A stretch of 64,000 nucleotides of DNA, from assembly GCA_013203665.1 (NCBI GenBank), contig JABMPU010000066.1:1-64000 (forward strand), read 5' to 3'. This document shows positions 1 to 64,000 of the stretch, in pieces. The translations under genes were made by a program, and so were the position numbers. The stretch is from Armatimonadota bacterium (GTDB taxonomy: Bacteria > Cloacimonadota > Cloacimonadia > Cloacimonadales > TCS61). The notes beneath the pieces are model-generated. The model was not told the DNA's origin and ran no database searches. It saw nothing but the letters and a program-made list of their open reading frames with translations. The stretch's first letter is position 1. Every line of letters starts with the position of its first letter.

Positions 1-1414
1 AGCCGGGATTGTTGCTCCAGGTTGTCCAGTCGTCAGATTGTACTGCTAGATATTCCCCAACTGTGTAAGATTCAAAGTCATCGCCGTAAATCGTTCCGCC
101 TGGAGGTTCCCAGGTAACGATTGCAGTATAGGGATCTACCTGAACATTTTCCGGAGGAGGAAATGGATTAGTAATCAATTCAAGGGTAAAATCGATATTA
201 CCCGTAATTTGACCTTCAATAACAACAACATCAACTACAATTTCATCTTGATATCCTTCTAGAGAAGCTGTTACATCATAAGTCCCAGCATCAATTTCTA
301 TCGAATAATCACCATTAGCATCAGGATTTACAGTTTCAGTTCCGGCTGTAACCGTAACATCTTCTACATTTCCGGTTCCTCCATCTAAAACAACATTTCC
401 TTCAATCCAACCAACAGTAGTTGAAGTTTGTTTTGCCAAAATAATAAAACGAGCATTTACTCCGGAAATTTTTGTTTCAACTATAGTGTTAGTGCGGTCA
501 ATTTCATAAACACCACTTCCATTTGTAACCAGGATATTTCCATTGGGAAGTTCGTATACTCCACGTAATCCACTTACAACATCGTAATAACCGACATAAG
601 TTCCATCACTGGTATACTCATAACAACCACTTGGAGTGCTGAAGGCAGCAACCAATAAATTTCCCGAAGCAGTTTCTGAAACTTGTTCAGGGAAATTGAT
701 TCCTACCACAAGGTTACCAATATAATTTCCCGCATTATCGTATTGATGAACAGCATCACTCGAGCTGGCTGTTACCAAGTAATCATCAAAAGTGGGACGA
801 TATAAAACACAGAAAGGACTATCGAGCCCACCTGCTCCATTTGCAATAAAGTTACCAATATGATTACCGGAAGCATCAAATTCGACGACACAATCGGGAT
901 TAGCACTTGCAGTTCCACTATTGCAGACAAGAATCGAACCGTCTGCTTTCAAATCCCAACCCCGCACATTATCGAGTATTGCATTATTTACACCACCAGC
1001 GGGTGCAAACCAACCCAAGAAATTACCATCCAGATCATACTGAAGAAGCCCATCTGCAAGCTGACCTGAAACAAGAATACTATTTTCATCCGGGTGAAGT
1101 GCTGCCTGGATTGGAGTGGAAAGATTTGTAGGGTCAGAAGGAACAAAATCAGCGTCATAAAGATCACCGGTTTCCGGATCGAATGCCATCACTCTATCAC
1201 CACCAGAATCCGGAATGAGAAGTAATCCATCTTCAGGTAAATCTCTACCTACTTCTCGAATAGTTGTTTTCTTAGTTTGAATTTGTTTTTGATAGGATGA
1301 TTCCTGTTCCCAGCCTTGTTCTTCGTTCAATTCGTCCTGCAAAATTGCAAACGAATAAAACGAGAAAATCATAAAAACCACGACCATGAAAATTTTTGAT
1401 AATTTGTTTCTCAT
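1..1414 (-). CDS. Secreted protein, partial (runs off left edge): NHL/beta-propeller-like N-terminal half plus carboxypeptidase-regulatory-like domain
   Basis: Minus-strand frame open from ATG at 1414 to the window edge; translation starts MRNKLSKIFMVVVFMIFSFYSFAILQDELNEEQ (signal peptide), then repeated 'YDLDGNFLGWF / FDASGNHIGNF / YDNAGNYIGNL' units, then 'GWIEGNVVLDGGTGNVEDVTVTAGTETVNPDANGDYSIEIDAGTYDVTASLEGY'. Absent from the ORF track because it is open at the edge. Confidence 0.75.
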   Translation of the reverse strand, partial: MRNKLSKIFMVVVFMIFSFYSFAILQDELNEEQGWEQESSYQKQIQTKKTTIREVGRDLPEDGLLLIPDSGGDRVMAFDPETGDLYDADFVPSDPTNLSTPIQAALHPDENSILVSGQLADGLLQYDLDGNFLGWFAPAGGVNNAILDNVRGWDLKADGSILVCNSGTASANPDCVVEFDASGNHIGNFIANGAGGLDSPFCVLYRPTFDDYLVTASSSDAVHQYDNAGNYIGNLVVGINFPEQVSETASGNLLVAAFSTPSGCYEYTSDGTYVGYYDVVSGLRGVYELPNGNILVTNGSGVYEIDRTNTIVETKISGVNARFIILAKQTSTTVGWIEGNVVLDGGTGNVEDVTVTAGTETVNPDANGDYSIEIDAGTYDVTASLEGYQDEIVVDVVVIEGQITGNIDFTLELITNPFPPPENVQVDPYTAIVTWEPPGGTIYGDDFESYTVGEYLAVQSDDWTTWSNNPG

Positions 1415-1850
1415 CAGTTCTCCTTTTGTTTTTTTTTTTTACATTTCAATAAGATGTGTAAAAAAGTTTTATGTCAAGTTAAAAATTGATTTTTTTATTG
1501 TTAGTCACTTAATTCTAATATTCTTACAGTATCTGGCAAAAAAATATTTTTAGCAACTAACAAACACCAACAACAACGAACTTTTTGTATTTTTTGTTTG
1601 ATATTGTTTGTTTTGCCTGCCGTGGCGTAGTGTAACAAAGACAGGTTCGCTGCAAATTTTTTTGGTTTCGGTTTATCCGAGTTAGGAAACTAAAATTCAT
1701 TGAAGTTGTCTGTATTCATCTTCGTGACCTTAGTGGCTGAACAGTTGCTCTGAAATTGAAATTTATTTTGATTAGAAATCGTTTGACACTTCAAATGCAT
1801 TTACTAAGTAAGTATTTTAGGATTATCTTTAATTATTATTTGGAGTTTCT

Positions 1851-2885
1851 GTGAAAATAAAAGGCAATAATTATCGTTCAGTTTGGATGGAACATAATTC
1901 TATCAAAATAATCGATCAAACTAAACTGCCTGAAAAATTTGAAATTTTGGAATTAAATAATCTTACTGAAGTATGCGAAGCAATTCTTTCAATGAAAGTG
2001 AGAGGAGCACCTGCAATTGGAGCAGCAGCAGCATTTGGAATTGCTCAAGCAGCTTTCACTTCAGCAGAATCAGAATTTTATACTAATTTGAAAAAAGCGA
2101 AAACTGCTTTACTAAATACAAGACCAACTGCTTTTGATTTATTTTATACGGTGAATAAAGTTTATAACGCAATAATAAAAACCGACAACATCAAAAATGC
2201 CAGAATTTGCGGTTTGAAAGAAGCTCAGAAATTCGCTGATGAAAATGTGGAAGCCTGTATAAAAATCGGTGAATATGGTGAGAAACTAATCAAAAATAAT
2301 TTCAGAATTTTGACTCATTGCAATGCCGGAGCTTTGGCAACAGTTGATTTCGGAACAGCTCTGGCTCCGATTCGAATTGCTCATCAAAACGGAAAGAATA
2401 TTTTTGTATTTGTTGATGAAACCAGACCAAGATTGCAAGGTGCAAAACTTACAGCTTTTGAACTGGCTGAAGAAAACATTCCACATTCAATCATTGCAGA
2501 TAATGCAGCAGGTTATTTCATGCAAAATGGAGAAATTGATATGGTGATAACCGGAGCTGATAGAATCGCAGCAAATGGTGATGCAGCCAATAAAATCGGA
2601 ACTTATGAGAAGGCAGTTCTGGCAAAAGAAAATAACATTCCTTTTTATATTGCTGCACCTTTATCTACTATTGATTTCACCTGTAATTCCGGAGAAGATA
2701 TTCCTATCGAATTTCGTGACGAAGATGAAATTCTGGCTTTTAATGAGATTAGGATCGCTCCTGCTAAAAGCCCTGCAAAAAATCCTGCTTTTGATATAAC
2801 TCCAGCGAAATATATCACAGGAATCATCACAGAAAAAGGTATTTTTAAACCAGATGAAATAATAAATTTGAAAGAGAAAAAATGA
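1851..2885 (+). CDS. mtnA: S-methyl-5-thioribose-1-phosphate isomerase (eIF2B-alpha-like MtnA)
   Basis: 344 aa, GTG start; 'MKVRGAPAIGAAAAFG', 'ILTHCNAGALATVDFGTAL', 'VFVDETRPRLQGAKLTAFEL', 'VITGADRIAANGDAANKIGTY' motifs typical of MtnA. Confidence 0.93.
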   Translation: MKIKGNNYRSVWMEHNSIKIIDQTKLPEKFEILELNNLTEVCEAILSMKVRGAPAIGAAAAFGIAQAAFTSAESEFYTNLKKAKTALLNTRPTAFDLFYTVNKVYNAIIKTDNIKNARICGLKEAQKFADENVEACIKIGEYGEKLIKNNFRILTHCNAGALATVDFGTALAPIRIAHQNGKNIFVFVDETRPRLQGAKLTAFELAEENIPHSIIADNAAGYFMQNGEIDMVITGADRIAANGDAANKIGTYEKAVLAKENNIPFYIAAPLSTIDFTCNSGEDIPIEFRDEDEILAFNEIRIAPAKSPAKNPAFDITPAKYITGIITEKGIFKPDEIINLKEKK

Positions 2886-3538
2886 GTTCACAATATATCG
2901 GAACGAAATTCCAAACTGTTTTCAAAGATAAAAACATAATTAAAAACAAGAACATCTCAATCCTGACAAAATGGTGTAACAAATTTGCAGAATTAGGATT
3001 ATCGCCCAAACTTATTGGAGGATTTGGAGGAAATCTAAGTTACCGAACTGCAAAAGGTTTTATCATCACAGCATCCAGAGTTAATTTGAAAAACCTCTCT
3101 GAAAATGATTTTGTTGAAATAATTGAAGCAGATATTTTATCAAAAAAAGTAGTAGTTAAGGGCACAAATCTGCCTTCCTCAGAATCTCTTCTACACTATT
3201 ATGTTTATTCCCAAAGACCGGAAATTAATGCAGTTTTTCATGGTCATGACGAAAATGTTCTACAAAAATGTAATCAATTAAAATTGCCAATAACCGAACG
3301 CGAACAACCTTACGGTTCGGTTGAATTGATCGAAGAAGTTGGAAAAATTCTGCAAAATTATTTTTATCTTGTTTTGAAAAATCACGGATTTTTATCTTTG
3401 GGAGAAACAATGGACAAAGCTGGAAATCTTGCCCTGCAAATTCATCGTAGCACAGACACCCTGACTGTTACTAATGGGTGCATATTACACTCGACACCAC
3501 TTACTCATTCCGAAGCTTCCGCTTCGGAAACTAAATAG
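2882..3538 (+). CDS. Class II aldolase/adducin family protein (MtnB-like dehydratase or Ald2-like aldolase)
   Basis: ATGA overlap with mtnA stop; 'GGFGGNLSYR', 'LPSSESLLHYYVY', 'AVFHGH', 'VLKNHGFLSLGETMDKA' = class II aldolase Zn/active-site motifs. Confidence 0.85.
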   Translation: MSSQYIGTKFQTVFKDKNIIKNKNISILTKWCNKFAELGLSPKLIGGFGGNLSYRTAKGFIITASRVNLKNLSENDFVEIIEADILSKKVVVKGTNLPSSESLLHYYVYSQRPEINAVFHGHDENVLQKCNQLKLPITEREQPYGSVELIEEVGKILQNYFYLVLKNHGFLSLGETMDKAGNLALQIHRSTDTLTVTNGCILHSTPLTHSEASASETK

Positions 3539-3562
3539 AAGCAGAAACTTCTGAAGTTAGCG

Positions 3563-3594
3563 CCTTCCGATCAGGCAGTTGCCTGATCGGAAGG
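3563..3594. repeat. Perfect 15-bp inverted repeat (ccttccgatcaggca-gt-tgcctgatcggaagg)
   Basis: Direct reading; arms 3563-3577 and 3580-3594. Confidence 0.9.
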
Positions 3595-3674
3595 AGAAAA
3601 TCAATACATCAGGAATTTAATGTACTTATTAGTAAATCATCGTTTCGAGTGAACACTATACACAAGGAGAGAGA

Positions 3675-5999
3675 ATGCTGAACATTGAAATCAAAAATGA
3701 GAAGAAGATAAAAATATTCAATTTAAAAGGAAGATTCGATGGATATGGAGCTTCTTTATTTGATGAAAAAACAGAAACAATAAAAGATGATTTGAAGTTT
3801 TGGATTTTGAATTTTACAAACGTTGTTTTCTTATCCAGTGCAGGAATCAGGTCGTTAATCAAAACCGAGAAATGCTTAAGAAAAATATCCGCTTCTCTCT
3901 ATCTTGCAGGATTAAATTCCGATTTAAAAAAAGTGCTCAAACTCACAGGTCTTTTGCACATGTTCAAAATTTATGATACTCTTCAAGAAGCTCTTGATCT
4001 TATAAATAGAACTACTTCGATAAATGAAACTTTCGCTCAAATCGAGGAGAGAAAATACATTATAAAATGGCTTGAACCTCAAGATTCTTTTTTAGATTTT
4101 TGGGAGATTTCTGATAGTTCCGTTTGTGAATTTAATGCTGACAAACTTATTCCCACAAACTTGAAAGAACTGGAATTCGCCTTTGGAATCGGTGGCATTG
4201 GACATTCCAGAATTCAGGGATTCGAAACTCTTGGTGAGTTTATTTCCACACCTTTTTTTGCGGGTGTTATGCCTGCTGATGAGCACAATCTTTCGGATTT
4301 TATAATTTCTGAAAATCCTTCTGAAACACCTTTTTTTGTCTTTTCCGGAATCGGACTTTCCGGAAAACCGGAAATTATAATTGAATCAGATTCTGAAATC
4401 GAACTGAATAAAATCATATTTGATTATTTCCAAATCATAAAAAAAGAAAATGCTGACTCATTAATTATGGGATTTATAATTTTAGCAGAATCTGAAAATG
4501 TTACTGGTTCATTTTTCAAAACAAAAGAAGATATTCTGACAGAAAAATATCACATTGAAGATTCTAACGAAAAAAAGGGAATACTTCTTATCGGAACTGC
4601 AATTGAGAAAAGTATTCTGAAATTAGCAGTTAACAAGAATTTCCTTCATCAAATCCAGAAATTTCCTCTTGATGAGAACTTTTATTTTCATGGACATTGC
4701 GTAATTCTAAACAAACTCATTCAAACTGAAATTTCTTTGGAACCTCTTACGACTATTAGGCAAAACATCAAACTGGAAAACCTGGAAAAAGTTTTTCATC
4801 TTAACCCTGATACAAAATTGAAAAATGCAAAAACCTGGATTTCTATTCCAAAAAATATTCGTTCGTCAGATGAAAAAAGACTGAAAATCCAAAGTGATTC
4901 TGAATTAAAAAATGACTGGGAAATCATCATCAGAAAGATTTATTCCGAAGCAGGAGAAGTTATTCTTTCCGAACTTCAAGGTGGTTTTACATCCAAAACA
5001 TTCCAGGTAACAAGTTTTGATAAAGATGGCAGAAGGCTTCTACCGACAGTTCTGAAAATCGGCTCGATCAAGGATACGGAAAACGAGGTAAATGCGTACC
5101 ATAATTATGTAATAAAATTCATCTTAAACAACAGCACGACCATTATGGGAACGACCTTTCATGGAGATTTTGGTGGATTGCGATATAATTTTGTCGGCAT
5201 CAATGGACCGGATAGCAAACTAACCTGGCTTACAGATTATTATAAAAAATTGCCTGCTGAAAAGTTAATTCCTATTTTCGATCGGATCTTCACAGATGTT
5301 TTAAAACCGTGGTATGGTCAGCCAAAATGGGAGCTGATTTATCCTTTTAAAGAACATAGTCCATTCGAAATGTTCCCTTCAATTTTTGAATCTTTAGAAA
5401 CCAATCTTGGCATTTCTGCTGACGAAAAAACAATTTTCTGTGAAGAATTGAATACTGAATTACCAAATCCATATCATTTCTTAAAATATGAATATCCCAA
5501 ACAAAAAGAATTTTCCAAACTCTGGTATAAATCCATAACTCATGGTGATTTGAATATGCAGAATATTCTTCTGGATGAAGTTGAAAATATTTATATTATT
5601 GATTTTTCCGAAACAAAAGTTCGTAATATTATCTCTGATTTTGCCAGGTTAGAGCCAATTTTTAAAATCGAAATGACAAAACTGGAAACCGAAACTGATC
5701 TAAAAAATCTTTTGGAATTTGAAGCAGGACTTGCAGATGCGAATTCAATCAAAGATATTCCGAAATTCATTTATCGCGGCAATGATCCAATGGTAAAAAA
5801 AGCTTATAAAATGATCTGTAAAGTTCGTGAATATGCCAATATTGTAACTCTTTTTGATGATGACATTGTTCCCTATTTAATCGCAATTTTAGAGTGGACT
5901 TATCCGATTGTATGTTATGGAAGTGTTGGGCAAATAGAAAAAAAATATGCACTTTATAGTGCAGCTTTGATTTGTAAGAAGATTATGGAGGTAACATAA
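3675..5999 (+). CDS. STAS domain - unassigned middle region - aminoglycoside-phosphotransferase/kinase-like fusion protein
   Basis: N-term 'IKIFNLKGRFDGYGASLFDEKTETIKDDLKFWILNFTNVVFLSSAGIRSLIKTEKCLRKISASLYLAGLNSDLKKVLKLTGLLHMFKIYDTLQEAL' is STAS-like; C-term 'ITHGDLNMQNILLDEVENIYIIDFSETKVRNIISDFARLE' matches the APH-like HGDxxxxN...IDF motif. Confidence 0.75.
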   Translation: MLNIEIKNEKKIKIFNLKGRFDGYGASLFDEKTETIKDDLKFWILNFTNVVFLSSAGIRSLIKTEKCLRKISASLYLAGLNSDLKKVLKLTGLLHMFKIYDTLQEALDLINRTTSINETFAQIEERKYIIKWLEPQDSFLDFWEISDSSVCEFNADKLIPTNLKELEFAFGIGGIGHSRIQGFETLGEFISTPFFAGVMPADEHNLSDFIISENPSETPFFVFSGIGLSGKPEIIIESDSEIELNKIIFDYFQIIKKENADSLIMGFIILAESENVTGSFFKTKEDILTEKYHIEDSNEKKGILLIGTAIEKSILKLAVNKNFLHQIQKFPLDENFYFHGHCVILNKLIQTEISLEPLTTIRQNIKLENLEKVFHLNPDTKLKNAKTWISIPKNIRSSDEKRLKIQSDSELKNDWEIIIRKIYSEAGEVILSELQGGFTSKTFQVTSFDKDGRRLLPTVLKIGSIKDTENEVNAYHNYVIKFILNNSTTIMGTTFHGDFGGLRYNFVGINGPDSKLTWLTDYYKKLPAEKLIPIFDRIFTDVLKPWYGQPKWELIYPFKEHSPFEMFPSIFESLETNLGISADEKTIFCEELNTELPNPYHFLKYEYPKQKEFSKLWYKSITHGDLNMQNILLDEVENIYIIDFSETKVRNIISDFARLEPIFKIEMTKLETETDLKNLLEFEAGLADANSIKDIPKFIYRGNDPMVKKAYKMICKVREYANIVTLFDDDIVPYLIAILEWTYPIVCYGSVGQIEKKYALYSAALICKKIMEVT

Positions 6000-6047
6000 A
6001 CCTCTGGTTTGTGACAATATATTCTCAAAGCAGGAGCTATGGGTTAC
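5991..6047. repeat. 57-bp dispersed element copy 1 (gtaacataaacctctggtttgtga...ctatgggttac)
   Basis: Same length and near-identical ends to 38324-38380; imperfect terminal inverted repeat GTAAC...GTTAC. Confidence 0.8.
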
Positions 6048-7291
6048 ATTAAATCTTTAACCACTTCTGAAACTTTAGCAATAATCTCTTCTTCTCCTTC
6101 AACTTTTCCATCCTGCATCAAAATCTTACCATCACAAATGACTGTATCTATGCAGCTTCGATTAGCAGAATAAACCATATTAGAAATTAAATTGTGATTG
6201 GGAACCAAATTTACATCATTTAAATCTACTAAAATAAAATCTGCTAAAGCTCCTTCTTTGATTTCTTCACAATTCAGGTTAAATATTTTTGCTCCATCTT
6301 TTGTAGCCATCTTATACGCTTCGTTAGCAGACATAATTGTTGTATCGTTGCTTTTTATTTTATGTAATAAAGCTGCAATCTTCATCTCTTCCAACATATC
6401 CAGGTTATTATTGGAAGCACAACCATCTGTTCCTAAAGCGATGGACAAACCAAATTTTTTCAGTTCTTTATAAGGGAAAAAACCGGAACAAAGTTTCATA
6501 TTTGAAGTAGGATTGTGAGCGATTTTCACATTATATTCTTTCAAGATTTGCATTTCTCTTTCATTTACCCAGATCACGTGGGCAGCAAGAACATTTGAAC
6601 TTAATAATCCAATATCCTGTAGATATTCAATGGGTCTTTTCCCATGTTTTTGAATGCAATCTTCAACTTCATTTTGAGTTTCGGAAATATGAATATGAAT
6701 CATAATATTATTTTCTTCTGAAAACTCTTTTGCCCAGATAAGACTTTCCTCTGATACAGTATAAATCGCATGAGGTCCCAAAGCAAAATTGATTCGCTCA
6801 GAATATCTTTTTGTTTCATGATAAAGTTGCTCATTCAAACGGATTTGCTGTTTTGCTTTCTCTTTATCAAAACCATCAATAAATACTGCAGAAACTGCAG
6901 CTCTAATGCCCATTTCTTCTACTGCACGTGCTGTTCCGTGATAATGCCAGTACATATCATTGAAAAAAGTTGTACCGGATTTTATCATTTCCAGGCAGGC
7001 TAATTTCGTCCCCCAAAAAACATCGTTCTCAGTTAATTTTGCTTCAAAAGGCCAGATTTTGTTTTGCAGCCAATCATCCAGAAGCAGATCATCAGCATAA
7101 CCTCGCATCAGAGTCATGGCAGCATGAGTGTGAGCATTGATGAAAGGAGGTAAAGCAACCATATTTTTTCCATCTATTTGATGCTCTGTTTCTTCTTCTA
7201 TATTATCAGCAATTTTTGAGATTTTGTTTCCTTTAATTAAAATATCTTTTTCTTCATTATTATGAACTACCTTTTTTATCAGAATTGTCAT
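6044..7291 (-). CDS. mtaD: Amidohydrolase, 5-methylthioadenosine/S-adenosylhomocysteine (5'-deoxyadenosine) deaminase family
   Basis: 415 aa; 'PPFINAHTHAAMTLMRGYADDLLLDDWL', 'GPHAIYTVSEE', 'HIHISETQNEVED', 'AHNPTSNMKLCSG', 'LGTDGCASNNNLDML'. Confidence 0.88.
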   Translation of the reverse strand: MTILIKKVVHNNEEKDILIKGNKISKIADNIEEETEHQIDGKNMVALPPFINAHTHAAMTLMRGYADDLLLDDWLQNKIWPFEAKLTENDVFWGTKLACLEMIKSGTTFFNDMYWHYHGTARAVEEMGIRAAVSAVFIDGFDKEKAKQQIRLNEQLYHETKRYSERINFALGPHAIYTVSEESLIWAKEFSEENNIMIHIHISETQNEVEDCIQKHGKRPIEYLQDIGLLSSNVLAAHVIWVNEREMQILKEYNVKIAHNPTSNMKLCSGFFPYKELKKFGLSIALGTDGCASNNNLDMLEEMKIAALLHKIKSNDTTIMSANEAYKMATKDGAKIFNLNCEEIKEGALADFILVDLNDVNLVPNHNLISNMVYSANRSCIDTVICDGKILMQDGKVEGEEEIIAKVSEVVKDLM

Positions 7292-7301
7292 TCTTTCTCC
7301 A

Positions 7302-7721
7302 TTATATTTTTAATAGATTTAAACCTGTTTCATTATCATATTCTCTTTCAATACTTCCCTCAACTTTTTCGATTACAACCTCGCAAGTTGCACTCACAAC
7401 CGCTTCATTCAGATGCCCTCCAAAAGTCTTTTGTTTCTCATCAGCCAAATTTATGTGTAGATGAAGATAAACTTCTCCATTCATTATTGAGATGTTTCCA
7501 TTTAAAGAGGTGATTTCATAATCTCCTAAAAGCTCTGTAGTAACGTATTTCTTTTCTTTTGGTTTGAACATTCCTATCCTCGCTCCGCAAACAGCTCCAA
7601 TCCCGGAAATAATCCCAAGTGTGATATTATTTTCTACACAAATTTTCGTTAAGGTTTCAACGATTTTTTCTTCTTTATCTATCCTGATTACAAATCTTTC
7701 ACCGAATCTTTTAAAATTCAT
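7302..7721 (-). CDS. PPC/DUF296 domain protein
   Basis: 139 aa; 'GIISGIGAVCGARIGMF', 'EITSLNGNISIMNGEVYLHLHINLADE...GGHL' typical of PPC (plant and prokaryote conserved) domain. Confidence 0.82.
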   Translation of the reverse strand: MNFKRFGERFVIRIDKEEKIVETLTKICVENNITLGIISGIGAVCGARIGMFKPKEKKYVTTELLGDYEITSLNGNISIMNGEVYLHLHINLADEKQKTFGGHLNEAVVSATCEVVIEKVEGSIEREYDNETGLNLLKI

Positions 7722-7885
7722 TTTTCCTCATTTCTGGATTTTGGATAATTTAAAAAGTTTTTAAAACTAAAAGTTTGTCCAATAGTTTTTATAAAAATGT
7801 GCTTTTATCTGTTTTTTATTTGACAGAAAAGCAGCATTTCAGGGTTTTCCTTCACAAAAATAAATCACAAAATCAGGAGAATAAG

Positions 7886-10606
7886 ATGAGTAAGAAAAGA
7901 GTTTATTTATTCGGAGATGGCAAAGCTGAAGGCAAAACAGAGATGAAAAATCTGTTGGGTGGAAAAGGTGCAAATCTCGCAGAAATGAATCTGATTGGCA
8001 TCCCTGTTCCTCCGGGATTTACCATCACAACAGAAGTTTGTACTGAATATAACGACCTGGGAAAAGAAGAAGTAATAAAACTGCTTAAAGATGAAGTTCA
8101 AAAAGGAATAACCAACATCGAGAAGATAATGAATTCCAAATTTGGTGATAAAGAAAATCCCTGTCTTGTTTCTGTTCGCTCAGGTGCACGAGTTTCCATG
8201 CCTGGTATGATGGATACTGTTCTGAATATCGGTTTAAATGATGAAGCAGTGAAAGGACTGACGAAAAAAAGTGGAAATGAGCGTTTTGTCTGGGATTCAT
8301 ACCGCAGATTTGTGCAGATGTTCGGAGATGTTGTGCTTGATTTGAAACCTGCTTCCAAAGAAGAAATTGATCCATTTGAAAAAATAATCGATGAAATAAA
8401 AGCAGAAAAGAATATTATTAATGATACTGATCTTTCTGCTGAAGACCTCAAAGAACTAGTAACCAGATTCAAAAAAGCCATCAAAGATGAAACCGGAAAT
8501 GATTTTCCCGAAGATCCCTGGACACAACTCTGGGGAGCAATCCTGGCAGTTTTTGATAGCTGGAATACAGAAAGAGCCGTTTATTATCGCCAAATAAATA
8601 ATATCTCCGATGATTGGGGAACTGCTGTAAATGTGCAGGCAATGGTTTACGGAAATATGGGAAATAATTCTGCAACAGGTGTTGCATTCACTCGTGATGC
8701 AGGTTCCGGTGAAGATATTTTCAATGGAGAATATCTCATCAATGCCCAGGGTGAAGATGTTGTAGCAGGTACCAGAACACCCCAGGAAATAACTCTGGAA
8801 GGCTCTAAACGTTGGGCAGGACTTACAGGCACATCCGAAACTGAAAGGAAAGAGCTGTATCCTTCTTTAGAAGAAACCATGCCGGAATTATATAAAGAAC
8901 TCTGTGAAATAGAAACAAAACTGGAAAACCATTATAAAGATATGCAGGATTTGGAATTTACAATCCAGGATGGAAAATTGTGGACTCTGCAAACCCGAAA
9001 CGGAAAGAGAACAGGTTTTTCTATGGTTAAGATGGCTATCGATATGCTCAAACAGGGAATGATCGATGAAAAGCTTGCCTTAATGCGAGTTGAACCAAAC
9101 CGACTCGATGAACTGCTTCATCCTGTTTTTGATCCTGATGCTGTTAAAAATGCTATAGTATTAACAAAAGGTCTGCCTGCTTCTCCGGGGGCAGCATCCG
9201 GACAAATCGTTTTCTTTGCAGATGAAGCTGAAGAATGGGCAAATGAAAACAAAGATGTGATTCTTGTCAGGATCGAAACTTCCCCTGAAGATCTACGTGG
9301 AATGAACGTTTCCAAAGGCATTCTCACTGCTCGCGGTGGCATGACTTCTCACGCTGCTGTTGTAGCACGCGGTATGGGAAAATGCTGTGTTTCCGGTGCT
9401 GGTTCTATCCGGATCGATTATAAGAAAAGAACATTAATAATTGGTGATGATACATTTAAAGAAGGTGACTGGATTTCTTTGAATGGAACAACTGGCGAAG
9501 TTTATAAGGGCAATGTTGAAACCAAAGACCCTGAATTAAGCGGAGATTTTGGTGAATTGATGTCTCTTTGCGATAAATATTCCAGGATGTATGTTCGCAC
9601 AAATGCAGATACACCGCACGATTCTAAAGTTGCCAGAAATTTTGGTGCTCGCGGAATCGGACTCACCAGAACTGAGCATATGTTCTTTGAAGGTGAAAGG
9701 ATCAAAGCTGTTCGTGAGATGATCCTGGCAGATGACCTTGCCGGCAGACAAAAAGCTTTGGCCAAGCTTCTTCCTATGCAAAGAGAAGACTTTGAAGGAA
9801 TCTTTGATGCAATGCATGACTTACCGGTTACAATTCGTCTTTTAGACCCTCCTCTTCATGAATTCGTACCCAAAGAATATGAAAACCAGAAAGAAATGGC
9901 TGATGAGATGGGAATTTCTGTGGAAGAGATCAAAGCTAAAGTAGAATCGCTTTCTGAGATAAATCCTATGCTCGGGCATCGCGGCTGCCGTTTGGGAATT
10001 ACCTATCCTGAAATCTCTGAAATGCAAACCAGGGCTATAATCGAAGCTGCGTTGAATCTGAAGAAAAAAGGAATAAATGCAATTCCCGAGATTATGATTC
10101 CCTTAATTGGAACTTTCCAGGAATTCAAACTTCAGGAAGAAATCGTGCGTGATACAGCACAAAAAATATTCGAAGAAAGAAATGATTCAATAGACTTTCT
10201 GGTGGGAACAATGATCGAAATTCCTCGTGCTGCCTTAACTGCCGATAAAGTAGCAAAATATGCTGAATTCTTCTCATTCGGTACAAATGACCTGACCCAG
10301 ATGACTTATGGTTACAGTCGTGATGACGCTGGAACATTCCTGCCCATATTCATTGAAAAAGGCATCCTGAAACACGATCCTTTCCAGGTATTAGACCAGG
10401 AAGGTGTGGGACAGTTAGTGGAAATGGCTACAAAAAAAGGAAGAAGCACGCGCCCGAACCTGAAAGTGGGAATTTGCGGAGAACATGGCGGAGAGCCGAA
10501 CTCCGTGAAATTCTGTCATAAAGTTGGCATGGATTATGTAAGCTGTTCACCCTATCGAGTCCCAATTGCTCGTCTTGCCGCTGCCCAAGCTTCAATAGAA
10601 GAATAA
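7886..10606 (+). CDS. ppdK: Pyruvate, phosphate dikinase
   Basis: Start placed at ATG 7886 (MSKKRVYLFGDGKAEGKTEMKNLLGGKGANLAEM) with upstream 'aggaga', rather than track M at 7775; 'GGMTSHAAVVARGMGKCCV' phospho-His region and 'GICGEHGGEPNSVKFCHKVGMDYVSCSPYRVPIARLAAAQA' C-terminus. Confidence 0.96.
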   Translation: MSKKRVYLFGDGKAEGKTEMKNLLGGKGANLAEMNLIGIPVPPGFTITTEVCTEYNDLGKEEVIKLLKDEVQKGITNIEKIMNSKFGDKENPCLVSVRSGARVSMPGMMDTVLNIGLNDEAVKGLTKKSGNERFVWDSYRRFVQMFGDVVLDLKPASKEEIDPFEKIIDEIKAEKNIINDTDLSAEDLKELVTRFKKAIKDETGNDFPEDPWTQLWGAILAVFDSWNTERAVYYRQINNISDDWGTAVNVQAMVYGNMGNNSATGVAFTRDAGSGEDIFNGEYLINAQGEDVVAGTRTPQEITLEGSKRWAGLTGTSETERKELYPSLEETMPELYKELCEIETKLENHYKDMQDLEFTIQDGKLWTLQTRNGKRTGFSMVKMAIDMLKQGMIDEKLALMRVEPNRLDELLHPVFDPDAVKNAIVLTKGLPASPGAASGQIVFFADEAEEWANENKDVILVRIETSPEDLRGMNVSKGILTARGGMTSHAAVVARGMGKCCVSGAGSIRIDYKKRTLIIGDDTFKEGDWISLNGTTGEVYKGNVETKDPELSGDFGELMSLCDKYSRMYVRTNADTPHDSKVARNFGARGIGLTRTEHMFFEGERIKAVREMILADDLAGRQKALAKLLPMQREDFEGIFDAMHDLPVTIRLLDPPLHEFVPKEYENQKEMADEMGISVEEIKAKVESLSEINPMLGHRGCRLGITYPEISEMQTRAIIEAALNLKKKGINAIPEIMIPLIGTFQEFKLQEEIVRDTAQKIFEERNDSIDFLVGTMIEIPRAALTADKVAKYAEFFSFGTNDLTQMTYGYSRDDAGTFLPIFIEKGILKHDPFQVLDQEGVGQLVEMATKKGRSTRPNLKVGICGEHGGEPNSVKFCHKVGMDYVSCSPYRVPIARLAAAQASIEE

Positions 10607-10623
10607 ACTCGAGTTCAGATGAT

Positions 10624-10810
10624 TGTCATTCACGCAAAGCCTGTCATTCCCGCGAAAGCGGGAATCTAAGAACACTGAATAATATTTTTTTTCTCACTTT
10701 TGTAGATTCCCAATCGAGTTGGGAATGACAGTAACGTTTATTGGTCTGTCATTCCCGCAAAGTCTGTCGTTCCCGCAAGGCTTGTCATTCCCGCAAAAGC
10801 GGGAATCTAA
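10624..10810. repeat. Cluster of palindromic 'tgtcattcccgcgaaagcgggaatct' / 'attcccaatcgagttgggaatgaca' repeats
   Basis: At least five copies or half-copies read directly between ppdK and the Fn3 gene. Confidence 0.9.
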
Positions 10811-11193
10811 TAAACCGGAAATCATGAAAAAAAGGTATTTAATTAAAAAAATATTTAGAAGGTTTTTATATAACATCTCAGTTTTTTTAATCTTCCTACT
10901 TATCTTTATAGGTTCCTGGTGTCTTCCTCCCAAAACTTTGGAAAGAATAATAAAAAGACTAAAACTCAAATACACAACAGAACATATACATAAAGATTAA
11001 CAACCCTGTCAGTTATGGCTGGGACTGAAGCAAAAAATAATCCTACGCCGTTCACGGCGTTACAAAATGTTCAGAGAACCAGCAAATCATCGTTTTTTTA
11101 CCACTATCAACTTTCCGGAGCCTTGAAACTTCTTGACATACTTTCTTAATTTTTGTTTTTAAAAAATGAATTTCATTTGTTAGGAGGTTTAGA

Positions 11194-14100
11194 ATGAAAA
11201 ATTATTTTATTCTTTTATTAATAGTATTATTTTCCATCACAACCTGCACGAAAAAAACCACATCACCTGAAGAACAATTATTACCACCAGCTAACTTACA
11301 ACTTACTTTAGTAGAAGAAAATATTGTAACAATTTCCTGGCAGGATAACTCATCTGATGAAACAAAATTCTTTATCGATAGAAAGAAAGGTGAGTATGCC
11401 TGGTTTGAAAATTATGGAGAAGTGGAAGCAAACATTACAGCATTTACAGACAACATCACAACGAATTCTGATACGGTTTATTCTTATAAAATTAGAGCAT
11501 TTGACGGTGATGATTATTCTGAATATTCTACAGAAGTTGGCTGGTTTTCAGAATTTACAGTTCCATCAGATTTACTTCTTGAACAAATTTACCAGGATAG
11601 TATCAGAATAACCTGGTCTGATAACAGCATTGGTGAATTAAATTTTAGAATCGATAAAAAGATTGGAATAAATGATTGGCAGCAAAACTACAAAATTCTC
11701 GATTCCGACTCAACTACTTATATCGATTATAATCCAACCCTGTTTGATTCTTGCTTTTACCGTGTTTATGCTGTGAGTGGAACTTCTTTTTCAGATTATT
11801 CTCAAAATTACATTATCCCTTTTCTACCAGCTCCAACAAATTTTCAAATCGAAGGACTTGAAGCTACATCTATAAAACTTACTTGGGAAGATAACTCTGC
11901 AGATGAAGATGGATTCAAAATATTCAAATCTGAAGATGACAGTGTTTGGACATCTACAACTGTTCCTGAAAATACAGAAGAATGGATTGATGAAGATGTT
12001 ATTCCCGGAATTATAAATTTTTACAAAGTCTGTGCCTATATAGACACAAATTATTCTGCTTTTGTTCAAGACAACATAAATACAATGTCCCAACCGGAAG
12101 ATTTGTTTTTAGAACAATTGGATGTAACTTGTTTTCAGCTAACCTGGATTGATAATAGTGCATTTGAGCAAGGTTTCAAAATTGATAGAAAGATAGATAA
12201 TGAAGAATGGATCAATGAAATTAGCAGTGTTGGCTCTAACATTACACAGTGGATCGATGAAGATGTTAGAAGAAGTTTTGAAGTTGTCTATTACAGGGTG
12301 TATGCTTTTCACGAAAATTATAATTCTGCTAAAATCGAATCAAATAGTAACATTGTTTTTCCGGCACCGACAAATTTACAAATAGAGCAATTAACAACCT
12401 GTGAAATAAGTTTAATCTGGAATGATAATAGTGATGGAGAAGAAGGTTTTAAGATTGACCGGAAAATTGGAACAGGTAATTGGATAACTAATTATGGCAA
12501 TGTTTCTGCCAATACTGAAGAATGGATAGACACTCAGCCTGTCTTTAATGAAATAAATTATTATCGTGTTTATGCTTTTGCCGGTAATAATTATTCTCTT
12601 TTTGTAGAAGGCGAGGTTAATAATATTATTCCAGCACCAAGTAATTTTGTAGCAATTCAGCAAAACGTTCATACTTTTGATCTTTCCTGGCTGGATAATT
12701 GTGATTTCGAAGAAGGCTTTGAAATCGAAAGAAAAATTGATAATGGTAATTGGTCATTAATTGCTACACTTCCAGATAATACCACATCTTTTACTGATGA
12801 CTTAAATATGAGAAATAGAGGTTGGGAAACAGTCTATTATCGGCTTTATGCTTTCTTTCAGGATAACTCTTCTGACACGATCGAAACTAACTGTAACATC
12901 TATTTTCCGGCACCTTCAAATTTAACTTATCAGACTATAAATTTATCCTCAATTCAATTTAATTGGACATACAGCAGCTATGATGAAGATGGATTTAAAA
13001 TTGATAAAAAAATTGGAAACGATGATTGGCAAATTGAATATGGCATTGTTACTAATTCTTCTTTTGAATGGATAGATGAGAATGCTGAAATAAACGAAAC
13101 ACTCAAATATCGTGTTTATGCCTTTAGTGGTGAAAATACTTCAGATTACATCGAAACCGGAGAAATTGATAATTCTATTCCAATCCCAACTAATCTAAAT
13201 GGAAATCCTCTCGATGTATCTCAAATTTATTTAGAATGGACGGATAATTCCATTGAAGAGGACGGATTTAGAATTGAACAAAAAGAGAATGAAGGAAGTT
13301 TTGTAGAAATTGGAACAGCTACCCAAATTAATTATACTGCATCAAATCTGAATTTAGATTCTGACTATACATTCAGAGTTCGTGCTTATAAAGATATTCA
13401 TAATTCCGGCTATAGTAACGAATGTTTTATGAATATAAGCCAAAATGTTGCTCCCTCAGATTTATCCGGAATTGTGTCTATCGATGGTATTCAAATCCAA
13501 TGGATTGATAATTGCAGTTTTGAAACCGGCTTTATTATCCAGAGAAAAAAAGAAGGGGAAGAATATCAAACCATCCATATTACTGATGAAAATATTACTG
13601 ATTATTTGAATTTTGATATTGAACCTCTCACAACCTACTTTTACAGAGTTTCTGCTGAATTAGGAATTTATCAATCAGTTTGGTGTGAAGAAATAAATCT
13701 TCTCTCTTTTCCGGATTACATTATTGTCGATTTAAATGGAAATGGAAATTACACAAGCATCCAGGATGCAATTTATGGCTCGAATGACGGTGATTCTGTT
13801 ATTGTAAATGTTGGTACTTATTATGAAAATATAAATTACTATGGTAAACAGATTACTCTTGGCAGCTTATATCTTTTAATACAAGATGATTATTACATTT
13901 CCAATACAATCATCGATGGTAATGCTAATTATAGTGTTGTTACTTTTGAAAGTAGCGAGGATGAGGATTCAAAATTAATTGGTTTTACCATCACAAACGG
14001 TTATGCATCTAATGGTGGAGGAATTTACTGTGATAATTCTAATCCAAGTTTATCTCATCTCATTATTAGTGGAAATTCTGCTGGTGAGATAGCCGGTACT

Positions 14101-15036
14101 CATGGAGGGGGTGGTATGTATTTTAGTTATTCAGACCCAAATTTAGAAAATATTACTATCATAGAGAACAATTCAATTAGTTATGCTGGTGGAATTTTCT
14201 TTTCTCATTCGAACCCAACTATATTTAATGTTACTATTTCAAATAACGTGGCTGCTTCAAGTGGAGGGGGGATTTACTTTTTTTTCTCTAGTCCAACTTT
14301 GTATAATGTTACCATTTGTGATAATACAGCTCAAAGTGGTGGAGGTATTCGTGTTTATGAATCTAGTCCAAATTTAAATAATTTTACCATAAATGGAAAT
14401 GAAGCAGAAAGTGGTGGTGGTATTTCTTCTGGTGGTTCATTTCTAGTTTTAACAAACAGCACTATTAGTGAAAATATAGCTGGTGACTTAGGTGGTGGGA
14501 TTATATGCGGAGAGATAATTTTGAATAATTGTATAATAAGCCAAAATAGTGCTGAAAAAGGTGGCGGGATTTATTGTTCCGGTGTCTATTCAGACTCTGA
14601 GTTAACAAATGTAATTATAAGTGGAAATACAGCTTATGAAAATGGTGGTGGAATTTACTTCAGTGATACAGAAATGATTTTAACAAATGTTACATTATAC
14701 GAAAATACTGCAAGTAATTCCGGAGGTGGTTTTTACTGTCATTCAAATTATACGCTAACTATTATTAACTGTATTATGTGGAATGATTCACCTCAAGAAA
14801 TCTTCCAATTTTATATAAATAATATTTCTATAACATATACAGATATTGAAGATGGCTGGCAAGGGTATTACAATATAGATTCAGATCCTTTATTCGTTGA
14901 TCCGGGAAATGATGATTTTCATTTGTTACCAGGTTCTCCGTGCATAGATGCCGGCAATCCAACCACACAATATAACGACCCGGATGGTTCCATAAACGAT
15001 ATGGGTGCTTATGGTGGACCAGGTGGGGTTTGGTAG
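11194..15036 (+). CDS. Large lipoprotein: ~9 fibronectin type III repeats followed by right-handed parallel beta-helix domain
   Basis: Signal 'MKNYFILLLIVLFSITTCTKK' (lipobox-like); repeated 'PAPTNLQIEQL...ISLIWNDNSDGEEGFKIDRKIG'; C-terminal 'GGGIYCDNSNPSLSHLIISGNSA...GGGIYFSDTEMILTNVTLYENTAS'. Confidence 0.9.
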   Translation: MKNYFILLLIVLFSITTCTKKTTSPEEQLLPPANLQLTLVEENIVTISWQDNSSDETKFFIDRKKGEYAWFENYGEVEANITAFTDNITTNSDTVYSYKIRAFDGDDYSEYSTEVGWFSEFTVPSDLLLEQIYQDSIRITWSDNSIGELNFRIDKKIGINDWQQNYKILDSDSTTYIDYNPTLFDSCFYRVYAVSGTSFSDYSQNYIIPFLPAPTNFQIEGLEATSIKLTWEDNSADEDGFKIFKSEDDSVWTSTTVPENTEEWIDEDVIPGIINFYKVCAYIDTNYSAFVQDNINTMSQPEDLFLEQLDVTCFQLTWIDNSAFEQGFKIDRKIDNEEWINEISSVGSNITQWIDEDVRRSFEVVYYRVYAFHENYNSAKIESNSNIVFPAPTNLQIEQLTTCEISLIWNDNSDGEEGFKIDRKIGTGNWITNYGNVSANTEEWIDTQPVFNEINYYRVYAFAGNNYSLFVEGEVNNIIPAPSNFVAIQQNVHTFDLSWLDNCDFEEGFEIERKIDNGNWSLIATLPDNTTSFTDDLNMRNRGWETVYYRLYAFFQDNSSDTIETNCNIYFPAPSNLTYQTINLSSIQFNWTYSSYDEDGFKIDKKIGNDDWQIEYGIVTNSSFEWIDENAEINETLKYRVYAFSGENTSDYIETGEIDNSIPIPTNLNGNPLDVSQIYLEWTDNSIEEDGFRIEQKENEGSFVEIGTATQINYTASNLNLDSDYTFRVRAYKDIHNSGYSNECFMNISQNVAPSDLSGIVSIDGIQIQWIDNCSFETGFIIQRKKEGEEYQTIHITDENITDYLNFDIEPLTTYFYRVSAELGIYQSVWCEEINLLSFPDYIIVDLNGNGNYTSIQDAIYGSNDGDSVIVNVGTYYENINYYGKQITLGSLYLLIQDDYYISNTIIDGNANYSVVTFESSEDEDSKLIGFTITNGYASNGGGIYCDNSNPSLSHLIISGNSAGEIAGTHGGGGMYFSYSDPNLENITIIENNSISYAGGIFFSHSNPTIFNVTISNNVAASSGGGIYFFFSSPTLYNVTICDNTAQSGGGIRVYESSPNLNNFTINGNEAESGGGISSGGSFLVLTNSTISENIAGDLGGGIICGEIILNNCIISQNSAEKGGGIYCSGVYSDSELTNVIISGNTAYENGGGIYFSDTEMILTNVTLYENTASNSGGGFYCHSNYTLTIINCIMWNDSPQEIFQFYINNISITYTDIEDGWQGYYNIDSDPLFVDPGNDDFHLLPGSPCIDAGNPTTQYNDPDGSINDMGAYGGPGGVW

Positions 15037-15069
15037 TTTTTAGTAGTTTTTTATTTCTTGTGAAATTAA

Positions 15070-15174
15070 ATGGTTTATAAATTATACGAACTAACTTATG
15101 AAGAAGTAAAAATTGTAGATCCTTTGTTTTGTTTTAGTAAGAAAGAATATGTGAAGGAGAAGTATAATGAATAG
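15070..15174 (+). pseudogene. 34-aa ORF resembling the C-terminus of an Eco57I/type IIG-like restriction-methylase (remnant)
   Basis: ATG 15070 to TAG 15172-15174: MVYKLYELTYEEVKIVDPLFCFSKKEYVKEKYNE; the 'VYxLYxLTxEExKIV' pattern is recalled from C-termini of such enzymes. In-frame stop just upstream (15067-15069). Confidence 0.45.
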
Positions 15175-15958
15175 TAACCCTATTAGTGAAAGTAATAAAT
15201 TATTTTTTGGGGGATTAACACAGTTAGGCAAAAAATTTTCTGAATCAATTTCAAAAAAAATAATTGAATTTGTAGAAAAAAATCGAGATTCTATAATACA
15301 ATTTCAAAATTATATAGATGAAATTTATAGAGATTTTCCTGAAGCATTAAAAAACATCATACAGGATCTAGCATATCGTGGATGGTATATTTCAAAAGAA
15401 ATGGAGTTGCCGGAGATAACTCTCCTTGCTGAATTTATAACAAATAAAAAATATGATAAATTAGATAATTACATGTGTGATGTTATTGAATCTAAACTTG
15501 ACCAAATTGAAAAGGAAATAATTCAAAAATATCCTAACAGGAAAAAAATCATTCAGTCAGCCTTTTGTGCACATAAAAAAGGTGTGTATGAATTATCTGT
15601 ACCAGTTTTTTTAATACAAGCGGATGGGATTTGTAATGAGTTGCTTAGAGTGCATTTATATAGAAAGAAGAATAAGAAACTTCTTACAGCAATAGCGATT
15701 GAGGAATATGTAAGTAACGTCATTATGTCAGCTTTAGTTGAACCATTAAGAAATATAAGTGGTTTAAATGTATCAACTGATTATAAGAACCAATATCCCA
15801 TTATCCTTAATCGTCATGAAGTTATTCATGGTTCAGACCTTAATTATTGTAAGAAGGAAAAAAGTTTTCAAACAATCTCGCTTTTGTATTATTTAATTTC
15901 AGTAGTTTATGACGCAGTTAAATTAAAAAATAAAAACAATCTTACCATAAATAAATAA
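15167..15958 (+). CDS. Conserved hypothetical with HEPN-like RxxxxH motif
   Basis: 263 aa, alpha-rich; 'LSVPVFLIQADGICNELL' and C-terminal 'LNRHEVIHGSDLNY' (R-x4-H); RBS 'gaaggagaagtataATG'. Confidence 0.65.
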   Translation: MNSNPISESNKLFFGGLTQLGKKFSESISKKIIEFVEKNRDSIIQFQNYIDEIYRDFPEALKNIIQDLAYRGWYISKEMELPEITLLAEFITNKKYDKLDNYMCDVIESKLDQIEKEIIQKYPNRKKIIQSAFCAHKKGVYELSVPVFLIQADGICNELLRVHLYRKKNKKLLTAIAIEEYVSNVIMSALVEPLRNISGLNVSTDYKNQYPIILNRHEVIHGSDLNYCKKEKSFQTISLLYYLISVVYDAVKLKNKNNLTINK

Positions 15959-16006
15959 TTGTGTTATTTAATGAGTGGAAAATTTCTCAACAAATGTTAC
16001 CACAAA

Positions 16007-16130
16007 TTCGCGAAAGCGGGAATCTGAGAATGCTGAATAATATTTGTTTACTAACTTCTTTTAGATTCCCAATCCAGCCTTCGTACAACTTCGGCTCGGC
16101 AGGTAAGTTGGGAATGACAGTAATATTTAT
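16007..16130. repeat. Composite palindromic repeat, second copy of the element at ~10650-10745, with internal ~30-bp insert
   Basis: 'cgcgaaagcgggaatctgagaatgctgaataatatttgttt...ttttagattcccaatc[cagccttcgtacaacttcggctcggcagg]taagttgggaatgacagtaatattta' parallels 10650-10745. Confidence 0.85.
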
Positions 16131-16284
16131 CACAACAAAAAAAAGTGTTTGACAATTTTATATTAAAAAAGGGATTATGCATTCGGGTATAAAATACTTG
16201 CCTATGTGACACCAGAAGAAATTTTTATTGATGTTCTTGGCTGGTTTTGACATAAGGCAATTCTTAAAAACATAGGAGAGAAAA

Positions 16285-16452
16285 ATGGCAACCAGTTCAT
16301 TTGATCGTAAGATTGAAATAAAAGACAAAAAGGCAGTAAATAAATTTTATGTTGCTTTAACTTCTCCTTCAAAAAAATTTATTCCTAAATATGATGTTGA
16401 AAAGGAAGTTAAAAAGGGAGTTAAAGCATTAAAAAAAGCATTCTGCCCTTAA
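16285..16452 (+). CDS. Small 55-aa protein, candidate antitoxin upstream of GNAT
   Basis: ATG 16285 with 'aggagag' RBS; MATSSFDRKIEIKDKKAVNKFYVALTSPSKKFIPKYDVEKEVKKGVKALKKAFCP; below the ORF track length cutoff. Confidence 0.65.
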   Translation: MATSSFDRKIEIKDKKAVNKFYVALTSPSKKFIPKYDVEKEVKKGVKALKKAFCP

Positions 16453-16457
16453 ATGAT

Positions 16458-17000
16458 TTGATAGATAACATTGATAAGAGTCAAACTGAGAATTTGTTTG
16501 ACTCTTTTTCTTGTTGTAAAAGCAAAGATGTAGAACACTTTCTAAAAAATAAATCAATAGACTTCGAAGGTAGAAATAAAAGTCGGACATTCATAGTTAT
16601 GGATTTTGAAAAACTTCAAAAAAGAAACCTTTCAATTTTAGCATATTTTACCTTAAGTTTAAAAAGTTTTAAAGTCCATAATAAAAAGGTTACATCAACT
16701 CTTAGAAAAAAAATGGATGGATTTAATAAAAAAGCAATAAAATTTGAATCTTTTCTAATTGGTCAACTTGGTCGTAATGATACAATAAAATCTTCTGAAT
16801 TACCTGGGAAAGATTTATTAAATATGGCTATCTCATTTATATCTCGTGCTCAGAAGATTGTTGGTGGACGTATTGTTCTGATCGATTGTGAAAATAATGA
16901 TAAATTAATAAAATTCTATGAAGAAAATGATTTTATTCTTATTCAAGAGCATTCAGAAAAATCGAATTTTGTACAAATGATAAGAGTATTAACAATATAA
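16458..17000 (+). CDS. GNAT-family acetyltransferase-like protein (candidate toxin)
   Basis: 180 aa; 'DVEHFLKNKSIDFEGRNKSRTFIVMD', 'FLIGQLGRND', 'GGRIVLIDCENNDKLIKFYEENDFILI' (GNAT core and C-terminal motif). Start uncertain (TTG 16458; frame open upstream, overlapping the small ORF). Confidence 0.72.
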   Translation: MIDNIDKSQTENLFDSFSCCKSKDVEHFLKNKSIDFEGRNKSRTFIVMDFEKLQKRNLSILAYFTLSLKSFKVHNKKVTSTLRKKMDGFNKKAIKFESFLIGQLGRNDTIKSSELPGKDLLNMAISFISRAQKIVGGRIVLIDCENNDKLIKFYEENDFILIQEHSEKSNFVQMIRVLTI

Positions 17001-17083
17001 CTTGAAATATCGTTTCAGATACTTATTATCTTTTTTTTTCTTTTTTATTTTTGAGCCAGCCTCTTCAAATGTTTTTTATTTCT

Positions 17084-17175
17084 TGTCATTCCCGTGAAAG
17101 CTTGTCCTCGTGTAATCGGGGACGGGAATCGATAATGGTGGCAAACGAGATTCCCAATCCAGTTGGGAATGACAG
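17084..17175. repeat. 'tgtcattcccgtgaaag...gattcccaatccagttgggaatgacag' repeat
   Basis: Same family as 10624-10810. Confidence 0.85.
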
Positions 17176-17233
17176 CAATCTTAGCGGAAAACGAAGCGGA
17201 CATGTTCGGCAACTGACGAAAGCTTCGTAATCT

Positions 17234-17516
17234 GTTGAACCTTTGAACCCCTGAACCTCTGAACCTTTAGATGAAACTTTCCGAATCTTATTTGAATGAT
17301 TTCCTTTGAGTGGAGCTTCGGAAAGACAAAATCACATTCCGAAGCCTTCTCGCAATTTTCCTGTTGAAAGAGGATTCGGAAGGTTTGAAGTAAAATTGGG
17401 AATGACAACAAACTTTTAATCCCTGAACCTTAGAGGATCACGAAGCAGAAGCTTCGTAATCAGTTGAACCTCTGAACCCTGAACCCTTGAACCTTGAACC
17501 CTTGAACCTCTCAACC
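17234..17516. repeat. Two clusters of degenerate tandem 'ttgaaccc/tgaacct' 7-8-mers (17234-17267, 17463-17516)
   Basis: gttgaacctttgaacccctgaacctctgaacc and gttgaacctctgaaccctgaacccttgaaccttgaacccttgaacctc; each preceded by 'agcttcgtaatc(t/a)gttgaacc'. Confidence 0.85.
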
Positions 17517-18842
17517 ACTTATAGACAACTCTTTTATCAAAACAGAAGCAGCACCGATCGAGTCCATATCGAACTTAAAATTATCTGCAATCATTTCTAC
17601 ATCTTTCAGAAGTTGCAGAACATTGCCGGAAACCGTGAATTGTTTTAACGAATGCAGCCTTTTCCCATTTTGATAAAGAAAACCTTCAGCAGAAAGAGAG
17701 AAATCTCCGGAAATGGGATTTGCGCCAGAATGCATTCCCTGCAAAGCTACGATCTCGATAACTTGGGAATGTTTTTTAAATAACTCTTCTTCTTTAATAT
17801 TTCCCTGCTCAAGATAGAAATTTGAAGGAGAAATCATCAGGCTTCCCTTATAACTCCTCGAACCATTTCCTGTTGATTTCACACCATCTTTTCTGGCTGT
17901 TTGAGTATTATGCAAAAATGATTTCAATTTACCTTTTTCGAGCAATACTGTTTTCTGTGATGGATAACCTTCACTGTCAAAAGCGCGAGTGGAGAATCCT
18001 TCCGGATAAAGAGCGTCATCTACTATTGAAACTTTTTCATTAGCAATTTGTTCTTCCAGTTTTCCTTTCAGGAGCGATTTTCCTTCCTGAACAGATTTTG
18101 CACTGAAAATGCTGGAAAACGTGGAAAGCATTGTTGCCATCATATCACAATTGAAAACTACCGGATATTTACCGGATTCGATTTGTTTCCCACCCAAAAG
18201 AGAAACTGCTTTTTCCACGCTTTTTTCTGCTATTTTTTTGGCATCAAATTTGGAGAAATCTCTACCAATAATAAAATCCAATCCCGAGCGTTTATCATCT
18301 TCTTCCTGAGTTAAAACCACACAAAATCCATACGCAGAATTTTGAGTATCTTCCTTGTTCAAACCTTTACTATTAGCAATTCTAAGAAAACTTTTGCCAT
18401 CACCATAAAGAGAATAAGGCACATTGAAAACTCTTTTATCAAGCCCTTTTGCAAACTTTTCCATCTCTTTGGCAAATTTAATTTTTTCTTCCACATCTAC
18501 TTTATCTAATTCTTCTGAAAAAACATTTAATTTCACATCGATATCAGGATAATTTTCCAGGCTCACAACTTCATCATTTTCAGAAAATTTGCTGTTTTCA
18601 ATAGCTTCATCCACAATCATGCGGAAGGTTTCGGAATCGAACTTTTCAGTATAAGCATATCCAACCTTTCCATCTTTGATGACTCTCACACTAATCCCTT
18701 TGGAATCTGCATATTTGAAGGATTCGATTTCCTGTTCATTTATACGAACAGAAAAGGAATTGTCAGCAACAAGCATAATTTCAATATCATCAGTTTTATC
18801 TTTTGCATACTCAAATATGGTGTTGAATTCTTTATCGTACAT
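17511..18842 (-). CDS. tldE: TldE/PmbA-family metalloprotease-related protein
   Basis: 443 aa; 'DSKGISVRVIKDGKVGYAYTEKFD', 'SGANPISGDFSLSAEGFLYQNGK', adjacent to tldD. Confidence 0.88.
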   Translation of the reverse strand: MYDKEFNTIFEYAKDKTDDIEIMLVADNSFSVRINEQEIESFKYADSKGISVRVIKDGKVGYAYTEKFDSETFRMIVDEAIENSKFSENDEVVSLENYPDIDVKLNVFSEELDKVDVEEKIKFAKEMEKFAKGLDKRVFNVPYSLYGDGKSFLRIANSKGLNKEDTQNSAYGFCVVLTQEEDDKRSGLDFIIGRDFSKFDAKKIAEKSVEKAVSLLGGKQIESGKYPVVFNCDMMATMLSTFSSIFSAKSVQEGKSLLKGKLEEQIANEKVSIVDDALYPEGFSTRAFDSEGYPSQKTVLLEKGKLKSFLHNTQTARKDGVKSTGNGSRSYKGSLMISPSNFYLEQGNIKEEELFKKHSQVIEIVALQGMHSGANPISGDFSLSAEGFLYQNGKRLHSLKQFTVSGNVLQLLKDVEMIADNFKFDMDSIGAASVLIKELSISG

Positions 18843-20233
18843 TATTGAACCTCCTTTCTTCCACCAACTATGATTTCATCAATTTTAATTGCAGGTTGAC
18901 CAACGGTGGTGGGAATGCTGCCGCTCACAGAACCGCACATTCCTTCTGCCAGAGAAAGATTATTAGCGACCATACTTATTTTTTTCAGAGCATCGGGTCC
19001 GTTTCCAATCAAAGTAGCACCTCTTACTGGTTCTGCTATTTTTCCATTTTTGATGAGATACCCTTCTCCAACCGCAAAATTGAAATTTCCGGTTCCTGGC
19101 ATCACTGAACCGCCACCCATTTTTTTAGCATATACTCCGAAATCAATAGTAGCAATCAAATTATTTAATGAATGTTTACCAGCAGCGAGATATGTATTTC
19201 TCATTCTCGACGCAGGAGCAAATTTATAGGATTGCCTTCTTCCGCTTCCTGTAGGTTTATATCCGGTTTTAATTGCTCCCATCTTATCTACCATAAACGA
19301 TTTCAAAATTCCTTTATGAATTAAGACAGTTTTCTGGGTAGGAAGTCCCTCATCATCGATGTTTTCCGAACCCCATTTATTGGGAATAGTACCATCATCG
19401 ATTGCTGTAACAACTGAACCTGCAACTTGTTTTCCCAATTTATCAGCAAAAACCGAAGCACCTTTTGCTACTGACGTAGTTTCCAAAGCATGTCCACAAG
19501 CTTCATGAAAAATCACGCCACCAAATCCGTTATCAATCACAACCGGAAATTTCCCGCCTGGAGCATAATCTGCATTAAGCATTGTAACAGCAATCTTGGC
19601 AGTTTTCACACCTAATGCCTTTGGATCGAGTTTCTTAAAAAACTCGTACCCCGCAGCTCCACCAGGACCTTCAGTACCCGTTTGTTTCTCCATACCGGAA
19701 GAGGCAATGGAACTGACATAAACACGTGAGTAATTTCTCGCATCCTCAGCCCATAATCCTTCACTATTAATAATTAATACATTCTGCATTTTTTCAGTAA
19801 ACCTGATATCCACTTGAGAAATCTGAGAGTTGTAATGTCTGGAAGCTTCATTGATTTTGCGGATGAAATCTATTTTATCTTTTTTGGGAACTGTATTATT
19901 AGGAATTTCTATAGGATTCATATTCTCAAACTGCAATTTAGTCAGATTGATTGCTTCATTTTTAGACTTTCCTTTGGCAGCTTTGCTCACAGCATCTGCT
20001 GCTGCCAAAAGTGATTTTTCGCTCAAATCATTTGTATAAGCATAAATTGCAGTCTCTCCGTAAAAAACTCTTACTCCCGCACCAAAATCATTTCCAACGA
20101 TATTCTGTTTGGTTTTGTTATCATTAAAAATAATAATTGAATTGAATGTGTTTTCAATGAAAATCTCAGCGAAATCAGCTCCATTGGAAAGTGCTTTATC
20201 AATCACTTTCTCTGCTAAAACTTTTTCTATCAT
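18842..20233 (-). CDS. tldD: TldD metalloprotease
   Basis: 'GGVIFHEACGHALETTSVAKGASVFADKLG' (HExxxH), 'DDEGLPTQKTVLI'; start at ATG 20233 (MIEKVLAEKVIDKAL) with RBS-like ggagg just upstream. Confidence 0.93.
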   Translation of the reverse strand: MIEKVLAEKVIDKALSNGADFAEIFIENTFNSIIIFNDNKTKQNIVGNDFGAGVRVFYGETAIYAYTNDLSEKSLLAAADAVSKAAKGKSKNEAINLTKLQFENMNPIEIPNNTVPKKDKIDFIRKINEASRHYNSQISQVDIRFTEKMQNVLIINSEGLWAEDARNYSRVYVSSIASSGMEKQTGTEGPGGAAGYEFFKKLDPKALGVKTAKIAVTMLNADYAPGGKFPVVIDNGFGGVIFHEACGHALETTSVAKGASVFADKLGKQVAGSVVTAIDDGTIPNKWGSENIDDEGLPTQKTVLIHKGILKSFMVDKMGAIKTGYKPTGSGRRQSYKFAPASRMRNTYLAAGKHSLNNLIATIDFGVYAKKMGGGSVMPGTGNFNFAVGEGYLIKNGKIAEPVRGATLIGNGPDALKKISMVANNLSLAEGMCGSVSGSIPTTVGQPAIKIDEIIVGGRKEVQ

Positions 20234-20428
20234 TGTCCCTCCAGCTTTTTTAAACAACTTTAATAATAAAATAAAAAAAATCTATATCAAATCTATAATA
20301 TTGAGTTGAAAAACTAATTCATAAGTTTGATGTCAAGCAGAAAAGGATATTTCAAATTGCACAATTTCAGATATTTGGGAAGTTTAAAATGATTGCTGAT
20401 AATTACTTAATGTTTAACTAATCTTTTA

Positions 20429-22735
20429 TTATTTAAGTAATAGAGCTTTGCTCTTTAACATTATTACATCTGTTTTCAATTGATAGAAATATACACCGGA
20501 AGAGACTTGTTGGTCACTGTCATTCTTTCCATTCCAATAAACTGAATGGTTTCCTTTTTCCATAAATTTATCATCGAGCAATGTCCTTACTTTCTGACCT
20601 TTTGCATTATAGACAATCAATTCTATGTCACTTGTATCTTCATGCAGATAAAAATATATTCTTGTACTGGGATTAAATGGATTGGGATAATTCTTCAATT
20701 CATAATCCCTTATCTTTAATTCTTCATTTATAACCGGAGCACCCTGCCACTCATAAGCTCCCATATCCACAGTTTCACCGAAGATACGAGGATTACCGGC
20801 AAGATCATATTCTGGTAGTTCGATGCCAGGTGGTAGCTCCAGAGTACCGGCATCTATACAGGGGGAATCATCTGAAAGCATGTAGGGATACTCTCCTGTT
20901 CCAGTCCATAAAGGATCTGTATCTAAATTTCCTTCCAGCCAATTAAGCGTGTTCCAATTTGAAGGATTTAAAATATTGGATTCTCCTCCTTCAATAAGAG
21001 AATTGTAAATATTCATAGTGAGTGGTTCTTCTGGTCCATCGTTAACAAGATAGATTTGATCCGTGACATTGCCGTAAAATATCGAATTTATTATATTGAA
21101 AGTAGAGCCTACCCCGCCAGCCAACAAAGCAGCGCCCTGCTCTTGCCCTCCTGATCCCGGTGTATAATTATTTCCTATTGTACAATTGATTAAATCAAGA
21201 TTGATACTAAAACTTACTGAGATTGCTGAGCAGGACATCGTCCAGTCTGTTGTATTATCCACGTTATCGGCTATTAATACATTCTTCATCGTAACCTGGT
21301 ATGGATCATCATCTGTTGCGCCAAATAAGAATACCGGAGTTGCAGAAAATATATCGGGATGGGTATATTGAGTAGAATTTTGGATCACCATATTTTCAAC
21401 TGTTGCAGTTTCATAGTCGTTAGTAAACCAAAACCTGATCTGCCAACCGCCCTGGTTATTTAAAAAATATACATTTTTTATATTAACATTTAAATCAATT
21501 ATACTAAAGACATATGACTCATGGATATTATTCTCAAAAATCAAGTTTTCAAAGTTTATATATCTATTTTCAAAACCTTCTGGATTGCCAACGTTAATTG
21601 AAACACCAATATTATGATCTATTACGTAACTATTGATGAAATTGATATTCTTAATCGTAATATTAAAATCATTATTGCAACAGTAGATAAAAGAAGTTAA
21701 TCCTTCAGCATCAAAGATAGTATTTTCCATCGATTCACCGATGAGGGATACATATCCCCGCAGATTTAAAGGGAATTTTTGATCATTCAGACTTTTGGAA
21801 TAGATCCCATCTGCCAGGTGAATCGTATGGGGATTTAAACTGTCTGATACGATCGATGAATAAGCATAATTTATTGTTTGTAAAGCATCATTTGCATTTA
21901 AGCCGCTATTGTTATTTGAACCCTGGGGAGAAACATACAGGTCGGCATTAATGGGTTCGAGCTTAGCATTTTGAACAATAAGGGTAACATCATTTTGCTG
22001 AACTGAATATTGATTGGTGGAACTTATAAAATAATAATCCGGTTCAAGTACAGTAAAGGTATCAACGATAACTGTTACAGGTTCCATTAATACCCAGGTT
22101 TTACGAAATTCACAACCTGATCTACTATAATTTAAATAAATATTGCACAATTCCTCTGTATCAAAAATAATAGTGGAATCATGAGTGATATAAATTCCTC
22201 CTCCGGCAGAATAAGCATGATTATCTGTAAATGTAACTCCTTTTAGAGTAGGATGGGAATATTTAATATAGATTCCACCACCACCATTGGCAGAATTTCC
22301 TTTAATCAGACATTTCCTGATAATTGGCGATGAATTTAAACAATAGACACCTCCACCATAAAAGTCTTGAACGTATAATGTTCCCGTTCCATTTTGAATA
22401 GTAAATCCACATAAAAGGGTTGTTTCAATCTCACCTGAAATGATCGAAACTACGCTGCCGTTTGCGTTACCATCAATGATCGTTTGAGAAATATAACTCT
22501 CATCATTTGTCGTCAGGAACAAACTGGCAACAGTGATGTTTTTTCCTATGAAATCTATATTCTCATAATAAGTGCCTGTATAGACCAGTACGGTATCGCT
22601 ATTAGAGGAAGCATTTATTCCTTCCTGGATGGTGGTGAAATTACCACCACCGGATTGATCGATTATCCAGGTGGTGGAATATAACCACTGATAGACACTG
22701 ATAAACACGAATAATAAGATAAATTTTATTTTCAT
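20429..22735 (-). CDS. Secreted right-handed beta-helix protein with type-A (T9SS-like) C-terminal sorting domain
   Basis: Start at ATG 22735 (MKIKFILLFVFISVYQWLYS signal peptide); beta-helix repeats; C-term 'LKNYPNPFNPSTRIYFYLHEDTSDIELIVYNAKGQKVRTLL...GVYFYQLKTDVIMLKSKALLLK'. The 35 aa upstream in the track ORF are translated repeat DNA. Confidence 0.88.
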   Translation of the reverse strand: MKIKFILLFVFISVYQWLYSTTWIIDQSGGGNFTTIQEGINASSNSDTVLVYTGTYYENIDFIGKNITVASLFLTTNDESYISQTIIDGNANGSVVSIISGEIETTLLCGFTIQNGTGTLYVQDFYGGGVYCLNSSPIIRKCLIKGNSANGGGGIYIKYSHPTLKGVTFTDNHAYSAGGGIYITHDSTIIFDTEELCNIYLNYSRSGCEFRKTWVLMEPVTVIVDTFTVLEPDYYFISSTNQYSVQQNDVTLIVQNAKLEPINADLYVSPQGSNNNSGLNANDALQTINYAYSSIVSDSLNPHTIHLADGIYSKSLNDQKFPLNLRGYVSLIGESMENTIFDAEGLTSFIYCCNNDFNITIKNINFINSYVIDHNIGVSINVGNPEGFENRYINFENLIFENNIHESYVFSIIDLNVNIKNVYFLNNQGGWQIRFWFTNDYETATVENMVIQNSTQYTHPDIFSATPVFLFGATDDDPYQVTMKNVLIADNVDNTTDWTMSCSAISVSFSINLDLINCTIGNNYTPGSGGQEQGAALLAGGVGSTFNIINSIFYGNVTDQIYLVNDGPEEPLTMNIYNSLIEGGESNILNPSNWNTLNWLEGNLDTDPLWTGTGEYPYMLSDDSPCIDAGTLELPPGIELPEYDLAGNPRIFGETVDMGAYEWQGAPVINEELKIRDYELKNYPNPFNPSTRIYFYLHEDTSDIELIVYNAKGQKVRTLLDDKFMEKGNHSVYWNGKNDSDQQVSSGVYFYQLKTDVIMLKSKALLLK

Positions 22736-22776
22736 GAAAATTCCTTCTCTGTTAAACTTGAGAAGTTTTCTGCAAT

Positions 22777-22840
22777 TGTCATTCCCGAGAAATCGGGAAT
22801 CATTAAGTTCATGGATTCCCAATCGAGTTGGGAATGACAA
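22777..22840. repeat. 'tgtcattcccgagaaatcgggaatc...gattcccaatcgagttgggaatgaca' repeat pair
   Basis: Direct reading; same family as 10624-10810. Confidence 0.9.
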
Positions 22841-22934
22841 ACCTTCTACTGGTTACGAAGTTTTTCTTCGTAAATTATCCATATTTAACCCGACTCGAGT
22901 TTTATAAACCCGAGTCGAGTTCATAAACGGAAGG

Positions 22935-25658
22935 CTATTTCAGAAGCAACATTTTTTTTACTTTTGTCTCCTTGCCTGCAGATATTTTATAGAAGTAAAT
23001 TCCTGAAGCAACCGGTTTTTTGTTATCATCTTTTCCATCCCAGGTAATTCTATGTTCTCCTGATTCAATTTGCTCTTTCAATAAAGTTTTAACTACTTGA
23101 CCCTTGATATTGTAAACTTTTAAATTGACCTTAGTATCTTCCGGTATTGAAAATGAAATTATTGTAAAAGGATTGAAGGGATTAGGATAGTTTGGATATA
23201 ATGTAACCTTGTTTAAACTTGGGATATCCTCTTCATCTTCCTCTAAATACAATTGAATTATATTGTGTTCCTGATCTCCAATTATCAATGGTTTAAGTTC
23301 AAATTTACCGGTTTCCAGGTTGAGGACATAATAACTTTTTACAGATTGACAGTCTCTACCACCACCATAAGATACTTGAAAAGTCAAATTATCTCCTCTA
23401 TTCACTGCATCTGTATATGCAAGTATTTGTAAAGGAAGTGAATCGATCACAGATGCCCCAACACAAATATCGTTTTCAAATACACCAATTTCAGTTAAAT
23501 TTCCACCGCCGGATATGGAATCCACTATTATAGCTTCATAATCTGGTTTTTCTTCATAGGTAAAGAATTCAGGAGTTTGACGTGTGTAACGAGATTTCGG
23601 TTCACCAAATATACTCCACTGGAAACCTATTATATCTTCTTTAACGCGAACTACATACCCTTTGCCATAATGTAGAGGTCTGATAGGATAATATGGTGTC
23701 GGATCATCTCTCCCTCGTCCAGGGTATGTCATGTCTTTCCATTCCCAATCCTCAGCTTTTATTGATTTTATCTTATCCCAATGCTGCCCGAAAGCATCGT
23801 CAATATCCTTGGTAGCTTTTATCCAGTATCCTATCCAGTTATCCTGTCCTGCAAGAAGATCAATTGTGGTTAAAGGATTAAGCAAAGTTCCTTCAGTATC
23901 AAGTTCTCTATAATAATAATAATATGGTAACTCAGGCAATACTTCAATTTTATAACATCTGGTGCTTTGTAGTTGATAGCCAGTCCAGGGTGTCCATGCT
24001 TCATCATCATATGTTAATGGACCATATCCTTGTTCATAACCAATTGGGCCATTATTAAGAACATCGATATTAGTAATTTCTTCAGGGAAATCTTCCATTT
24101 CCTCTAATACAGGTATTGCAGGTACAGGGTCATTACCTGTTCGATCAAGAACCGTGAAAGATTCCCAGTTCCAGCCATTATAAAGTGGTTTAAATTTCCA
24201 GAATAATTCTGTTTGTTCCATAAAAAGTACATTTGAGTCAGTTGTTACTTCACCATATATTGTTTTTTGTTCGTATCTATCTGATGTAAATCTAACTCGA
24301 TATTCTGTGCCAATTGGGGGCTGCTCATCAAATTGAACATAATAAAATCCTGTACTACTACGACGATAGACACCATATTTTATACCACCAGATGTTAAAT
24401 TTAAACATCCGATACTAATTGGATGTTTAGGACCAACATCACCTGATAATTTTGGTGGTAATGCATCAATCAGCTGTCCTACTATTGTAAAAGATGAAGG
24501 CTCAATATCAATTATTGCGCTTTGAAGCTCTATAAAATTGTAATTATATCCTTCTGGAATAAGATTATCCAAAGTACAATAACAATCACCGCTACCACCC
24601 CAACCCCAGTTTACTTTATAAAAACATGGTTCTGAAGCAGGATCAATAGAATACCCATGTAATATGAAATCATGAACACCAGTAACAGGTGGTGTTGTGT
24701 CACTACCGTTATAGTGAATTATTCTGGCGTTATCTATCTCATTTCTCATCAATAATTCCCAATCACCTTGATAAAAACTTCTAATTAAATGATCCGCTTT
24801 ATATCCAAAATTTTGGGCATAAGTACATTCAACATGCCATCCAACTACTGTCCCAGTACCTCCAGTAGCATACGTTGCCATTAATGCAACGCCACATGCA
24901 AAACTTAAGGCAGCAAATCCATCATCATAATGTATAGAATATTCTTCATTAAAGAGTTCTCTTATGTCTGAAAGGTAAGGGTCCAGTGTTTCAAAAGTTG
25001 GAAAATCATACTCATTATGATCTTCATCAATTTCAATAATTTCTATCCCATTCGAAACATAATTCGGTTCAGCAAATTCATTAGAAAAATAATAGTCGGA
25101 AATATATTTATGATAATTAATAACTTGAGCCATAGCAATTGGACCACATCCAGCAGGACAACGATAATTACCTATTAACGGTACAAAATTTTTGTATGGT
25201 TGTCCTTGAGACCAAGTAGGATCCATTTGCAATATAACAGTAGTACGATTGTAACTATATGTATTTTCATATAATTCCTGCCAGGTAATTCTATTTTCTT
25301 GAGAAAACAGGTTGTTTTCTATTATATCATAAATTTGCTCATTATAGCAATTTATTAACCATTCAAATCCAGGACTTCTTGATGATAATATTTCTCCTGT
25401 GTCATTATAAGCTAATATAGGTTCCGCATCATTTGAAGCAGATGTAATAACAAATCCTTCCTCTTCAAAATTGAAAATGTAAATTGTAGTAGTGTCTGAA
25501 TAACTCATAATTTCGAAATTTTTTAATATCAGGTTTTCAATTCCCGAAATAAATTTAAACCAGTTCTCTGCAACTACTTGTGCAGTGTTTACAGAAACTT
25601 GTTCTCCCCATAAAGAACAAATTAAGACTAAGAATAAACCTAAACAAATTGTTTTCAT
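22935..25658 (-). CDS. Peptidase C10 (streptopain)-family secreted protease with C-terminal sorting domain
   Basis: 907 aa; signal peptide; 'CPAGCGPIAMAQVINYHKY' (Cys region), 'VTGVHDFILHGYSIDP...FYKVNWGWGGSGDCYCTL' (His region and NWGWGG); C-term 'YPNYPNPFNPFTIISFSIPEDTKVNLKVYNIKGQVVKTLL...KVKKMLLLK'. Confidence 0.85.
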   Translation of the reverse strand: MKTICLGLFLVLICSLWGEQVSVNTAQVVAENWFKFISGIENLILKNFEIMSYSDTTTIYIFNFEEEGFVITSASNDAEPILAYNDTGEILSSRSPGFEWLINCYNEQIYDIIENNLFSQENRITWQELYENTYSYNRTTVILQMDPTWSQGQPYKNFVPLIGNYRCPAGCGPIAMAQVINYHKYISDYYFSNEFAEPNYVSNGIEIIEIDEDHNEYDFPTFETLDPYLSDIRELFNEEYSIHYDDGFAALSFACGVALMATYATGGTGTVVGWHVECTYAQNFGYKADHLIRSFYQGDWELLMRNEIDNARIIHYNGSDTTPPVTGVHDFILHGYSIDPASEPCFYKVNWGWGGSGDCYCTLDNLIPEGYNYNFIELQSAIIDIEPSSFTIVGQLIDALPPKLSGDVGPKHPISIGCLNLTSGGIKYGVYRRSSTGFYYVQFDEQPPIGTEYRVRFTSDRYEQKTIYGEVTTDSNVLFMEQTELFWKFKPLYNGWNWESFTVLDRTGNDPVPAIPVLEEMEDFPEEITNIDVLNNGPIGYEQGYGPLTYDDEAWTPWTGYQLQSTRCYKIEVLPELPYYYYYRELDTEGTLLNPLTTIDLLAGQDNWIGYWIKATKDIDDAFGQHWDKIKSIKAEDWEWKDMTYPGRGRDDPTPYYPIRPLHYGKGYVVRVKEDIIGFQWSIFGEPKSRYTRQTPEFFTYEEKPDYEAIIVDSISGGGNLTEIGVFENDICVGASVIDSLPLQILAYTDAVNRGDNLTFQVSYGGGRDCQSVKSYYVLNLETGKFELKPLIIGDQEHNIIQLYLEEDEEDIPSLNKVTLYPNYPNPFNPFTIISFSIPEDTKVNLKVYNIKGQVVKTLLKEQIESGEHRITWDGKDDNKKPVASGIYFYKISAGKETKVKKMLLLK

Positions 25659-25821
25659 TTTCCTCCTATTTTTTGGTTAGTTCTATCTAACTTATATTGA
25701 ATTAAATATATTTATGTCAAGAAAAAAAATTGTTAGCGTATTTCTCCCCATTTTAGTTTGACAGAATCAGCTTTCAGCAAAGATTGACTTGGTAGTATAA
25801 ATATTTACGAAAAGCAGGTTT

Positions 25822-27147
25822 ATGAGAAAAAATATAGTTGCAATTGTTGGTCGTCCCAATGTTGGGAAATCAACTCTTTTTAATAGAATATGCCGTAAAA
25901 GAAGCGCCATCGTTGATTTTGAAGAAGGAATAACCCGCGACAGGAAATACGAAGAAGCAGAATGGACAGGTCATTCTTTCATTGTCGTAGATACAGGTGG
26001 AATCATTCCCAAAACCGATGATAAGATAAACAAAGCCGTGAAATTTCAAGCGGAAATTGCTATTGACGAAGCTGACCTGGTTTTGTTTATGGTAGATGTA
26101 AAAGTGGGAACAACCGACATGGATATGGAAGTCGCCAAAATCCTTTCCGAACATCGGAAAAAAGTTATGCTGATTGTGAACAAAGTGGATAATGAAAAAG
26201 ATGAACTCGAGATTTTTGATTTCCTGAAATTAGGATTCGGTGAACCATTTCCAATTGCAGCAAATCAAGGAAGAAATATCGGTAACTTTCTGGATCAATT
26301 AATCAAGAAAATCGATACTGTACAATACGAATTTAGAGAAGACGATTCCATAAAAATCGCAATTGTGGGAAAACAAAATGTGGGCAAATCTTCCATAATC
26401 AATAAAATCTTAGGACAGGAAACAACGATCGTAACTGATATTCCGGGAACTACGCGAGACTCTATCGACCTTCATATAAATTATCATGAAAAGAAATTCA
26501 CTTTTATAGATACTGCCGGACTTCGCAGAAAGAAACGGGTTAAATACGGAGTTGAATATTTCAGTTCAATGCGAACCATCGAAAGTGTAAACCGGGCGGA
26601 TATTATTCTCATCATCTTAGACGCAACTGAAGAAATTTCTACTCAGGATCAGAAAATTGCGTCTTATGCTTACAGAAATTTCAAAGATATAATTATCATT
26701 TTTAATAAATGGGATTTAATAGAAAAGGAGAATTCAACACCGGGAAAATACATTCAAAATATAAAATCCGAACTAACCTTTCTCCAATTTGCACCAGTCA
26801 TTTTTGTTTCTGCACTCACAGGACAAAGAGTACAAAAGATCTTCGATAAAATACTGGAAGTGGAAGAAGAAAGCAAAAAAAGAATTCAAACTTCCGAACT
26901 GAATAAATTCCTGGAAAAAACCATAGCAAAATACCCGCCTGTTCACTCTACTGGGAAACACGTGAAAATCTTCTTTTGCACGCAGGTAAAAACTCATCCA
27001 CCCACTTTTGTTTTCTTTTGCAACGATCAAAAACTTGTCTCAGTTCAGTACAAACGCTATCTGAATAACCAACTTAGGGATGCTTTCAAGTTTGAAGGTG
27101 CAACTATCAGATGTTATTATCGAGGACGGAATAAGAATGGTTATTAG
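25822..27147 (+). CDS. der: Ribosome biogenesis GTPase Der (EngA)
   Basis: Two GTPase domains: 'IVGRPNVGKSTLFNRI...DTGG...NKVD' and 'IVGKQNVGKSSIINKI...DTAG...NKWD'; C-terminal KH-like domain. Confidence 0.97.
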   Translation: MRKNIVAIVGRPNVGKSTLFNRICRKRSAIVDFEEGITRDRKYEEAEWTGHSFIVVDTGGIIPKTDDKINKAVKFQAEIAIDEADLVLFMVDVKVGTTDMDMEVAKILSEHRKKVMLIVNKVDNEKDELEIFDFLKLGFGEPFPIAANQGRNIGNFLDQLIKKIDTVQYEFREDDSIKIAIVGKQNVGKSSIINKILGQETTIVTDIPGTTRDSIDLHINYHEKKFTFIDTAGLRRKKRVKYGVEYFSSMRTIESVNRADIILIILDATEEISTQDQKIASYAYRNFKDIIIIFNKWDLIEKENSTPGKYIQNIKSELTFLQFAPVIFVSALTGQRVQKIFDKILEVEEESKKRIQTSELNKFLEKTIAKYPPVHSTGKHVKIFFCTQVKTHPPTFVFFCNDQKLVSVQYKRYLNNQLRDAFKFEGATIRCYYRGRNKNGY

Positions 27148-27757
27148 AATAATTATTGCAGTGATTTGCAGTTATCTTTTAGGATGCATCCCTACCAGCT
27201 TCATATTTGGAAAATTAATCAAGAAAATTGATATTCGCCAGTATGGAAGTCATAATGTAGGAGCAACAAATGCCATCCGGGTTCTCGGTGTAAAAATCGG
27301 AATTGTTACTCTACTCATCGATATTGCCAAAGGTTTTTTCGCTATCCACATTGGAAAATTGATTATTCAAAATCCTGATAATGTTTTAATTATCTGTTTC
27401 GGGCTAGCTGCAATTCTGGGTCATATCTTCACGGTTTTCCTGAATTTCAAAGGTGGAAAAGGTGTAGCAACATCTGCTGGAGTTCTCATCGCTTTGGCTC
27501 CCATTCCTTTTTTGATTGCTCTTCTGTTTTTTATACTTATTGTTTGGATTACAAGATATGTTTCTCTTGGTTCAATCTTAGCTGGAATAGTTTTATTAAT
27601 TGTTGTAATAATAATTAACATCAGAAATTCTTTTTCAGAATTGGAATTCTTGATTTTTTTCTTTGTAATTGTAATGTTCATCATTATCCGTCATAAGAAA
27701 AATATTAACAGATTAATTTCCGGAACTGAGAGTAAAATCAGTTTTAAAAAGAAGTAA
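27137..27757 (+). CDS. plsY: Acyl-phosphate:glycerol-3-phosphate acyltransferase PlsY
   Basis: Start ATG 27137 (MVIRIIIAVICSYLLGCIPTSFIFGKL), 'YGSHNVGATNAIRVLG', 'GHIFTVFLNFKGGKGVATSAG'; 11-bp overlap with der. Confidence 0.95.
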   Translation: MVIRIIIAVICSYLLGCIPTSFIFGKLIKKIDIRQYGSHNVGATNAIRVLGVKIGIVTLLIDIAKGFFAIHIGKLIIQNPDNVLIICFGLAAILGHIFTVFLNFKGGKGVATSAGVLIALAPIPFLIALLFFILIVWITRYVSLGSILAGIVLLIVVIIINIRNSFSELEFLIFFFVIVMFIIIRHKKNINRLISGTESKISFKKK

Positions 27758-27767
27758 AATTTAATAA

Positions 27768-27796
27768 CTCGTTCCAATGCTCCAGCGTTGGAATGC
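27768..27796. repeat. Hairpin repeat ctcgttccaatgctccagcgttggaatgc (copy 1)
   Basis: 26-bp identical reverse-complement copy at 56675-56700; internally palindromic ttccaatgct-cc-agcgttggaa. Confidence 0.88.
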
Positions 27797-27899
27797 CGCT
27801 TGGGGATTGGGAACGATATTCATTTTTTTAAGGATTTGAAACAAAATTTATTTTTTTGTGTATTTTGAGCCTTTTTGCGGCTATTAAAAAAAAGGAATT

Positions 27900-29261
27900 A
27901 TGTGCGGAATAATTGGAATTTTTAATAATGACAAAGCTGCGGAATTAGCAGCTCTCGGTCTTTTTGCAGAACAACACAGAGGGCAGGAAAGCTGCGGCAT
28001 GGCAGTTAATGATGGAAAGATCATCAAATTGCGAAAAAAGATGGGTTTGGTTAAAGATGTTTTTACTCCTGAAAAATTGAAAATCCTGCAAGGAAAAATC
28101 GCCATCGGTCATGTTCGTTATCCTACTCGTGGAACTTCCTCTATTTATAATTCCCAACCGTATATTGTTGAAACTCTGTCCGGTCCATCATATGCTTTAT
28201 CAAGTAATGGCGATATAATAAATTACAAAGAAATCCGTCAGGAATTGGAAGCGAAAGGAGTTTATTTTTCCAGCAAAAATGAGGGTGAACTCATTCTCAA
28301 ATATATTGTTTTTTATGTGGAAAAAGAAGGATATTCCATCATAGACTCGATAAAAAAAATGATGAAAAATATCAAAGGTGCTTTTTCAGCAGTCCTGGCA
28401 ACCAAAGAAGCTCTTTATATGTTCCGCGATCCTTATGCTTTCCGTCCGATGACTTATGGCAAGACCAAAGAAGGTTCTGTTGTTGTTGCTTCGGAAAGTT
28501 GTGCTCTCGATATTTTATACATGGATTGGAAAAAGGAAATTAAACCTGCTGAAATAATTATTGTTAATAAAAATGGAATTGAGTCTATTGAAAATAATCC
28601 TAATGATTTTCGTGTGACTTCCACAGAAAAACACTGCATTTTTGAGCACATTTATTTTTCCAGACCGGACAGTTTTATCTTTAAAGAAAATGTTTATCAA
28701 GTTCGTCAAAAAATTGGAAATCTAATTGCAGAAGATGATGATATCAATGCTGATGTTGTGGTTCCTGTACCGGATTCATCGAATATTATTGCTCTTGGTT
28801 ATGCACGAAAAAGAAACATTCCTTTTGAATTCGGTTTGATCAGAAATCATTATGTCGGAAGAACTTTTATTCAACCTGAACAGACAATTCGTGATGAAAG
28901 TGTTTTTCAAAAATTCAATCCCTTACCAAATTTTTTTGAAGGGAAAATCGTTGTTATGATCGATGATTCTATTGTGCGAGGAACAACCCTGCGGAAATTA
29001 ACAAAATTGATAAAACATGCAGGAGCAAAGGAAGTTCATCTCAGGATAGGTTCTCCACCTGTTAAAAATTCTTGTTTTTATGGAATCGATACTCCTACCC
29101 AAAAAGAACTAATCGCAAATAATAAATCCATCGAAGAAATCAAAGATTTCATGGGAGCTGATTCTTTGAAATATCTAACAATCGAACAACTAAGAAAAAC
29201 CGTGAAAGAACCGGAGAATTTCTGTTATGCGTGTTTTGATGGGAATTATCCAGTGAGGTAA
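27900..29261 (+). CDS. purF: Amidophosphoribosyltransferase
   Basis: 'MCGIIGIF...GLFAEQHRGQESCGMAV' N-terminal Cys-glutamine amidotransferase; 'VVMIDDSIVRGTTLRKLTKLI' PRPP motif. Confidence 0.96.
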   Translation: MCGIIGIFNNDKAAELAALGLFAEQHRGQESCGMAVNDGKIIKLRKKMGLVKDVFTPEKLKILQGKIAIGHVRYPTRGTSSIYNSQPYIVETLSGPSYALSSNGDIINYKEIRQELEAKGVYFSSKNEGELILKYIVFYVEKEGYSIIDSIKKMMKNIKGAFSAVLATKEALYMFRDPYAFRPMTYGKTKEGSVVVASESCALDILYMDWKKEIKPAEIIIVNKNGIESIENNPNDFRVTSTEKHCIFEHIYFSRPDSFIFKENVYQVRQKIGNLIAEDDDINADVVVPVPDSSNIIALGYARKRNIPFEFGLIRNHYVGRTFIQPEQTIRDESVFQKFNPLPNFFEGKIVVMIDDSIVRGTTLRKLTKLIKHAGAKEVHLRIGSPPVKNSCFYGIDTPTQKELIANNKSIEEIKDFMGADSLKYLTIEQLRKTVKEPENFCYACFDGNYPVR

Positions 29262-29262
29262 A

Positions 29263-29742
29263 ATGAAATTAAAAAACTGGAATGAGATTTCGCAAATAAC
29301 TGAAGAGCTTAGAAAACCTGATAAAAAGATCGTTTTCACAAATGGTTGTTTTGATATTCTGCATGCTGGCCACATCCAATATCTGAGAGAAGCAAAAAAT
29401 CTAGGAGACATCTTGATAATCGGATTAAACAGTGATAAATCCACAAAACTCATAAAAGGAAAAAATCGACCTATAAATACAGAACTGAATCGGGCAACTG
29501 TTCTGGCTGCTTTGGAATTTGTGGATTATATTGTTATCTTTGAGGAGGATACTCCATTCAATTTGATTAACCTTATCAAACCCGACATTCTGGTTAAAGG
29601 TGGAGATTGGAAAGAAAACGAGATAATCGGTTCGGACATTGTGAAAGAAAACCATGGAAAAATTATCAGTTTATCTTATAAACCAGGAATTTCAACAACC
29701 GGAATTATTGATAAAATCCTAACTTTAAAAGAAGGCATTTAA
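29263..29742 (+). CDS. rfaE2: D-glycero-beta-D-manno-heptose 1-phosphate adenylyltransferase (RfaE domain II)
   Basis: 'KIVFTNGCFDILHAGHIQYLREAKNLGDILIIGLNSD', 'DILVKGGDWKENEIIGSDIV'. Confidence 0.92.
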   Translation: MKLKNWNEISQITEELRKPDKKIVFTNGCFDILHAGHIQYLREAKNLGDILIIGLNSDKSTKLIKGKNRPINTELNRATVLAALEFVDYIVIFEEDTPFNLINLIKPDILVKGGDWKENEIIGSDIVKENHGKIISLSYKPGISTTGIIDKILTLKEGI

Positions 29743-30158
29743 TGGATTTTCAGGAAGATACAGCAATTGTAAAAAAAATTGAAAACAACAAAGTTACAGT
29801 TGAAATTCAAAGAACCGGAGCTTGTGAACATTGCGCAATAAAAGGAATTTGTGGTGCTGGAAATAAAAACATCCAACATCAAATCCAAACTGATTTGAAC
29901 TTGAAAATCGGAGATCTGGTCAAAATTCATATTTCAGCAAGTTCCAAAATTTTCTCATCCTTTATTCTCTTCATTTTTCCCATTCTTGTTATGTTCATTT
30001 TTTATATTTTTGGTAAATATATCTTCCGGTTTAACGAAGATTTTTCAATAATTTTTTCTATTTTCGGTTTGCTTTTCAGTGGAATTATTATTTATTATAT
30101 CGATAAGAAATACGAGAAGAAAATTAGTTTTAAAATTATTGGGAGGATTGAAAAATGA
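29742..30158 (+). CDS. SoxR-reducing system protein RseC family
   Basis: 'GACEHCAIKGICGAG' Cys motif followed by two TM segments. Confidence 0.78.
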   Translation: MDFQEDTAIVKKIENNKVTVEIQRTGACEHCAIKGICGAGNKNIQHQIQTDLNLKIGDLVKIHISASSKIFSSFILFIFPILVMFIFYIFGKYIFRFNEDFSIIFSIFGLLFSGIIIYYIDKKYEKKISFKIIGRIEK

Positions 30159-30514
30159 AAATGCATTTAAACGAAATGGTTTTTTATGGTCATCACGGTG
30201 TACATCCTGAAGAACGAAAACTAGGTCAAAGATTTGTGGTAAATTTCAGTTATGAAACAGACCCAAAACAGGATCAGGCGATGGAACACATCGATGATAC
30301 GATCGATTACACAAAAGTTTTCTCAATTATTAAACATGTATTGGAAAAGGAAGAATTTTTACTTCTGGAAAATTGTGCTAATACAATTCTGGCAACCGTT
30401 TTAGAAACTTTTCCCAAGATTATTCATGTGAATGTAAAAATCAGAAAACCTTCTGTGCCAATTAGAGGATCACTCGGTTCAGTGGAAGTGGAGATGGATA
30501 GATTTCAGAAATGA
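30155..30514 (+). CDS. folB: Dihydroneopterin aldolase
   Basis: 'MVFYGHHGVHPEERKLGQRFVVN', 'VKIRKPSVPIRGSLGSVEVEM'. Confidence 0.93.
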   Translation: MKMHLNEMVFYGHHGVHPEERKLGQRFVVNFSYETDPKQDQAMEHIDDTIDYTKVFSIIKHVLEKEEFLLLENCANTILATVLETFPKIIHVNVKIRKPSVPIRGSLGSVEVEMDRFQK

Positions 30515-30960
30515 TCTGCTATTTTGGTCTTGGTTCAAACCTGGGAAATCGCCAAGAATACATGCTAAAAGCTCTTTCTGAACTTTCCTTGAAAATGAAA
30601 ATTCTCCAAAATTCAGAAATCATCGAAACCAAACCTTATGGAAATGTGAATCAACCTTATTTTCTAAACTGTGTTACTAAAATTGATACTGAACTTAAAC
30701 CTGATGAACTCCTGAAAATCTGCACAGAAATCGAAAATAAACTGGGAAGAAAAAGATCGCAAAAATGGGCATCACGAACCATCGATATCGATATCCTGTT
30801 TTATGGAAACGAAACATTTCAATCTGATGAATTGACTATTCCCCATCCTGAAATTCAGAAAAGAAGATTTGTCCTCAAATCATTAAATGAAATTTGTCCT
30901 GATCTTGTGCATCCGGTTTTGAATAAGAAAATATCTCAAATAATTTTGGAGTGTAAATGA
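30511..30960 (+). CDS. folK: 2-amino-4-hydroxy-6-hydroxymethyldihydropteridine diphosphokinase
   Basis: 'YFGLGSNLGNRQEYM', 'KWASRTIDIDILFYGNE', 'IPHPEIQKRRFVLKSLNEI'. Confidence 0.95.
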   Translation: MICYFGLGSNLGNRQEYMLKALSELSLKMKILQNSEIIETKPYGNVNQPYFLNCVTKIDTELKPDELLKICTEIENKLGRKRSQKWASRTIDIDILFYGNETFQSDELTIPHPEIQKRRFVLKSLNEICPDLVHPVLNKKISQIILECK

Positions 30961-31703
30961 AAAAACTCGCAACCATAATTCTTGCTGCTGGAAAAGGTGT
31001 AAGAATGAAATCTGATAAACCAAAAGTCGTTTTTGAATTAGCCGGTAAACCCATGATAAACAGAGTTGTGGAAACAGCACAAAAAATTGAAAGTGACATC
31101 ATCACAATCGTTGTTGGCTATAAAAAAGAAATGATTATTGATATCATTCCAAAAACAGAAAAAATCAAATTCATAGAACAAAAAGAACAATACGGAACCG
31201 GTCATGCAGTGATGGTAACTGAAAACGTTTTTAAAGATTTTGATGGAAATATTTTCATTCTCTGTGGAGATGTACCTCTGCTTCGAGCAGAAACTCTGCA
31301 AAAAATGCTGACAAAACACAAAGGAACAAATGCTGCTTGTACGGTTCTCACTGCAATTATGGAGGATGCTTTAAAATATGGAAGAATAATACGAAATGAA
31401 AACGGTAATGTTCTTAAAATTATTGAATTTAAAGATGCTAGTGAAAAAGAAAAACTGGTTAAAGAAATCAATACTGGGATTTACTGCTTTGATGCAAAAA
31501 GTCTTTTTTCTGCTTTGAAAAAAGTAACTAATAATAATCAACAAAACGAATACTATTTAACTGATACATTAGAAATTCTAAACAATGATAAGAAGCTTGT
31601 TACATCTGTTCTTCTGGATGACATGATAGAAGCTTCCGGAGTGAATTCCAAAGAGCAGCTAAACAACCTGGAAAAGGAATACTTTAAAACCAATGAATTA
31701 TAA
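30957..31703 (+). CDS. GlmU N-terminal-like nucleotidyltransferase (uridyltransferase domain only)
   Basis: 248 aa; 'IILAAGKGVRMKSDKPKVVFELAGKPMI', 'EQYGTGHAVM', 'LCGDVPLLRAETL'; no left-handed beta-helix acetyltransferase domain. Confidence 0.88.
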   Translation: MKKLATIILAAGKGVRMKSDKPKVVFELAGKPMINRVVETAQKIESDIITIVVGYKKEMIIDIIPKTEKIKFIEQKEQYGTGHAVMVTENVFKDFDGNIFILCGDVPLLRAETLQKMLTKHKGTNAACTVLTAIMEDALKYGRIIRNENGNVLKIIEFKDASEKEKLVKEINTGIYCFDAKSLFSALKKVTNNNQQNEYYLTDTLEILNNDKKLVTSVLLDDMIEASGVNSKEQLNNLEKEYFKTNEL

Positions 31704-31713
31704 AGGTGATTGA

Positions 31714-32757
31714 GTGAATAAGATTCCAGATAATAACAAATATTCCGAATTGCTTGGCAATATAGGCAAGCTTCTTGAAAAATCGCGTAAAGCTGCCATT
31801 CAAAAAGTTAATAACATTCTTGTGCAAACCTATTGGAATATCGGGAAACGAATTGTAGAATTTGAACAAGGTGGGAAGGAAAAAGCAGACTATGGCAGCG
31901 AGCTGCTAAAGAGATTATCAAATGATTTGAAAGAACGTTTTGGGAAAGGATTTAGCCGATCTAACCTGCAATATATGCGTTTGCTCTATCTGAAATACCA
32001 AAAATACCAGACACTGTCTGGCAAATTGAGTTGGTCTCATTACGTTGAAATTCTATCAATTTCAGATGAGCTGACTCGCTCATTTTACGAAAAACAATGC
32101 AATAGTGAAAACTGGTCTGTGAGAGAATTAAAACGACAAATAGATTCCGGTCTTTTTCAAAGAATAGCTTTGAGTAAAGACAAAAAAGGAGTTCTTAAAT
32201 TAGCCAAAGAGGGTCAACTCTTTGAAAATGTTGAAGATATTATTAAAGACCCGTATGTGTTTGAGTTTTTAAATATTCCGGAAAATTATCGTCATTCCGA
32301 AAAAGAATTGGAAAACAGACTTATTGATGAACTCGGACATTTCCTTTTGGAGCTTGGAAAGGGATTTGCTTTCATCGGCAGGCAATTTAGAATAACTTTG
32401 AATAATACACATTATTTTGTGGATCTTGTATTTTATCATAGAATCTTGAAATGCTTCGTCCTGATTGATTTGAAACTTGCAAAAGCAAACCATCAGGATA
32501 TCGGGCAGATGAATCTTTACCTGAATTATTTTAAAAATGAAGAAAATGAAACTGATGATAACGAACCAATTGGAATTATACTTGCCGCTGATAAAGATAA
32601 AATACTTGTAGAGTACGCAACCGGTTCTATCTCAAACCAGCTTTTTGTATCAAAATATCAATTATATCTCCCGGATAAACATCTGCTGGAGCAAGAACTG
32701 AAATATCTGCTGGAACAAGAAAATATAAAAAATAAGAAATCACAGGAGAGACTATGA
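31714..32757 (+). CDS. DUF1016/YhcG-family PD-(D/E)XK nuclease-like protein
   Basis: 347 aa, GTG start with 'aaaggtga'; 'VQTYWNIGKRIVEFEQGGKEKADYGSELLKRLSNDLKERFGKGFSRSNLQYMRLLYL'; 'HYFVDLVFYHRILKCFVLIDLKLAK'. Confidence 0.92.
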   Translation: MNKIPDNNKYSELLGNIGKLLEKSRKAAIQKVNNILVQTYWNIGKRIVEFEQGGKEKADYGSELLKRLSNDLKERFGKGFSRSNLQYMRLLYLKYQKYQTLSGKLSWSHYVEILSISDELTRSFYEKQCNSENWSVRELKRQIDSGLFQRIALSKDKKGVLKLAKEGQLFENVEDIIKDPYVFEFLNIPENYRHSEKELENRLIDELGHFLLELGKGFAFIGRQFRITLNNTHYFVDLVFYHRILKCFVLIDLKLAKANHQDIGQMNLYLNYFKNEENETDDNEPIGIILAADKDKILVEYATGSISNQLFVSKYQLYLPDKHLLEQELKYLLEQENIKNKKSQERL

Positions 32758-33248
32758 GTGATATTTTATATTCACCCTGGAGATTGAAATATATTTTATC
32801 AAACAAAGATGACAAATGCATTTTATGCCTTAAACTATCTGAAAAAGATGATGAGCATCTCATACTTTTCAGAAGTAAATACAGCTTTGTAATGATGAAC
32901 CTGTATCCTTATAATAACGGTCATCTCATGGTGGTTCCAAACAATCATGTTTCCGCCTTGAATAAATTATCAAAAGAAGAATTGAATGATCTTTTTGAGA
33001 CAGTTCAACTTTGTGAGAAAGTACTTCAGAGAAAATACAATCCTGATGGATTTAATATCGGTTTAAATCTGGGAAAATCTGCAGGTGCAGGAATCGATGA
33101 ACATTTACATGTTCATATTGTTCCCCGTTGGGCAGGTGATGTAAATTTTATGACCTCTATCGGAGGTACACGAGTAATTCCGGAAAATTTTGAAACCGCC
33201 TTCAAACAACTCAAAGAACAATTTGACAACGAAAGGGCTCAAAAATAA
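32754..33248 (+). CDS. HIT-family protein (nucleotide hydrolase/phosphorylase)
   Basis: 'LYPYNNGHLMVVPNNHV', 'GAGIDEHLHVHIVPRW' HxHxH; ATGA overlap with preceding gene. Confidence 0.93.
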   Translation: MSDILYSPWRLKYILSNKDDKCILCLKLSEKDDEHLILFRSKYSFVMMNLYPYNNGHLMVVPNNHVSALNKLSKEELNDLFETVQLCEKVLQRKYNPDGFNIGLNLGKSAGAGIDEHLHVHIVPRWAGDVNFMTSIGGTRVIPENFETAFKQLKEQFDNERAQK

Positions 33249-33249
33249 T

Positions 33250-33672
33250 TTGGCACGCAATAAAAATAAGCCTAAATCAGCATTATATCTGGTTTTATTG
33301 CTCATTATCGCAGCGTTTATTTTTTATTTGTTCTTTAATTTCAAAAGAGAAAAAAGCGATATTGTAAAGGTCTCGATCCCAACCATTAAGCTGGCTTTAT
33401 TAAATGGCTGTGGATATCCTGGAATTGCCAAAGAAGTGAAAGATATCTTAGTCGATAAAAATTTCGATGTTATTGCCTGGAGAAATGTTGAAAGAGATAT
33501 GTTCATCTATGAAAAATCCATCATAGTTATAAAAAAATATGATAAAGATAAACTGTCATATTTTCAGAAAATGACCGGTCTTAACAGAAGAATTTTTGCT
33601 CTTGATGATAATACAATAGAAGACTTTCAAATAATTTTGGGAAAGGACTTTAAAAAATATTTTAAAAAATAG
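33250..33672 (+). CDS. LytR C-terminal-domain (LytR_C) membrane protein
   Basis: TM segment then 'IKLALLNGCGYPGIAKEVKDILVDKNFDVIAWRNVE'; start uncertain (TTG 33250 vs track M 33190 inside the HIT gene). Confidence 0.75.
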   Translation: MARNKNKPKSALYLVLLLIIAAFIFYLFFNFKREKSDIVKVSIPTIKLALLNGCGYPGIAKEVKDILVDKNFDVIAWRNVERDMFIYEKSIIVIKKYDKDKLSYFQKMTGLNRRIFALDDNTIEDFQIILGKDFKKYFKK

Positions 33673-33679
33673 GAGAATA

Positions 33680-34051
33680 ATGGAATTATCTCATAAAGAA
33701 ATAATAATAAAAATAATTGATTGGTTAAAAGAAAAAAAAGCTGAAAATATTCTTCATTTTGATTTAAAAGATAAATCTGATTTAACTGATTCTATGATTA
33801 TTTGTCATGGAACCGGTGAACTGCATACAAAAGCAATTGCAGAAAATGTAATTCAGAAATCCAAAGATCAAAAGATCCATATTTTCGCTACCGAAGGTCT
33901 GGGAAATGCAACCTGGATTTTAATAGATTTTATTGATATTATTGTACACATTTTTAATGAAGATACCAGAAATTACTACAAATTAGAAGAGTTATGGAAT
34001 GTAAACCATCATAACAAAAAGGATGTAGAAGCAGATTATGTTAAAAGCTAA
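33680..34051 (+). CDS. rsfS: Ribosomal silencing factor RsfS
   Basis: 'LTDSMIICHGTGELHTKAIAENV', 'WILIDFIDIIVHIFNEDTRNYYKLEELW'. Confidence 0.93.
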   Translation: MELSHKEIIIKIIDWLKEKKAENILHFDLKDKSDLTDSMIICHGTGELHTKAIAENVIQKSKDQKIHIFATEGLGNATWILIDFIDIIVHIFNEDTRNYYKLEELWNVNHHNKKDVEADYVKS

Positions 34052-35690
34052 GATTCTGAAAGATTTAAAAAAAGGCATGTCGAAACTTGATTTCAAATTC
34101 GAGGATAATTTTTCAATCGAGGTTCCAAATATCGTTGAACATGGTGATTTTTCATCTAATATTGCTCTTTTGAATGCCAGAAAAAACAAAATGAAACCAC
34201 GCGATATGGCAGAAAAAATCGCAGATTATTTAATTCTTAAACGGGATTATAAATCCGTCGAAGTTGCCGGACCTGGTTTTATCAATATAAAATTGGCAAA
34301 TAATGTTTATCATAAAGGATTAATTCAAATCATAACCAAAAAGCATAAGTTTGGTTCTTCAAAATATGGAAAAAAGAGAAAGATATTATTGGAATTTGTG
34401 AGTGCAAATCCCACCGGTCCTTTAAATATTGTAAGTGCACGTGCTGCTGCTTATGGTGATTCACTGTATAGAATTATGAATTTTGTAGGATTTCAGGCAT
34501 TTAGAGAATTTTATATAAATGATGCCGGCAACCAGGTTGATATTTTAGCAGAATCGATTGAAATAAGATATCGAGAAATTCTTGGAGATGAAATAGAAGA
34601 ATTTCCCACTGAAGCATATCATGGAGAATACATCAAAGATCTGGCTGCAAGATTGTACACTTCGGAAGGTAAAAACCTCTTCTATCTGGCAGAAAAAGAC
34701 AGGCTGGAAAGAATGAAAAATTTTGCTCTTGAAGATATCCATCAATCCCAATTAGAAAGTTTAGAACGATTTGGAGTGAACTTTGAAAATTGGATGTCCG
34801 AAAAAAAATTACGGCAGGAAGGAATTTTAGAAGAAGCTCTAAGTTATCTTGCCGAAGCAAATTGCACTTACGAAAGCGACGATGCTGTCTGGTTTTCATC
34901 GACTAAATTTGGTGATGAAAAAGACCGTGTGCTCATTAAATCTGACGGTCATCCTACTTATCTTGTTCCGGATATTGCCTATCATATCACAAAATACCAG
35001 CGTGGATTCAGCATTATGATCGATGTTTTCGGACCAGACCATCATGCTCACGTTGCCAAACTTCGAGCTGCAATGCTGGCTCTCGATTATGACATTGAAA
35101 AACTCAAGGTTGTTTATTTGCAGCATATCACACTTTATTCCCACGGCGATAAAATTAAAATGTCGAAACGTGCCGGTAAGATCATAACGATGGATGACTT
35201 GATAGATGAAGTAGGTAAAGATGCTGCTCGTTTTTTCTTTATAAATAGGAAACCTACAGCTCACCTGGATTTTGATATGGAACTTGCCAAGAAGAAATCA
35301 AATGAAAATCCTGTTTATTATTGCCAGTATGCTCATGCAAGAATTTGCAGTATCCTCAAAAAAGCCAGAAAACAAAAAATAATTCTTAAAACATTTGATG
35401 TGAAAAACCTGAAAAAACTGAATAAAGAGGAAGAACTCACAATCATCAAGAAGCTTTTGGAGCTGCCTTCTATTTTGATTTCTGTGGCAGATAGCTTTGA
35501 GCCGCATCGTTTATCAGGATATGTTCAAGAACTTGCAGGTTTGTTCCATAAATATTATTCAAAATACAAAATAATTAATGAGAACAAAATAGAATTGAGC
35601 CAAAGCCGATTGTATCTAATAACTGCTATAAAAAATGTAATTTCAATTTCTCTGAATTTAATGGGAATTTCTGCTCCTGATAAGATGTAA
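34038..35690 (+). CDS. argS: Arginyl-tRNA synthetase
   Basis: 'EFVSANPTGPLNIVSARAAAYGDSLYRI', 'KMSKRAGKIITMDDLIDEVGKDAARFFF', C-terminal anticodon-binding domain. Confidence 0.97.
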   Translation: MLKAKILKDLKKGMSKLDFKFEDNFSIEVPNIVEHGDFSSNIALLNARKNKMKPRDMAEKIADYLILKRDYKSVEVAGPGFINIKLANNVYHKGLIQIITKKHKFGSSKYGKKRKILLEFVSANPTGPLNIVSARAAAYGDSLYRIMNFVGFQAFREFYINDAGNQVDILAESIEIRYREILGDEIEEFPTEAYHGEYIKDLAARLYTSEGKNLFYLAEKDRLERMKNFALEDIHQSQLESLERFGVNFENWMSEKKLRQEGILEEALSYLAEANCTYESDDAVWFSSTKFGDEKDRVLIKSDGHPTYLVPDIAYHITKYQRGFSIMIDVFGPDHHAHVAKLRAAMLALDYDIEKLKVVYLQHITLYSHGDKIKMSKRAGKIITMDDLIDEVGKDAARFFFINRKPTAHLDFDMELAKKKSNENPVYYCQYAHARICSILKKARKQKIILKTFDVKNLKKLNKEEELTIIKKLLELPSILISVADSFEPHRLSGYVQELAGLFHKYYSKYKIINENKIELSQSRLYLITAIKNVISISLNLMGISAPDKM

Positions 35691-35750
35691 TTTTATTTTC
35701 CGTTATTAATCTCTGAAATTGAAAACTTTATAAAATCGAGATAAGAAATT

Positions 35751-36251
35751 ATGAAAAAATTAATTGTATTATCAGATACTCATAAGAATCAAATCTTATT
35801 GAGGAGAGTTCTCTCAAACGAAGAAAATCTCACTCATATTTTTCATTTAGGAGATTTCTACGAAGACCTGGATAATAACTTTGATCTTATAGATGAAAAG
35901 GAAATTGTGAAAATTCCCGGTATTTTCCATTCAAAATATTTGGATAAAACTCTTCCAGCAATTCAATCTGCAAACATCTCAGGTTGGAATTTCCTGCTTA
36001 TTCATAACATCGAAGATTTAAAGGACATTCCCAATTCAACCGATTTCATTCTTTATGGTCACACCCATCAGTATAGTTTTGAAAAGAGAAATAATCTCTA
36101 TTTTCTAAATCCTGGTCATCTTAAAGAAAAAATTGAAAAGAATAGAAAAGCTTCGTATGTGATTATGAATATAACACCATCTCAGGTTGAATTTTTTTTC
36201 AAATACTTAGATGGTTCTGTATTTCATTCAGAAAAAATAAATCGTAATTAA
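35751..36251 (+). CDS. Metallophosphoesterase, MJ0936/YfcE family
   Basis: 'LIVLSDTHKNQ', 'HLGDFYEDLD', 'FILYGHTHQYSFEKRNNLYFLNPGHL'. Confidence 0.88.
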   Translation: MKKLIVLSDTHKNQILLRRVLSNEENLTHIFHLGDFYEDLDNNFDLIDEKEIVKIPGIFHSKYLDKTLPAIQSANISGWNFLLIHNIEDLKDIPNSTDFILYGHTHQYSFEKRNNLYFLNPGHLKEKIEKNRKASYVIMNITPSQVEFFFKYLDGSVFHSEKINRN

Positions 36252-36269
36252 ATATATTTTGGAGGAACA

Positions 36270-37256
36270 ATGACGATTGAAGAAATCAATCAAAAGGTCA
36301 TGGAAAAAAGCGAGATAATTGATAATATCAATGCTGAAATCAGTAAAGTGATTGTCGGTCAAAAATATATGATCAAAAGGATTTTGATAGGTTTAATAGC
36401 AGATGGTCACATTTTATTGGAAGGAGTTCCTGGTCTGGCAAAAACTCTTGCTGTGAGTACAGTTTCCAAAACCATCAAAGCCAGCTTTAAAAGACTGCAA
36501 TTTACTCCGGACCTGCTTCCAGCAGATTTGATTGGCACCTTGATTTATAATCAAAAAACCACTGAGTTCGTACCCAAAAAAGGACCGATTTTTGCCAATT
36601 TTATCCTGGCAGATGAAATCAACAGAGCACCAGCAAAAGTTCAATCTGCACTTTTGGAATCGATGCAGGAAAGGCAAGTAACTATTAGTGATACAACTTA
36701 TCCACTTCCAAAACCTTTTTTGGTAATGGCTACTCAGAATCCTATTGAACAAGAAGGAACTTATCCCCTTCCGGAAGCACAAGTAGACCGTTTCATGCTG
36801 AAACTGCTGATCGATTATCCATCGCGAGAAGAAGAACTGCAGATAATGGAAAGAATGGTTCCTAATGATGATATCTCGATAAAAGCTGTTATGAATCCAA
36901 AAGATATTTTGGAAATTAGAAAAACTGTAAAAGATATTCATATGGAAACAAAAATTAAAGATTATATTTTGGATCTTGTTTTTGCCACCAGAGAGCCAGT
37001 AAAATTCAAGAATTTAAAAGAGCTTTCAGATTTGATCGATTATGGTGCTTCTCCAAGAGCATCGATCTATCTTGCACAAGCAGCAAAAGCTCATGCTTTT
37101 TTAGAACATCGCGGATACGTAACTCCGGATGATATTAAAGCAATCGGCAAAGATATTTTACGACATCGCATCATTCTTACGTATGAAGCTGAAGCTGAGC
37201 AAATAACTCAGGAAGATATTGTGAACAGACTTTTTGATGAGATTGAAGTACCGTAA
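36270..37256 (+). CDS. MoxR-family AAA+ ATPase
   Basis: 'GHILLEGVPGLAKTLAVSTVSK', 'FANFILADEINRAPAKVQSALLESMQERQVTI', 'VMATQNPIEQEGTYPLPEAQVDRFM'. Confidence 0.96.
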   Translation: MTIEEINQKVMEKSEIIDNINAEISKVIVGQKYMIKRILIGLIADGHILLEGVPGLAKTLAVSTVSKTIKASFKRLQFTPDLLPADLIGTLIYNQKTTEFVPKKGPIFANFILADEINRAPAKVQSALLESMQERQVTISDTTYPLPKPFLVMATQNPIEQEGTYPLPEAQVDRFMLKLLIDYPSREEELQIMERMVPNDDISIKAVMNPKDILEIRKTVKDIHMETKIKDYILDLVFATREPVKFKNLKELSDLIDYGASPRASIYLAQAAKAHAFLEHRGYVTPDDIKAIGKDILRHRIILTYEAEAEQITQEDIVNRLFDEIEVP

Positions 37257-37311
37257 AAGATTGAAAATTGAATATTGAATATTGAAAAAATGAAGAGTCA
37301 AAAGATGAATG

Positions 37312-37425
37312 TTCTTCCGTCTAATCCGGCTTTAATCGCCTTGAGAGATTAGACGGAAACGACGAGTCGAGACAAATTCTTTAGAATCTCGAGTCGTTGT
37401 CGCAAGCTTCTTACGACTCGAAAAT
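37312..37425. repeat. Intergenic palindromic element(s): ttccgtctaatc...gattagacggaa and imperfect gagtcgaga...tctcgagtc
   Basis: Direct reading: 12-bp perfect stem with ~20-nt loop, then a second imperfect stem. Confidence 0.75.
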
Positions 37426-37431
37426 AATTTC

Positions 37432-38322
37432 ATGGTTAAAAAAATGGAAACAGCAGAGATAATTAAAAGAATTCGCAAAATCGAAATCACAACTCGTAAC
37501 CTTGTGAACGAACTATTTTCAGGCGAATATCACAGCCTTTTCAAAGGGCAAGGATTGGAATTCTCCGAAGTTCGTGCCTATCAGGAAGGAGACAGTTTTC
37601 GTCAGATTGACTGGAATGTAACAGCCAGACACGGATATCCTTTTATCAAGAAATTCGAGGAAACGCGTGAATTGAATGTGATGTTCCTTGTTGATTGCAG
37701 CGCCTCTACCCTATTTGGAACAAAAAGTTTCCTGAAATCAGAATTCATCACGGAAATCACTGCAGTGCTTTCTTTTTCCGCAATTTCAAATAACGATAAA
37801 GTAGGTTGTCTTCTTTTCACAGATGAAGTCGAAAAATTCATCCCTCCCAGAAAAGGGAAAAAACACGCCTTAAGAATTTTACGCGATATTTTATATTTTG
37901 ATCCTAAAAGTAAAAAAACAAATATCAAAATCGCAGTTGAATATATTTATCGTTTGATAAAGAAGAGAAGTATAATTTTTGTGATTTCAGATTTCCTGGA
38001 TAAAGATTATGATGACAGCTTGAAACTGCTGGCAAAAAAACATGATGTGATTGCACTTCGGATAATTGATAAATCCGAAACTGAAATGCCTGATGCAGGT
38101 CTGCTTCTTCTTAGAGATCCAGAATCAGATGAGATATTAACTATAAATTCTTCAAATAAAAATTTTAGAGAAAAGTACAAAAATGCTATTCTTAAATTAG
38201 AAAATGAAATGGCTGTTAGATTCAGAAAAATGAAAATCGATTTGATAACTTTGAGGACTGATAAACCTTATGCACCTGAATTGATGAAGTTTTTTAAATT
38301 AAGAATAAAAATGAAAAGGTAA
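37432..38322 (+). CDS. DUF58 domain protein (VWA-like, MoxR-associated)
   Basis: 'GEYHSLFKGQGLEFSEVRAYQEGDSFRQIDWNVTARHGYPFIKKFEETRELNVMFLVDCSAS'. Confidence 0.94.
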   Translation: MVKKMETAEIIKRIRKIEITTRNLVNELFSGEYHSLFKGQGLEFSEVRAYQEGDSFRQIDWNVTARHGYPFIKKFEETRELNVMFLVDCSASTLFGTKSFLKSEFITEITAVLSFSAISNNDKVGCLLFTDEVEKFIPPRKGKKHALRILRDILYFDPKSKKTNIKIAVEYIYRLIKKRSIIFVISDFLDKDYDDSLKLLAKKHDVIALRIIDKSETEMPDAGLLLLRDPESDEILTINSSNKNFREKYKNAILKLENEMAVRFRKMKIDLITLRTDKPYAPELMKFFKLRIKMKR

Positions 38323-38323
38323 T

Positions 38324-38380
38324 GTAACATAAACCTCCGGTTTGTGAAAAAAAAGATCTCAAAGCAGAGCTATGAGTTAC
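38324..38380. repeat. 57-bp dispersed element copy 2 (gtaacataaacctccggtttgtga...ctatgagttac)
   Basis: Near-identical to 5991-6047. Confidence 0.8.
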
Positions 38381-38382
38381 AA

Positions 38383-39312
38383 ATGAAAAAAAGTTTTTTT
38401 ATTATATTGATTCTAATTCCAATATTATCATTCTCGCAGAGTTTGGAATACAAACTTGATAAACCTAATAATCTTTTTATTGGCACACCTTTTCATATTT
38501 TAGTCGAGATTGCATCAGATCCTGAAGACAGCATTTTTACACCTGAAATTGATACTCTAAATGTTTTTATTTTGAAAAATGTAGTTTCAAGTGAAACAAT
38601 GTCTGATGATATAAAAACCACGTATCTTGATTTTACTTTTCAAACTTTTGATACTGGAGAATTTACTTTCCCCGAATTAGAATTTGCTGTTAAATCCAAT
38701 GATAGTCTTTCTTTTCTAAGAACTTCAGCATTCATTTTGAATGTTAAATCCGTCATTTCAGATACAACTCAAACAATTAAAGATATTGCAAAACCGGTTT
38801 CTGTAAATTTCGGGTTTTTTGATTTTTTTGTACCGATTATTATAATTTTTATCTTGATTGTTATTATCATTTATCTCAGAAAAATATTGCGAAAAAAACC
38901 GGAACAGCAAACGGAACAGGAATTTATCGACAAAAGACCAACTTATATAATTGCCCTGGAAATGCTGAATAATCTAAAAAAACGTGAACTTCTTAAGACG
39001 GGTGAATTCCTGATTTTTTATTTCCATCTTTCTTATATTACGCGGTTTTTCATTGAAAGATATTATCAAATAAATGCAGTGGAAATGACAACAAGCGAAA
39101 TCAGAGAAAAACTGCAACTCGATAATTTCAAAGAAAAATCAAAAATCATGAATTTCCTGAATTTTGCAGATAAAGTAAAATTTGCCAAATTCATCCCAAC
39201 TTTGAAGGAATCCGGAAATTCATTTGATTGGCTGGGAAATTATTTGAAGTCGTTTGAAAGTATTAGCAACAAACAAAACAAACAAGACGAACAGAAAAGG
39301 GTTCCTAAATGA
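38383..39312 (+). CDS. BatD/DUF4381-like membrane protein of the Bat operon
   Basis: Signal peptide 'MKKSFFIILILIPILSFSQS' at ATG 38383; single TM; located between DUF58 and VWA genes. The first 13 aa of the track ORF are repeat-derived. Confidence 0.7.
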   Translation: MKKSFFIILILIPILSFSQSLEYKLDKPNNLFIGTPFHILVEIASDPEDSIFTPEIDTLNVFILKNVVSSETMSDDIKTTYLDFTFQTFDTGEFTFPELEFAVKSNDSLSFLRTSAFILNVKSVISDTTQTIKDIAKPVSVNFGFFDFFVPIIIIFILIVIIIYLRKILRKKPEQQTEQEFIDKRPTYIIALEMLNNLKKRELLKTGEFLIFYFHLSYITRFFIERYYQINAVEMTTSEIREKLQLDNFKEKSKIMNFLNFADKVKFAKFIPTLKESGNSFDWLGNYLKSFESISNKQNKQDEQKRVPK

Positions 39313-39360
39313 TTAGTAATTTTGTTCGTAATTGTTCGTTGTTAAATAGGATTTTAAAAA

Positions 39361-40350
39361 ATGCTTGAATTCGTCTCTCCTAACTGGTTTTGGGGATTGT
39401 TGATTTTAATTCCGATTGTTGTTTATCATCTTTTTTATAAACAAAAAAAACAGGTTTATCTTGTTCACAGTAGAATCGATCTGATAAAAGAAATTGTCAA
39501 ACGAAGTAGCTGGTTAAGATATCTTTCATTGCTTCTAAGATGCATAATTATCATACTTTTGATTTTCGCATTAGCCAGACCTCGTTTATCTCATAAACGC
39601 AAAGAAATTATTGGAAAAGGTATCGATATTATTTTAGCTATCGACGTGAGCGGAAGTATGAGAGCAGTTGATTTCAAGCCAATCAATCGTTTGGAAGCAT
39701 CCAAAAAAGTTGCTATCGATTTCATCGAAAAAAGAAGAAATGACCGCATCGGATTAATCATCTTTTCGGAAAATGCATTCACTCAATGTCCGCTTACATT
39801 AGATTATAATATCTTGATGCAAATTATGGAAAAAGCGGAAATAAACGAACAGGCAAATGGAACAGCAATTGGCATGGGACTGGCAACTTCTGTAGCTCGG
39901 TTAAAAGATTCCGAAGCAAAATCTAAAGTTATAATTTTAATAACTGACGGACGAAATAATACAGGAGAGATCGATCCGTTCACTGCTGCAGATTTGGCTG
40001 CTACTTTTGGAATTAAAGTTTATCCGATTGGAGTTGGATGTATAGGGTTGGTCGATTATCCAATGCAAACTGCATTCGGCATCAGATATCAAAAAGTTAA
40101 GATTGAAATGGATATGGAATCGCTAAATAAAATTGCTGAAATAACCGGCACAGAAAGAGCGCGACGAGCCACTAATACAGAAGAATTACAGGCTATCATC
40201 GAACTCATCGATCAAATGGAAAAATCTGAAATTAAAGAATTTAATTATTTCGAATATGATGAATTGTTCCCCAGATTTCTTTTTGCAGCTTTCATATTTG
40301 CTTTGATTGAGTTCACATTTACAGTGATTTTAAGAAGAGAAATCCCGTGA
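39361..40350 (+). CDS. batA: VWA-domain protein BatA-like
   Basis: 'DIILAIDVSGSMRAVDFKPINRLEASK' MIDAS motif; N- and C-terminal TM segments. Confidence 0.93.
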   Translation: MLEFVSPNWFWGLLILIPIVVYHLFYKQKKQVYLVHSRIDLIKEIVKRSSWLRYLSLLLRCIIIILLIFALARPRLSHKRKEIIGKGIDIILAIDVSGSMRAVDFKPINRLEASKKVAIDFIEKRRNDRIGLIIFSENAFTQCPLTLDYNILMQIMEKAEINEQANGTAIGMGLATSVARLKDSEAKSKVIILITDGRNNTGEIDPFTAADLAATFGIKVYPIGVGCIGLVDYPMQTAFGIRYQKVKIEMDMESLNKIAEITGTERARRATNTEELQAIIELIDQMEKSEIKEFNYFEYDELFPRFLFAAFIFALIEFTFTVILRREIP

Positions 40351-40361
40351 TGAAAAAGAAT

Positions 40362-40498
40362 AGAACACGGATGACACGGATCTTACGGATTAACACAGAT
40401 GAAATTGACAGGATAAACAGGATTGACAGGAAAAAAAACTTTGAGTCTTTGTGTCTTTGTGTTGAATTTGTCAGTGTTAGTCAGTGAAAGTCTGTGGC
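40362..40498. repeat. Dispersed ~130-bp intergenic repeat, copy 1 (agaacacggatgacacggat...gtgtctttgtg...agtcagtgaaag)
   Basis: Aligns to the reverse complement of 49027-49151 over its whole length with few differences. Confidence 0.85.
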
Positions 40499-40520
40499 AT
40501 AAAAAAATGTTTGAGGTTTC

Positions 40521-41534
40521 ATGAAATTCGGTAATCCATATTTATTAATATTTTTAATCTTGATTCCTGTATTTATTACTTTTATTGGAATCTCAAAAGT
40601 TCGCAGAAAGAGAAACTTTAATAAATTTGCTGAGCCCAGATTTTATGATTTTTTTCTCCAGGAATTTTCTGCTTTTCACTGGTCATTAAAAAATGTTATT
40701 TTTACAGTTGCAATTTTCTTCCTTATCATTGCACTTGCCAGACCGAAATGGAATAAAGAAGTACAAATAGTCAAAAAAGAGGGAATCGATATCGTGGTGT
40801 GCATCGATGTTTCCAAAAGTATGGATGCACAGGATATCAAACCAAGCCGCATCGAACGAGCAAAAGACCAGATTTCACTTTTTATCGATCAGCTGAAAGG
40901 AGACAGAATTGCCATTATTGCTTTCGCAGGAAAAAGTTTTGTGCAATGTCCTTTAACCGATGATTACGGAGCTGCGAAATTATTTTTAAATTTATTAGAT
41001 ACGGAAACTGTTGCCAGTTATGGAACAGATATTGGTGGAGCTCTTAATATGGCTCTTGATCTATTCAAAGGAAAAGAGAAACACAAAGTAATTGTCATGG
41101 TGAGTGATGGTGAAGATTTGGAAAACAACTCCATTTCTGTTGCAGAAGAGTCATCAAAAAAAGGTGCAATCATCTATACAATGGGAATCGGTTCACCCGA
41201 AGGAAGCACAATTCCAATTGAAGATTCTTCCGGAAATATAGTTTATGCAAAAAATGACAAAGGCGATATTATTTTCACTCGATTGGATATAAACACACTT
41301 TCTCAAATTGCCAAAAAAGGAAAAGGAAGATTCTTTCCAATCACACCTCAGCAAGCAGAAATTTTTGAAATCCTAAAAAACATTAATTCAATTGAAAAGA
41401 AGAAATTTGATAGCAGAGAATTCATCCGGTATAAAGAGCAGTATAAATATTTTGTTGTAATTGCATTAATTTTGCTTTTTATCGAATCTCTGATAATTTA
41501 TAAGAAGAAAACCAATTTTAAGAGAGTGATTTGA
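40521..41534 (+). CDS. batB: VWA-domain protein BatB-like
   Basis: 'DIVVCIDVSKSMDAQDIKPSRIERAKDQISLFIDQLKGDRIAIIAFAGKSFVQCPLTDDY'. Confidence 0.93.
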   Translation: MKFGNPYLLIFLILIPVFITFIGISKVRRKRNFNKFAEPRFYDFFLQEFSAFHWSLKNVIFTVAIFFLIIALARPKWNKEVQIVKKEGIDIVVCIDVSKSMDAQDIKPSRIERAKDQISLFIDQLKGDRIAIIAFAGKSFVQCPLTDDYGAAKLFLNLLDTETVASYGTDIGGALNMALDLFKGKEKHKVIVMVSDGEDLENNSISVAEESSKKGAIIYTMGIGSPEGSTIPIEDSSGNIVYAKNDKGDIIFTRLDINTLSQIAKKGKGRFFPITPQQAEIFEILKNINSIEKKKFDSREFIRYKEQYKYFVVIALILLFIESLIIYKKKTNFKRVI

Positions 41535-41601
41535 TGGTTGAATCAGTTGAATTGGGTATAAAAGAAAAAAATATTTTCGTGTGTTTCGTGGGCTAAGAAT
41601 T

Positions 41602-42342
41602 ATGAAAAATTTATTCATTTTATTATTTATATTGATCAGTTTTAGTTTGTTTGCTGAAGTATTAAATTATGATAAAGTTATTACAAACTTAAAAGGTATC
41701 AAAGAATTCGAAAAAGAGAATTTTACAGAATCTGAAAAGGAATTTAGTAAAAACTCTATTAACCATCCCAGAGATGGAAGACTTCATTTTAATCTGGGAA
41801 ATTCTCATTACAAAAACGGAAAATTAGAGGATGCTGAAAATGACTATAACCTGGCTCTTAAAGACAAAGATTTTACTAATAAATCATCTGTTTATCATAA
41901 CCTGGGAAATGTGAAATTCCAACAGCAGGATTACAAAAATGCTATAAATCATTATAGAAATTCCTTGATTGAAAACCCTGAGAACAATGATGCTCGCTTT
42001 AATTATGAACTTACAGCTCGAATGCTGGAACGTCAACAGCAACAGCAGCAGCAACAACAGGAAAATCAGCAAGACCAGAAAAACCAGGAGAAAAACGAAG
42101 AACAGCAAAATCAGCAACAGGATCAAAAAGAAAAGCAGGAACAACAAGATAAAAAACAAGAACAAAAGGAAGAGCAGAAAGAAAATCAGGAGCAAAAAAA
42201 ACAACAGCAAATGAAAAAAGACCAGAAAAAAGAAGATGCTGAAAAAATGCTGAATGCACTTCTTGCTAAAGAAAAAGAAGAAATGAAAAAAGAAAAAATG
42301 AAAATGAACGTTGACAAAGCAAAGAAAGGTAAATATTGGTAG
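41602..42342 (+). CDS. batC: TPR protein BatC-like with long Gln/Lys-rich tail
   Basis: Signal peptide at ATG 41602; TPR 'GRLHFNLGNSHYKNGKLEDAENDYNLAL...VYHNLGNVKFQQQDYKNAINHYRNSL'; Q/K/E-rich low-complexity C-terminus. Confidence 0.88.
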   Translation: MKNLFILLFILISFSLFAEVLNYDKVITNLKGIKEFEKENFTESEKEFSKNSINHPRDGRLHFNLGNSHYKNGKLEDAENDYNLALKDKDFTNKSSVYHNLGNVKFQQQDYKNAINHYRNSLIENPENNDARFNYELTARMLERQQQQQQQQQENQQDQKNQEKNEEQQNQQQDQKEKQEQQDKKQEQKEEQKENQEQKKQQQMKKDQKKEDAEKMLNALLAKEKEEMKKEKMKMNVDKAKKGKYW

Positions 42343-42343
42343 A

Positions 42344-44182
42344 ATGATTGAACTTACTAAGTTTCTGAGGCTTGGAAAGTTGTTTGAGAAATATATGTCT
42401 AAAATCATAAAAATTGTATTTATAATTCTTATTATAATAAGTTTTCAGAAATTATCCTCATCAGAAATTGAAATCCAATCTTACGTAGATAAAACTCAAA
42501 TCGGTTTGCAGGATTATCTCAAACTCACGATTGAAATTTCCGGTGAAAGCGCAGATAAAGTAGGTAAACCAAACATCTCAAATATAAAAAACTTCCATAA
42601 TTATGGAAGCTCCACTTCATCATCTTCCTCGTATTCCATTATAAATGGAAAGATGCAATCTGAAATTACTAAAAGTTATATTTACACTCTCAAACCGCAA
42701 AAGACCGGGAAATTTGTAATTCCGCCCATAACAATAAAATATAGGAAACAGAAATTAGCAACCAAACCAATTTCCATCACAGTTGTAAAAGGCACCACAG
42801 AACCATCACCTCCAACATCGAGAAATTTCCAAAAAAGAGATGAACAAACATCAGGGCAATTATCGGATAATTTATTTATAACAGCGGAAACATCCAAAAG
42901 AACTGTTTATAAAGACGAGCCAATTACAGTTGAATATAAACTTTTTACACGCTACGATATTGCCAATTTATCTTTTGAAGAAGAACCGAATTTTAACGGA
43001 TTTTGGAAAGAAGATATTTTTATTGCAAATAATGTAAATTTTAATCGAGTTAATCGCAGCGGAGTTATTTTCAATGTTATGAATCTTCGTAGCGTAGCTC
43101 TTTTTCCTACTCAAACCGGTAAAATCCAGATTCCAGCTATAAAAATGAATGTGGATATTAGAACTCAATCCAGAAGCTTTTTTGATTTTGGCTCAACAAA
43201 AAGCTACTCAATCAACAGCAAACCGATCACAGTAAATGTGAAAGAATTGCCAAAAGAGAATCAACCCTTGAATTATTCCGGAGCTGTGGGAAATTTCCAG
43301 GTTTCTTCAAAAATAAGTTCCAAAGAGATGAAAGTTGGAGATTCTTTCACTTTTACTTTGGAAATAACAGGTTCAGGAAACTTAAACCATTTCGACCTTC
43401 CCCAACTTCCGGAAATCAAACATCTGCGTTTTATCGAACCTGAAATTACCACACAGATCAACTCAAATAAAATCACCGGTTCAAAAACAATTAAATATTT
43501 AGTAATCGCCCAGGAAAAAGGAACTTTTTCGATTCCATCAATTGACTTCTCATTTTTTGATCCTGAGAAAAAACAATATATCATTAAAAGAACTAAATCC
43601 TATGATATAAATGTATTAGAAGGAACTTCGCTTTTTATTCCAAGTAGTACAGCTCAGTCTATGGTTGAGATCGAAGGCTCTGATATTGCTTTTATAATCG
43701 GCAACACAAAATTAAAAACAAATATTATTTATCTGAATTCTTTTACCTATTGGTTCATCATTTTACTTGTTTTACTCACTATTCCGGCATCTATGATTTA
43801 TGCTAAAGAACAGGAAAAGCTTTCAGGAAATATTGATTATTTGCGTCAAAAAATGGCAAATAAGATTCTAAAAAAATACTTGAAAAAGTCATCTGAATCA
43901 GCTAAAAATAATGATATTGTTTTTTATTCTTTCACCCAAATCGGTTTGAGCAGTTTTTTATCTGACAAACTAAAAATTCCACGTGGAAGTTCTTCTGAAA
44001 ATATCATCTCAGAAATGAAAGCAAGAAAAATCTCGGAAGAACTAATTCTGAGAATCGAAAACCTTTTTGAGAAATGCAATCAAGCCAGGTTTATGCCGGG
44101 TGGTTTTTCAGAAGAAAATATTCAAAACGATTTCAGAGAATTACAGGAAATCGTAAGTGAAATATCGAAGCGGAAAATTTAG
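42344..44182 (+). CDS. batD: BatD (oxygen tolerance) family protein
   Basis: 'EIEIQSYVDKTQIGLQDYLKLTIEISG', 'GKFVIPPITIKYRKQKLATKPISITVVKG', C-terminal TM; start uncertain (42311/42344/42395). Confidence 0.92.
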   Translation: MIELTKFLRLGKLFEKYMSKIIKIVFIILIIISFQKLSSSEIEIQSYVDKTQIGLQDYLKLTIEISGESADKVGKPNISNIKNFHNYGSSTSSSSSYSIINGKMQSEITKSYIYTLKPQKTGKFVIPPITIKYRKQKLATKPISITVVKGTTEPSPPTSRNFQKRDEQTSGQLSDNLFITAETSKRTVYKDEPITVEYKLFTRYDIANLSFEEEPNFNGFWKEDIFIANNVNFNRVNRSGVIFNVMNLRSVALFPTQTGKIQIPAIKMNVDIRTQSRSFFDFGSTKSYSINSKPITVNVKELPKENQPLNYSGAVGNFQVSSKISSKEMKVGDSFTFTLEITGSGNLNHFDLPQLPEIKHLRFIEPEITTQINSNKITGSKTIKYLVIAQEKGTFSIPSIDFSFFDPEKKQYIIKRTKSYDINVLEGTSLFIPSSTAQSMVEIEGSDIAFIIGNTKLKTNIIYLNSFTYWFIILLVLLTIPASMIYAKEQEKLSGNIDYLRQKMANKILKKYLKKSSESAKNNDIVFYSFTQIGLSSFLSDKLKIPRGSSSENIISEMKARKISEELILRIENLFEKCNQARFMPGGFSEENIQNDFRELQEIVSEISKRKI

Positions 44183-44190
44183 AGGATTTA

Positions 44191-44964
44191 ATGAAAAAAA
44201 TCATACTTCTTTTGATGCTGATCAGTATTAATATTTTTGCCACAAATAAGATCGACGAAGTATTCCAAACAGCTTCTGAATCTTATGAGAACAAAGATTT
44301 CTTTCAATCTCTTCAGCAATTCCTCAGCATCGAAAATGAAGGTATCATCAATTCTGACCTTTATTATAATATTGGAAATTGTTATTTCAGGCTCGATCAA
44401 ATTGGAAAGGCAATTTTATATTATGAAAAAGCTCTGAAAGTGGACTCTCATCATAATGCTGCCAAAAGAAACCTGAAATATGTTCTTACTTTCACAAAAG
44501 ATAAACAAGCAGATGATGAAACTGATTTTCTTTCGTCATTCAAAGAAAAGATATTCTCCTTCTTCTCTCTCAATTTTCTGTGTGTAATTTCTCTCATTTT
44601 TCTTTTTGCAATTATTTTCATGATTAATATTATTATCCTCAAATATCGAAATCGAGAAAAAACAGTTCCCATTTTCATTATCTCGATTTTTGTTGTTTTG
44701 TTAATTATTTTTGGAATCTTAAGCTTTTTGAAATTTAATTCTTATCATCAAGAAAACCAAGCTGTTCTCATCTCTTCTACTGTAATCGGTTACAGCGGAC
44801 CAAATGAAGAATTCACTCGTGTTTTCACAATTCATGAAGGAATGATATTTGAAATTGAAAAGCAGGAAAACGATTGGAGCCTGATAAAACTACCGAACGG
44901 ATTAGGTGGATGGATTCTTTCTGAAACCTTTGAAAGAATTACTTTATCCTTGCCAAATAAGTGA
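44191..44964 (+). CDS. batE: BatE-like TPR plus SH3-like protein
   Basis: 'SDLYYNIGNCYFRLDQIGKAILYYEKALKVDSHHNAAKRNLKYV'; two TMs; SH3-like 'AVLISSTVIGYSGPNEEFTRVFTIHEGMIFEI'. Confidence 0.88.
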   Translation: MKKIILLLMLISINIFATNKIDEVFQTASESYENKDFFQSLQQFLSIENEGIINSDLYYNIGNCYFRLDQIGKAILYYEKALKVDSHHNAAKRNLKYVLTFTKDKQADDETDFLSSFKEKIFSFFSLNFLCVISLIFLFAIIFMINIIILKYRNREKTVPIFIISIFVVLLIIFGILSFLKFNSYHQENQAVLISSTVIGYSGPNEEFTRVFTIHEGMIFEIEKQENDWSLIKLPNGLGGWILSETFERITLSLPNK

Positions 44965-44975
44965 AGACCAATTAA

Positions 44976-45020
44976 ATTAGGAATTAGGAATTAGGAATTA
45001 GGAAAAGGGAAAAGGGAAAA
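44976..45020. repeat. Tandem 7-mer (attagga)n then (aaaaggg)n
   Basis: attaggaattaggaattaggaattaggaaaagggaaaaggg read directly. Confidence 0.85.
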
Positions 45021-45064
45021 TGGGAAATATATAACTGTGTCTTAGTGGTTAATGGAATAGCAAT

Positions 45065-45574
45065 ATGAATAACAGGATTTTCACAATACCAAATATTTTA
45101 GATTTTATCAGGATATTATCAGCTCCGATTATTATGTGGCTGATAATTAATGGTTATAGGGATGTAAGTTTAATCGTTTTGGGTATTGCATTTGCCACGG
45201 ATCTTTTTGATGGTTTTATTGCCAGAAAATTAAATCAAATTTCAAAACTTGGTTCTTACATGGACCCAATCGCAGATAAGCTATTATTCACATTTGTATT
45301 TGTAGGAATCTGTATAAAAAACAACCTGACAAATTGGCTTATTTTCTTTGGAATATTCTGGAGTCTTTTTATCATTATTTTTCTAGTAATTCTACCAATT
45401 TTCAAGAAAAAAGGAATAAAAGTAAATCTGCTGGGAAAAGCCAGTATTTTTATTAATTGTATAATTCTGTTTATTCTGGTTTATGGTTATATTCAAAACT
45501 GGTTATTATTTATTTTCGCTTTTTTCTTATTATTGCCACAAGTTGTTTACTTTTTGTATTTTATCAAAAAATAA
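45065..45574 (+). CDS. pgsA: CDP-diacylglycerol-glycerol-3-phosphate 3-phosphatidyltransferase
   Basis: CDP-alcohol phosphatidyltransferase motif 'ATDLFDGFIARKLNQISKLGSYMDPIADK'. Confidence 0.92.
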   Translation: MNNRIFTIPNILDFIRILSAPIIMWLIINGYRDVSLIVLGIAFATDLFDGFIARKLNQISKLGSYMDPIADKLLFTFVFVGICIKNNLTNWLIFFGIFWSLFIIIFLVILPIFKKKGIKVNLLGKASIFINCIILFILVYGYIQNWLLFIFAFFLLLPQVVYFLYFIKK

Positions 45575-45702
45575 TTGAAAAGATGGACTTGACTTGTGAC
45601 GAAGTGCGAGTTAAGAACATCTGTTGTATACTTTTCCATTTTCAAGTTACAATCGCTTTGCTCAAAAAAGAATTTATTCCTCTTGTTCCCATTCTTTAAC
45701 AC

Positions 45703-45847
45703 TGTCATTCCCAACAATAAACACTGTCATTCCCAACTTGATTGGGAATCTCATTTACCATCATCATGGATTCCCGTTTTTATGGGAATGGCAAGAAAAA
45801 AAACACTACTGTCATTTCTCTCGATGAATCGAGGATTGGGAATCTAT
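45703..45847. repeat. 'tgtcattcccaac...attgggaatc...gattcccgtttttatgggaatggca' repeat cluster
   Basis: Same family as 10624-10810. Confidence 0.88.
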
Positions 45848-45912
45848 GATGATTTTGAAACGGAGTTTCTAATTCAATTGTGTCCCCAAATAGAATTTGG
45901 GAACAAGTAAAA

Positions 45913-45951
45913 TTAGTCGAACCTGAAAAAGATATTTTCAGGTTCGACTAA
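45913..45951. repeat. Perfect 17-bp inverted repeat ttagtcgaacctgaaaa-agata-ttttcaggttcgactaa (possible bidirectional terminator)
   Basis: Direct reading; lies between the convergent ends of pgsA (+) and the FGE gene (-). Confidence 0.85.
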
Positions 45952-45982
45952 ATAAGAAAGCTAAAAAGGAAAAAGTGTAACA

Positions 45983-47383
45983 CTATCGGGGAGTCCTCGC
46001 AAAACGAAAACCGAAGTAGCGGTACTGGCTGAGACCAGGATAAGAGGAATTGCGAACTGCAACACGGCAGCCGTCGGCACTGCTGCCCCAGCCCCCACCC
46101 CGCAAAATCCGTCCGAATTCGTCATCAGGACCATGTGGATTGCTAGGAGGACTAGAAGAATAGTAGTCAAATCCATACCAGTCATTACACCATTCCCACA
46201 CATTACCGCTCATATCAAAGACTTCTAATTGATTGGGAAGCTTAGTTCCAACAGGATGCGTCTGGTCATCCGAATACCAAGCATAATAAGGCAATTCACC
46301 AATTTCATGACAACCACTATGTCTGTAGTCATCTGTCCAGTTCACTCCACCACGTGCAGCATATTCCCATTCCGCTTCTGTAGGCAGACGATAACCATTC
46401 GCACTGAAATTACAACTCCAGTCATCCAGGTTGTAACAAGGCGTTAATCCTTCCTGTTGACTCTTCAGATTACAAAAAGTTACTGCATCATACCAGCTTA
46501 CTTGTTCAACAGGCAGATCATCTCCTATAAAATATGATGGATTTGTACCAACAACTGCTTCATATTCTGCTTGAGTAACTTCATATTTACCAATATAGTA
46601 GCTATCCAGGTATACTGAATGAACAGGTAGTTCATCTTCATCACCTTCAAAATAATGGTCTCCCATTTCAAAAGTGCCACCTTGAACAAAGATCATTTCA
46701 TTTGAATCTTCAGTAACAGTAATATAATCTACTTTTACTTCCGTATCTTCATTCGTACCATCACTTACAGTTAAACTTACAGAATAGGAACCTGCTGCTG
46801 AATATCTCCACTGACCAGAGGAATCGTAAGAATCGATAGTACCATCATTATCAAAATCCCATTGCCAACTGATAATATCTCCAGTTGAATAATCTTCAAA
46901 GAACACATCAAGCGGTGCTGTTCCTTCTGTTGGGAAGCCTTCAAAATCTGCTCCCAAACCTGGATACAATTCGATTTCAACGCTCACAGTTTGCCCGGGA
47001 AAAAGTTGAACATCAGCAAATCCTGTCCATTCCACTCCATTAATATCAGCAGTAACATCAACCCTTGGCCAGATCTCTTGAGTGATTTCCGGTATTTCAA
47101 AATTCTCTACTGCTTGATAATAGACAGAAAGAGAATCTTCAAATCTTTGAATTAAAAGTTCTTTTTCGATTTCAACGGTTATTTCTTCTTCTTCCATAGT
47201 CCAGTAACTATAACTCATAAACACATTGGCTGTAAATTCATCCGGCCATTCTTCACGCTGCGCTTGAGTGTTCACAAATCTCATTTGAATTCCTGCAGAA
47301 ACTTGATATTGAAGAACCTGATTTTTTTCACATCCAACCAAAAATAAAAATGCAATGATTAATATTAGATATATTCTTTTCAT
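45983..47383 (-). CDS. Lipoprotein with PKD domain and formylglycine-generating-enzyme-like (SUMF1) domain
   Basis: 'MKRIYLILIIAFLFLVGCEKN' lipobox; PKD 'DFEGFPTEGTAPLDVFFEDYSTGDIISWQWDFDNDGTIDS'; FGE 'FEMGDHYFEGDEDELPVHSVYLDSYYIGKYEVTQAEY...YRLPTEAEWEYAARGG...GNVWEWCNDWYG...RGGGWGSSADGCRVAVRN'. Confidence 0.93.
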   Translation of the reverse strand: MKRIYLILIIAFLFLVGCEKNQVLQYQVSAGIQMRFVNTQAQREEWPDEFTANVFMSYSYWTMEEEEITVEIEKELLIQRFEDSLSVYYQAVENFEIPEITQEIWPRVDVTADINGVEWTGFADVQLFPGQTVSVEIELYPGLGADFEGFPTEGTAPLDVFFEDYSTGDIISWQWDFDNDGTIDSYDSSGQWRYSAAGSYSVSLTVSDGTNEDTEVKVDYITVTEDSNEMIFVQGGTFEMGDHYFEGDEDELPVHSVYLDSYYIGKYEVTQAEYEAVVGTNPSYFIGDDLPVEQVSWYDAVTFCNLKSQQEGLTPCYNLDDWSCNFSANGYRLPTEAEWEYAARGGVNWTDDYRHSGCHEIGELPYYAWYSDDQTHPVGTKLPNQLEVFDMSGNVWEWCNDWYGFDYYSSSPPSNPHGPDDEFGRILRGGGWGSSADGCRVAVRNSSYPGLSQYRYFGFRFARTPR

Positions 47384-47397
47384 GATCATCTCCTTAC

Positions 47398-48414
47398 CTA
47401 AAATTTCCTGCCGACTTTGAATGATACAACTAATTTTCTTTCATCCTCATCATTAGCTTCATTTCTTTTGGTGTAAACAGGAATTTTTGCTAATAAAGTT
47501 ATATCCGTTCGAAACAACCGATAAGAAACCATTGGGATAATATCCAGCAAAGTCATATCCTGCAGGTTGGAAATATCATTCTCTTGTACAGTTGGTCCTC
47601 CCCAGTTATTTGTGCGTGTTATATCTTTCGAACCTTCTGCAGTAGATGAGAAAACAAGCAAACCACCAACAGTCCATTTATTTAGGTAATAGTCGAAATT
47701 ACCTTTGAAAATGAGCATATTTCCATTATGAATGTCATATTTGATTGTTTCAATATCATCAGTTGCCGGATTATTATCCATATCATCATAAAGTAATTTT
47801 GCAGTTTTTTCATTAATCCCATTGAGCTTATAAGTAAGATTTCCAGAGAGAGAATATTTCTGCATATATTTGAAAGCAGATAAATCCAGAACAAAATCCG
47901 TAGAACCTGTTCCAAGAGGAACCAGATAACCATCTTCCATATTTTCCGAATCACCTGTAGAAAGTTTAGCCTGAATATTCAAACCAAAATTAATATTCTT
48001 CATCCACCTGTTGGTTCCCACTTTTACTGAAATATCTCCCAAACCTGATGCAGTTTTTGTTTTTAGCAAATACTTCATCTCTCTTTTCAGGATGTAAGGA
48101 ATCGTAAGACCAAAATTGATTTTTTTGAAAGTATAACCCAATGGTAGAGAAATCGCTTTTGTTGGACCGGTAAGAGTCATTTCCATTCCTGCTTCAAAAC
48201 CATAAAGAGTACTTTCTTCAGTTTCTTCAGTAGTTTCCTGTTCCGGTTCTGTGGTTCCGGTAATAATTTCTTCCACAAATGGGTCAGATAAAATCAGCTC
48301 CGTGTTTTCTATTACGGTTTCCACTCCTTCCGGTGTTATGGTTATCAGAATTGTATCGGAAAAAAGAAACGAAACCATAAACACGAAAAGAAACAATAAA
48401 ATCCTTTTTTTCAT
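47398..48414 (-). CDS. Putative outer-membrane beta-barrel protein
   Basis: Signal peptide at ATG 48414 (MKKRILLFLFVFMVSFLFSDT); alternating amphipathic strands, C-terminal 'RKLVVSFKVGRKF' ending in Phe. Confidence 0.6.
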   Translation of the reverse strand: MKKRILLFLFVFMVSFLFSDTILITITPEGVETVIENTELILSDPFVEEIITGTTEPEQETTEETEESTLYGFEAGMEMTLTGPTKAISLPLGYTFKKINFGLTIPYILKREMKYLLKTKTASGLGDISVKVGTNRWMKNINFGLNIQAKLSTGDSENMEDGYLVPLGTGSTDFVLDLSAFKYMQKYSLSGNLTYKLNGINEKTAKLLYDDMDNNPATDDIETIKYDIHNGNMLIFKGNFDYYLNKWTVGGLLVFSSTAEGSKDITRTNNWGGPTVQENDISNLQDMTLLDIIPMVSYRLFRTDITLLAKIPVYTKRNEANDEDERKLVVSFKVGRKF

Positions 48415-48433
48415 TTTCTGCCTCTCTTTTTTT

Positions 48434-48850
48434 TTATTCACCAATTATTTTAACGAGTACTCTTTTTCTTCGTTTACCATCAAACTCACCATAGAAAATC
48501 TGTTCCCAAGGTCCGAAATCCAATCTGCCATCTGTAACTGCTACAACTACTTCTCTGCCCATAATCGTTCTTTTAAGATGCGCATCTGCATTATCTTCAA
48601 ATCCATTATGCTGGTATTGAGAATAAGGTTTTTCCGGTGCTAATTTCTCCAGCCATTTCTCATAATCGTTGTGTAATCCTCTTTCATCATCATTGATGAA
48701 GACACTTGCTGTGATGTGCATGGCGTTTACAAGACATAATCCTTCTGTGATTCCACTTTCTAATAGACATTCTTCCACTTCCGTAGTGATATTGATCAAT
48801 TGTCTTCTTGAGGTTGTATTGAACCAGAGTTCTTTTTTGAACGACTTCAT
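48434..48850 (-). CDS. YjbQ family (UPF0047; secondary thiamine-phosphate synthase-like)
   Basis: '[36 protein letters not shown]', '[52 protein letters not shown]'. Confidence 0.92.
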
Positions 48851-48901
48851 TTTTCTCCTTTTTGCCACTGACTAACACTGACTTTTTATCCACGAATTAC
48901 A

Positions 48902-49025
48902 CAAATTACTAATAAAATCCAAATAACAAATTACAAATATCAAATATCAAACAACTTTTTGCACTTTTGAGTTCTTCAACTTTCTAGGCTTTGAAATTTC
49001 ATTAGAAATAAAAAATTTGTTATTT
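48902..49025. repeat. AT-rich 'ccaaataacaaattacaaatatcaaatatcaaac...gaaatttcattagaaat...' repeat
   Basis: Shares 'tttgaaattt(c/t)attagaaat' and (c)aaatta/caaata units with 52765-52945. Confidence 0.75.
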
Positions 49026-49026
49026 A

Positions 49027-49151
49027 ACTTTCACTGACTAAAACTGACAAATTCTCCACAGAGATAAAAAGACACGAAATTTAATTTTTTCCTGTTTATC
49101 CTGTCAATTTTATCCGTGCTAATCTGTAAAATCCGTGTCATCCGTGTTCTA
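49027..49151. repeat. Dispersed ~130-bp intergenic repeat, copy 2 (opposite orientation to 40362-40498)
   Basis: Reverse complement reads agaacacggatgacacggattttacagattagcacggataaaattgacaggataaacagg...agtcagtgaaagtt. Confidence 0.85.
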
Positions 49152-50171
49152 TTTCTTAATCACCAATCCATCAAAGTAAGAAACTAATTTCTTTTTCAGT
49201 TCCTTTTTGATCTTTTTTTCAACAGTTCGAATCGCTCTGGCAGTAGCTTCCGTAAATGAAACATGACCTTCGCGACCTTTATCTGAAATCGTTATAAAAG
49301 TTGTTCCTGAGTTGTCATTTATTTTGAGTTGCAAATCATAGCGAACAAAAACCAGGTTCTCACGTTTGATGTCGGTTTCCTCCAAAGCAACACTCCCAAC
49401 AGCATACAGGATTGCATCATTAGAAAGAACAAAACCCAGATCCGTCATCAATTCCTCAACCAGAATCGTAACTTTATTTTCTACATCATTCTTAATATCA
49501 ACGCTGAAACTGATCATTTTGGCAGATTCAGCAGCTTCTTTGTTCAACTCATTGTAATCATAACCAAGTTCTAAGGAAGCTTTGGAATTTGGAGAAATGA
49601 TCCCCAGTTGATCCAGCATAATTTCATTGTTCAAACTAATTGCAGAAGCTGCATTGAGATTGGCATATTTGGAAATCGGGTTTGTTGCATCATTCCCCTG
49701 AGAAATAAAAAATTCAATTTTAACTGCATTTTTATTAATCTTCTCAATATAAATATCAGCAGTTTTCATCCTATCCAGATAGGCAATCACAAAAACTCTT
49801 CCCATATTATCAGTGTAACTTTCTGCAAACTGAATATTAATGAGAGTCTGTTCAGATTGAATGTTCACCTGTTTCGTGATATCCGAACTCTCTTCGAAAG
49901 TGCTGCCCTGATCAGTTATCAATTCCTGGTATCTTTCACGAACAGTCTGGTCAGCTTTTATCTTGGATTCGAAAATTTTAGAAAGATTTCCAGCAGCATA
50001 ATTTTCAGCCTCACTCCTGGAATCACCATCTCCGATAGCAGTTAAATAAACGCTTTCCGGATACACGTCTTTAGGATTATCTAACCATTCCGGTTTTTTA
50101 TCCTTTTTCTTTTTTGCCTGTAATGTAAACAGGATTATTAACATCAAAACAACTAATAAAATCTTTTTCAT
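49149..50171 (-). CDS. LPP20-like family exported protein
   Basis: Signal peptide; 'PEWLDNPKDVYPESVYLTAIGDGDSRSEAENYAAGNLSKIFESKIKADQTVRERYQE'. Confidence 0.75.
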   Translation of the reverse strand: MKKILLVVLMLIILFTLQAKKKKDKKPEWLDNPKDVYPESVYLTAIGDGDSRSEAENYAAGNLSKIFESKIKADQTVRERYQELITDQGSTFEESSDITKQVNIQSEQTLINIQFAESYTDNMGRVFVIAYLDRMKTADIYIEKINKNAVKIEFFISQGNDATNPISKYANLNAASAISLNNEIMLDQLGIISPNSKASLELGYDYNELNKEAAESAKMISFSVDIKNDVENKVTILVEELMTDLGFVLSNDAILYAVGSVALEETDIKRENLVFVRYDLQLKINDNSGTTFITISDKGREGHVSFTEATARAIRTVEKKIKKELKKKLVSYFDGLVIKK

Positions 50172-50361
50172 TTTTACCTCGATCTATTTTTTGTAAATGG
50201 TTCTGCCAAATAGAGTGTTTTTGTCATCCTGAGGGATTCTTTCAATTTTTTATACGAAGGATCTCCGGTTATAATGAGATTCTTCGTTAGAGACTACTTC
50301 GAAGATTTCCTCAGAAAGACAGTCTTTTTTCATTTTGCAGAACTCTTTAATTTTTTTTACA

Positions 50362-51909
50362 TCAATCCAAATAAAAGGATTCTATCAAATTCAAACCGGA
50401 TTTGCTGATCTCTTTTTCACCTATATCATCAATAAATAGTAAAGTACCCTTTTTGGAATAATACTCGACTTTAATGTTATGAATTCCAGGTTCAACTTCG
50501 ATTTCTCCAATCAAAGCTTTAGCAGGAAAAAAGCGTGAAATTCTAAGGTCGGCATTTTCAGTGGCATCCACTGCAACATCTGTTGCCAAACGAGATGCGA
50601 GACCCAAATAACCTCCACCTGTTTGCTTTTCCATCTCAACTTTTGCTTTTTCCGATAATAGACCTTTCACAACCGAGCGTGTAATAGTTTTCAGATAAAT
50701 CAGAGGTTCTTTCACTTTATAAGTTTCCAAAGCAACATTTTCCACGCTTTCGATCGGTTCCAATTCCAACTTTAGTTTGTCATCAACAAAAACTTTAATT
50801 TTGGCAACCTGCGATTTCCTCATATCCATATAAGGAAGCTGAAATTTGAAATGATAACCCTTTTGAACACCTGGCCAATTTATGATATCGAGAGTTGCTT
50901 CAATCTTATCTTCTTCAATCTTAGCTTCTTCTTTCTTCTTTTTCTTAGGTTTGAAGGGAATTATATCAATTACTGAATTCGCAAAATCCTTTGTTAAATC
51001 CACCATTTCTACTGTTGCATCCACCAATTCACCTGTGTCACCCACAGATTTCTTGGTTCCATCCGGAGCTTCTTTGGTCGTAGCAATGATTAACACATCT
51101 GTTTCTGTATGAATATAAAGCGTTTTTGCTTTTTTATCCGGTGATTTTCCAATAAAACTGAGAATGTCGATTCTGGCTTTATCAGTTCTGTTCAGATAGT
51201 TGTCCATTTCTGGAATTTCAAAATCACAGATATGTTTTTGCAATTCCCATGAATCCCGGATCTTATTCATATCTATTCTGGCATCATCCATCTTTCCTTC
51301 TGCACGATATAAGATAAGACTCAAATATCTTCCCAAAGCAGAATTATGAAACTTACTTTTTCCAGTTTTGAATTCGTTTGTTTTGTCTTTGGAGAGATTA
51401 AATTGATTTGCCATTTTTACATGTTTGTCTTCCAGAACAGATAATTTGTTATTTATTCTGCGAATTTCAACGAATGCTTCATCAAACTTATCGAGTTCCA
51501 GATAATTGAGGGCTTTGAAAACATTCAGGTAAATATCTTCATAATCTTCACCAGAATAATCCATTGCATTATCATTCAAAAGCAGGGAAACTGCAGCTTT
51601 GCTGATGCTTTTTGTATAAAGTTCCTCGATAGCAAATTCCGCTTTTTCGAGAAACTCATTACTTTTTTTGTATTCTCTATTATAATGATATAACATTCCT
51701 ATATCGAGATAATAGAGAACTTTTTCTTTTTCTTTATAGAATTTATCTTTGGAACTTTCAATTTGAGATATTGCTCCGGCAAAATCTCTAATTTCCAGTT
51801 TTTTATTAATTCCGGAAAATTGCTTTTTGGAAGTTTTCATGCTGGCACATCCGGATATTATTCCCAAAAGAAAAATAAAAGCAGTTAGAAAAATAAATAT
51901 TCTTTTCAT
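50362..51909 (-). CDS. COG3014-like lipoprotein (uncharacterised, TPR-like)
   Basis: Lipobox 'MKRIFIFLTAFIFLLGIISGCASMK' at ATG 51909; 'LYYLDIGMLYHYNREYKKSNEFLEKAEFAIEELYTKS', 'DYEDIYLNVFKALNYLELDKFDEAFVEIRRIN'. Confidence 0.75.
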   Translation of the reverse strand: MKRIFIFLTAFIFLLGIISGCASMKTSKKQFSGINKKLEIRDFAGAISQIESSKDKFYKEKEKVLYYLDIGMLYHYNREYKKSNEFLEKAEFAIEELYTKSISKAAVSLLLNDNAMDYSGEDYEDIYLNVFKALNYLELDKFDEAFVEIRRINNKLSVLEDKHVKMANQFNLSKDKTNEFKTGKSKFHNSALGRYLSLILYRAEGKMDDARIDMNKIRDSWELQKHICDFEIPEMDNYLNRTDKARIDILSFIGKSPDKKAKTLYIHTETDVLIIATTKEAPDGTKKSVGDTGELVDATVEMVDLTKDFANSVIDIIPFKPKKKKKEEAKIEEDKIEATLDIINWPGVQKGYHFKFQLPYMDMRKSQVAKIKVFVDDKLKLELEPIESVENVALETYKVKEPLIYLKTITRSVVKGLLSEKAKVEMEKQTGGGYLGLASRLATDVAVDATENADLRISRFFPAKALIGEIEVEPGIHNIKVEYYSKKGTLLFIDDIGEKEISKSGLNLIESFYLD

Positions 51910-51978
51910 AAGATTTTTCTCCTTCTCGTAGAACAACTTAGCAAGTTGTCTTTTAGTAATATAACAACTTGTGCTATG

Positions 51979-52593
51979 TTACCATTTTGCTTTCTTTTGT
52001 TTGACAAATTTCTTGATTTTCTTTGAATCCATCCATATTTTTTCGTTGGTCTCTACGTTGATAAGTTCCATATCAACCTGATAAAATTTGATCTGTTTTC
52101 CTTCAATTGCATCAATATGAGTTTTGATGCTTCCTTTGAGCATGAAATCTGCTCCTGTCTCTGCAGCTAATCTTTTTGCTGTTTCATCTGAAGCATAAGA
52201 TTGCTGTTCCAATCTCTCATCTCTAACTTCTTTTCTTTCTTCGCTGGTAGCTACGAATTTCACCTTTCCGCTGTTGATAAATTCTCTTTCAATGTCTTTT
52301 ACAAAAGTGCCTGTTTGAATATGTTCAGAACTCAGATTCCGCACTGCTCCCACAACCACTACAGGTTTTCGATCATTTTCCATTACAAAATCATTAATCC
52401 AGGAACGACTGATCAATCCTCGAATCATCTGTTCAGCTACCAACCTGGAATCCGTATCATTCCATCTTCCGCTCAAATCTTGAACTTCATCAACAGAAAC
52501 TCGAGTCACTGTTCTGGTTGATGGTCCGCAGCTTACAATCATGAAAATTGTAATAAAAAGAACTCCCACTAATAAAACTTTGTTTTTTTTCAT
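51979..52593 (-). CDS. Penicillin-binding-protein activator LpoB-like lipoprotein
   Basis: Lipobox 'MKKNKVLLVGVLFITIFMIVSCGPSTRTVTRVSVDEVQDLSGRWNDTDSRLVAEQMI', 'GADFMLKGSIKTHID'; start ATG 52593 behind ggagg. Confidence 0.85.
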   Translation of the reverse strand: MKKNKVLLVGVLFITIFMIVSCGPSTRTVTRVSVDEVQDLSGRWNDTDSRLVAEQMIRGLISRSWINDFVMENDRKPVVVVGAVRNLSSEHIQTGTFVKDIEREFINSGKVKFVATSEERKEVRDERLEQQSYASDETAKRLAAETGADFMLKGSIKTHIDAIEGKQIKFYQVDMELINVETNEKIWMDSKKIKKFVKQKKAKW

Positions 52594-52764
52594 ATCTCCT
52601 CCACTATTTTTTTGATTAGAAGCAAATTTTCTATTTAAATTGTCAATCAAAAAAAGATATTTTGAAAAGTAAAGTTTTAAGAACCTGATTTTTTCTATGA
52701 TAAGCAAAGAAAATGACCACTCTTCGAGCGAGATAAATTTCTTCACAATAAATCGGGACTAATA

Positions 52765-52945
52765 TCAAATAAATCACAAACAACAAATACCAAAAAACAA
52801 ATGAATTCCAAATACAAATTATGAAATAATAAACTATCTAATGATTCGATTTGTTTTGAATTTGTAATTTCGATCATTGTTTTTTATTTGTAATTTGTAT
52901 TTTGGATTTTGAAATTTTATTAGAAATCAGATATTTGCAATTAGT
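52765..52945. repeat. AT-rich imperfect inverted repeat / dispersed element
   Basis: Left arm '...gaattccaaatacaaattatgaaat', right arm '...ttatttgtaatttgtattttggattttgaaatttt'. Confidence 0.75.
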
Positions 52946-53018
52946 AATTTCACGACAACTTGTTGACAAGTTTCATTTTTTAAAGGTCAATTTGAATAAC
53001 ATTTATATTTTGTGCAAA

Positions 53019-53044
53019 TAAAAAAGGTGGTCGCAAGACCACCC
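53019..53044 (-). terminator. Rho-independent terminator of the ferredoxin oxidoreductase operon
   Basis: Minus strand: GGTGGTC-ttgc-GACCACC followed by TTTTTTAT; just downstream of the gamma-subunit stop at 53087. Confidence 0.82.
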
Positions 53045-53086
53045 AAAATATTTTCTCCCTTTCTCCTGTTCTCCCTTTCTCCGATT

Positions 53087-53629
53087 CTAACTCTTTTCGC
53101 CTATTTCCTTTCCCTTCTTAATTGCTTTTAAATTCGCTTCCAGGAGAGCAGGATTCTTCTTTCCCAATATTTCTCGCAGGTCTTTTTCTACAGTCTCATA
53201 TTTAACCAATCCGGTTTTTCCTATAATAACACCTAACGAAACCATATTCAGAACTTTTGTAGAACCAATTTCAGTTGCAATTGAAGACATTGGAGCATAG
53301 ATTTCTTCGACATCTTCTCTACCAAGTTTATCCGGGCACATATCGGAATTTGCTATCATGAGTCCACCGGATTTGATCATCGGACCGAATTTATCTACCG
53401 AAGGTTTATTCAAAGCAACCAGCCAATCCGGATGAGATACCAAAGGTGATGCAATCTGCTTATCACTGATAACAACTGCAACATTAGCAGTTCCACCTCG
53501 CATCTCCGGTCCATAAGAGGGAAGCCAGGAAACATCTTTTCCTTCTTTCATGGCAGCTAAAGATAAAAACTTTCCAATCGTGAGAGCTCCTTGTCCACCA
53601 AAACCGGAACAGATCAATTCGATTTTCAT
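53087..53629 (-). CDS. 2-oxoacid:ferredoxin oxidoreductase gamma subunit
   Basis: 'ICSGFGGQGALTIGKFLSLAAMKEGKDVSWLPSYGPEMRGGTANVAVVISD'. Confidence 0.94.
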   Translation of the reverse strand: MKIELICSGFGGQGALTIGKFLSLAAMKEGKDVSWLPSYGPEMRGGTANVAVVISDKQIASPLVSHPDWLVALNKPSVDKFGPMIKSGGLMIANSDMCPDKLGREDVEEIYAPMSSIATEIGSTKVLNMVSLGVIIGKTGLVKYETVEKDLREILGKKNPALLEANLKAIKKGKEIGEKS

Positions 53630-54381
53630 TTTCCTTCCTCCTCGATAGATTTATCTTTGAAAACTCCGAGCTTGAAGAATGGAAGCATATTTTCTTTTGC
53701 CCATTCAAAAGCTTTCATAGGCTCATATCCCCAGTTTGTTGGACAGGTGGAAACAAACTCGATAAAAGTAAAACCTCTTTCCTCTTTATTGAATTTCATA
53801 GCTTTATAAACCGCTTTTTTTGCTTTAATAACATGCTGAGGAGAAAGCAGGGAAACTCTCTCAATGTAATAAGGAGCTTCCAATGTAGCCAGAAGTTCGC
53901 AGGCTCTAATCGGATAGCCAATATCTTTTTCATCCCTTCCATAAGGAGAAGTCGTAGTTTTCATTCCCGGAAGAGTAGTGGGAGCCATTTGCCCGCCGGT
54001 CATTCCGTAAATAGCATTATTGACGAAGAAAACCGAAAAATGCTCGCCACGGTTTGCAGCATGAACAATTTCAGCAGTACCGATTGCAATTAAATCTCCA
54101 TCTCCCTGATAAGTGAAAACATGCATATCCGGTCTCGCTCTCTTCATTCCTGTAGCCAGAGCCGGTGCTCTTCCGTGAGCAGCTTCTGCCATATCACAAT
54201 CAAAAAAATTGTAAGCAAGAACAGAACATCCAACAGGACAAACTCCCATCGTTTTATTTCTCATGCCCAGTTCATCCATTGCTTCTGCAACTAATCTATG
54301 TGAAATCCCGTGTGTACAACCTGGACAATATGTGAATTGTGCTTTTGTTAAAGATTTAGGTCTTGTTGCTATAATTTCCAT
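53626..54381 (-). CDS. 2-oxoacid:ferredoxin oxidoreductase beta subunit (TPP-binding)
   Basis: 'YCPGCTHGISHRLVAEAM', 'AHGRAPALATGMKRARPDMHVFTYQGDGDLIAIGTAEIVHAANRGEHFSVFFVNNAIYGMTGGQMAPTT'. Confidence 0.95.
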   Translation of the reverse strand: MEIIATRPKSLTKAQFTYCPGCTHGISHRLVAEAMDELGMRNKTMGVCPVGCSVLAYNFFDCDMAEAAHGRAPALATGMKRARPDMHVFTYQGDGDLIAIGTAEIVHAANRGEHFSVFFVNNAIYGMTGGQMAPTTLPGMKTTTSPYGRDEKDIGYPIRACELLATLEAPYYIERVSLLSPQHVIKAKKAVYKAMKFNKEERGFTFIEFVSTCPTNWGYEPMKAFEWAKENMLPFFKLGVFKDKSIEEEGK

Positions 54382-54389
54382 GTTTCCTC

Positions 54390-55472
54390 CTATAAAATTT
54401 CTTCAATTTTGGCTTTAACTTCTTCCGGTGAAAACACTAATCCACCAACTCGTCCCATAAAATCAACCGGTAATTTTCCTTCAATTGCAAGACGCACATC
54501 ATCGATCATCTGACCAAGATTTAATTCGAGCGTAAGAATTTTTTTCACGTTTTGATTGATAGCTTGTTTGATGGCTTCAGATGGGAAGGGCCAGAGCGTT
54601 ATCGGTCTGATCAATCCAATGCTTTTTCCTTCTTTTTTTAGTTCATCGATTGCGGATTTGGTGATCCTGGCTGCAGTTCCGTAAGCTACACAAAGAATTT
54701 CATTATCAGGACTGATATTATATTTTTCAAACCGGATTTCAGTTTTTTCAATCTCAATATATTTCTTTTCAAGGTTCAGAACAAGGTCGGATAAAACATT
54801 TGGATCTAACTCTAAAGAATTAATAATATGATGGTGATGATTGGGTTCATCTTCATTGGGATGCATACACCAACTTTCATGCTGCTTACCAAGCTCTTCG
54901 ATTTCTTCTTCAGTTTTTGCAGGTTGAAACTCCACAGGTTCCATCATCTGACCGATCAAACCATCCGAGAGAATTAGAACTACAATACGATATTTATCTG
55001 CCAGATCAAAAGCAAGAGGAGCCATATCTGCAAATTCCTGAACTGTACTTGGAGCTAATACAATATTTCTATAATCACCATGTCCCCCACCTCTGGTTGC
55101 CTGATAATAATCTCCCTGAGCAGGTTGAATATCTCCCAGACCGGGACCACCGCGAACCACGTTTACTACTACTGCTGGTAAACTCGCCCCGGAAATATAA
55201 GAAATTCCTTCCTGTTTCAAGGAAATTCCCGGAGATGATGAAGAGGTCATAACTCTTTTCCCACATCCGGATGCACCGTAAACCATATTTATTGCAGCAA
55301 TCTCACTTTCCGATTGGACAAATGTTCCACCAACTTTCGGCATCATTTTAGACATATATTCAATTAATTCGCTCTGAGGAGTAATCGGGTAAGCAAAGTA
55401 TAATCTGCAACCCGCTCTAAGTGCTGCTTCTGCAATTGCTTCATTTCCTTTCATCAATACTTTATCTGCCAT
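54390..55472 (-). CDS. 2-oxoacid:ferredoxin oxidoreductase alpha subunit
   Basis: 'MKGNEAIAEAALRAGCRLYFAYPITPQSELIEYMS', 'MTSSSSPGISLKQEGISYISGASLPAVVVNVVRGGPGLGDIQPAQGDYYQATRGGGHGDYR'. Confidence 0.95.
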   Translation of the reverse strand: MADKVLMKGNEAIAEAALRAGCRLYFAYPITPQSELIEYMSKMMPKVGGTFVQSESEIAAINMVYGASGCGKRVMTSSSSPGISLKQEGISYISGASLPAVVVNVVRGGPGLGDIQPAQGDYYQATRGGGHGDYRNIVLAPSTVQEFADMAPLAFDLADKYRIVVLILSDGLIGQMMEPVEFQPAKTEEEIEELGKQHESWCMHPNEDEPNHHHHIINSLELDPNVLSDLVLNLEKKYIEIEKTEIRFEKYNISPDNEILCVAYGTAARITKSAIDELKKEGKSIGLIRPITLWPFPSEAIKQAINQNVKKILTLELNLGQMIDDVRLAIEGKLPVDFMGRVGGLVFSPEEVKAKIEEIL

Positions 55473-55482
55473 TGTTCCCCCA

Positions 55483-55686
55483 TCATTTCTCTACTGTAAT
55501 TGCCACATCCGGGCAAAATGTGTAACATAGCTTGCACGCAATACATGATTCCTGATCAAAACATTCAGCGTAATGATAACCCTTTTCATTGAACTTATCC
55601 GAAAGACGAATAATCTTTTTGGGACAAGCCTCAATGCATAACCCACATCCCTTGCAATAAAAGGGATCAACTGTCATTCTCGCCAT
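55483..55686 (-). CDS. 4Fe-4S ferredoxin-type delta subunit of the oxidoreductase
   Basis: 'CKGCGLCIEACPKK' and 'CIACKLCYTFCPDVAI'. Confidence 0.94.
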   Translation of the reverse strand: MARMTVDPFYCKGCGLCIEACPKKIIRLSDKFNEKGYHYAECFDQESCIACKLCYTFCPDVAITVEK

Positions 55687-55839
55687 AATCGACTCCTTGA
55701 TTTTTGAACTTTTACCTGTTAAGTTTTTTAATAATAATTTTTATGTCAACAATCTTTTCCCAGCTATTTTTGGGATTCAGTACTCCCAATCCTGAAGGAC
55801 TGGGTTATTTTTTAGAATTCTCCATCAATAACCTATGCG

Positions 55840-55858
55840 TTTACGCATAGGAAAAGAA
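55840..55858. repeat. Short hairpin cctatgcgt-t-tacgcatagg
   Basis: Direct reading of intergenic palindrome upstream of the ferredoxin subunit gene; a degenerate copy lies ~40 bp on. Confidence 0.7.
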
Positions 55859-55906
55859 CCAACAATCACACACAAAATAACCTGTGTCTTTAAGCGTAGG
55901 GAAAAA

Positions 55907-56638
55907 TCACCAAATATTGCATGTTTTTAAAAATTTAGTGCCCTTCGAATTTATTATTAAAAAGTTTTTTCTACATTCTATCAAAATATGATCAAAAGTA
56001 TATTCGTATCCTGGAAAACCATCCCAATAATGAATCAACTTTTCATTTAAATAATCACTTGCCTTTGAAAAATTGAGTAATGTTGAGGGTAAGTTATCAT
56101 AGATTAACAACCAGTTTGAGTAATATTTTTTAAATCTTTTCTTATTTAGTTTATCAAGTTTGGATACAATACAATCCCACATCCCTACAGACCATTCCAT
56201 TTCTACACTATCACCAACCAAAGGTGGTCCAATTAATTTATTCTTAGATGCCTTTAAAATTCTTAAAATTTCTTTTCTACTTCTTTTAGGTGAACCCCAT
56301 CGAAATAATGACGGCGTTATATTAGAATTTGGAAAATATTTATCTCGAAGTACCAAAGCCCAAGCGTACTGTTCTGGAATAGCCTCAGTAAATTCTATAC
56401 CTATATCATTAGTATTAAGCTGTAACTGAAAATCTGGTTTATCTCTATTTTCTAAAGCTATTGGATATTGAAGAAAATTGTTTTCACTATATGTTGATAA
56501 CATATGACAAATAGACCAAATTTCTGTATGTTCTGTTTTTCTCCCTTTTGTTCTTGCAGGCATTTTTACTTCAATTAATTTCAATATTGAAAACAACTGA
56601 TCTTCAGAATCAGCATATATTTTTTTTAGCTTTTCCAT
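55907..56638 (-). CDS. Hypothetical protein, possible degenerate PD-(D/E)XK nuclease-like
   Basis: 243 aa; 'KPDFQLQLNTNDIGIEFTEAIPEQYAWAL' (PD...ExT). Confidence 0.55.
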   Translation of the reverse strand: MEKLKKIYADSEDQLFSILKLIEVKMPARTKGRKTEHTEIWSICHMLSTYSENNFLQYPIALENRDKPDFQLQLNTNDIGIEFTEAIPEQYAWALVLRDKYFPNSNITPSLFRWGSPKRSRKEILRILKASKNKLIGPPLVGDSVEMEWSVGMWDCIVSKLDKLNKKRFKKYYSNWLLIYDNLPSTLLNFSKASDYLNEKLIHYWDGFPGYEYTFDHILIECRKNFLIINSKGTKFLKTCNIW

Positions 56639-56674
56639 ACGAACAACCTTTTGAAGTTTAACTTCTCAATTGCT

Positions 56675-56700
56675 TTCCAACGCTGGAGCATTGGAACGAG
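56675..56700. repeat. Hairpin repeat copy 2 (reverse complement of 27768-27793)
   Basis: ttccaacgctggagcattggaacgag. Confidence 0.88.
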
Positions 56701-56714
56701 AAGCATTCCTTTTA

Positions 56715-57629
56715 TTAAATCTTCCGGATTCCAACATTACTAGTTTTAGTTTTGATGATTTCGATAAAATTCGGATTTTGTGAAAAATTTTTCTCCATCA
56801 AATCAGCTATTTCATCAATTTTGTTTTCAGCACATACAGCAAAAACAGATGAGCCGCCACCGCTGATATTGAATCCTAAAGCACCTGCATCCAGTATTTT
56901 TTTCTTTATTTTATAATATTCTGGAATCGCTGCACCTCGAATTGGTTCAGCAACATAATCAATAGAAATTGCTTTACCGAATTCTTCGATGTCTTTCGTA
57001 TGAATTGCGTGAATCACACTGGAACAATGTGCAATTTGCTCCTTGAGTTTTTCTTCTCCGATATCATAAGTGATAAATCCTCTTGTTGTTCGCTGGTTTT
57101 TCTTCATAATAGCCAGAACAATGGGGAATTCGGAAATTTTTAATTTCAAAACTTCAATCGGATTGTAACTTTTTATCAGAACAAATCCTCCCAAAACAGA
57201 TGCTGCAACATTATCTGCATGTGGAGATCCTCCAGAAGCAACTTCACCCCTGCGAGCAATATCGATCATTTCGTTACCAGAAAGATTCAAATCAAGGAGT
57301 TTATTCAGCCCGAAAACACACGCTGCTGCAGAAGCTCCGGTTGTTCCCAATCCGCAACCGGAAGGCATTTTTTTGATAATTTCTAAACTAACTCCAAACG
57401 AAATATTTTTTCTTTTCAATAATTCCGAAATCGCAAGTCCAGCAGTATTTTCATCAATTGCAACCGGAATATTCTGATTATCCCCAATAATTTTGATCAC
57501 AATTTTTTTAGAATTATTTAATCCGATTTTAATTTCATCACACGGTTCATCCAATGATAAAGCAAAAATATCATATCCAGGTCCAACATTACCAATCGTA
57601 GCTTGTACTCTAAGATGAATTTCTCTCAA
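56715..57629 (-). CDS. thrB: Homoserine kinase
   Basis: GHMP kinase: 'ATIGNVGPGYDIFALSLD', 'KKMPSGCGLGTTGASAAACVFGLN', 'LGFNISGGGSSVFAVC'. Confidence 0.93.
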   Translation of the reverse strand: MREIHLRVQATIGNVGPGYDIFALSLDEPCDEIKIGLNNSKKIVIKIIGDNQNIPVAIDENTAGLAISELLKRKNISFGVSLEIIKKMPSGCGLGTTGASAAACVFGLNKLLDLNLSGNEMIDIARRGEVASGGSPHADNVAASVLGGFVLIKSYNPIEVLKLKISEFPIVLAIMKKNQRTTRGFITYDIGEEKLKEQIAHCSSVIHAIHTKDIEEFGKAISIDYVAEPIRGAAIPEYYKIKKKILDAGALGFNISGGGSSVFAVCAENKIDEIADLMEKNFSQNPNFIEIIKTKTSNVGIRKI

Positions 57630-58504
57630 ATCAATCCTCGTTTTATCATTATGGACTTTAGTTTTTTTGTTTTTTCTTCACCCAATTCAGTTAAAGGCAA
57701 TCTCACGCTTCCTGCAGGTAAATTCATAAGATTCAAAGCCCGTTTTGCAGCCATAGGATTAGTTTCAAAACGTATAGCTTCAAACAGATCATAATATTCA
57801 AGATGTAATTTTTTAGCTTTTTCAAAATCTCCTGCCAAAGCAAATTCCAGCATATCCTTCATAACTTTGGGAACAACATTTCCCGAAACCGTAAAAGAAC
57901 CACTTCCGCCAAAACAAACCAAAGGATAAGCAGTAGTATCTTTTCCCGTGAAAACATCAAAATCCTCATCTTTAGTAAGACAGATGACTTTTGCCAGATG
58001 GTCGAGCTTCTTGTTTCCATCTTTGATTCCAACGATATTAGGATGCTTTGCAAGCTTTGCAGTGATTTCCGGAGCCATATTTATTCCTGTTCTACCTTCT
58101 GCATTATGCAAAATAATTGGGATTTCCGAAACATCTGCAAGTTTTTCAAAAAACTTCATAACTCCGTCAGGTTTTGGTAACACAAAATAGGGGGAATAAA
58201 CGCATAGATAATCTGCCCCAAGATCTGTGAATTCTTTTGCACGTTCAATTCCTTTCCACAAACTCATCACACACAAATCCGGAGCGATTTTCGCTTTTCC
58301 TTTTGATTCTTTTACGACAATTTCTAAAACACGGTTGACTTCTTTATCTGTTAAGAGGGTGTTTTCTCCGGTTACTCCCAGAGGAGCAATACCGTGAATT
58401 CCAGCTTCCAATTGTTTTTGCACCAATAATTTCAAACCATCTTCGTCCAAAGATAGGTCTTTTTTAAATGGTGTGATTAGTAGTGTGTATGCACCTTTTT
58501 GCAT
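57626..58504 (-). CDS. dapA: 4-hydroxy-tetrahydrodipicolinate synthase
   Basis: 'GIAPLGVTGENTLLTDKE', 'YLCVYSPYFVLP', 'IPIILHNAEGRTGINM', 'IVGIKDGNKKLDHL'. Confidence 0.88.
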   Translation of the reverse strand: MQKGAYTLLITPFKKDLSLDEDGLKLLVQKQLEAGIHGIAPLGVTGENTLLTDKEVNRVLEIVVKESKGKAKIAPDLCVMSLWKGIERAKEFTDLGADYLCVYSPYFVLPKPDGVMKFFEKLADVSEIPIILHNAEGRTGINMAPEITAKLAKHPNIVGIKDGNKKLDHLAKVICLTKDEDFDVFTGKDTTAYPLVCFGGSGSFTVSGNVVPKVMKDMLEFALAGDFEKAKKLHLEYYDLFEAIRFETNPMAAKRALNLMNLPAGSVRLPLTELGEEKTKKLKSIMIKRGLI

Positions 58505-58598
58505 TTTAACTCCTTTTTTATTTTAAGAAATCTTCTTGTGTGGGTGTTGCAGGTTGTTTTTTTCATTTATCTTAAAGTCCATATTTCTTCAAAGTCTC

Positions 58599-60338
58599 TT
58601 ACTTCGGTTCACCTTTTTCGTTCCAGCCACGAATTTCATAAACCTTTTGAACTAATTCATTGAATAATTCTTTATCCAATACTTTTCCTTTCATAAAGCC
58701 GGAAGGAGCAACCTCTTTGAAAAATCTTTCAGGTAAAATATCATCCGTGCATTTTCGTCCATTTCGCAGGTTATATCTTCGAGCCAAGTCTGTAATTCTT
58801 GCTCCCACTTGCCGCAAAGAATTTTCTGAATGATCCAAACCTGTAGCTGCATTCAAAAGAGGAGCCAATCTATCCAAACCAAGCGGAACGAAGTCGCAGA
58901 TCACTAAACAGTTTCTCGCATTTATTTCATTCTGACCATCCACTACAGCAGCGGGAATATCCTCTATCTTGAAGTCGGGACCCATTTCAGCTTCCGTGCA
59001 CCAGAGGCGCGTGTGACTGGCAAAATCGGAAACCGAAACTGAAACTCCCATCGTTAAACAACCCAAAGGATTCACACCGGAAATTTCCATTCCAAAAACA
59101 TTGATGGCAAATTCTTCACTTCCTTTTCCGATTTTCTGAGATGCTATTCTGCTTCCATCAGCAAAGATAGCTCCAACTCTTTCTTTTTTCACCATCATTT
59201 TTAGAAATTCCTGTTGAGCTTTGGCATTTCCCCATTTCAATTCCAGACCTTTCCAATTATCGATCAATCCTTTCTCAAAGCATTCCATCGCAAATGAACA
59301 GGTCACTCCGGCACTGATGGTATCTAATCCAAGATCGTTGCAAATTTCGTTGGAGATTGTTACTTCTTTGATATCGGATATTTCGCAGCCGGAACCGAGG
59401 AAAGCAGTTGTTTCATATTCAGGTCCTTCTATTTCGTGTCCATCCCATCTTGCCCATTTGGAACAGCGGATCGCACAATTGAAGCAGCTCGTATCCTCCC
59501 AATTCAGTTCTTTTCGTGCAGTTTCAGAAGTAATTCCTTCGAACTCATCATAAGTGCATTTCTGGAAATTTTTGGTGGGAAGGAACTCATTTTCCTGTCC
59601 ACTTCGAACACACTTCATTGTTCCTTTAACACGTCGAAATTTCACTCCATCATTATCGAGGATATCCTTTGTAAATTGTAGATTGATTTTTTTAAATTTC
59701 TCTTTATCAAAATATTTTATTTCAGTGTTTCCATCCACAACTACAGCTTTCAGATTTTTTGAACCCATCACCGCACCGAGTCCACCTCTTCCAAACTGAC
59801 GATGTTTATCGATTCCGATGCAGGCTATCTTAGATAGATTTTCACCTGCTTGTCCAATTGCTGCAATCCTAGGATTTGTCCCTGGATGAAATTTTAGTAA
59901 TTCATCATTTGTTTGGAAAATTCCTTTTCCCCATAAATCCATTGCATTTAGAATTGCGATCTTTTCATCAGCCAAATAGATATAAACTGGTCTGGAAGAT
60001 TTTCCGGTTATGATCAGATAATCGTAGCCTGCACGCTTCAAAGCCGGTCCGAAATTCCCACCACAATGACAGTCGTGTATCGAACCAGTGAGAGGAGAAC
60101 GGCTGACCAATGTTGTACGAGCACTTGTCTGGATTTTTGTTCCGGTGAAAGGACCATTAACAAAAATCAATGGATTCTCTGCTCCTAATGGTTCAGGATT
60201 GGGTGCGATTTTATCAAGCAACGCAAAACCTAACCCTTTCCCACCAACGTAATCCTGAAGTAGTCTTTTATCTGTTTGCTCTATTTCATGAGTTCCGTCA
60301 GTTAAATTAATGTATATACATTTTCCAGTATAAGACAT
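58599..60338 (-). CDS. Aldehyde ferredoxin oxidoreductase (tungstopterin) family
   Basis: 'DYVGGKGLGFALLDKIAP', 'ARTTLVSRSPLTGSIHDCHCGGNFGPALKRAGYDYLIITGKSSRPVYIYL', 'DTSCFNCAIRCSKW' [4Fe-4S]. Confidence 0.95.
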   Translation of the reverse strand: MSYTGKCIYINLTDGTHEIEQTDKRLLQDYVGGKGLGFALLDKIAPNPEPLGAENPLIFVNGPFTGTKIQTSARTTLVSRSPLTGSIHDCHCGGNFGPALKRAGYDYLIITGKSSRPVYIYLADEKIAILNAMDLWGKGIFQTNDELLKFHPGTNPRIAAIGQAGENLSKIACIGIDKHRQFGRGGLGAVMGSKNLKAVVVDGNTEIKYFDKEKFKKINLQFTKDILDNDGVKFRRVKGTMKCVRSGQENEFLPTKNFQKCTYDEFEGITSETARKELNWEDTSCFNCAIRCSKWARWDGHEIEGPEYETTAFLGSGCEISDIKEVTISNEICNDLGLDTISAGVTCSFAMECFEKGLIDNWKGLELKWGNAKAQQEFLKMMVKKERVGAIFADGSRIASQKIGKGSEEFAINVFGMEISGVNPLGCLTMGVSVSVSDFASHTRLWCTEAEMGPDFKIEDIPAAVVDGQNEINARNCLVICDFVPLGLDRLAPLLNAATGLDHSENSLRQVGARITDLARRYNLRNGRKCTDDILPERFFKEVAPSGFMKGKVLDKELFNELVQKVYEIRGWNEKGEPK

Positions 60339-60360
60339 TCATTTCCTCCGTATTTTATTA

Positions 60361-60494
60361 AACCTTGCGAATAGTCGAAGACCTTCGCAATGGTTGAATT
60401 TGTAAATCGAGCAGCTTGCTCGATACTCAATTTTATAGCTTGCTGGTATCAGATAAACTATAAATTATGAAAGTTCACGACCAGGCTGGTCGTG
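60361..60494. repeat. Run of three short hairpins (aaccttgcgaa..ttcgcaatggtt; atcgagca-gct-tgctcgat; cacgaccag-g-ctggtcgtg)
   Basis: Direct reading between hom and AOR genes. Confidence 0.75.
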
Positions 60495-60511
60495 CTACTT
60501 CACAGATGATT

Positions 60512-61525
60512 CTATTTACTTCTATGAATACTTAAAATATCGGTCAGAATAGAAAATCCCGTTTCAATCTTTCCAGCTCCGGGACCTACTATTGTTACAT
60601 CTCCAAGCAGATCGGTAGAGAACGTTAAAGCATTCGTTGCACCCATCACTCCTGCAAGCGGATGAGAAAGATCTATCATTTCGGGAGCTACAGAACCTGT
60701 AACTTTACCATCTTTTTTCTCAACCGTTCCGATTAGCTTCCAACGCGCATTTTGTTCTTTTGCTTTTTTAATGTCATCGGAAGTGATTTTTGTGATGCCT
60801 TCGCAGGAAACATCAGATATTTCTAAAGATGCTCCCATTACGATATTTGCCAGGATAGTTACTTTTCCACGGGCATCATATCCTTCCACATCTCCGGTTG
60901 GGTCTGCTTCCGCATAACCAAGTTCCTGAGCAACTTTAAGCACTTCATCGTAATCCATTCCCTTTTCCATTTCAGAAAGCATATAATTTGTAGTTCCATT
61001 TAGGATACCACAAATTTTGGAAATTACACATCCTGCAAGTGGTCCGTCAATTAAGTTTATTACCGGAGTTCCGGCACAGACAGTTCCTTCGATCAAAAAC
61101 TGTACTCCGTTCTTATCAGCGAGTTTTTTCATTTCCGGATACTTAAGAGCTGCCGGTCCTTTGTTGCTTGTCACAACATGTTTTCCAGATTCAAGTGCAG
61201 CTTTACAGTGTTCGATCGCTGGTCCGCCGGTATTCAAATCCGTAAAAGTAAGCTCGCAAAGAACATCGGCATTACATTCTTTGATAAGTTTGATATTATC
61301 CCAATCAACCACATCTTTTGTGAATTTCTTTTTTGCCTTTGCTTGTTCCAGTATAAAAGGAATATCCAATCCATCAGGATTATAAACATTACCATTTACA
61401 AAATCTGCAACTGCTACGATGTTGAAATCAAAATCGTATTTTTTCTTTAAATAATCTTTTTTCTTCAACAGGATTTCACAAATTCCCTGTCCTACTGTTC
61501 CAAAACCTAAAAGTGCTAATTTCAT
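60512..61525 (-). CDS. hom: Homoserine dehydrogenase
   Basis: Start ATG 61525 'MKLALLGFGTVGQGICEILLKKKDYL'; 'GTTNYMLSEMEKGMDYDEVLKVAQELGYAEADPTGDVEGYDARGKVTILANI'. Confidence 0.94.
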   Translation of the reverse strand: MKLALLGFGTVGQGICEILLKKKDYLKKKYDFDFNIVAVADFVNGNVYNPDGLDIPFILEQAKAKKKFTKDVVDWDNIKLIKECNADVLCELTFTDLNTGGPAIEHCKAALESGKHVVTSNKGPAALKYPEMKKLADKNGVQFLIEGTVCAGTPVINLIDGPLAGCVISKICGILNGTTNYMLSEMEKGMDYDEVLKVAQELGYAEADPTGDVEGYDARGKVTILANIVMGASLEISDVSCEGITKITSDDIKKAKEQNARWKLIGTVEKKDGKVTGSVAPEMIDLSHPLAGVMGATNALTFSTDLLGDVTIVGPGAGKIETGFSILTDILSIHRSK

Positions 61526-61697
61526 TTTTTTATTCTCCTTTAATTTTTTAGCAATGAACCCGCCTTCGTTACACTTCGTCGTGGCAGGCAAAACAAACAA
61601 TTACTAACAAAGAGTTTAATTTTTTTTACCGCGAAGATACCAAGACACAAAGAATGATTTTTAGATTTTTCCCTTTGTGGCTTTGAGTCTTAGTGGC

Positions 61698-62918
61698 TTA
61701 CAATTTGCTTTTTATACAACTCGAAAGTCTCTTTACTGCTTCAGCAAGCTGTTCTTTTGAAGCAAATGAAAAATTGATTCTCATATGGTTTTTACTCGAA
61801 TTTTCACCGTAAAAAGTGCTGCCCGGAACAAAGGCAACTTTGAATTTCAGCGCTTCATAAAATAATTCGTAAGTATCGATGTGCTCAGGAACAGTAACCC
61901 AGAGAAAAAGCCCACCTTCCGGTTTTGTCCAGGTTACTCCCATCTTAGCAGGAAAATATTTTTCCATTGTTTGAAGGAAAACTTTGAGCTTTTCACGATA
62001 ATAGTTTCTGCATTTTTCCAGGTGAGGTTCATAGTTCATTTCAGTTAGAAAAGCAGTACACATATCCTGATTATATTTTGGTGTATTAAGCACATTTCCT
62101 TCTTTGATATTGATCATTCGTGCAATCACATCTTTAGGACCGATATTAAACCCAACTCGAATTCCGGGACAGAACAATTTGGAGAAAGTGTATAATCCGA
62201 TTACGTTTCCTTCCTCCCGCCTTTGATCGAGCTCGAAAATCGAAGGAATTGTTTTTCCGTAATATCTAAGATCACGATACGGACTGTCTTCTATAATTGG
62301 AATATCATATTCATAACTCAAATCAAGGAGAGCTTCTCTTTTTTCCAAACTCATTGTTATGCCGGATGGATTTTGGAAATCCGGAACAACATAAATAAAC
62401 TTTGGTTTTTTATCCTGTTTTTGCAGCTCTTTTATTTTTTTCAGATATGAAGCAACATCAGGACCATCCTCTTCAATATCGAAACCGATAAACTCAGGTC
62501 TCTGAAGCTGAAAAGCGACGATTGCTCCAGCAAATGTCGGACGGTCTACAAAAACAATATCACCAGGATTCAGAAAAAGTCTACCTGTAATATCCAACCC
62601 ATGCTGACCTGAAGAAGTAATCATTATATTTTCTTCTGAAACATCGATGTTATCCCTTTTTAAGAATTTGATTATTGCTTCGAGCAAACTGCTTTCGCCT
62701 TTGATATTTGTGTATTGGAAAATTGTATCGAGATTTTCTAGTAGAAGTTTTTGAGAAGCATTTCTCATATCTTCTTTAGGAAACATTTCCGGTGAAGGCA
62801 ATCCTCCTGCTAAAGAGATAATTTCAGGATCGCTTAAAAGTGCGAAAAGTTTTCCGATCGAATAACCACCGTATCCTTTTAAATTATCGGAAAATTGTGA
62901 ATTCCAGTTTTTTTTCAA
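61698..62918 (-). CDS. PLP-dependent aminotransferase (class I/II, MocR/LysN-like)
   Basis: 'ISLAGGLPSPEMFPKEDMRNA', 'YVVPDFQNPSGITMSLEKREALLDLSYEYDIPIIEDSPYRDLRYYGK', 'YTFSKLFCPGIRVGF'. Confidence 0.9.
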   Translation of the reverse strand: MKKNWNSQFSDNLKGYGGYSIGKLFALLSDPEIISLAGGLPSPEMFPKEDMRNASQKLLLENLDTIFQYTNIKGESSLLEAIIKFLKRDNIDVSEENIMITSSGQHGLDITGRLFLNPGDIVFVDRPTFAGAIVAFQLQRPEFIGFDIEEDGPDVASYLKKIKELQKQDKKPKFIYVVPDFQNPSGITMSLEKREALLDLSYEYDIPIIEDSPYRDLRYYGKTIPSIFELDQRREEGNVIGLYTFSKLFCPGIRVGFNIGPKDVIARMINIKEGNVLNTPKYNQDMCTAFLTEMNYEPHLEKCRNYYREKLKVFLQTMEKYFPAKMGVTWTKPEGGLFLWVTVPEHIDTYELFYEALKFKVAFVPGSTFYGENSSKNHMRINFSFASKEQLAEAVKRLSSCIKSKL

Positions 62919-62959
62919 AATATATTCCTTTTTTTCAAAGCTTGAAGGTTTTAAAATAT

Positions 62960-64000
62960 TTAATAAGAACTTCCTCCAAAGAAAACTTTAATTCCTTTTT
63001 TCATCATGTCTCTACCATCTTTTGAGGCTTGAAGTGCTTTGTAGAAAATTACATCGCCAATTTTTTCTGCGTTTGCATTCCGCTCATCTTCAGAAAGAAA
63101 ATATGTTGCCATCGTATCCATTTCGCGGGCTGTTCCATCGCTCTCATATTTATAAGTCATATCAGTTCCGCTTTCCAAGACTTTATGCATATCCTCTGTC
63201 CAATTGAAATCAGCAACACCAAGATCTGGATTAATGTAAATATGAGCAGCTAGGCTGACGCCTTTAATTCCACTTTCTTTCAGCTCTTTTGCACATTGAA
63301 TGAAATTCTCCGGACTTACACCATTACCGATATTTATCTCATATAAAGGTGAAGTCATATCATCGCGGAGATATTCTTTCATAATATTCAGAAGTATCCT
63401 GAACTGCATCAAATTTTGAGTAGCCAGCAGCATAGAAATTTTTATATGAAGATTAGGAATATCTCTTCCATAATAACAAATTGCTACAATTGTGCTCCAG
63501 CTTGGATTCAGGAAGAAATCTCCACCGGTTGCCAAGGCTGTTCTGGTTATTCCATCCAAATAAATAAGATGATTGTCATTCGCTACTTCAATCCCACCAA
63601 AATTACCAAAGAAAGTTCCCTGGTTTTTCAGTATTAGATTTGATAATCCATTTCCAGCATCTGCTCGTACGAATTTTTTCCCAGTTAGCTTTTCAAGTTC
63701 CACGAATCTTTTTTCCGGTTGAGGAATTCCAATCAAATTTGTACTGCAAAATTTTGAGCCTTTCATAATATTTTCTGCCATTGTCAATGTTGCCATCAAA
63801 TCACCATTATAAACATAATTATCTGTGAGAGCAACAACAGAGATAAATTCAGACGGTACAAAACAAGGCTGATTTGTGCTCGCACTTAGAGCAATTCTTT
63901 TCATTGCATGATGGGTAACCGGGGCTCCCTGCCAACCGGAAACCTGGGCAGTGGCAACACCGAAATTATCATTATAGGAAATGTTATTTTCTTTTTCATA
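62960..64000 (-). CDS. Conserved hypothetical protein (partial; continues beyond right edge)
   Basis: The frame of track ORF 62960-63904 stays open to 64000: ...YEKENNISYNDNFGVATAQVSGWQGAPVTHHAMKRIALSASTNQPC..., so the ATG at 63904 is internal. Confidence 0.75.
   Translation of the reverse strand, partial: YEKENNISYNDNFGVATAQVSGWQGAPVTHHAMKRIALSASTNQPCFVPSEFISVVALTDNYVYNGDLMATLTMAENIMKGSKFCSTNLIGIPQPEKRFVELEKLTGKKFVRADAGNGLSNLILKNQGTFFGNFGGIEVANDNHLIYLDGITRTALATGGDFFLNPSWSTIVAICYYGRDIPNLHIKISMLLATQNLMQFRILLNIMKEYLRDDMTSPLYEINIGNGVSPENFIQCAKELKESGIKGVSLAAHIYINPDLGVADFNWTEDMHKVLESGTDMTYKYESDGTAREMDTMATYFLSEDERNANAEKIGDVIFYKALQASKDGRDMMKKGIKVFFGGSSY

Follow-up and report, generated by a model that had tools for sequence, protein, structure and literature searches.

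The anti-sigma factor antagonists SpoIIAA and RsbV share the STAS fold, and their usual kinases, SpoIIAB and RsbW, belong to the GHKL family; Ser58 is the phosphorylated serine of SpoIIAA. In a different setting, the STAS protein MlaB binds its own ABC ATPase, and its phospho-site residue, Thr52, lies close to the middle of the interface; whether MlaB is phosphorylated is an open question (PMC7367683). Kinases of the TCAD9 family have been reported together with vWA-MoxR-VMAP and CRISPR-linked CARF/SAVED proteins (PMC10910872). Here we describe a gene that joins a STAS domain to a TCAD9 kinase, with a third domain between them. The gene occupies positions 3675-5999 of the forward strand of the 64,000-nucleotide stretch of contig JABMPU010000066.1 that we analyzed, hereafter called the window.

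Architecture of the STAS–X–TCAD9 protein

The gene is one open reading frame of 774 amino acids, with an ATG start and an AAGGAG ribosome site 5' of it. Comparison with its congener yielded a dN/dS of 0.125 for the whole gene (0.10 for the STAS part, 0.16 for the middle, and 0.09 for the kinase), and all three parts are thus under purifying selection. A real reading frame, profile matches, a fusion that is kept in homologues, and a low dN/dS together place the gene far beyond chance. The AlphaFold model of the full 774-aa chain (19 sequences) had a mean pLDDT of 87. The architecture is firm: a single chain carries a STAS phospho-switch, an unnamed domain of predicted acetolactate decarboxylase (ALDC) fold, which we call X, and a kinase with intact catalytic residues.

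The N-terminal 107 residues (3675-3995, forward strand) had been described as STAS-like in an initial annotation made from the sequence, and our searches bear this out. Pfam STAS (PF01740) matched residues 4-106 with an E value of 8.6e-15 (54.8 bits, against a cut-off of 22.6), the domain aligned with the PDB sequences of SpoIIAA, TM1442, and RsbV, and Foldseek placed the STAS part of the AlphaFold model on 1th8_B with a TM-score of 0.91. Ser55 (codon 3837-3839) aligned opposite Ser58 of SpoIIAA and is a candidate phospho-acceptor. The serine of this SSxG motif was kept in all 36 sequences, fusions and relatives together.

The kinase spans residues 425-774 (4947-5996, forward strand). TCAD9 (PF19974) matched the whole protein with an E value of 3e-48 (165.5 bits, against a cut-off of 40), with its best stretch at residues 593-721, and both lobes were covered (residues 429-554 on model positions 4-146 and 594-721 on 275-400). 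The motif 'HGDLNMQNIL...YIIDFSE', from which the initial annotation had predicted an APH-like kinase, falls at residues 623-647 within TCAD9, and the region of its HGD also gave sub-threshold Pfam matches to APH, RIO1, and Kdo. The landmarks of a kinase could be assigned throughout: a G-rich loop at 436-437, Lys461 (VLKIG), Glu471, His623-Gly-Asp625, Asn630, and Asp643 (IDFSE). In an alignment of complete fusions (A2), Lys461, Glu471, the HGD, Asn630, and Asp643 were invariant in 12 of 12, and the nearest solved fold by Foldseek was APH(3')-Ia (E value of 2.7e-6); a BFVD search returned generic kinases only. The prediction of an APH-like kinase therefore stands, and the domain is apparently functional, judging by its intact catalytic residues. 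It is also the best-conserved part of the protein, with 70-71% identity in the L080-L082 clade compared with 42-43% for STAS and 31-33% for X.

TCAD9 and STAS were also found in other combinations. At locus L191 (4601-6274), Pfam identified a receiver domain fused to a TCAD9 kinase; a second TCAD9 protein (L189, 3887-5683) has an N-terminus that looks receiver-like by eye and drew no Pfam match there. STAS is fused directly to an unrelated TIGR02172-type (APH) phosphotransferase at L014 (11818-12984) and L179 (1637-2806), both in one Verrucomicrobiota genome that also has a STAS–X–TCAD9 fusion.

Domain X and its candidate metal site

Domain X covers residues 113-408 (4011-4898, forward strand). 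The initial annotation recognized no motif here, which holds for sequence families: the middle of the window protein had no match in Pfam, NCBIfam, PHROGs, PADLOC, or the PDB sequences, 30 homologous middle domains matched no family in Pfam or PDB (stray single-member Pfam matches were noise), and none of the 30 matched PF03306, acetolactate decarboxylase, at an E value of ≤10. What had been overlooked is that the region forms a domain of its own, with the ALDC/PPC fold and a Glu/His site that is conserved. X modeled alone by AlphaFold (30 sequences) reached a pLDDT of 93.1 and a pTM of 0.92. When this model was compared with the PDB by Foldseek, the top 19 matches were all acetolactate decarboxylase, PTD012, or PPC proteins, followed mostly by noise; the best E values were 1.4e-8 for ALDC and 5.7e-7 for human PTD012, and those for PPC/AF0104-like proteins ran from 4.6e-5 to 9.8e-3. 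As modeled, X belongs to the AF0104/ALDC/Ptd012-like fold, the SCOP class of these top matches. Because the TM-scores against ALDC were moderate (0.45-0.50 when normalized by query length, 0.53-0.65 by target length), we regard X as a divergent family of the fold and not as an ALDC. The fold comparison, which the initial annotation had proposed for the middle and C-terminal parts, thus returned an ALDC/PPC fold and an APH kinase fold, respectively. A first guess for the middle, a degenerate PP2C/SpoIIE domain suggested by a GIGGIG motif, was ruled out by the same comparison.

Profile alignment with hhalign of 20 kinase-free X domains against 30 ALDCs gave a probability of 43% and a score of 35.8, with the GE of X aligned to the GE of ALDC. 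Column shuffles scored at most 22.1, whereas shuffles of 20-column blocks reached 44.6; since the latter exceed the true score, the sequence signal between X and ALDC amounts to a single local motif. We found no paper linking a STAS domain with acetolactate decarboxylase. A PCC/PPC domain protein (E value of 1.8e-34) is encoded two genes downstream of the fusion, on the reverse strand (7302-7721); that it shares the fold class of X is probably a coincidence.

Solved ALDCs carry 'FGIGT..LDGE' and 'HxHF...GGH'; the counterparts in X are 'FGIGG...GEF' and 'HxH...H', and the strands that bear them follow the same order. Glu188, His339, His341, and His375 of the window protein mirror the ALDC metal site, and we infer from fold and conservation that they form a predicted metal site. 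All four residues were present in 20 of 20 kinase-free STAS-X relatives and in 7 of 16 fusions, the window copy among them. The fusion at L009 has three of the four left, and the other eight are without Glu188 and His339, five of them without any of the four. In most fusions that do not keep the full set, Glu188 and the histidines were lost largely together; an independent-pairs test of this joint loss was not significant, the independent losses being too few. Because eight fusions with a degraded site have an intact Ser55, and an intact kinase where checked, gating by a ligand at the metal site could not be universal.

Distribution, neighborhoods, and possible function

Full fusions were found in metagenome-assembled genomes labeled Cloacimonadota, Latescibacterota, Dependentiae, Syntrophobacteraceae, Verrucomicrobiota, and Bacteroidota. 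The labels conflict in one case: the L008 record bears the title Armatimonadota, although the genome search puts it in the genus of the window and other relatives are titled Cloacimonadota. Carriers are rare. They made up 9 of the 125 genomes in the phylum set of the window (some with incomplete genes at the end of a contig) and 2 of the 57 in the class set of genome G127; two further phylum sets had 3 carriers in 398 genomes and 1 in 291. Homologues keep the fusion, as the initial annotation had supposed: in the tree, 16 fusions formed one clade, separated from all kinase-free STAS-X proteins by a branch with support of 100/99 (four rows were long-branched). This single clade is most simply explained if the parts were fused once and the fusion was then passed on vertically and probably also laterally. 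At L083 in genome G114, only the STAS part of the fusion gene is left (6462-6908, 148 aa), with the neighbors that it has at L080-L082 on either side; X and the kinase were either lost naturally or fell into a gap of the assembly.

In the window, genes for MtnA and a class II aldolase lie upstream of the fusion and a gene for an amidohydrolase resembling MTA/5'-deoxyadenosine deaminase lies downstream, with PCC, PPDK, and fn3 proteins among the further flanking genes. The gap between the aldolase and STAS genes holds a 15-bp perfect inverted repeat (3563-3594; loop GT, -29 kcal/mol, z of -7.6) with no T-run after it, either a palindromic element or an attenuator. Repeats of the form TGTCATTCCCGC...GCGGGAAT at 10624-10820 make up an interspersed palindromic element. 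No neighbor was conserved across the fusion loci, most of which have housekeeping flanks. The survey of homologues that the initial annotation had suggested nevertheless revealed partner-switch genes beside three of them: a SpoIIE–RsbW–STAS cluster directly upstream on the same strand (L009), a receiver–SpoIIE gene directly upstream (L014), and convergent STAS and Cache–HAMP–SpoIIE genes (L016). The window gene has none beside it; such loci occur elsewhere in its genome.

Kinase-free STAS-X genes lie mostly in an operon of the order substrate-binding protein (PF04392), STAS-X, permease (BPD_transp_2), and ABC ATPase (for example, at L072, with STAS-X at 9900-11168 and the ATPase at 12085-12897). 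These operons, assigned with Pfam for the examples and by reading for the others, span several phyla; four kinase-free loci (L142-L145) lie outside them. At L010, a gene pair at 141-1780, ABC_sub_bind and GPP34 (of the Golgi phosphoprotein 3 family), is divergent from the fusion, and the same pair (1005-2643) flanks STAS-X at L074, where GPP34 was identified by Pfam and the binding protein by reading.

What might such a chain do? We tentatively read it, with not quite even confidence, as a one-chain phospho-signaling module in which a ligand-gated kinase phosphorylates a STAS switch. Domain X would gate the kinase on binding a metal or a small molecule that chelates one, and the kinase would phosphorylate Ser55 in cis or the serine of a partner STAS protein. 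Phosphorylation would then set the docking of STAS on its partner, which may be the GHKL anti-sigma-type kinase of partner-switch loci or an ABC ATPase as in the STAS-X operons, and the reset would come from a separate PP2C phosphatase of SpoIIE type. The kinase could plausibly control the STAS domain of its own chain. The signaling reading is supported by the invariant catalytic residues, the SSxG serine and the metal site with the frequencies given above, and the single fusion clade with the kinase as its best-conserved part. The partner-switch genes at three fusion loci, the STAS–TIGR02172 and receiver–TCAD9 fusions, and the presence of STAS-X in ABC operons, taken with the binding of MlaB to its ABC ATPase, argue in the same direction. 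Against it stand the lack of a conserved neighbor, the degraded X site of eight fusions, and the kinase substrate, which is the weakest step because APH-fold kinases often act on small molecules.

The substrate of the kinase might accordingly be a small molecule, perhaps one that X binds or produces, and STAS would merely dock or oligomerize the enzyme; this is a serious possibility that we nonetheless consider doubtful. The closest solved fold, APH(3')-Ia, and the weak APH matches in Pfam fit it, and Kaur et al. 2020 suggest low-molecular-weight substrates for the APH-type kinases of conflict systems (PMC7159879). However, STAS was paired with a kinase at least two times, with different kinases, and the phospho-acceptor serine was never lost, neither of which a small-molecule kinase requires. 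Domain X could itself be an active metal enzyme, decarboxylase- or hydrolase-like, within a regulated bifunctional metabolic protein, as its complete Glu and three His in the window copy and the kinase-free relatives and its best structural matches, ALDC and PTD012, would suggest. We think this unlikely: the spacing and surrounding sequence are unlike those of ALDC, the profile similarity comes down to one short motif, eight fusions carry the site in degraded form, and no metabolic gene is conserved alongside.

Two further readings take their cue from the family and from the flanks. The initial annotation had suspected a link to the kinase-like 'ternary complex associated' domains (TCAD) of NTP-dependent conflict systems, and membership of TCAD9, a family found with the MoxR–vWA–VMAP systems cited above, proved correct. 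A conflict-system role, in contrast, appears very improbable: the window flanks encode MtnA, aldolase, deaminase, PCC, PPDK, and fn3 proteins, no MoxR, vWA, VMAP, or effector gene was recognized at the fusion loci examined (most genes read by eye), and a plasmid search gave no match for the fusion. Least probable of all is a regulator or enzyme of 5'-deoxynucleoside/methylthioribose salvage, the neighborhood to which the initial annotation had attached meaning. Among the fusion loci examined, the window and its congener (L008) are the only two with the MtnA, aldolase, and deaminase-like genes beside the fusion, and in the window the 15-bp hairpin separates the aldolase from the STAS gene.

Returning to the signaling reading, the protein appears to be a new type of sensor-switch, complete in itself, because kinase-free relatives of its STAS and X parts are found inside ABC-transporter operons. 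More speculatively, and on present evidence somewhat unlikely as a whole, STAS-X may be an unrecognized sensor-switch family in which the ALDC-fold domain senses a metabolite and a SpoIIAA-type phospho-serine STAS gates the ATPase of an ABC importer; the TCAD9 fusions would bring their own non-GHKL kinase for that serine, making a control loop for transporters or partner switches. The analysis picks out a domain family that lacks a name in the libraries searched, connects it with STAS switches and ABC importers in several phyla, and puts forward a non-GHKL kinase as a candidate for phosphorylating STAS serines. The question raised by MlaB, whether STAS regulators of ABC transporters are phosphorylated and by what, becomes testable in one polypeptide.

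Comparison with known systems

With SpoIIAA and RsbV the protein shares the STAS fold, the position of the phospho-serine, and, beside some copies, SpoIIE and RsbW; it differs in that its STAS domain shares a chain with X and with a kinase whose fold is not that of the GHKL kinases. It resembles the TCAD9 conflict-system kinases in matching both lobes of an APH-like kinase, but here the kinase is fused to STAS-X without a MoxR/vWA/VMAP context, and about 40 residues separate its lobes compared with about 128 in the Pfam model. The STAS–TIGR02172 fusions likewise unite STAS and an APH-type kinase in a single chain, although without an X domain and with another kinase subfamily. X has the fold, the FGIG...GE motif, the HxH, and the third His of ALDC, PTD012, and PPC (AF0104) proteins; unlike them, it has no detectable sequence family membership and is fused to STAS, and its third His follows the HxH by about 34 residues compared with about 10 in ALDC. 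Finally, the STAS-X relatives are like MlaB–MlaF in that a STAS protein is encoded with an ABC transporter, whereas their transporters are of the PF04392/BPD_transp_2 type, they carry the additional X domain, and the window copy lies outside an ABC operon.
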